IMG/VR virus record: IMGVR_UViG_3300010354_000700
Coordinates: 1 to 22,937 of that record
Source: a virus
Reading direction: 5' to 3' (one strand)
DNA: 22,937 bases
A model generated the notes under the pieces. That model was given only the letters and a program-made list of their open reading frames with translations. It was not told where the DNA came from and did not search any database. This document shows, one piece after another, positions 1 to 22,937 of the stretch (its first letter is position 1; the number at the start of each line of letters is the position of its first letter). The translations under genes were made by a program, and so were the position numbers.

Positions 1-291
1 AGTGTAGTTAAGTTTAGGATTAGCGTTGAAGGCTGATTTAGTTGCAACAAAAAACTTACCTGTTTCTGGGTGATGTCCAAATACGATAGAAGGAGAACCG
101 TCATACTTCGTTGTAATACGTGCATTGCTGGCCTTTCCTTGCATTGCGTTAGAAACTGCATGCAGTGTTTTTGTTGCATGCGCATAACCTTCTGCACCAG
201 CATTCAGCACGTGATCTTCAGCATGCTCGAGGTGTTTGAGCTTTTCTTCTGATGCTGCTGCTTCTACTATAATTGATCGAAAACTTTTCAT
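1..291 (-). CDS. KxDG-motif nucleotidyltransferase/ligase-like protein, 3' part cut off by window edge
   Basis: The first 97 codons of a gene that runs out of the window on the left. The N-terminus is helical (many Ala, Glu, His), followed by the motif TKYDGSPSIVFG at about residues 61-72. This matches motif I of covalent nucleotidyltransferases (DNA/RNA ligases and capping enzymes), where the Lys (K62) would be adenylylated. From memory, marine T4-like phages carry uncharacterised proteins with exactly this kind of motif. The remaining ligase motifs would lie outside the window, so activity cannot be judged. The ATG at 291 directly follows the TAA of the upstream gene (TAAATG), so it is probably co-translated with the large unknown protein at 292-1704. 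It could be a real ligase, a capping-like enzyme or a degenerate relative. Confidence 0.75.
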   Translation of the reverse strand, partial: MKSFRSIIVEAAASEEKLKHLEHAEDHVLNAGAEGYAHATKTLHAVSNAMQGKASNARITTKYDGSPSIVFGHHPETGKFFVATKSAFNANPKLNYT

Positions 292-1704
292 TTAATATAA
301 CTTTATGAAAGGTCCAGCATCGCTGGTTTGTTTTTGTGAACCATAGAATAAACAAGCTAGGAAATCGTTTAATATGCCCTTTTGATCAAACCGCATCATG
401 CTGCTTATATAATGCAACGCTTGAAGTTTATTTGAAAAACGATTGGCATAATCAGTACTTTTTTGTTCAAGTGTTGTTGATGTAACTAAAAACGCTTCAA
501 ACTGTTCCGGAGTCGTAATTTGAACACCCCAATCAATTGATACACCATCAAGTCTGTATTTATAAACGTCTGTAAAAAGGGCCTTGTACATATCAAAGTC
601 TTCTTTTTTCCATTTACCTACAACAGGCAACTCTGATCCTTTTACTCTTTTCTGAAGATTTTTAAAAAAGAAATTATCTATAACGCTTGATGGAACTTTA
701 CCAAGACGGGCACCACCTGTATACTTTGTTAGCTCTGTTTGTACTGTCTCACGTGCCCCTTGTCCTGGAAACCCTCTTACTTGAGCCGGCACGCTTCCAT
801 CACCAACTCCTATTGTAAAGGCCAAGTCTTTTGTTTTTAACTTTTCATTTTCAATATCTAAATTACACGTAATTTGTTTTAACTTAAATATGTGGTCTAT
901 TCGTTGCTGGTAATCGGGTTGTTGTTCGTCTACATTTACTTCTTCAACTTTTGCTAGTGTTTGTGTGGGAGCTAGTTTTTTTAGTGATATGCCAATTAGT
1001 TCTTTTGCTTTGAGTTTACTACGCATGTAATCATTGAGTACTTTGATATCTTTCACACCACTCAAATACTGATTCAAGACCTCATTTAGCTCATTCTTAA
1101 TTTTTTGTTCATGCTGTTTGGATACGATGTAAACGTCTGCAGGGTTCCAAGAATCTTTTTTTCTTACACCCATTTGTTTTGCAACAAGTTCAATCTGTTT
1201 CATGATACCGGTTTCACGGTAGTAATTGTATCCTCTTTCAGGACCTAAGTATTGTTTTAGTCCACGTGCCTGTCCTTCAAACGTCTTTATCCATGTATCA
1301 TCGACATTTGGATATACTTTTTTTAGTTCTGTAAAAGAGGGGAAAAGACGTTCTTCAATGTATTTTTCAAAGTAAAGAAGCGACCCCTCTTCTTGTTTTT
1401 TTGTCTCGATAGCAGACCCTATTCCAGCGCCGACGTTAACACTTCCCGTCCCATATTCAATTTTCAACTTTTTTACATCTACACCAGCTGCAGCTAGCGT
1501 TGCTCGAACATCAAATATTGGAACACCACGTGCTTCAAGATCGCGTGAAATTTTAACAAACTGGTAGGTTGTGTTTGGATCAAGAATAATATCTACTTGA
1601 TATCTTAGTTTGACAATAGAAAATAGCTTAGCTACTTCAAGAGAATGTAACTTTTTCTTTTGAAGAATTTCTTCTGCTGATTTAGGGACGTAATTGAATG
1701 CCAT
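292..1704 (-). CDS. large phage protein of unknown function
   Basis: A 470-residue soluble protein rich in Lys and charged residues. It has no signal peptide or membrane segment and no catalytic motif I recognise. A Gly-rich stretch near residues 85-100 (IEYGTGSVNVGAG) resembles segments in other marine phage hypothetical proteins, but I cannot name a family. The ATG at 1704 was chosen because it gives a natural N-terminus (MAFNYVPKS). An in-frame ATG at 1737 would add 11 residues and overlap the glycosyltransferase gene by 19 nt. Neither start has a clear Shine-Dalgarno. A late-promoter-like AATAAATA lies just upstream (1713-1720). The stop abuts the start of the KxDG protein, suggesting a functional pair. 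It could be a virion or DNA-associated protein; function unknown. Confidence 0.8.
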   Translation of the reverse strand: MAFNYVPKSAEEILQKKKLHSLEVAKLFSIVKLRYQVDIILDPNTTYQFVKISRDLEARGVPIFDVRATLAAAGVDVKKLKIEYGTGSVNVGAGIGSAIETKKQEEGSLLYFEKYIEERLFPSFTELKKVYPNVDDTWIKTFEGQARGLKQYLGPERGYNYYRETGIMKQIELVAKQMGVRKKDSWNPADVYIVSKQHEQKIKNELNEVLNQYLSGVKDIKVLNDYMRSKLKAKELIGISLKKLAPTQTLAKVEEVNVDEQQPDYQQRIDHIFKLKQITCNLDIENEKLKTKDLAFTIGVGDGSVPAQVRGFPGQGARETVQTELTKYTGGARLGKVPSSVIDNFFFKNLQKRVKGSELPVVGKWKKEDFDMYKALFTDVYKYRLDGVSIDWGVQITTPEQFEAFLVTSTTLEQKSTDYANRFSNKLQALHYISSMMRFDQKGILNDFLACLFYGSQKQTSDAGPFIKLY

Positions 1705-1712
1705 AGTGTCTA

Positions 1713-1720
1713 TATTTATT
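1713..1720 (-). promoter_or_regulatory. late-promoter-like octamer AATAAATA
   Basis: The minus strand reads AATAAATA, one base off the T4 late consensus TATAAATA, overlapping the TAA stop of the glycosyltransferase gene. The ATG at 1704 is only 8 nt downstream, which would give an almost leaderless mRNA, so the call is uncertain. Confidence 0.3.
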
Positions 1721-2471
1721 AGAACACTCGTTCCCATTCAAAGTTAATCACCTTCTTTGACATTCTACCTTCATGAGTTTTATTTCGCTCTTGTATAAAA
1801 TTTTTAAGAGCGAACCGTTTTTCCTGGTCGGCCCAAACACCGGTAGGATGTATAAGCGTCTTATCATCCGGATATATTGTGAAAGGAACATCTGTCCATG
1901 TCACGTCTCGAGCTCCGCGCACGTATTTAACTTGCCAAAAGTCGACCTTTTGACGTTTAGCAACGAGCCTTAGCGCATCAAGAAAATAACGATCTCCAAA
2001 GTGAATGTTAACAAGCTCTTCGTCATAACCACCCGTCTTCCAAAATGTTTCTTTATGAACAAGATACTCGTTAACAGAAAACCGATCTTTTGACGATTTA
2101 ACTATTTCCCAAAAAGAGTAATATTTCGTCTTTTTAAGATTAGCTTCATTTTTAAATATTGAACGTAGAGTAGCATCGGGGAATCTTCTATCAATATCAG
2201 ACATAAGATTCCACTCCGAAGTGGTTTCTTTCATTAACAAATTACGTGTGCCATGTGAATTAAAGCCAATATCTTCCTTCACTCGAAAAAGTCTCATGTT
2301 TGTCGATGGAGGCCTTTTTTCAAAAAAATCTACCGCTGGCTTTCGCATAGACCCATCGTCACCAATATTAAGCATGAATGGACACCCCGCATCATCCATT
2401 CTTTTCATAGCTTCGTACCACCATTTTAAAAAATGGGGTTCGTTGTAATATGTGATATTGATCGAAATCAT
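1719..2471 (-). CDS. glycosyltransferase, GT-A fold (family 2-like)
   Basis: A 250-residue protein expected to transfer a sugar from a nucleotide-sugar donor. The N-terminus ISINITYYNEPHFLKWW (residues 2-18) is the typical first strand and nucleotide-binding loop of GT2 enzymes. GDDGS (37-41) is the second acidic motif, SDIDR (91-95) is the DxD-type metal/sugar-nucleotide site, and KTGGYDEEL near 145-153 is the usual acceptor-side motif. No membrane segment is seen, so it should be cytoplasmic. The start overlaps the stop of the upstream methyltransferase by 4 nt (ATGA), so translation is probably coupled. It is the last gene of the cluster 1719-5021. Acceptor and sugar cannot be told from sequence. 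Confidence 0.85.
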   Translation of the reverse strand: MISINITYYNEPHFLKWWYEAMKRMDDAGCPFMLNIGDDGSMRKPAVDFFEKRPPSTNMRLFRVKEDIGFNSHGTRNLLMKETTSEWNLMSDIDRRFPDATLRSIFKNEANLKKTKYYSFWEIVKSSKDRFSVNEYLVHKETFWKTGGYDEELVNIHFGDRYFLDALRLVAKRQKVDFWQVKYVRGARDVTWTDVPFTIYPDDKTLIHPTGVWADQEKRFALKNFIQERNKTHEGRMSKKVINFEWERVF

Positions 2472-2980
2472 GAAGAATAGTGTGCAATAATCAATTTATT
2501 CATAGTGTTGATTTTTGATTGCCACCAGTGTTTTGGCTTTACTGTGGCATGCGCATTTGTTCCGTCTACTAGTTTTTTACTTGCCGGCCGTGTGCTAATA
2601 TTTAAAAAGACAGCCTTCTTAGCCAAAGAGCATAAATCAATTAGAACTTCATCAACACAACTCTCTGGTACATGCTCAAGTACATCAATGCACAAGACAA
2701 GGTCTGCTTGTTCGGTCGGTTTGTTTGAGAATTGCTCAACGCCTGGATCATACAAAAAGACTCTATCTAATCCAAACAGTGTTTGTAAATTATGGAATGA
2801 CCATGCACGTGCTTTACCACACCCATAGTCGATACAGGTTTTAATGTTTGAATGTTTAATTAATGCTTCAATCTCTGATGTGTAGGTAGTAAGAGAGTGA
2901 CCAGTAAAAAATTCAGGGTGTTTAATGTGAGTATCACGATAAACGTTAATACTGTTTTGGAGTTCTTGCGATGGTGTCAT
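2468..2980 (-). CDS. class I SAM-dependent methyltransferase (small)
   Basis: A 170-residue protein with the Rossmann-type methyltransferase signature: motif I IDYGCGKARAW (residues 50-60, SAM binding), an acidic residue at the end of strand 2 (YDPG, D79) and the post-motif DLVLCIDVLEHVPES (93-107). It lacks the C-terminal extension of larger families. Its 5' end overlaps the 3' end of the GT8-like gene by 35 nt. It lies between two glycosyltransferases, so a sugar, lipid or glycan intermediate is the likely substrate rather than DNA (inference). The start at 2980 has only a weak upstream GGA. Confidence 0.82.
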   Translation of the reverse strand: MTPSQELQNSINVYRDTHIKHPEFFTGHSLTTYTSEIEALIKHSNIKTCIDYGCGKARAWSFHNLQTLFGLDRVFLYDPGVEQFSNKPTEQADLVLCIDVLEHVPESCVDEVLIDLCSLAKKAVFLNISTRPASKKLVDGTNAHATVKPKHWWQSKINTMNKLIIAHYSS

Positions 2981-3653
2981 ATTCTTTCATCCAATAATGT
3001 GAGTACGTGGTGTTTTTATAGTTATCAAACCAAGGACCACCATCTGTATAATGAATAGCTTTTGGATTAGCGAGTAGGTAATAGTCATCTAATACATTCC
3101 AGTCAAGTGGAATACTTCCAATCTCATTATCATTCAACCAATCAAACGTATGTAGCTTACGTCCAGGTGTAACTGTATTAACAAAATTTGGTGTTAATAG
3201 TCGGTTTGCAGGGTGCCGGTTATTGTACACGATGAGGCTAGCCCAGTTCTTACGTGGCATCTGATGTTGTACTACACCATCCATTTTTATAGCTGTTCGC
3301 GGGATATATGCGGGATGTTTGCACACACTAATAGCTTTAGATGGATCTATACTGAAGAGTAGTTCTGTTATATCGGAAAGAAACAAAAAATCACAATCAC
3401 AAAAAATAGAATATTGATTTTTGTTTCCAAATTCTTCCATATACGGAATCATGAAACGTGTGTAGGTAAAACTTGTTGATTGATTTGGTTCCCAAGGTCT
3501 TTCAAAATCAGGCACTTCTTGTATACGAAGGAACTTGACAGCAACGTTGTTTGCAATTACAGGAGAAAGACGCGAAAGTATTGAATGTTTGCAAACACGT
3601 GCAGCAATATCTTCACGTTCATCGTAACCAATGTACACGTTAAATTTAATCAT
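2946..3653 (-). CDS. glycosyltransferase, family 8-like
   Basis: A 235-residue GT-A protein. MIKFNVYIGYDERED at the N-terminus, FTYTRFMIPYM (62-72) and the metal-binding DxD within FCDCDFLFLSDI (84-95) follow the order seen in GT8 retaining galactosyl/glucosyl transferases. The late motif AIHYTDGGPWF (about 199-209) is the typical GT8 C-terminal sugar-nucleotide/metal site. No membrane anchor is visible. The gene overlaps its upstream neighbour by 8 nt and its downstream neighbour by 35 nt. Its donor is probably UDP-hexose, by family precedent only. Confidence 0.82.
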   Translation of the reverse strand: MIKFNVYIGYDEREDIAARVCKHSILSRLSPVIANNVAVKFLRIQEVPDFERPWEPNQSTSFTYTRFMIPYMEEFGNKNQYSIFCDCDFLFLSDITELLFSIDPSKAISVCKHPAYIPRTAIKMDGVVQHQMPRKNWASLIVYNNRHPANRLLTPNFVNTVTPGRKLHTFDWLNDNEIGSIPLDWNVLDDYYLLANPKAIHYTDGGPWFDNYKNTTYSHYWMKEYDTIARTPKQY

Positions 3654-4443
3654 GACGAAGATGTCCTAAGAATGCTTTATCAGGCATATATGATTTATAT
3701 ACTCTCTTAAAGAGTTCTATCTTATTTTCTGCTTGGAGAAAACGCGCTTCAATGTTTGATATAACATTTTTCCATTCAGAAGCATTTTTTTCAATCACTG
3801 CATAACCAAATGAAGTTGTAGTTAATGAACCACCATTAGCAAATAAAACAGAAGGGACATGCATAAACTTTGCCGGCCACGCTGCCGTTCCATGATAACC
3901 AACAAATCCTCTCGCTTCTTGTAAGATACTTATTAAGTAAGAAGTAGGTGTACGATAATCAACCACTTCAACATCGTATCCTTTTTCTTCAAGTAGATTA
4001 ACGATGGAACCCCAGAAAGGTGCTGCTGGATCTTTCCACCCTTTACCATAATCTTTTAACGATTGTGAGTTGCCTTCGGTTGAATTTACAACAACAAGGT
4101 TACTCAAAGGCTTATTTGGTTTTTTGGGAAACCAGTAGTTGTGAAAAGGATCTTTACCAACTACAGCCCAGTCATAGTTAGTGTGATTTATGTCTAGTGG
4201 GTTTTTAAATTTGTGCAATACAGTTACGTCTGTGGTACTTTTATAACACATTTTTTCTATGTAACAAGCACGTACCCAAAGCGGCTCAGGATCATGCGGG
4301 TGAATTTTATGTTCATGACCATGTTCCCAACGAAAAGTAAGATTTACCTTTTCGCTGAGCTTTTTTGAGAGGTTGTGTGCATAACAAATTGGGGAAACTA
4401 TATCGCCATATCCTACCTTCCCCTTCCACTGTATATCAATCAT
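3646..4443 (-). CDS. GT-B-like glycosyltransferase (heptosyltransferase-like)
   Basis: A 265-residue protein with two Rossmann-like halves. The N-terminal loop QWKGKVGYGDIVSPICYA (about 5-22) resembles the Gly-rich acceptor-side loop of GT9 heptosyltransferases. ARGFVGYHGTAAWPAKFM (about 177-194) with the following VPSVLFANGG resembles the C-terminal donor site, where such enzymes read G-x-D/H-[ST]-G followed by Ala and Pro. The ATG at 4443 was preferred over one 63 nt upstream because it overlaps the preceding stop as ATGA and gives MIDIQWKGKVGYGD as a sensible first strand. The family assignment is by motif resemblance; it could be another GT-B type. Confidence 0.6.
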   Translation of the reverse strand: MIDIQWKGKVGYGDIVSPICYAHNLSKKLSEKVNLTFRWEHGHEHKIHPHDPEPLWVRACYIEKMCYKSTTDVTVLHKFKNPLDINHTNYDWAVVGKDPFHNYWFPKKPNKPLSNLVVVNSTEGNSQSLKDYGKGWKDPAAPFWGSIVNLLEEKGYDVEVVDYRTPTSYLISILQEARGFVGYHGTAAWPAKFMHVPSVLFANGGSLTTTSFGYAVIEKNASEWKNVISNIEARFLQAENKIELFKRVYKSYMPDKAFLGHLRHD

Positions 4444-5021
4444 TCCTTGGTGATCACCATTATATAAAAAGGAGGATAAACCTTTTCCCCTTGAACTTGA
4501 ACCCAACCGCGCAGGCTACTATTAGGAGCGTTAAACGAAGAAGTCCAGGTCCGAATATTTCTAAACCCCTTACTATGCAACCGTCTACGTAGGAGTTTCT
4601 CGTTTTCCTCAATACAAACATCCTCAATAACATAGAACTTCGTCCATTTATCCATCATGTTGAGAAAGACTTTCCACTGAACATCAGGACGATGATCACC
4701 ATCATCAATAATCATATCGTATGGTTGTGTTACAACACTGTTAATGAAGTTAGTATCAGTTGCATCGCCACGGAAAATAGGAACATCAGCTGCAGCTTCA
4801 ACAAGGGGCTTTTCACGAAGCTCAATACCATGAATTGTTCCATTAGGAATCAAATGCTTCCATGCAGCAAGCGATTGTCCTTCCAAAACTCCAACTTCTA
4901 AGATTGATTCTGGTACATGTTCGTTAAAAATAGTTGAATATGCTTGTTGATAATTGTGTCGTCTCGGACCTTTATCAGTACCGTATAACGAAAAGGCTTC
5001 AGCAATTGTACTCTTATCCAT
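4440..5021 (-). CDS. SAM-dependent methyltransferase (DDGDH type)
   Basis: A 193-residue class I methyltransferase. FSLYGTDKGPRRHNY (10-24), ILEVGVLEGQSLAAW (40-54, SAM site), FRGDATD (83-89) and DMIIDDGDHRPD (102-113) are typical of the sugar/natural-product O-methyltransferase group (related to macrocin- and rhamnosyl-modifying enzymes), in which the Asp/His cluster can bind a metal ion. The start has a good TAGGAG five nt upstream. It opens the glycan cluster, and its stop overlaps the next gene's start (ATGA). A sugar hydroxyl is the likely target; this is inferred from family and neighbours. Confidence 0.85.
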   Translation of the reverse strand: MDKSTIAEAFSLYGTDKGPRRHNYQQAYSTIFNEHVPESILEVGVLEGQSLAAWKHLIPNGTIHGIELREKPLVEAAADVPIFRGDATDTNFINSVVTQPYDMIIDDGDHRPDVQWKVFLNMMDKWTKFYVIEDVCIEENEKLLRRRLHSKGFRNIRTWTSSFNAPNSSLRGWVQVQGEKVYPPFYIMVITKE

Positions 5022-5029
5022 AAAAACTC

Positions 5030-5470
5030 CTAGGTGATTTGTTGTCTATATTCTTGATATAAGGCATACAGTATATATTCCATACTTGAAGCCTCTATTT
5101 CCCATGGTAAATCATAATAACTTATACTGTCTGCATCGATACTTTGTCCCTTCCATTTTGTATGATCATCGTTCAATTCACCTTTTGCAAACTGTTTGAG
5201 ATGTACCATTTCGTGTGCAAGGGTTTGTATCATACTCTTTGTAGACTTTTTTCTTTTGAGCTGTATCTCAAATTCGCGCGGTTTATACCAATCATTATAG
5301 TACGTTATACAACAATTGCCAAGATCAGGTATTGTTGATACTAGGATGATTTCAATGTGGATATGTTTGTAGAGTTGCTTTGATAACAGTTCTTTTCCGT
5401 AGAACTTTGTAGCAGCAATTAGCTCTTGCTCAAAGTAAGGATTTTTTGAACCAGTTACGAGGACTTTCAT
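5030..5470 (-). CDS. SprT-like zinc metallopeptidase
   Basis: A 146-residue protein with the zinc-protease motif LAHEMVHLKQFAKGEL (about 85-100; HEMVH gives two His ligands and the catalytic Glu). A later PWEIEASSMEY (about 122-132) contains Glu residues suited to be the third ligand. Size and layout match the phage SprT-like/WLM-type single-domain peptidases. Relatives process DNA-protein crosslinks or phage proteins, but no substrate can be assigned here. The start overlaps the stop of the tiny membrane protein upstream (TAATG). No signal peptide is seen, so it acts in the cytoplasm. Confidence 0.8.
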   Translation of the reverse strand: MKVLVTGSKNPYFEQELIAATKFYGKELLSKQLYKHIHIEIILVSTIPDLGNCCITYYNDWYKPREFEIQLKRKKSTKSMIQTLAHEMVHLKQFAKGELNDDHTKWKGQSIDADSISYYDLPWEIEASSMEYILYALYQEYRQQIT

Positions 5471-5649
5471 TAATTCTTTGTTTTTTCTTCTTTTATTTTT
5501 GGTTCTCTAAGTGACTCACCTATCATAATCCAAATATCAACAGGACTATTAAAAAGAAAAATAAACACCCTTATCGCTGTTGCTACAAAAAACGCTGTAA
5601 CAGACAAAGGAAATACAATAAGCCACAACAAAAACTGAGCAGGGAGCAT
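5470..5649 (-). CDS. small membrane protein, 59 residues
   Basis: A short gene filling the gap between the helicase and the peptidase exactly: its ATG overlaps the helicase TAA and its TAA overlaps the peptidase ATG, both as TAATG. This perfect fit is the main evidence that it is real. The protein begins with a hydrophobic stretch (about residues 5-33, LLWLIVFPLSVTAFF...), then a short loop and a charged Lys/Glu tail ending KTKN. It should be a membrane protein with one or two segments and a cytoplasmic basic tail. No family recognised. Confidence 0.75.
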   Translation of the reverse strand: MLPAQFLLWLIVFPLSVTAFFVATAIRVFIFLFNSPVDIWIMIGESLREPKIKEEKTKN

Positions 5650-7019
5650 TAACTAAATCCTTTGAAAGCATCCTTAGTAAACTTCTTATCTACATTTTTA
5701 TCAAAAAGAGGTATGTCTGAAACAATATCATCTTGCGCTGACTGCTCAACGTTATATAATTTCATTTTTGATCTATCCACACCAATCACAAACTTTTTGT
5801 ACTTAGAGGGATCTGCATAACGGTTTTTCAGTTGCTTGAACATAAGTTGGTTTAGTTCTTCCAATTCTTCAGAAGTAATAATAGCAAACATCATATCCAC
5901 AGTAGCTGGTAATCCAAACGATTCAGACGTGTTTTCTAATCCCACATCCGAATTAGAATAACCGGCTCGATTTGTTTGTGTAGCTGATACAACAGGGACA
6001 TTAAATTCAACTGCTAAACCACGAATCTCTTCAGCAATTGCTTTTACGTATGTATATGAATTAACATTTGCTGATTGCTTCAATCTACTCGATGAGCAAA
6101 TGTTTAAGTAGTCAATGTAAATTATGTCCGGTTTGAACTTTTTCTTCTGATTTAGCTCATTCAACAGGTGTCTGAAGTTAGCAGCACTAGCAGAGGATGT
6201 TGGGTATTCTTTGATGATAAGCTGCCCCACAGTCTTTTCTTTGACACGCTGCAGTTTCTTCTCAAAGACATCTCTCGGTAAAAGTGCAATTTCATCCAGA
6301 GCTACATTCATCAGATTAGCATCGATACGTTCGGCAATCCGTTCTTCAGCCATCTCTAACGTAATATAAAGTACATTGTGCCCCTGCACAATATTAGCAG
6401 CGGCACAATGACACATGAACAACGATTTACCAACTCCTGTACCAGCCAGCGCTACATTAAGAGTTTTCCTGGGCAAGCCACCCTTCGTCACCCTATTCAA
6501 GTAATCTAAATCGAAAGGAATCCTCTCTTCTTTGCGATGATAGAAATCATATCGCTGTTCAATATCTTGAAAGAAGTCATGCCCAATTTGTGTATCAAAA
6601 GATACAGCCAACGCTTGCTCGAGTAAAGAAGGGATAACGTTAGGACTATGTTGCCCGGTCTTATCATCGAGAATTTTAATTGAGTTAGAGATAGCATTAT
6701 AGATGGCGCGATCTTTACAAAACTTCTCCGTTTGTGATACAAGCCAATCCAAATCTGTTTGCTGCTCAGCAAACGTAGCAATCTTTTGTTTGGCTAGACC
6801 AAACTCGTCTTGTGAAAGGGAATTTACATTCTCAAGATCAATAGTCAATGCAGTCTGATTAGGGAAAGCATTATACTTTACAACGTATGCTGCGATTGTC
6901 TTGTAAATTTCCCGATCAATCTTATTAGTAAAATAATCTTGAACTAAAAAAGGTATGACCTTACGACCATACCTTTCATTAAAGATTAGATTACTAAAAA
7001 TCAAATCTTCAATATTCAT
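5649..7019 (-). CDS. 41: replicative DNA helicase, DnaB/T4 gp41-like
   Basis: A 456-residue hexameric 5'-3' helicase that would unwind DNA at the phage fork and recruit primase. An N-terminal helical domain (1-160) precedes a RecA-like motor: Walker A LAGTGVGKS (191-199), catalytic Glu region YITLEMAEERIAER (218-231), Walker B DIIYIDYLNICSS (298-310) and the downstream ATQTNRAG sensor loop. Length is close to T4 gp41 (475). The ATG follows the oxygenase stop with no gap (TAAATG), and its own stop overlaps the tiny membrane protein. No primase (gp61) lies next to it in this window. Confidence 0.93.
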   Translation of the reverse strand: MNIEDLIFSNLIFNERYGRKVIPFLVQDYFTNKIDREIYKTIAAYVVKYNAFPNQTALTIDLENVNSLSQDEFGLAKQKIATFAEQQTDLDWLVSQTEKFCKDRAIYNAISNSIKILDDKTGQHSPNVIPSLLEQALAVSFDTQIGHDFFQDIEQRYDFYHRKEERIPFDLDYLNRVTKGGLPRKTLNVALAGTGVGKSLFMCHCAAANIVQGHNVLYITLEMAEERIAERIDANLMNVALDEIALLPRDVFEKKLQRVKEKTVGQLIIKEYPTSSASAANFRHLLNELNQKKKFKPDIIYIDYLNICSSSRLKQSANVNSYTYVKAIAEEIRGLAVEFNVPVVSATQTNRAGYSNSDVGLENTSESFGLPATVDMMFAIITSEELEELNQLMFKQLKNRYADPSKYKKFVIGVDRSKMKLYNVEQSAQDDIVSDIPLFDKNVDKKFTKDAFKGFS

Positions 7020-7676
7020 TTAGGTCCCTGGTGGAAGGAAGTCGATGTTGAACGATAGAGATATACGAGGGCCATCTACTTGCATAGGTGGGACATGATG
7101 ATATAGCCACGACGGCCACATTGTCATAGAGCCGGTCTGCGGTTTAATAATCATTTGTTCTGAAGTGAAAGGGCCAGCATCTTCTGGTCGAATCACAGGC
7201 TCATGCATACGTAGATCTTTTGTTGGATTGAAGAAAATGAAAGGACTCATTTCATCACTTACTTCAGCATAGAACGTACCAGAGAAAGTAGAACGCGCAT
7301 GATTGTGCGGAGGATGGTATCCACCTTTACGCATAACATTGACCCACAACTGAATTGAGCACTTATCATAGTTGCACTCATATTTCAGCTCACGGCCAAA
7401 TGCACAAGCAACGCCGTAAATAGCTTCTTTCAATTGCTTGATACCAGTAACATGATCAAGCTCTTGACGATTAAAGAAGGTTGTAAAGCCACCTTCATAA
7501 TTCTTCGACTCACCTGCCAATTGCAGGAGTCCAGCTTTCATCTCCGCAATTGGTAGATCCAGCTTGACAGTTGTAATCAACGTTGGAAAAATAGGCTGGT
7601 AGTTAAGTTTATTAAACTCTGCCGTGTCAGCCGTATAAGACGGAGAGTCTGTTGTCACCAAAGCATTTTCACTCAT
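7020..7676 (-). CDS. 2-oxoglutarate/Fe(II)-dependent oxygenase (TIGR02466-like)
   Basis: A 218-residue double-stranded beta-helix oxygenase. The iron-binding region GYHPPHNHARSTFSGTFYAE (119-138), the distal His in MWPSWLYHHVPP (186-197) and the 2OG-binding Arg in RISLSFNID (204-212) are in the order of the putative 2OG-Fe(II) oxygenases common in marine T4-like phages. Substrate unknown; protein hydroxylation or nucleic-acid modification are both possible. It sits between uvsX and gp41, overlapping the uvsX stop by 8 nt, with GGAG about 9 nt before the ATG. Confidence 0.87.
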   Translation of the reverse strand: MSENALVTTDSPSYTADTAEFNKLNYQPIFPTLITTVKLDLPIAEMKAGLLQLAGESKNYEGGFTTFFNRQELDHVTGIKQLKEAIYGVACAFGRELKYECNYDKCSIQLWVNVMRKGGYHPPHNHARSTFSGTFYAEVSDEMSPFIFFNPTKDLRMHEPVIRPEDAGPFTSEQMIIKPQTGSMTMWPSWLYHHVPPMQVDGPRISLSFNIDFLPPGT

Positions 7677-8697
7677 TATTATTCACTCCATATTTAAACT
7701 CTTGTTGCACTGCGTTTTCAAGCAGCTTCATCACTTCTTCTGTATAATACTTTTCTGGATCTTCATTGATATTCTTACCAAACACCGAGGTACCATCAGG
7801 GAGTTGATAGCGGGTTGATACCTTCTTAAAGATTCCATACTTCTCCGCTAGCTCAAGGAGACCGTAGTACCGATCGAGCCCTTTGGCATAAGTAAGTAGC
7901 ACTTCGATTTGGCTGTTTTCTTTGGAGAGTCGGGATTTGTACATTTTGATCTTGACAATGTTTCCAACGACATCAGTTCCATCCTTTTCCTTGCGCTTGG
8001 AGAGCATAGCAATCGTGCTAGCCGCATATTTGAGTCCTGTTCCACCACCCAGCTCCTTTGTTGGCACGTATGAACCGACTAGCTCATAAACGTGATTAGT
8101 TACCAGCATAGGGATTCTAACCTTTGCTAGCTTAAGAGTCAACACACGAAACGCGGCTTTGATAATTTGTGCTTTGGTCATGTCGCGGGTGTCTTTACCC
8201 TCGAGACTATCTTCCATCTCTTTAGAAGTAGAAAGCATTCCAAGACTATCAAGTACAAACATCATCGGAGGACGAGCTGCCTCTTCTTTCTGTTCATATG
8301 CATCAAGCAGTTTCAATGCGTGTGTTTTAAATTTTTGGATTGTGTCAGGCTCAGCAATGATAACTCGATTTGTATCAATGCCTCTTTCTTCCATCATTTG
8401 TTTGGTTACAGCAGCTTCCGTATCATAATATACTACGGCTCCCTTGGGGTGTTTCTCAAGGAAGCTTCGGACGACCCCAAGAACGAAGTAAGTTTTACCA
8501 GTAGCGGACTCTCCTGCAAAAGCAGTAACCTTATTATCAGGGACGCCACCGAAGAGGCTACCAGAGAGAACAGCGTTGAGAGCATAGCTACCAGTATCAA
8601 TAAAGCCCCCAAACTCAGCACTACCAGCGCCGTCAGCGGCCAGAGAAGTGTCTTCATCCTTTATTTCCTTAATCAATTCACGTAAAAAATCACTCAT
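7669..8697 (-). CDS. uvsX: UvsX recombinase (RecA-like)
   Basis: A 342-residue strand-exchange protein for recombination-dependent replication and repair. Walker A GESATGKT (62-69), DTEAAV (92-97), Walker B MMFVLDSLGMLSTS (145-158) and the L2-type region with YVPTKELGGGTGLKY match T4 UvsX and relatives; length is slightly under T4 UvsX (391). The ATG at 8697 is chosen: it overlaps the preceding TAA and has GAGGAG five nt upstream. A GTG at 8703 lies inside that ribosome binding site and is unlikely. It should work with gp43 and gp41 encoded nearby. Confidence 0.93.
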   Translation of the reverse strand: MSDFLRELIKEIKDEDTSLAADGAGSAEFGGFIDTGSYALNAVLSGSLFGGVPDNKVTAFAGESATGKTYFVLGVVRSFLEKHPKGAVVYYDTEAAVTKQMMEERGIDTNRVIIAEPDTIQKFKTHALKLLDAYEQKEEAARPPMMFVLDSLGMLSTSKEMEDSLEGKDTRDMTKAQIIKAAFRVLTLKLAKVRIPMLVTNHVYELVGSYVPTKELGGGTGLKYAASTIAMLSKRKEKDGTDVVGNIVKIKMYKSRLSKENSQIEVLLTYAKGLDRYYGLLELAEKYGIFKKVSTRYQLPDGTSVFGKNINEDPEKYYTEEVMKLLENAVQQEFKYGVNNNE

Positions 8698-8885
8698 TAG
8701 CACTCCTCACTAGCAATAAAATCGGCATGTAATTGTCTAAGCGGTTTATACTTTTCCAGTATGCTACGAGGAACAATACCTTCACCATACTGAATAATCA
8801 ACTGCTCAATAGCATTTGCAAGATCACGTGATCGCCTTAACTCTTCTGCAGTACCACGTTCATGCACTTCAAAGTCACCATTCAT
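8697..8885 (-). CDS. conserved-looking small protein of unknown function
   Basis: A 62-residue acidic/basic helical protein. It starts ATGAATGGT, overlapping the previous stop by 4 nt, with AAGGA five nt upstream, and its TAA overlaps the uvsX ATG, so it lies inside the polymerase-uvsX operon. The middle (ELRRSRDLANAIEQLIIQYG) predicts a long amphipathic helix. No motif or membrane segment. Its fixed place next to uvsX suggests a replication or recombination accessory role, but only by position. Confidence 0.75.
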   Translation of the reverse strand: MNGDFEVHERGTAEELRRSRDLANAIEQLIIQYGEGIVPRSILEKYKPLRQLHADFIASEEC

Positions 8886-9181
8886 TTTAGTTCCTTCTTT
8901 TTAATAAAATCCCCACCTAGAGTATCAAGTTTAGTTTTAAACTCTTGTATTTTTACGGCTCTATTTGGCCATTTTATAATTTCTTGATCGGGGTTTCGAT
9001 TAAGGTTTTTCAACAAGGGTATGATTGCATCATACATCTTTTGTAATCTTACAGTCAACTGTTCTTTTTCATCAACGAGACCACCTTCACGAAATATTGC
9101 TTCTTCTGTTGTGAACGATATCTCTGAAAAACCAAAGTCATCTTCGAGATCAAAAGAATTGATCGAGGGTTTGTTGCTCAT
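8882..9181 (-). CDS. small acidic protein downstream of DNA polymerase, unknown function
   Basis: A 99-residue protein. The N-terminus is acidic with an aromatic pattern (SFDLEDDFGFSEISF, about 9-23), followed by a predicted helical part (EKEQLTVRLQKMYDAI) and a basic tail. The ATG at 9181 was chosen because AGGAAGGAA precedes it; it starts 32 nt inside the DNA polymerase gene in another frame. Translation is therefore probably coupled to polymerase synthesis. The acidic N-terminus could be a protein-docking tail. No family is assigned. Confidence 0.75.
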   Translation of the reverse strand: MSNKPSINSFDLEDDFGFSEISFTTEEAIFREGGLVDEKEQLTVRLQKMYDAIIPLLKNLNRNPDQEIIKWPNRAVKIQEFKTKLDTLGGDFIKKKELK

Positions 9182-11732
9182 TTCCTTCCTTCCATCCAAT
9201 TGCGTTTATGATAGTACGCAGAGGTTCCATGAAAGACTTATTAAACTGCGTTTCGTAATCTAGGTATTTGTCAAGTCCTAGTTCTTTTGGTAACTTGCCA
9301 GGTGCTGCGATAACGTTAGTTGGCAAGGGTGATGAATCTAACAAATAACAAAACTTAATCTTCTCACCTTCGTTGATAGGTAGGTACTTAGTATCGAGCT
9401 TTTTGAGCTTGAGCAGGTAGTTATACATCAACGATCCTTTTACATGAATCGGTGTTGATGGTATGAAGTTAAGAGTGCCATTGTTATATGATTTCTGCAC
9501 AAGCTTTTTTGTTCTTGGATCATACTGATCCTCTTTCAAAAGACCTCTCACACTACGTGGGAAGGCTACATCTTCAAAAGGCATCGTATTGTATGAACGT
9601 CTGAAATCCTTAATAAACTTTTGCAACGATTTTTCATCCTCGTTCATGATAACAGAGAACGCCTTCTTGAGATGTTCGCGGCATGTAGCAGGAGTTGATG
9701 AGCGTACAGACTCAATCCCTTGAATCTTTAGCTTTGGCTCACTGTAACGGACACCTTCTAGATCGTAAACGTTGAGGATGTAATGCTTCTTGCCAGTCCA
9801 GATCCCTTTGTTAGCAATGGCCTCACGCTTCATCTTCATCTTCTGTTCATATGCACAAACATATTCAGCCAAAGCTTCATAGTTCTTATCAATGAACGGC
9901 TCGAAGTATTGTGAGCACACCTTATCAAGGTACGCTACTGTCGCATCCGCTGGCCTACCAGCAAAAGTTTTCTCGACAAACTTACCCAGTTTGATATACA
10001 TTGAGTCAGTGTCGATAGCAATAACATAGTCCTCTTTCTCTGTCTTGAGAATACGGTTGAGGTTTTCATTCATCTTCTTTTCCATCCAACGAATGGAAAG
10101 CTGACCAGACTTGGTGATAGATTCAGCAAGCCTGTTATCAAACCAACGGAAGAACTGATTGGACAAAGCACCATAAGCACTGTTCAGTTGGATCTTCTTT
10201 GCAAGCTGCATGTTATGACAGCGAGCGATCTCATTCTCAAGTCTTTGTGAAGGATCGAGCTCATACGCCTTCTTTGCTTGAAGCATGCGCTTCTTCCACT
10301 CGGAGCGATCATTATACATCTTCTCCATCAACGTAGGTAAAAAGCCACGCTTCGTTTTATCAAACAAGCAACCGGTAGGTGTAATCGTAAGGTTATGTTC
10401 TTCCAAACGCTCACGGACAGTATCCACTTCACCGTCCAAAAACATATCGACACTCTGATCGGTGGTACTTAGGTCATACTGCATCATCTGGCCACGTAAC
10501 GTCTCTGGTGAGATGTTATATTGCATGATGAGGTGAGGATAGAGACTGTTCAAATCAAAAGACACAACCCACTCGTGCATACCGCATTGAGGATCTTTAA
10601 CATATGCACCTTCAATCTGTCGAGGTTTGTCACCTCGCTCTTTCATTGGAATGACGATGTTCTGAGCAAGTAGGTAGTTGTGAATGATAACATCCCACAT
10701 GCTTACAGTCGTTAAGCTGTCGATAAGATTGACTTTACCGTCATACGCGATCGCATACACTTGCTCTAGGAACTTCATCTTTTGATCGAGCTTGTATACA
10801 AGATCAACGTCACGAATGTTATAGTTGATATAGTTCTGAAAATCTTTCTTGTAGAACTCATCAAGAGTCTCATACCCAAGCGCAGTGAAATCTAGTTTAC
10901 GTTCACCCAACTCAACAAACGCAATGTGATCAAGTTTGAACGATTCCTGATTCGTAAACGAGAACTTCTTGTATAGCTGCATGTAATCTAGTACAGAGAT
11001 TCCAGCAGGAATATTCATATACTCAGACATATTATCAGATGAAGGATCACGACGCTGTTCCCAGAGGTTCCAAGGAGACAAACGCTTTGCCATCTTCTCA
11101 TCAAACAACCGGGTGATGCGATTGATCAGATAAGGAATATCAAAGAACTCAATGTTCCAACCTGTAATAACATCAGGTAGCCACTCGTCACTGCGCCAGA
11201 CCTCGAGGAATCTCTCAATCATGTCGCGTTCACTACGACACTGAATGTAGGTAACGTAATCGAATTCCGTTCGGTATTCGCGAATAGCGAATGTAACAGC
11301 ACGATCATTCTTACGAATAGTGATAGCTGTCAGTGCTTTATCAGCTTGGCGAATGTTAGGAAAACCTCCTTCTGAGTCAGTCTCAATATCGAGCGTGACG
11401 ACAGAGATCAGAGAGGGGTCGTAATTGACCTCACCAGGGAATGCATCATTGATGTACTGGTAATGAAAAGACTCCGGACCATACCCATAAATGCTATATC
11501 CTTCCACATCTTTATACTCTGCAATATGTTTTGCAGCATCTCGCATAGACCCACACATAAACTTATGCACAGGTTTACCGTCGAGAGTACGATAAGGCGT
11601 CCCCATACTATCGCCAGACGCAATAAAGATATAAGGATTGTAGTCGACCACGTCCTTGAAACGAACACCACCATCATAACCACGGACGTAAATCTTATCA
11701 AACGCTTTGAAAACGTGTGTGTAAAATCTCAT
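9150..11732 (-). CDS. 43: DNA polymerase, family B (T4 gp43-like)
   Basis: An 860-residue replicative polymerase with 3'-5' proofreading. Exonuclease motifs: TLDIETD (113-119), WNIEFFDIPY (192-201) and YNIRDVD (304-310). Polymerase motifs: SFDLNSLYPH (391-400), KKIQLNSAYGALSN (512-525) and AIDTDSMY (572-579) with the two catalytic Asp. The last residues QQTLDQFF form a PIP-like clamp-binding tail. Length is close to T4 gp43 (898) and all catalytic residues are present. It is a single uninterrupted gene, without the split or introns seen in some phages. A GAGG ribosome binding site lies 11 nt before the ATG inside a hairpin (11740-11756) that may regulate it. Confidence 0.97.
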   Translation of the reverse strand: MRFYTHVFKAFDKIYVRGYDGGVRFKDVVDYNPYIFIASGDSMGTPYRTLDGKPVHKFMCGSMRDAAKHIAEYKDVEGYSIYGYGPESFHYQYINDAFPGEVNYDPSLISVVTLDIETDSEGGFPNIRQADKALTAITIRKNDRAVTFAIREYRTEFDYVTYIQCRSERDMIERFLEVWRSDEWLPDVITGWNIEFFDIPYLINRITRLFDEKMAKRLSPWNLWEQRRDPSSDNMSEYMNIPAGISVLDYMQLYKKFSFTNQESFKLDHIAFVELGERKLDFTALGYETLDEFYKKDFQNYINYNIRDVDLVYKLDQKMKFLEQVYAIAYDGKVNLIDSLTTVSMWDVIIHNYLLAQNIVIPMKERGDKPRQIEGAYVKDPQCGMHEWVVSFDLNSLYPHLIMQYNISPETLRGQMMQYDLSTTDQSVDMFLDGEVDTVRERLEEHNLTITPTGCLFDKTKRGFLPTLMEKMYNDRSEWKKRMLQAKKAYELDPSQRLENEIARCHNMQLAKKIQLNSAYGALSNQFFRWFDNRLAESITKSGQLSIRWMEKKMNENLNRILKTEKEDYVIAIDTDSMYIKLGKFVEKTFAGRPADATVAYLDKVCSQYFEPFIDKNYEALAEYVCAYEQKMKMKREAIANKGIWTGKKHYILNVYDLEGVRYSEPKLKIQGIESVRSSTPATCREHLKKAFSVIMNEDEKSLQKFIKDFRRSYNTMPFEDVAFPRSVRGLLKEDQYDPRTKKLVQKSYNNGTLNFIPSTPIHVKGSLMYNYLLKLKKLDTKYLPINEGEKIKFCYLLDSSPLPTNVIAAPGKLPKELGLDKYLDYETQFNKSFMEPLRTIINAIGWKEGNEQQTLDQFF

Positions 11733-11739
11733 ATTATAG

Positions 11740-11756
11740 GATACCTCGCTGGTACC
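11740..11756 (-). promoter_or_regulatory. candidate translational operator hairpin at the polymerase ribosome binding site
   Basis: On the minus strand GGTACC AGCGA GGTATC folds into a 6-bp stem (one G-U pair) with a 5-nt loop. It hides the GAGG ribosome binding site of the polymerase gene, whose ATG is at 11732. In T4 and RB69, gp43 represses its own translation by binding a hairpin at this place; the same role here is inference. Confidence 0.4.
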
Positions 11757-11759
11757 AAA

Positions 11760-12494
11760 TCACTTTTTAAATAAAGACAGCTCGCGCTCTTGGTTCTTTT
11801 TCAGATAATTGGAAAGCTTGTCTAAGTATCCACGATTACGCAGCTCTTTGAAAACAAGATTCTCAAACGAAAACTCGCCGCCAGCCTGTATAGCAGCACC
11901 CCTCATACCTCTAATCTTATCTTTAAGGTTTGTTGCTGCTCCGATACTTTGCTTACCCTTGAGCATATTATCAATCTCTTTCATGTAGAATTCAACTTTC
12001 TGAGCTAGCAAGGTATCTTTAGCAAAGTTCATTTTAACAAACTTCGGTTCTTGGATCCATTTGTTCCTCAACAAAGAGAACACGCCCTGACCAGGGCGTG
12101 GTTTAGCTCTCTTGTCTTCTGCAAACAATTCTACTGGATACCCCAACACTTTGATGTTAGTATGGTTAGCTGCCCACAATGCCTTCTTGGCCATAAAGTA
12201 GTCCATAACAATAACATCGTCACAGCTAACTTTATCATAATCAATAATTAAATGGACATCAAGGTCGGACTGACGAGTGTAATTATAGTTAGCGTTACCA
12301 CCAGTTAAAACAATATCAATAATATTACTGTTTTCGATGTTAGCAAACTTTGCCCAAACCCGTGCAATCTCTAGGAGCTTTGTACGAACTTTTGAATCAA
12401 GCTTATTGTCCTTCCAAAACTTTGGATTCAACACTCTATGATATTGTAGTGTTGTTTTAGCAAGGCTCTCGTTATATTGTTGAAATGTTTGCAT
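11760..12494 (-). CDS. minimal nucleotidyltransferase-fold protein
   Basis: A 244-residue protein with a Pol-beta-type nucleotidyltransferase core: VLTGGNANYNYTRQSDLDVHL (about 62-82) holds the GG-x8-9-D-x-D signature (G65, G66; D77, D79). YPVELFAED (119-127) provides a third acidic residue (E122). The C-terminal half is helical and basic. Such enzymes transfer nucleotides to RNA, protein or small molecules; the acceptor is unknown. No Shine-Dalgarno is obvious before the ATG; a late-promoter-like GATAAATA lies about 25 nt upstream. The polymerase gene follows after 27 nt. Confidence 0.75.
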   Translation of the reverse strand: MQTFQQYNESLAKTTLQYHRVLNPKFWKDNKLDSKVRTKLLEIARVWAKFANIENSNIIDIVLTGGNANYNYTRQSDLDVHLIIDYDKVSCDDVIVMDYFMAKKALWAANHTNIKVLGYPVELFAEDKRAKPRPGQGVFSLLRNKWIQEPKFVKMNFAKDTLLAQKVEFYMKEIDNMLKGKQSIGAATNLKDKIRGMRGAAIQAGGEFSFENLVFKELRNRGYLDKLSNYLKKNQERELSLFKK

Positions 12495-12518
12495 GGCATC
12501 TACAGTAGTATGATGCTT

Positions 12519-12526
12519 TATTTATC
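12519..12526 (-). promoter_or_regulatory. late-promoter-like octamer GATAAATA
   Basis: One base off TATAAATA on the minus strand, overlapping the stop codon of the 30-residue ORF and about 25 nt before the nucleotidyltransferase ATG. The position resembles the stronger late promoter at 13441-13448, which also overlaps a stop codon. Confidence 0.35.
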
Positions 12527-12617
12527 AATACCAGCTCGCTCTTCTTTCGCGGTAATACTTAGCACGCAATTCTCCAAGCTCTTGTAAAAACTCGAGGATC
12601 TGTTTAATAATTTTCAT
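12525..12617 (-). CDS. tiny basic protein, 30 residues
   Basis: The ATG overlaps the stop of the DUF3563-like gene as ATGA, with AAGGA about 8 nt upstream. The product is one amphipathic helix (MKIIKQILEFLQELGELR) followed by an Arg/Tyr-rich tail ending RRASWY. It loosely resembles the DUF1127/YjiS type of small Arg-rich proteins of proteobacteria, but is shorter. Evidence for being real is the start context and tight overlap; no function is assigned. Confidence 0.55.
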   Translation of the reverse strand: MKIIKQILEFLQELGELRAKYYRERRASWY

Positions 12618-12760
12618 ACGAACCATCCTTTGCGCATTAGTGTACGCATTCTGTGCTCTAGATCAACTTGATCAACTGATTGTGCCAGGTAAGCCTCTCT
12701 AGCTCTTTCTTGTTCTGAAGATAACTTTTCCGTTACCCATTTGTAAAATACTGTTAACAT
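12614..12760 (-). CDS. DUF3563-like small protein
   Basis: A 48-residue protein starting MLTVFYKWV. The central part REAYLAQSVDQVDLEHRMR resembles DUF3563, small proteobacterial and phage proteins with a pattern like AYLAQSxDxxDLExR. The ATG at 12760 has AAGGAAG six nt upstream. A longer reading from 12841 would have to translate through the GC-rich terminator at 12784-12814 and overlap hsp20, so it is rejected. Function of the family is unknown. Confidence 0.72.
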   Translation of the reverse strand: MLTVFYKWVTEKLSSEQERAREAYLAQSVDQVDLEHRMRTLMRKGWFV

Positions 12761-12783
12761 TTTTACTTCCTTGTCTTGTGAAC

Positions 12784-12814
12784 AAAAGTAGCCGGCCCGC
12801 ACCGCGAGCCGGCT
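12784..12814 (-). terminator. strong intrinsic terminator downstream of hsp20
   Basis: The minus strand at 12814-12790 forms an 11-bp stem: AGCCGGCUCGC pairs with GCGGGCCGGCU (one U-G pair) around a GGU loop, followed by ACUUUUG. It lies 23 nt after the hsp20 stop codon and is far more GC-rich than its surroundings. Confidence 0.85.
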
Positions 12815-12837
12815 TTGATCACCGAGAACCTTGTGGG

Positions 12838-13326
12838 TCACTCAGTAAGCAACGATGCTTCCGATTTCTTAGAAGCTTTTTCTTTTACTTCAACTTTTTT
12901 GGGCTTTTTGTGCTCAGGAATGATACGCTCGAGGAAAACACGCAGCATGCCATTTAGCATCTCTGCATCTTTAACCTCAATCTGATCTTCAAGAGCAAAC
13001 GTACGAGTGAAGTTGCGTGTTGCAATGCCCTTCCAGAGATAGTTCTCAGACTCTTTCTCGTCAGAAGCTGCATTACCACGAACAATCATCGTGTTATCCG
13101 TAAGTTCAATCTCAATGTCTTGACGTGCAAAGCCAGCTACAGCAAGCTCGATCACGTAAGTGTTATCACCTGTTTTACGGATGTTATATGGAGGATAGTT
13201 AGGAATGTTTTTAGTCATATCGTCATGCATTTTTGCTAGACGATTAAACTGTTCATCAAAGCCAACGTAAAATTTGTCAAAGTCTTTGAACAAATCGCGG
13301 CCAAATACATCTTTAATGTAGGTCAT
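12838..13326 (-). CDS. hsp20: small heat shock protein Hsp20 (alpha-crystallin family)
   Basis: A 162-residue ATP-independent chaperone that would hold unfolded host or phage proteins. The alpha-crystallin domain spans about 44-140: NYPPYNIRKTGDNTYVIELA, IEIELTDNTMIVRG, FTRTFALEDQIEVKDAEM and the signature LNGMLRVFLERIIPE (A-x-x-x-N-G-x-L type). The C-terminal tail is Lys-rich. Marine T4-like phages commonly carry such a gene. It has a strong AAGGAG before the ATG, a late promoter about 115 nt upstream with a structured leader in between, and its own terminator downstream, so it is a monocistronic late unit. Confidence 0.95.
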   Translation of the reverse strand: MTYIKDVFGRDLFKDFDKFYVGFDEQFNRLAKMHDDMTKNIPNYPPYNIRKTGDNTYVIELAVAGFARQDIEIELTDNTMIVRGNAASDEKESENYLWKGIATRNFTRTFALEDQIEVKDAEMLNGMLRVFLERIIPEHKKPKKVEVKEKASKKSEASLLTE

Positions 13327-13351
13327 AAGTTTCTCCTTGTTAAGCGAGTTT

Positions 13352-13378
13352 CAAAAATACCAACCCATAAGGCGTTGG
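13352..13378 (-). terminator. intrinsic terminator or attenuator upstream of hsp20
   Basis: A 7-bp stem with one bulged G and a UUAU loop is directly followed by UAUUUUUG on the minus strand. It lies between the late promoter (13441-13448) and hsp20, so either it ends a small RNA or it controls read-through into hsp20. Confidence 0.5.
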
Positions 13379-13435
13379 CCCGAGGAATTCATAACCAGCC
13401 TTAACCTCGGACTGCTGGTCCCATCCCGAAGGGAT
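13352..13435 (-). ncRNA. candidate structured RNA: 5' hairpin, H-type pseudoknot, terminator-like hairpin
   Basis: Starting about six nt after a TATAAATA late promoter, the minus strand folds compactly. First is a 5' hairpin AUCCC-UUC-GGGAU (13435-13423). Next comes a pseudoknot made of ACCAGC (13419-13414) with GCUGGU (13399-13394), interlocked with CCGAGG (13410-13405) and CCUCGG (13385-13380), with loops of 3, 5 and 8 nt. Last is a hairpin CCAAC-g-CC-UUAU-GG-GUUGG (13378-13360) followed by UAUUUUUG. It ends 25 nt before the hsp20 start. It could be a separate small RNA or an attenuator/riboswitch-like leader of hsp20. I do not recognise a known RNA family. Confidence 0.55.
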
Positions 13436-13440
13436 AAATC

Positions 13441-13448
13441 TATTTATA
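13441..13448 (-). promoter_or_regulatory. T4-type late promoter TATAAATA
   Basis: A perfect T4 late promoter octamer on the minus strand, with no spare bases between it and the rubredoxin stop codon (TAATATAAATAG). Transcription should start about six nt downstream, near 13435, exactly at the first hairpin of the structured leader of hsp20. Confidence 0.75.
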
Positions 13449-13580
13449 TTACTCCATTAGGACGTAATCTTCTTTCGAAACACCACACTCTGGGCAATTG
13501 ACAGAATCAGGCAAACTTAGGTAGTCGGCCTCGGACAACGTGTGGCCACAAACAATACAAACGTAAACTTTCTCAGACAT
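13449..13580 (-). CDS. rubredoxin-like zinc/iron-ribbon protein
   Basis: A 43-residue protein with two Cys pairs, VCIVCGH (7-13) and NCPECGVSKEDY (28-39), the spacing and GVSKxDY ending of rubredoxin and of the C-terminal domain of rubrerythrin. It would bind one iron and pass electrons to the diiron protein encoded just upstream, whose stop it overlaps by 8 nt. A strong AGGAGGT lies five nt before the ATG. It is shorter than free rubredoxins (about 52 residues) but matches the rubrerythrin domain in size. Confidence 0.88.
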   Translation of the reverse strand: MSEKVYVCIVCGHTLSEADYLSLPDSVNCPECGVSKEDYVLME

Positions 13581-14025
13581 TTAAACCTCCTAGTACTTTT
13601 TGATAAGCAGCAGCGTGACGCTCTTCTACTTTCTTTAGCGCTGCAAAGCGCTTCTCTGCTAGCTCGAGGACGCGCTTAAAATGCTCAGCATGATCTTGTG
13701 ACTCTTTTGCTTGCTGTCTAGCTTCGAGCATAGCTTGCTCGTTGCCTTCACGCTCTGCTTCTTCTTCAAACTTTGGATACATCTCTGTGTACTCATAAGT
13801 CTCACCATCAATTGCCATTTGAAGACATTTTTTGGTGGAAGGCTTACCAACAAGAAGCTCTAGGTGTCCCCAAGCATGTTTAATTTCTTGGTTTGCTGTC
13901 TCTTCAAAATGCTTTGCGACATCCTCAAATCCTTCTTCGCGGGCAATCTTGGCAAAGTATCGGTACTTAATGTGTGCCATACTTTCACCAGCCAGCGCTG
14001 CTTCTAAATTTCTTAATGTGCTCAT
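13573..14025 (-). CDS. rubrerythrin, diiron (ferritin-like) domain
   Basis: A 150-residue four-helix-bundle protein that would reduce hydrogen peroxide. Diiron ligand motifs are all present: E14 in AGESMAHIKY, E47 and H50 in NQEIKHAWGH, E78 and E81 in TYEYTEMYP, and E108/H112 in KESQDHAEHF. Standard rubrerythrins (about 190 residues) carry the rubredoxin domain in the same chain; here it is a separate overlapping gene. AGGAA precedes the ATG. It would protect phage DNA synthesis or the host cell from peroxide; the role is inferred. Confidence 0.92.
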   Translation of the reverse strand: MSTLRNLEAALAGESMAHIKYRYFAKIAREEGFEDVAKHFEETANQEIKHAWGHLELLVGKPSTKKCLQMAIDGETYEYTEMYPKFEEEAEREGNEQAMLEARQQAKESQDHAEHFKRVLELAEKRFAALKKVEERHAAAYQKVLGGLNV

Positions 14026-14043
14026 ATCGTTCCTAAATAAAAA

Positions 14044-14050
14044 TACTTAG
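14044..14050 (-). promoter_or_regulatory. possible weak late-promoter-like site CTAAGTA
   Basis: Minus strand CTAAGTA, one base off the CTAAATA variant reported for late promoters of marine T4-like phages, 18 nt before the rubrerythrin ATG. The rest of the 72-nt gap 14026-14097 is very AT-rich and shows nothing else convincing. Confidence 0.2.
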
Positions 14051-14097
14051 CTATAAATTTTTTGAATCCAGTGTTTAATATCGATGATATTTTTTTA

Positions 14098-14535
14098 TTA
14101 AACTAATACAAGTTCTATATTAGCTTCATCGAACATCTGCGTCGTAACGTACATCTTAAACAGTTCTGCTTTTTCAACAGGAGGTGGTTGAGTGACTACA
14201 CGCTTAATACCTTTTTGTATGATACTTTTAGCGCATTCGTTGCAAGGACAGAGAGATGTATAAAGAGTAGCCCCGCGAACATCCACAAAAGCATTATCAA
14301 GAGCATTACGTTCGGCGTGGGCTACAAAAAGCAACTTTGTTTCACGATCATTGTACCTAGATACCCTATCCTCTACGCCTCGAGGAAAACCATTGTACCC
14401 AAGACTTAATACTTGGTGCTGATCATTTGCAATCACAGCACCAACCTTGGTGCTTGGATCTTTTGACCATTGAGCCACGTGTTGGGCAAGATCAAGAAAG
14501 CGCATATCCCAGTTAGCGTAGATGATAGAGTCCAT
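14098..14535 (-). CDS. cd: deoxycytidylate (dCMP) deaminase
   Basis: A 145-residue zinc enzyme converting dCMP to dUMP for dTTP synthesis. Zinc site: HAERNAL (73-79; H73 ligand, E75 proton shuttle) and SLCPCNECAKSI (94-105; C98 and C101 ligands). STKVGAVIAND and LGYNGFPRGV are the substrate-binding segments. It is shorter than T4 Cd (193) but close to the typical compact family size. The ATG has GGAAG four nt upstream and overlaps the stop of the metallophosphoesterase (TAATG). Confidence 0.95.
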   Translation of the reverse strand: MDSIIYANWDMRFLDLAQHVAQWSKDPSTKVGAVIANDQHQVLSLGYNGFPRGVEDRVSRYNDRETKLLFVAHAERNALDNAFVDVRGATLYTSLCPCNECAKSIIQKGIKRVVTQPPPVEKAELFKMYVTTQMFDEANIELVLV

Positions 14536-15410
14536 TAAACTTCCAATACAATGTTTGGATCAAATGATGGGTTTTCTTCATAGTTGTAGTAACCACGAGG
14601 GTTACAGAACACTCGCGTTGACCCAATCATGTAATCAAACGAATCATGAGTGTGACCATGTGTCCACAGTTTGATACACGGATTGTCCAGCATTAACTCA
14701 CTCAGATCAGAACTGTAAGCTCCATTTACAATGTGTTCGCCGTGATACCTCGGTTTCACGGACGCTTTCGAAGGAGCATGATGACCAACAACGACAACCT
14801 TTTTATCAAGGCTAATAGTTCCAAGCATTTCTTTGAGAAACAAAAGCATAGCCTTATGATCTTCAACAGACCTTTGTGGAGAGAAGCGTGCGGGCCTTTC
14901 TTTGAAGACTACAGGGCCATCATCTCCGTCCGGATATGTTCTATATGAAACCATACTACTTGAATCCTCAACAATCCTGTAGTCGTTCATCATACCAGCA
15001 ATCCGCTGCAAGGTGATTGGGTCTTCTTTGTTCATGTCTGTCCAAAGAGTACCTCCAAGGAACATTACATCATCTATTACAACAAATTGCTTATCAAGAA
15101 AATATAGATTAGGTAGATAGCTAAGCTTGTCACGGATAATTCCAGCAGAAGCATTATAATCACCGTGATAGTGTTCATGATTCCCCATGACGTAAACGAC
15201 TCGAGGAAATCTTGCACAGCATTCTTGAAAGAACGTATGATAACGATTAGATTTGCCATGTTCACCCATCAAATTGAATGTATCACGGTCAGCTAGATCG
15301 TTTGTAACACAGATATCGCCGGAGAGAATCAGTACGTCTGTCTCTCCGGCGTTTTCTATAGAAATTGGACCAAACTCGAGGTGAAGGTCACTCACTACCT
15401 GTATTTTCAT
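14535..15410 (-). CDS. calcineurin-like metallophosphoesterase
   Basis: A 291-residue phosphoesterase with the five metal-binding blocks: SDLHLEFG (7-14), LSGDICV (29-35), MGNHEHYHG (76-84), VVGHHAPS (about 209-216) and WTHGHTHDSFDY (about 250-261). Two metal ions would be bound. Substrates of the family range from phosphoproteins to nucleotides and DNA; none can be chosen here. The ATG has AAGGT five nt upstream and overlaps the previous gene by 23 nt; its stop overlaps the dCMP deaminase start. Confidence 0.9.
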   Translation of the reverse strand: MKIQVVSDLHLEFGPISIENAGETDVLILSGDICVTNDLADRDTFNLMGEHGKSNRYHTFFQECCARFPRVVYVMGNHEHYHGDYNASAGIIRDKLSYLPNLYFLDKQFVVIDDVMFLGGTLWTDMNKEDPITLQRIAGMMNDYRIVEDSSSMVSYRTYPDGDDGPVVFKERPARFSPQRSVEDHKAMLLFLKEMLGTISLDKKVVVVGHHAPSKASVKPRYHGEHIVNGAYSSDLSELMLDNPCIKLWTHGHTHDSFDYMIGSTRVFCNPRGYYNYEENPSFDPNIVLEV

Positions 15411-15681
15411 AGTTTACCTTGTGAATCAATTCTTCTCCCAACCAATGAGAGGTCATATAATTTTTGTCTTCGCTCAATCTTTGCAGATGTTGGATAAGCT
15501 CTTCTTTTGTAATTTCGCGACCCTCAATCAATTGCTCGCCAAGCCACTTTTGCGACACTTCGTCAAAGTTGCGGTCGTGTTCTGTCATAACCATCTCATC
15601 AAGTGCGTGTTCAAGCGTTTCTGCTTCAACAGCATGCTCCATAGCAAAGGTTGAGATAGATTTAATTAGGTAAATGGGCAT
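15388..15681 (-). CDS. small protein of unknown function with an internal repeat
   Basis: A 97-residue acidic helical protein. The N-terminus (MPIYLIKSISTFAMEHAVEA) looks like a short strand plus helix. A short repeat is visible: QKWLGEQLIEGREI and SHWLGEELIHKVNY, each W-L-G-E-x-L-I. AAGGAGG precedes the ATG perfectly. It overlaps both neighbours (20 nt upstream, 23 nt downstream). No family is recognised; its segment ITKEELIQHL resembles ITKEEFHAHL at the end of the upstream protein. Confidence 0.78.
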   Translation of the reverse strand: MPIYLIKSISTFAMEHAVEAETLEHALDEMVMTEHDRNFDEVSQKWLGEQLIEGREITKEELIQHLQRLSEDKNYMTSHWLGEELIHKVNYENTGSE

Positions 15682-15967
15682 GGAACTCCTCCTTGGTTAT
15701 ACCTTTGAGATGGGGATTATCTTTAAATCTTGACATATTGTCAATAGCACGAGACGGGGTTGTAAACATTTCTAATGTTTTTGCTTTGGGTTGACGAGGT
15801 TCGTATATGTTACCCAAATACGAGAATGCTAACATTGCGTTAGAAAAACTGAGCATCTTGTCATCATGTAATAGATGAAAAGAGCCACTTTCATAGATAC
15901 CTATAGCAAGATGTTGTTCATCTTTGCTGAATATGTATCCGTCTTTGGTTTCTTGAAATTTAATCAT
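15662..15967 (-). CDS. small protein of unknown function, first gene of the minus-strand early unit
   Basis: A 101-residue protein. The first 60 residues (IKFQETKDGYIFSKDEQHLAI..., LHDDKMLSFSNAMLAF) look like a small beta-rich domain, followed by a Pro/basic linker and the tail GITKEEFHAHLPN. The ATG at 15967 is favoured over a TTG at 15985. The sigma70-like promoter 15973-16001 would start transcription at or next to this ATG, so the mRNA may be leaderless or nearly so. Function unknown. Confidence 0.72.
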   Translation of the reverse strand: MIKFQETKDGYIFSKDEQHLAIGIYESGSFHLLHDDKMLSFSNAMLAFSYLGNIYEPRQPKAKTLEMFTTPSRAIDNMSRFKDNPHLKGITKEEFHAHLPN

Positions 15968-15972
15968 AACGT

Positions 15973-16001
15973 ATTGTAACCTCAAAACAAAGGATAGTCA
16001 A
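15973..16001 (-). promoter_or_regulatory. sigma70-type (early) promoter
   Basis: Minus strand TTGACT (16001-15996), a 17-nt spacer and TACAAT (15978-15973), each hexamer one base off consensus. It drives the minus-strand unit starting at 15967 and lies back-to-back with the plus-strand late promoter at 16004-16011. Confidence 0.65.
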
Positions 16002-16003
16002 CA

Positions 16004-16011
16004 TATAAATA
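16004..16011 (+). promoter_or_regulatory. T4-type late promoter TATAAATA
   Basis: A perfect late promoter octamer on the plus strand, 42 nt before the first ATG with a proper ribosome binding site (16054). It should make the whole plus-strand cassette 16054-20279 a late transcript. The expected transcription start is near 16017. Confidence 0.8.
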
Positions 16012-16053
16012 CAGTCAGTTGTAATCCACAACATGAAAAGGAAGTTTAGACAA

Positions 16054-17151
16054 ATGATCAGAAAGCTCACATCTGTGGTGCTTTTGATTATGACTTTGTC
16101 CCATGCGGTAGCTCAGACCGCATATGATTCGAAAACGTTGGTCGATACAAACAGTACGTCAACATCTACAAGCACCGTTAATACAACAAACAACAGCACA
16201 AGTACAAGCACAGCTACAAGTACAAGTACTGTTAATAGTAACGCTACAAGCACTAACACAAATAACAATGTTATGAGTGGGTCTGTGACCTATAACAATA
16301 ATAACAATAACGTGAACAGTGGCAGTGTAACGTATAACAATAACAATGTCAACAGCGGCACTATGACGTACAATAACAACAACGTCAACAGTGGTACGCA
16401 GACTTTTAACAACAATAACGTCAGCACAAGTACAGCCACAAACACAAACACTAATGTTAATCAAAACATTAATAGTGGGACACAAACGTTTAATAACAAC
16501 AACGTAAGTACGAGCGCTAGCACGAGTACCAACAATAACAACAACGTCAACACAAGCACGAGTACTAATAATAATGTTAATCAGAACATTAATAGTGGCA
16601 CAATGACAAACAACAATAACAACGTTGTTACAAGTACAAGTACAAACGCTAACAGCAATGTGAATCAAAATATCAACTCTGGTGAGATGACTAATCGTAA
16701 TATTAATACGACAGACATCACACAGCGTATGATTCAACCTCCACCTACAGCAATCGCTCCTATGATGATGTCAGGTGGTAACAATGATTTGTGTACAACA
16801 GGTACCTCAGGTGCTGTGCAAACACAAATCTTTGGTGTAAGTTCCGGCGGAACAGTTCGTGACATGAATTGCGAACGCTTAAAGTTGTCCAAGACTCTTT
16901 ATGATATGGGTATGAAGGTAGCTGCTGTTTCAACTCTTTGTCAAGATAGACGTGTATTTGATGCTATGATGGCAGCCGGTACACCGTGTCCTATCGAAGG
17001 CAAGATTGGTGAGCAAGCAAGAAATATGTGGCTTGAGAATCCCGAACGTATCCCTGAAGAAGTAAAGGAAAAGGACGATGAGACATACAAGAAGCTCGGT
17101 ATTGGTAGCTTACTTGGTATTGCTGTGTTCAAGCTACTCGGCTTCAATTAA
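16054..17151 (+). CDS. secreted Asn/Thr/Ser-rich repeat protein with a conserved C-terminal domain
   Basis: A 365-residue exported protein. Signal peptide: MIRK, hydrophobic LTSVVLLIMTL, cleavage after HAVA. About 200 residues of Asn/Thr/Ser repeats follow (units like NVNSGTMTYNNN), probably an extended or beta-solenoid stalk. The C-terminal domain (about 245-350) has four Cys in DLCTTG, DMNCERL, STLCQDR and GTPCPIE, fit for two disulfides, then a short hydrophobic tail LGIGSLLGIAVFKLLGF. The ATG at 16054 is preceded by AAGGAAG; the ATG at 16033 would lie about 15 nt from the expected transcript start and has no ribosome binding site. Exact role unknown: a surface fibre or envelope protein is likely. 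Confidence 0.85.
   Translation: MIRKLTSVVLLIMTLSHAVAQTAYDSKTLVDTNSTSTSTSTVNTTNNSTSTSTATSTSTVNSNATSTNTNNNVMSGSVTYNNNNNNVNSGSVTYNNNNVNSGTMTYNNNNVNSGTQTFNNNNVSTSTATNTNTNVNQNINSGTQTFNNNNVSTSASTSTNNNNNVNTSTSTNNNVNQNINSGTMTNNNNNVVTSTSTNANSNVNQNINSGEMTNRNINTTDITQRMIQPPPTAIAPMMMSGGNNDLCTTGTSGAVQTQIFGVSSGGTVRDMNCERLKLSKTLYDMGMKVAAVSTLCQDRRVFDAMMAAGTPCPIEGKIGEQARNMWLENPERIPEEVKEKDDETYKKLGIGSLLGIAVFKLLGFN
16267..16720 (+). repeat. degenerate in-frame 36-bp coding repeats (Asn/Thr/Ser-rich)
   Basis: Units reading aaygtSaacagYGG recur at 16309, 16345 and 16381 (36-bp, 12-residue period), with a variant at 16267. A second unit encoding NVNQNINSG recurs at 16453, 16573 and 16657, spaced 120 and 84 bp, both multiples of 12. 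The repeats vary at third positions, so they are old and kept at protein level. Confidence 0.85.
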
Positions 17152-18832
17152 TGCACAGAATCTGACTGCTGATGGTCAGATTCTCAACACAGGCAATATT
17201 GTAATACCAACCAATCAGGGCGGGCCATCGTCTTGGGTAAATGGTGTATATCAAAACAATCTTACTTGCTGGACTTGGGGTAATCCAGGGTATTGTGGGC
17301 CTAACGCTATCGTTCGCCCTGGCAATAACATTAACTTTTCTTTTGGGATGACTGATCTGTACCAGTCTCAGGCAATCGCTAATGTGCTGCCTGACTCTGG
17401 TAATGGTTTAAGAGTGAACGGTTACAATTTTGGATTTCGAGCAAAGAATGGTAATGGATGGGATGATGGCAGACAAGATACTCTTTCTGCATATGTCCAT
17501 TTTACGAATTCTAGTGGGCAAGTCACAGAATATAAAAGTTACGATTTAAATTACAAGTTTAATTGGACAGACTTCAATTTTTCAGGAACGTTTAACACAC
17601 CTTATGCAGCAAAAGATTTAGGTAAAGTTACGTATGGATTTCTTGGTAGAGATAATAACTTTTGGGCGGGTCCGTATGGTCCTGAAGTGACAAACATCAG
17701 CTTCAGTCTTAAATATTCAACAGATCCTTGTGCTGCCAACGTACTGAGTTCACCATCTTGTCCAGGATATCTCCAAGCAATCAACAGTTATTCTACTCCT
17801 TCAACTTCTCCTTCTTCCGGTGAAACAACAATACAATCTTCAGCACCTGTCAGTGGTCCCGCATCAACAACAGTATCCTCACCATCAAGTACGACCACCG
17901 TTGTTGAAGCGCCAAGTTCGACACCACCAACAAGCTCTTCGTCAAACACATCCTCACCTACAACAGTTGTGGTTGCAACTACAACGACGAGCGTGACACC
18001 AAGTGCTACGAACCCACAGCCAAAAGTTGGAGAAGTTAGTGTTGCAGGAAGTCAGCCATCAACAGCTAAATCTACTGTTAGCACCAGTCAAATTCTCAGC
18101 ATAATTGGATCGGAGCAGAGCAGGATAAGCAAGCTAGAGATGAGTACAGCAGCAGCTGCTGTTGAGCAAGCTAAACAAGAGGCTAACAAAGTTGTAAGTG
18201 AAGCACAGTCCGTAGCAGCTGCACAGCAAGCACAAACACTTGCCTCAAATCAACAACTTGTTAGTTCGTTTGTTTCTAGTGGACCACAGAGTCTTGGTTC
18301 TGGCTTGCAAATAGGAAACATGCAAAATAGTAGTATGCCAACAGTTGGTGGGTTTAGCTATAGCAGTAGCAATCAGCAAGGAACTTTTGGTTTAAACATT
18401 GCTGCGCTACAAAGTACTTCCACTCCAATTAGCTCTGATGCTGTGTCCTTTATAAGAAGGCAGGAACAGGAATTGTTTAGACAGCAAGTAACAGAGACAA
18501 GAAACAATAGTCAACCTATAAACATGACTGATCCTGTTAATAATATTATCAATCCACCAGCTTCATTTCCAGTACAACCACCTGCACCAACAGGACCTGC
18601 AGTTAATAGAAATACACAACCAAACGAAGCTGCTGGTGGTAGAGACATTACTGCTATTGCAAGTGCTCCCGCTGGATTCGATGCATACTCCCAATTGGTT
18701 CTTCGCGATGCTGCCTTCTATAAGCCATATGAGGTCTATAGAGGACAAGTGAATGTCGATAATGCACGTGCTCTGAGGCAGCTGTCGACGGATAGATTAC
18801 ACCAAGAAATGGTCAATCAGCAGTACAAATGA
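17078..18832 (+). CDS. large secreted protein: beta-rich N-domain, Ser/Thr/Pro linker, coiled coil, conserved C-terminus
   Basis: A 584-residue exported protein. Signal peptide MRHTRSSVLVAYLVLLCSS with likely cleavage after INA (residue 26) is encoded inside the previous gene in the +1 frame. Residues 27-215 are rich in Asn, Gly and aromatics with Cys in LTCWTWGNPGYCGP and look like a beta-sandwich, possibly glycan-binding. About 238-315 is a Ser/Thr/Pro linker, about 345-395 an Ala/Gln/Glu coiled coil, and the C-terminus ends RDAAFYKPYEVYRGQ... and DRLHQEMVNQQYK. AAGGA lies before the ATG. It could be a virion fibre or a host-envelope protein; similar C-termini occur in marine phages, as far as I recall. 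Confidence 0.82.
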   Translation: MRHTRSSVLVAYLVLLCSSYSASINAQNLTADGQILNTGNIVIPTNQGGPSSWVNGVYQNNLTCWTWGNPGYCGPNAIVRPGNNINFSFGMTDLYQSQAIANVLPDSGNGLRVNGYNFGFRAKNGNGWDDGRQDTLSAYVHFTNSSGQVTEYKSYDLNYKFNWTDFNFSGTFNTPYAAKDLGKVTYGFLGRDNNFWAGPYGPEVTNISFSLKYSTDPCAANVLSSPSCPGYLQAINSYSTPSTSPSSGETTIQSSAPVSGPASTTVSSPSSTTTVVEAPSSTPPTSSSSNTSSPTTVVVATTTTSVTPSATNPQPKVGEVSVAGSQPSTAKSTVSTSQILSIIGSEQSRISKLEMSTAAAAVEQAKQEANKVVSEAQSVAAAQQAQTLASNQQLVSSFVSSGPQSLGSGLQIGNMQNSSMPTVGGFSYSSSNQQGTFGLNIAALQSTSTPISSDAVSFIRRQEQELFRQQVTETRNNSQPINMTDPVNNIINPPASFPVQPPAPTGPAVNRNTQPNEAAGGRDITAIASAPAGFDAYSQLVLRDAAFYKPYEVYRGQVNVDNARALRQLSTDRLHQEMVNQQYK

Positions 18833-19020
18833 AGTATGTTGTACCTATACTGGCAGTTGCTATCATTCCCTCAGCAGCGCGTTATGAATGTGTTAGGTGG
18901 TCATGGATAGGCGATGTTTATAACCGTACAGTGACTTGTTTGGAATGGCGTGATAGAAACGCATCGAAAGAAAAATCAAACAACAAAGAGATAGGAAAAG
19001 GAAATGACAGAAGAAATTAA
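18829..19020 (+). CDS. small exported protein with two cysteines
   Basis: A 63-residue protein. MKYVVPILAVAIIPSAA is a signal peptide or single membrane anchor, followed by YECVRWSWIGDVYNRTVTCL with two Cys that could form a disulfide around an aromatic core, then a Lys/Asn/Arg-rich tail. The ATG overlaps the preceding stop (ATGA), and its end overlaps the next gene by 17 nt. No family recognised. Confidence 0.75.
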   Translation: MKYVVPILAVAIIPSAARYECVRWSWIGDVYNRTVTCLEWRDRNASKEKSNNKEIGKGNDRRN

Positions 19021-19633
19021 AAACGTAAACAAGAAGATCGATGAGGCAGAAGCAGCTGTTAAGAAGTATGCAAGTAAGGACACGGTCATTAGCATTGGTG
19101 GATATGAGTTTACACCAGCAAAATTAATGGTTGCGTTCACTCTTGTATCTTCACTCCTTGGCGGTCTTTATGGTGCTTTTGAAGTGTATAAAGATTATAT
19201 TGGTATGAAGAAAAAGATTGCTGAATACGTTGCACCAGACTTTAGTGCTTATGAAGCAAGGATCATCAAATTAGAAGAGAATAGTGATAAAGTTGTTGGA
19301 TACACACGCGATGTCAATCAAAACCTAAAAGGCGATATCCGTAGAACCGAATCTGTTCTTGATAATGTCGAAAGAACAACCAAATCTGCCCAGCGCGACG
19401 TAGAAAAAGAGGTTGCTGCTATTCGTAGAGAAATGGCTCAAGAGATCAAAGAGATACGCAGAAGCGCTGAAGCTCAAGTGCGTGAAATGCAAAAGCAAGT
19501 CGATTCAACCGTTCAAAATGTAAATGAAAGAGTTAATCGTATTGAGCGCGAAACAACAGCAGAAGTTAGAACTATTCGTCGCGAAGTTGATGATAAGATT
19601 AAAAAGGCAATGGACAACCCATTAGCAAAATAA
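19004..19633 (+). CDS. membrane-anchored coiled-coil protein
   Basis: A 209-residue protein. A charged N-terminus (1-35) is followed by a membrane segment LMVAFTLVSSLLGGLYGAF (about 41-59) and a long Arg/Glu/Lys coiled coil (about 75-200, e.g. EVAAIRREMAQEIKEIRR), which should reach from the membrane into cytoplasm or periplasm as a rod. AGGAAAAGGAA precedes the ATG. The architecture recalls spanins or structural rods, but lacks clear lipobox or peptidoglycan motifs. Stop and next ATG overlap (TAATG). Confidence 0.78.
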   Translation: MTEEIKNVNKKIDEAEAAVKKYASKDTVISIGGYEFTPAKLMVAFTLVSSLLGGLYGAFEVYKDYIGMKKKIAEYVAPDFSAYEARIIKLEENSDKVVGYTRDVNQNLKGDIRRTESVLDNVERTTKSAQRDVEKEVAAIRREMAQEIKEIRRSAEAQVREMQKQVDSTVQNVNERVNRIERETTAEVRTIRREVDDKIKKAMDNPLAK

Positions 19634-19770
19634 TGATATCAAGTATTTACGTTACAGCCTTCGTCTTAGGTTTCTTTACTTCTTTTGGATGGTGGACAGC
19701 TGGTAAGGTTCAAAAAACCATTGACAATAGTGTAGTTAATATAAGTGTAGAAGTGAAGGACGTTCAATAA
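19633..19770 (+). CDS. tiny single-span membrane protein, 45 residues
   Basis: Fits exactly between its neighbours with TAATG overlaps on both sides, which supports it being real. Residues 3-24 (SSIYVTAFVLGFFTSFGWWT) form a membrane segment, followed by a short polar tail VQKTIDNSVVNISVEVKDVQ. It could be a small holin- or spanin-like partner of the adjacent membrane proteins; there is no direct evidence. Confidence 0.75.
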   Translation: MISSIYVTAFVLGFFTSFGWWTAGKVQKTIDNSVVNISVEVKDVQ

Positions 19771-20279
19771 TGGATCCAATCACATTGATGGCAGGAGTTA
19801 CTGCTGCATTCAACGGATTGAAGAACGTGGTTAGTGTAGGCCGCGAGGTGGAGGATGTTTTCCGTCAATTAAGCAAATGGGCTGACAGTGCGGGACATCT
19901 TCAAGAGTACATCAATAAGCAACAGAATGGCAATTACAAGAACAAACCCGGAATATTTCATAAGATTGGTTTTGCTAAAAGTGAAACAGCTGAAGCGATG
20001 GACATATACGTCTACCAGCAAAAATTAAGAGAGATGGAAGCAGAAATCCAACATATGTTTTATTATGGTGCTCTTCAACACCTAGGTCAAGAAGGGCATC
20101 GTGAATTTATTCAACTACGAAAGAAGGTGAGAGAAGATCGTCAACGTATGATACGCGAACAAGCCGAACGCAGAGCACAGTTTGTTGAAAATGTTTTTTG
20201 GGGAACGCTTCTCTTACTTACTCTTATAACGGCTGGTTTCTTTTTTGCCTGGTTATTCTCTGTAATAAACTCACGTTAG
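19770..20279 (+). CDS. C-terminally anchored membrane protein
   Basis: A 169-residue mostly helical protein: an N-terminal ITLMAGVTAAFNGLKNVV helix, a charged helical body with many Arg/Glu/Gln, and one membrane segment near the C-terminus (TLLLLTLITAGFFFAWLF, about 147-164). It is a tail-anchored type, probably facing the cytoplasm. Last gene of the cassette; its TAG overlaps the TAA of regA on the other strand. No terminator was seen after it. Function unknown. Confidence 0.78.
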   Translation: MDPITLMAGVTAAFNGLKNVVSVGREVEDVFRQLSKWADSAGHLQEYINKQQNGNYKNKPGIFHKIGFAKSETAEAMDIYVYQQKLREMEAEIQHMFYYGALQHLGQEGHREFIQLRKKVREDRQRMIREQAERRAQFVENVFWGTLLLLTLITAGFFFAWLFSVINSR

Positions 20280-20671
20280 AGCTTACGTCCAATATTATAT
20301 TTGGCAACCAATTCCCACCCGTCTTTGTCTTTGAATGGTAGAATCTTAATCTGGGACATAGCAGCAACAGGCTCTTTTGACTTAGCTGGGTCAACAAGTT
20401 TAACAAGACCCCACTCCGCTACAAGATTAGCAATAGTATTACGTCTTGCTATGTCTTCATCAGAAAAGTTAGATGGTTTATTATCTAGCCCAAACAATTC
20501 TTTAAAGTGAACAATGTAGTATTGTCCTTGCTTATGAAGGATATGGCAGGATTGGTATAGTTTTTTTTCTTTTTTAGAAGCGACACCAATGCGTGTTAGT
20601 GTTTCGCGTACTTTTAAAAAGTCTTCATCGCTTGCTAACGTCACTTCCACTAAGGTTTCCAATTTGATCAT
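20276..20671 (-). CDS. regA: RegA translational repressor
   Basis: A 131-residue RNA-binding protein that in T4 blocks translation of many early mRNAs, including its own and the clamp-loader genes. DFLKVRETLTRIGVASKK and LYQSCHILHKQGQYYIVHFK are hallmark RegA segments; length is near T4 RegA (122). The ATG at 20671 was chosen over a GTG at 20683. It starts 47 nt inside gp62 in another frame, as in T4 where the genes are also adjacent. Its 3' end overlaps the convergent membrane-protein gene. Confidence 0.95.
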   Translation of the reverse strand: MIKLETLVEVTLASDEDFLKVRETLTRIGVASKKEKKLYQSCHILHKQGQYYIVHFKELFGLDNKPSNFSDEDIARRNTIANLVAEWGLVKLVDPAKSKEPVAAMSQIKILPFKDKDGWELVAKYNIGRKL

Positions 20672-21047
20672 TATTCTTACCACTTTGTAATTTTTGTTTG
20701 ATGTAGTTCAAATTATCAACCGTGAGAATTGTTAGCGCTTGTTGTGCCTTTTCGACATTATATCCATAAAACTGCTTCACAGCATCAATATCTTCTACGT
20801 TCTCACGTTTCACCCATTTTGCAAACCTCTTTCCAGGTCGAATGGTATTTAGAAGATAGTGATATTGGAGCTTGTTATCCACAAACGGACGCTGGTTGAG
20901 TTCGTTTGCGTAAAGCAATGTTTCTGGAAAATAAGAAAGAGCTTTGTTAACAACAAAAGGAACATAGTCTGTTTCTGAAACTTCAGGATCAGACATTAAG
21001 TCTTTTTTAGACTGATTAATACTGTTAACAAAATCAAAAGGATTCAT
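20625..21047 (-). CDS. 62: clamp loader small subunit gp62
   Basis: A 140-residue protein forming the T4-type clamp loader with gp44. MNPFDFVNSINQSKKDLM at the N-terminus and the YHYLLNTIRPGKRF segment are characteristic. It is shorter than T4 gp62 (187) but similar to marine T4-like versions. The ATG overlaps the stop of the dehydrogenase gene (ATGA). In T4 it directly follows gene 44; here two genes intervene. Confidence 0.88.
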   Translation of the reverse strand: MNPFDFVNSINQSKKDLMSDPEVSETDYVPFVVNKALSYFPETLLYANELNQRPFVDNKLQYHYLLNTIRPGKRFAKWVKRENVEDIDAVKQFYGYNVEKAQQALTILTVDNLNYIKQKLQSGKNNDQIGNLSGSDVSKR

Positions 21048-21571
21048 TTAGATATTACCATATCAAGAACACGGAACTTATCTACATTATCAACCATCCA
21101 CATGATAATGTCAGCTACGTCTTCCGTTTTCATTTTTGGATTTGGTTTATGTTCAGACCGTTTTGAATCAAAGTAGCCTGGTCGGATATGTAAGATAGCG
21201 GGCCACGATGGACCCGTCACCTGTGCTGAGTTTACAAGATAATCAAGAGCTGCCTTATCTGCACCGTAATACATTGAAGGTGACATATGGTATTGAGTGG
21301 CACGACTTCCTATGTTTACAATAACCTTTTTTTTGCCTTGCCAAAGAGCATACATTTTTTCAAACACGTTTCTCTGAGCAACGCCGGTTATTGAATTAAT
21401 TAAGACATCGTGCCCCCGTAATTGATTACAAAAGTTTTCAGCTACTTGAGGATCAGCAAAATCATACCCGGTGGACTTAGATGCACCAAATGTAGACCAC
21501 CCTCTTTCTGCATACTTATTCATTAAGACGGAGCCGAGACCACCCGTATGACCTGTAATCACTACGTTCAC
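21044..21571 (-). CDS. short-chain dehydrogenase/reductase (SDR), compact
   Basis: A 175-residue NAD(P)-dependent oxidoreductase. Cofactor motif VITGHTGGLG (4-13; TGxxxGxG), catalytic Ser in IGSRA (S89) and YYGADKAAL (YxxxK, Y102/K106) have normal spacing. It is about 70 residues shorter than classical SDRs (about 250), missing most of the usual C-terminal part. The start overlaps the membrane protein's stop (ATGA). Its substrate is unknown; a sugar-nucleotide or lipid step is possible. Confidence 0.85.
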   Translation of the reverse strand: MNVVITGHTGGLGSVLMNKYAERGWSTFGASKSTGYDFADPQVAENFCNQLRGHDVLINSITGVAQRNVFEKMYALWQGKKKVIVNIGSRATQYHMSPSMYYGADKAALDYLVNSAQVTGPSWPAILHIRPGYFDSKRSEHKPNPKMKTEDVADIIMWMVDNVDKFRVLDMVISK

Positions 21572-21855
21572 ATTAGCATCCTTATCAAACCGACGGTATC
21601 GATTGTTGTAAGTAGAAGATAGTTTGCGAGCATCCCAAATGACCTCCTAGTAAAAGCAGCCCAAGCATAAATTGAGCACCCAATAATCCAGATAGGATAA
21701 AGAGTAAGTAGCGGGGGGTTGGGCACAGTAAGGGCCATCGTAATGCTGCAACCAATACTGATAGCCCAAGCAAGCAGCTCGAGAACAAAACGAACAGGGT
21801 GAGATCTAAAGTCATCACGAATCCAATCAAAAGTTGGTTTGAATAAGTCTATCAT
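21568..21855 (-). CDS. small membrane protein, three predicted segments
   Basis: A 95-residue protein. A charged N-terminus (FDWIRDDFRSHPVRF) precedes hydrophobic stretches at about 23-43, 48-67 and 74-92. No catalytic motif is seen. It overlaps gp44 (ATGA) upstream and the SDR (ATGA) downstream, so all three are probably translated together. It may localise or work with the SDR; family not recognised. Confidence 0.75.
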   Translation of the reverse strand: MIDLFKPTFDWIRDDFRSHPVRFVLELLAWAISIGCSITMALTVPNPPLLTLYPIWIIGCSIYAWAAFTRRSFGMLANYLLLTTIDTVGLIRMLM

Positions 21856-22790
21856 TTAAAGGTGCATTCTACCATTATCTCTGTCAAGCATGCTGCAATG
21901 TTAATTTCATGATCAGCAACGAAGGCAGCTTGGTATTGATATTTTGCAAGTATTAAAACAAGCTGTGCAACAGATGCTGAATCCATATACTCGTAGGAAG
22001 TGTCATAGAATTTACGGAAGAAAGTAGCAACATCAATATCGGCATTCTCTCCTACCCATTTGCGAACATTCGAGAATTCCTTGTTTTTAAGGTAACCTAC
22101 CAACGCTTTGAATGAATCATCTTGCAGATTAACAAGAATGCCTACATCAATCTTGCCCGTTGCTGAGTAACGCTGTAGTTCGTTCAACACTCTCCTCCAA
22201 TCGGGAAAATGTTTCTCAATAACCGATACTACAGCCTTACTATCATACTCAACATTCTCCTTTGTAAGGATATCCTTCACACGTTTAAAGAAGGCAAGAG
22301 CCAGTTTAGGACGCTGCTCTTTAGGAATAACGAAGTCAACAACACTGCATCGCGACCACAAAGGTTCAATCAGCTTGTTCTTAAAGTTGCAAGTAAGGAT
22401 GAAGCCACAATTCTTACTATACTGCTCCATAAAGTTGCGAAGAGCAGGCTGTGTACTATTTGGATTTAAATAATCAGCCTCGTCAAGGATAACATACTTA
22501 CGGCCTCCGCTAAAGCTGACGGTGGAAGCAAAATTAAGTATATCAGTGCGTAAAGTATCAATGTTGCCATGCATACTGCTATTAATAACAATATAGTCTG
22601 CATCAATCTGTTCCAAAAGAGCTCTGGCAACAGTGGTCTTACCAACACCAGCACGACCAGTAAGAAGCATGTTAGGAACACTACCTTCATCTACAAACGT
22701 CTGAAAGGTAGCTTTCAGGTCCTCTGGAAGAATAGTGTCCGCAATGGTGCGGGGGCGGTATTTCTCCACCCACAGAAAGTCTTCTCTCAT
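21852..22790 (-). CDS. 44: clamp loader ATPase gp44
   Basis: A 312-residue AAA+ subunit that opens and loads the sliding clamp. WVEKYRPRTI (7-16), Walker A TGRAGVGKTT (44-53), Walker B VILDEADYL (100-108) and the arginine-finger motif WSRCSVVDF are all intact. Length matches T4 gp44 (319). The ATG at 22790 is preferred to a TTG at 22799, which would overlap the clamp gene; no strong ribosome binding site is visible, so coupling to gp45 translation is likely. Confidence 0.95.
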   Translation of the reverse strand: MREDFLWVEKYRPRTIADTILPEDLKATFQTFVDEGSVPNMLLTGRAGVGKTTVARALLEQIDADYIVINSSMHGNIDTLRTDILNFASTVSFSGGRKYVILDEADYLNPNSTQPALRNFMEQYSKNCGFILTCNFKNKLIEPLWSRCSVVDFVIPKEQRPKLALAFFKRVKDILTKENVEYDSKAVVSVIEKHFPDWRRVLNELQRYSATGKIDVGILVNLQDDSFKALVGYLKNKEFSNVRKWVGENADIDVATFFRKFYDTSYEYMDSASVAQLVLILAKYQYQAAFVADHEINIAACLTEIMVECTFK

Positions 22791-22795
22791 ATTGT

Positions 22796-22937
22796 TCAAT
22801 TATCAAAGCGTGAGTGGTTAGCATCTGCCATAATCCAATACTCTACATCACTTCCTTTAAAATAAGAAATGTTTTTTGAAGAGAGCTGCACGTCATAATC
22901 CCCAGGAAGGATCTTAATGTTCTCTGCCTTAAATGCA
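22796..22937 (-). CDS. 45: sliding clamp gp45, C-terminal part only
   Basis: The last 46 codons of a gene entering from the right edge. KAENIKILPGDYDVQLSS and the ending YWIMADANHSRFDN resemble the C-terminal strand pattern of T4 gp45. Its place directly before gp44 is the T4 order. The clamp tethers gp43 and, in T4, also activates late transcription from TATAAATA promoters. Confidence 0.85.
   Translation of the reverse strand, partial: AFKAENIKILPGDYDVQLSSKNISYFKGSDVEYWIMADANHSRFDN

Follow-up and report, generated by a model that had tools for sequence, protein, structure and literature searches.

A probable ROSE-like RNA thermometer with an exchangeable 5' pseudoknot module in front of phage hsp20 genes

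The leader of a phage hsp20 gene was analyzed in a window of 22,937 nucleotides of viral DNA (IMG/VR record IMGVR_UViG_3300010354_000700), the window being the whole stretch at its full length. The leader probably represents a phage-borne, ROSE-like thermometer that represses hsp20 translation and is preceded by an exchangeable module of a 5' hairpin and a pseudoknot. The bacterial heat sensor ROSE appears to have a version of its own in viruses of aquatic bacteria. The leader lies in the gap between hsp20 (start codon at 13326) and a small rubredoxin-like gene, and its elements are listed in Table 1. A preliminary description, made from the letters of the window alone, had reported the promoter, the 5' hairpin, the pseudoknot with loops of 3, 5, and 8 nt, and a bulged hairpin, and these were recovered base for base.

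Table 1. Elements of the hsp20 leader and their positions in the window
Element	Positions	Strand	Basis or remark
Late promoter, T4-type, TATAAATA	13448-13441	minus	sequence; directly after small rubredoxin-like gene
5' hairpin UCCC-n-GGGAUGGGA	13435-13419	minus	at or next to expected +1
5' hairpin, pairing 1, AUCCC/GGGAU	13435-13423	minus	
5' hairpin, pairing 2 (alternative), UCCC with GGGA	13434-13431 with 13422-13419	minus	
Pseudoknot S1, 5' strand, ACCAGC	13419-13414	minus	covariation and shuffle test
Pseudoknot S2, 5' strand, CCGAGG	13410-13405	minus	covariation and shuffle test
Pseudoknot S1, 3' strand, GCUGGU	13399-13394	minus	covariation and shuffle test
Pseudoknot loop 3, UAUGAAUU	13393-13386	minus	
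Pseudoknot S2, 3' strand, CCUCGG	13385-13380	minus	covariation and shuffle test
ROSE hairpin I, GCCAAC[G]CC-UUAU-GG-GUUGGU	13379-13359	minus	bulged G at 13373
A/U-rich linker after hairpin I, begins AUUUUUG	13358-13349	minus	
ROSE hairpin II, CUC[G]CUU AAC AAGGAG	13348-13333	minus	fold; bulged G at 13345
ROSE-motif UCGCU within hairpin II	13347-13343	minus	
Shine-Dalgarno AAGGAG of hsp20	13338-13333	minus	
hsp20, small heat shock protein gene	13326-12838	minus	Pfam PF00011, E 2e-18; PHROG 432, E 4e-43

Directly upstream of hsp20, rubrerythrin (PF02915) and rubredoxin-like genes occupy positions 13450-14025, and a rubredoxin-type neighbour of hsp20 recurs in several relatives. Elsewhere in the window, positions 16033-17151 encode a highly repetitive Asn/Ser/Thr-rich protein (PHROG without assigned function), and this ORF is overlapped by a second long one (17078-18832) with no family match.

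Homologous leaders were collected from hsp20 relatives in IMG/VR and by a pattern scan, which gave approximately 90 distinct leaders with the 5' hairpin. Each leader was searched for its best H-type pseudoknot, which was then compared with those of dinucleotide shuffles. The best pseudoknot of the window had a stacking energy of -27.8 kcal/mol versus a shuffle mean of -10.2, and 1 of 100 shuffles was as good. The same comparison gave a pseudoknot at p ≤ 0.05 in 32 of 38 non-redundant homologous leaders, mostly with 0/100 shuffles reaching it. The nested fold of the whole stretch was not unusual (z -0.25), because the folding program cannot see pseudoknots.

In a plain MAFFT alignment of 28 window-type leaders (set A1), 93% of the cells were paired, compared with at most 49% in slid controls. 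Two-sided changes were found at 12 of the 20 pairs (0/500 shuffles; the cells count sequences, not evolutionary events), distributed as 4/6 in stem 1 and 5/6 in stem 2 (9/12 for the pseudoknot) and 3/8 in the third hairpin. A separate set of 25 leaders (A2) was 91% paired, with two-sided changes at 9 of 19 pairs. The homologues hold 29 different sequences for S1 and 30 for S2, and many separate changes are therefore very likely. Homologous leaders lacking compensatory changes had been named in the preliminary description as the outcome that would speak against the structure, and both sets turned out the other way. The loop lengths vary among the homologues (1-7 nt in L1, 0-6 nt in L2, and 4-14 nt in L3), and A makes up 64% of loop 3 across 32 homologues. 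An A-rich loop 3 is also a feature of pseudoknots stabilised by minor-groove contacts. With two interlocked helices that are kept by compensatory changes, the element in the hsp20 leader is a real H-type pseudoknot and is evolutionarily maintained. No Rfam family matched the pseudoknot part at E ≤ 10, and blastn against phage records returned no direct nucleotide relatives at E 1e-5.

Downstream of the pseudoknot, the fold of the leader pairs CUC(G)CUU with the Shine-Dalgarno (SD) sequence AAGGAG around a single bulged G, and the stretch ACUCGCUUA before the SD is kept, with small variations, in nearly all homologues. The published ROSE-motif is U(U/C)GCU, paired with the SD in a two-hairpin leader (PMC3669281). 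Here, UCGCU stands against AGGA in the window, and UUGCU occurs in C48C1, Melnitz, and S-CRM01. The second hairpin of a ROSE leader is present as well: hairpin I with its bulged G was found in 112 of 120 leaders versus 33 of 2260 shuffles (1.5%), and the Rfam ROSE_3 consensus has the same bulged G before CC..GG. As in a ROSE leader, a small heat shock gene follows, with hsp20 directly downstream in the window.

The motif was also sought in sets obtained without a leader pattern. Upstream of hsp20, CTCGCTT..GGAG was present in 77/77 loci with enough upstream DNA, in a set found by hsp20 protein similarity only, in which the 3 loci without the motif were truncated. An SD hairpin with a bulged G over a GGA element occurred in 162 of 164 further distinct leaders, which came from protein similarity to three other hsp20s, 15 of the 162 picks being hairpin I. 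A bulged-G hairpin of this kind with at least 6 pairs was seen at 11 of 705 control starts without the motif. A stricter non-redundant cut of the protein-found leaders let only 13 of 30 through, the reason being that in many of them a further gene or an offset of the start codon separates the leader from the match. A compensatory change was observed in 54 leaders, where GAC forms the end of the SD and GUC/GUU replaces CUC/CUU in the anti-SD; these are largely one cyanophage clade (ACG-2014e-like) and may therefore reflect one event. In L207 and L379-L458, which are ACG-2014e-like cyanophages, the SD reads AAGGAC and the anti-SD GUCGCUU or GUUGCUU. The SD of the GUC/GAC clade lies unusually near the annotated hsp20 start codon, almost touching it, which counts against the reading.

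The third hairpin of the leader had been described as a terminator with a U-run and, as one option, as part of an attenuator. A U-rich tail (at least 6 U in the 9 nt after hairpin I) was found in 56 of 182 leaders and in 0 of 13 leaders of cultured phages, and all 13 of the cultured-phage leaders inspected retain the hairpin I bulge (G) without a U-run. The conserved U-run that directly follows the hairpin of an intrinsic terminator is thus lacking, and the terminator or attenuator reading was rejected on this ground. The third hairpin is ROSE hairpin I, located directly before the hsp20 ribosome-binding site. In three loci, L088 (2082), L109 (6968), and L162 (6156), hairpin II recurs without hairpin I before the next gene (hsp20 or a small unknown gene), and in these the rubredoxin-like gene is the first behind the leader.

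Covariance models from Rfam were also applied. The window matched no Rfam family at E ≤ 10, and a direct search with ROSE_3 gave no match to it. Full-length ROSE_3 matches were obtained for L006, whose hsp20 is closely related to that of the window (39.8 bits, E 8e-5), for methylophage Melnitz (34.1 bits, E 1.6e-4, with the hairpin I bulge and ACUYGCU aligned), and for phage C48C1 (26.8 bits). All three lie exactly at the leader and are below the gathering score of 43 bits, which is an operational threshold and not a mechanism. The window is not called a ROSE_3 member because it is below the cut-off of the model. From its consensus and the associated paper (PMC3669281), we read ROSE_3 (RF02523) as the Pseudomonas ibpA group.

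The two-hairpin core precedes hsp20 in most of the cultured cyanophages sampled. Hairpin I, the motif, and the SD were found before hsp20 in syn9, P-SSM2, Syn1, P-RSM4, S-CRM01, S-CAM7, S-SRM01, P-HM2, S-MbCM100, S-RIM14, ACG-2014e, ACG-2014f, methylophage Melnitz, and C48C1, and many of the cultured-phage leaders are placed right after a TAAATA late promoter, without a pseudoknot. Clear variants occur in the jumbo phages Phosso and Deifobo, and in pelagiphage HTVC115P the motif lies behind a sigma70-like promoter. Vibrio phage PWH3a is without the core motif at hsp20. Across 15 phage records (up to 252 kb), the motif pattern was located at hsp20 in every one, with one further match in 4 of them, which is approximately the level of the reversed-pattern control. 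The covariance model of the window-type leader gave one strong match per record in 13 of 14 records; it was significant for P-SSM2 (7.6e-5) and syn9 (5e-4), and the match on Melnitz was weak and in the right place. A general late-gene leader was considered and rejected, as there is essentially one copy per phage genome.

Where both hairpins were present and the downstream DNA was long enough to tell (157 leaders), hsp20 followed in every case, as the first or a later gene. In a strict pattern scan of 84,980 genomes, two matches were obtained, both on contigs with T4-like phage genes in metagenome bins, an outcome that speaks neither for nor against a bacterial origin of the exact motif. L218 and L219 are contigs in bacterial MAGs (named Lewinella sp. 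and Gammaproteobacteria) that resemble T4-like phage sequence. In many relatives, a gene of approximately 74 aa is situated between the leader and hsp20 (e.g., L013, 2789-3010), as if co-regulated; it had no Pfam or PHROG match.

Predicted SD accessibility at 20 °C had a median of 0.24 at these leaders versus 0.40 at other genes of the same loci (Mann-Whitney p 1e-4). For the SD of the window, the predicted unpaired value was 0.04 at 4 °C, 0.12 at 37 °C, and 0.28 at 50 °C. The predicted opening with temperature is modest, and some relatives (e.g., L086, L139, and syn9) show almost none or a reversed trend. Since several relatives show little predicted change, thermosensing is not proved by such calculation on its own. 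A further point against it is that many hosts experience a narrow range of temperatures, so that a thermosensor needs a reason.

The proposed mechanism is as follows. Late hsp20 mRNA would start with the structured leader, the 3' half of which would serve as a two-hairpin ROSE-like thermometer, with hairpin II pairing the ROSE-motif with the SD around the bulged G. In the cool, hsp20 translation would be kept low, and upon heating the weak hairpin II would open and let ribosomes enter. The 5' half, a hairpin and an H-type pseudoknot at the start of the transcript, would form a separate, exchangeable module that shields the start of the RNA and prevents upstream sequence from disturbing the thermometer. 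A temperature-sensing hsp20 leader had been among the options of the preliminary description; this idea has good support in kind, on the ground of a two-hairpin core whose ROSE-motif/SD hairpin lies downstream of, and outside, the segment then described.

The position of the 5' module was derived from the promoters. Between the end of TAAATA and the 5' hairpin, a spacing of 6 nt is the commonest (47 leaders), sigma70-type leaders have TATAAT at a similar distance from the hairpin, and 29 of 140 leaders have neither box there. With this spacing, the mRNA is expected to begin with the hairpin and the pseudoknot. The conservation of the 5' hairpin is partly due to selection of the leaders, because the GGGATGGG block belonged to the search pattern. 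Leader L054 has GAGATGGG, which favours the pairing of UCCC with the second GGGA.

The module is exchangeable: the marine cyanophages examined lack it, in the window's group it is a simple pseudoknot, and in other leaders it is replaced by, or followed by, a larger pseudoknotted domain, K2. Another domain stands between the pseudoknot and the ribosome-binding site in 4 of 41 cases. K2, a second 5' domain, measures approximately 70 nt, follows the 5' hairpin or pseudoknot, and precedes the ROSE core; it is carried by L048, L012, L034, L052, L072, L224, and others (set A5). Its conserved blocks are UCUACCUUAGGAGCGUC...ACGAUAAG...CAGUAAGCAGGAU, with an embedded hairpin and many conserved unpaired bases. 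It has a covarying pseudoknot of its own (two-sided changes at 7 of 16 pairs) and no Rfam match, and it is more aptamer-like than the pseudoknot of the window. A still larger relative of K2 occurs in L344, L346, L347, and L007 (ACCUURGG..CGU ... GGCGUCCGNG ... AGUAAGCUGGAU or GUAACCAGC); in the first three of these it stands in tandem, after a window-type pseudoknot. In L009 (2863-3003), a longer variant leader has a more complex fold in place of the pseudoknot region. L355 (1306-1372) has a window-type pseudoknot before an unrelated 75-aa phage gene, without the ROSE core, and the pseudoknot module may therefore act alone.

The shape of the pseudoknot is kept without its sequence, a pattern that favours a mechanical role over a ligand aptamer. 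Judging from its position and variability, we tentatively assign to the 5' module a role in protecting the 5' end and insulating the thermometer; this is plausible and short of probable. A resistant or stabilised 5' end, also suggested in the preliminary description, is compatible with the position of the pseudoknot at the predicted +1. Unlikely, in our view, is that the pseudoknot and K2, in series with the ROSE core, act as sensors binding a factor of the phage or the host. If they were, phage hsp20 would be under a composite RNA integrating temperature and a second signal.

Among the other explanations for the leader, one places the control in a protein: phage Hsp20, or another protein, would bind hairpin I and the SD hairpin and repress its own translation until titrated away by unfolded clients or capsid intermediates, with temperature secondary. 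Escherichia coli IbpA does bind its own 5' UTR and repress translation, a repression that aggregating clients lift (PMC10474464), a capsid-scaffold role has been suggested for Hsp20 in cyanophages (PMC3037559), and hairpin I retains its bulged G even though this base is not paired with the SD. Against this stand the ROSE-motif/SD hairpin, which alone explains repression, and the second genes in L088 and L109, which have hairpin II without hairpin I. Such autoregulation is doubtful yet deserves serious attention; chaperone autoregulation is compatible with a thermometer, and both may coexist.

The remaining explanations start from the 5' half. In a ligand riboswitch, the pseudoknot would be the aptamer and the third hairpin an intrinsic terminator, and the order of pseudoknot, hairpin, U-run, and ribosome-binding site does resemble a terminator riboswitch; the many conserved unpaired bases of the alternative module K2 also favour it. 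The stems and loops of the window-type pseudoknot, however, vary freely with the fold alone kept, there is no conserved U-run, and neither a match to SAM-II, preQ1, or another pseudoknot riboswitch in Rfam nor conserved unpaired bases of a ligand site were found. We thus regard the riboswitch as highly unlikely, and the ligand sensor proposed earlier as unlikely for this pseudoknot. A discrete small RNA of 80-90 nt, composed of promoter, hairpin, pseudoknot, and third hairpin, would fit the late promoter directly upstream, the stable fold, and the U-rich stretch after the last hairpin. This option of the preliminary description is very hard to reconcile with the joining of the leader to the hsp20 ribosome-binding site throughout the 157 leaders, with the unconserved U-run, and with the domain inserted before that site in some leaders. 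Least credible is an operator of the gp32 type, in which a phage single-strand-binding protein would nucleate on the pseudoknot, spread, and block the start site. The mRNA of T4 gene 32 begins with a gp32-nucleating pseudoknot (PMC535899), and the window is from a T4-like phage, but in the gp32 operator the pseudoknot must be followed by a UUAAA-rich, less structured stretch exceeding 40 nt. Two conserved hairpins are found at this place here, and the gene is hsp20, not gene 32.

The core genes of T4-like cyanophages are reported to include hsp20 (PMC3037559), and its role and control are little known beyond the capsid-scaffolding guess. A single-copy ROSE-like leader before hsp20 across distant phages makes this control testable: infected cells would be expected to yield more phage chaperone as temperature or the amount of unfolded protein increases, a prediction of relevance to how phages replicate in warming waters. 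The leaders also place ROSE-type regulators in viruses and provide a large natural set of covarying pseudoknots.

The closest known system is the Pseudomonas ibpA ROSE element (Krajewski 2013, PMC3669281), which likewise occupies the 5' UTR of a small heat shock gene and has two hairpins, the first with a bulged G before CC..GG. The present leaders differ in being phage-encoded, often behind a phage late promoter, and in the extra 5' hairpin and pseudoknot seen here, and the window is too diverged in sequence from ROSE_3 to score with Rfam. The bulged-G anti-SD hairpin and the logic of translational repression are shared with the other ROSE elements of alpha- and gammaproteobacteria and with ROSE-G (PMC12857270); ROSE-G differs in having CUGCU and opposing G bulges and in preceding ABC transporter genes, and no pseudoknot or phage occurrence is described for these elements in the texts inspected. 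Like the present leader, the T4 gene 32 operator has a pseudoknot in the 5' portion of the leader of a T4-type phage mRNA, but it continues with less structured UUAAA repeats bound by gp32, in place of the two hairpins and hsp20. The Synechocystis hsp17 thermometer also has a hairpin over the ribosome-binding site of a small heat shock gene; it is published as a single hairpin with a 1x3 internal loop, and no ROSE-motif or pseudoknot is described in that abstract (PMC4477652). A search of open-access full texts, judged by title and abstract, found no description of phage ROSE elements. ROSE thermometers themselves are known, and what appears to be new is the occurrence of a ROSE-like element in phages, here joined to a pseudoknot module.
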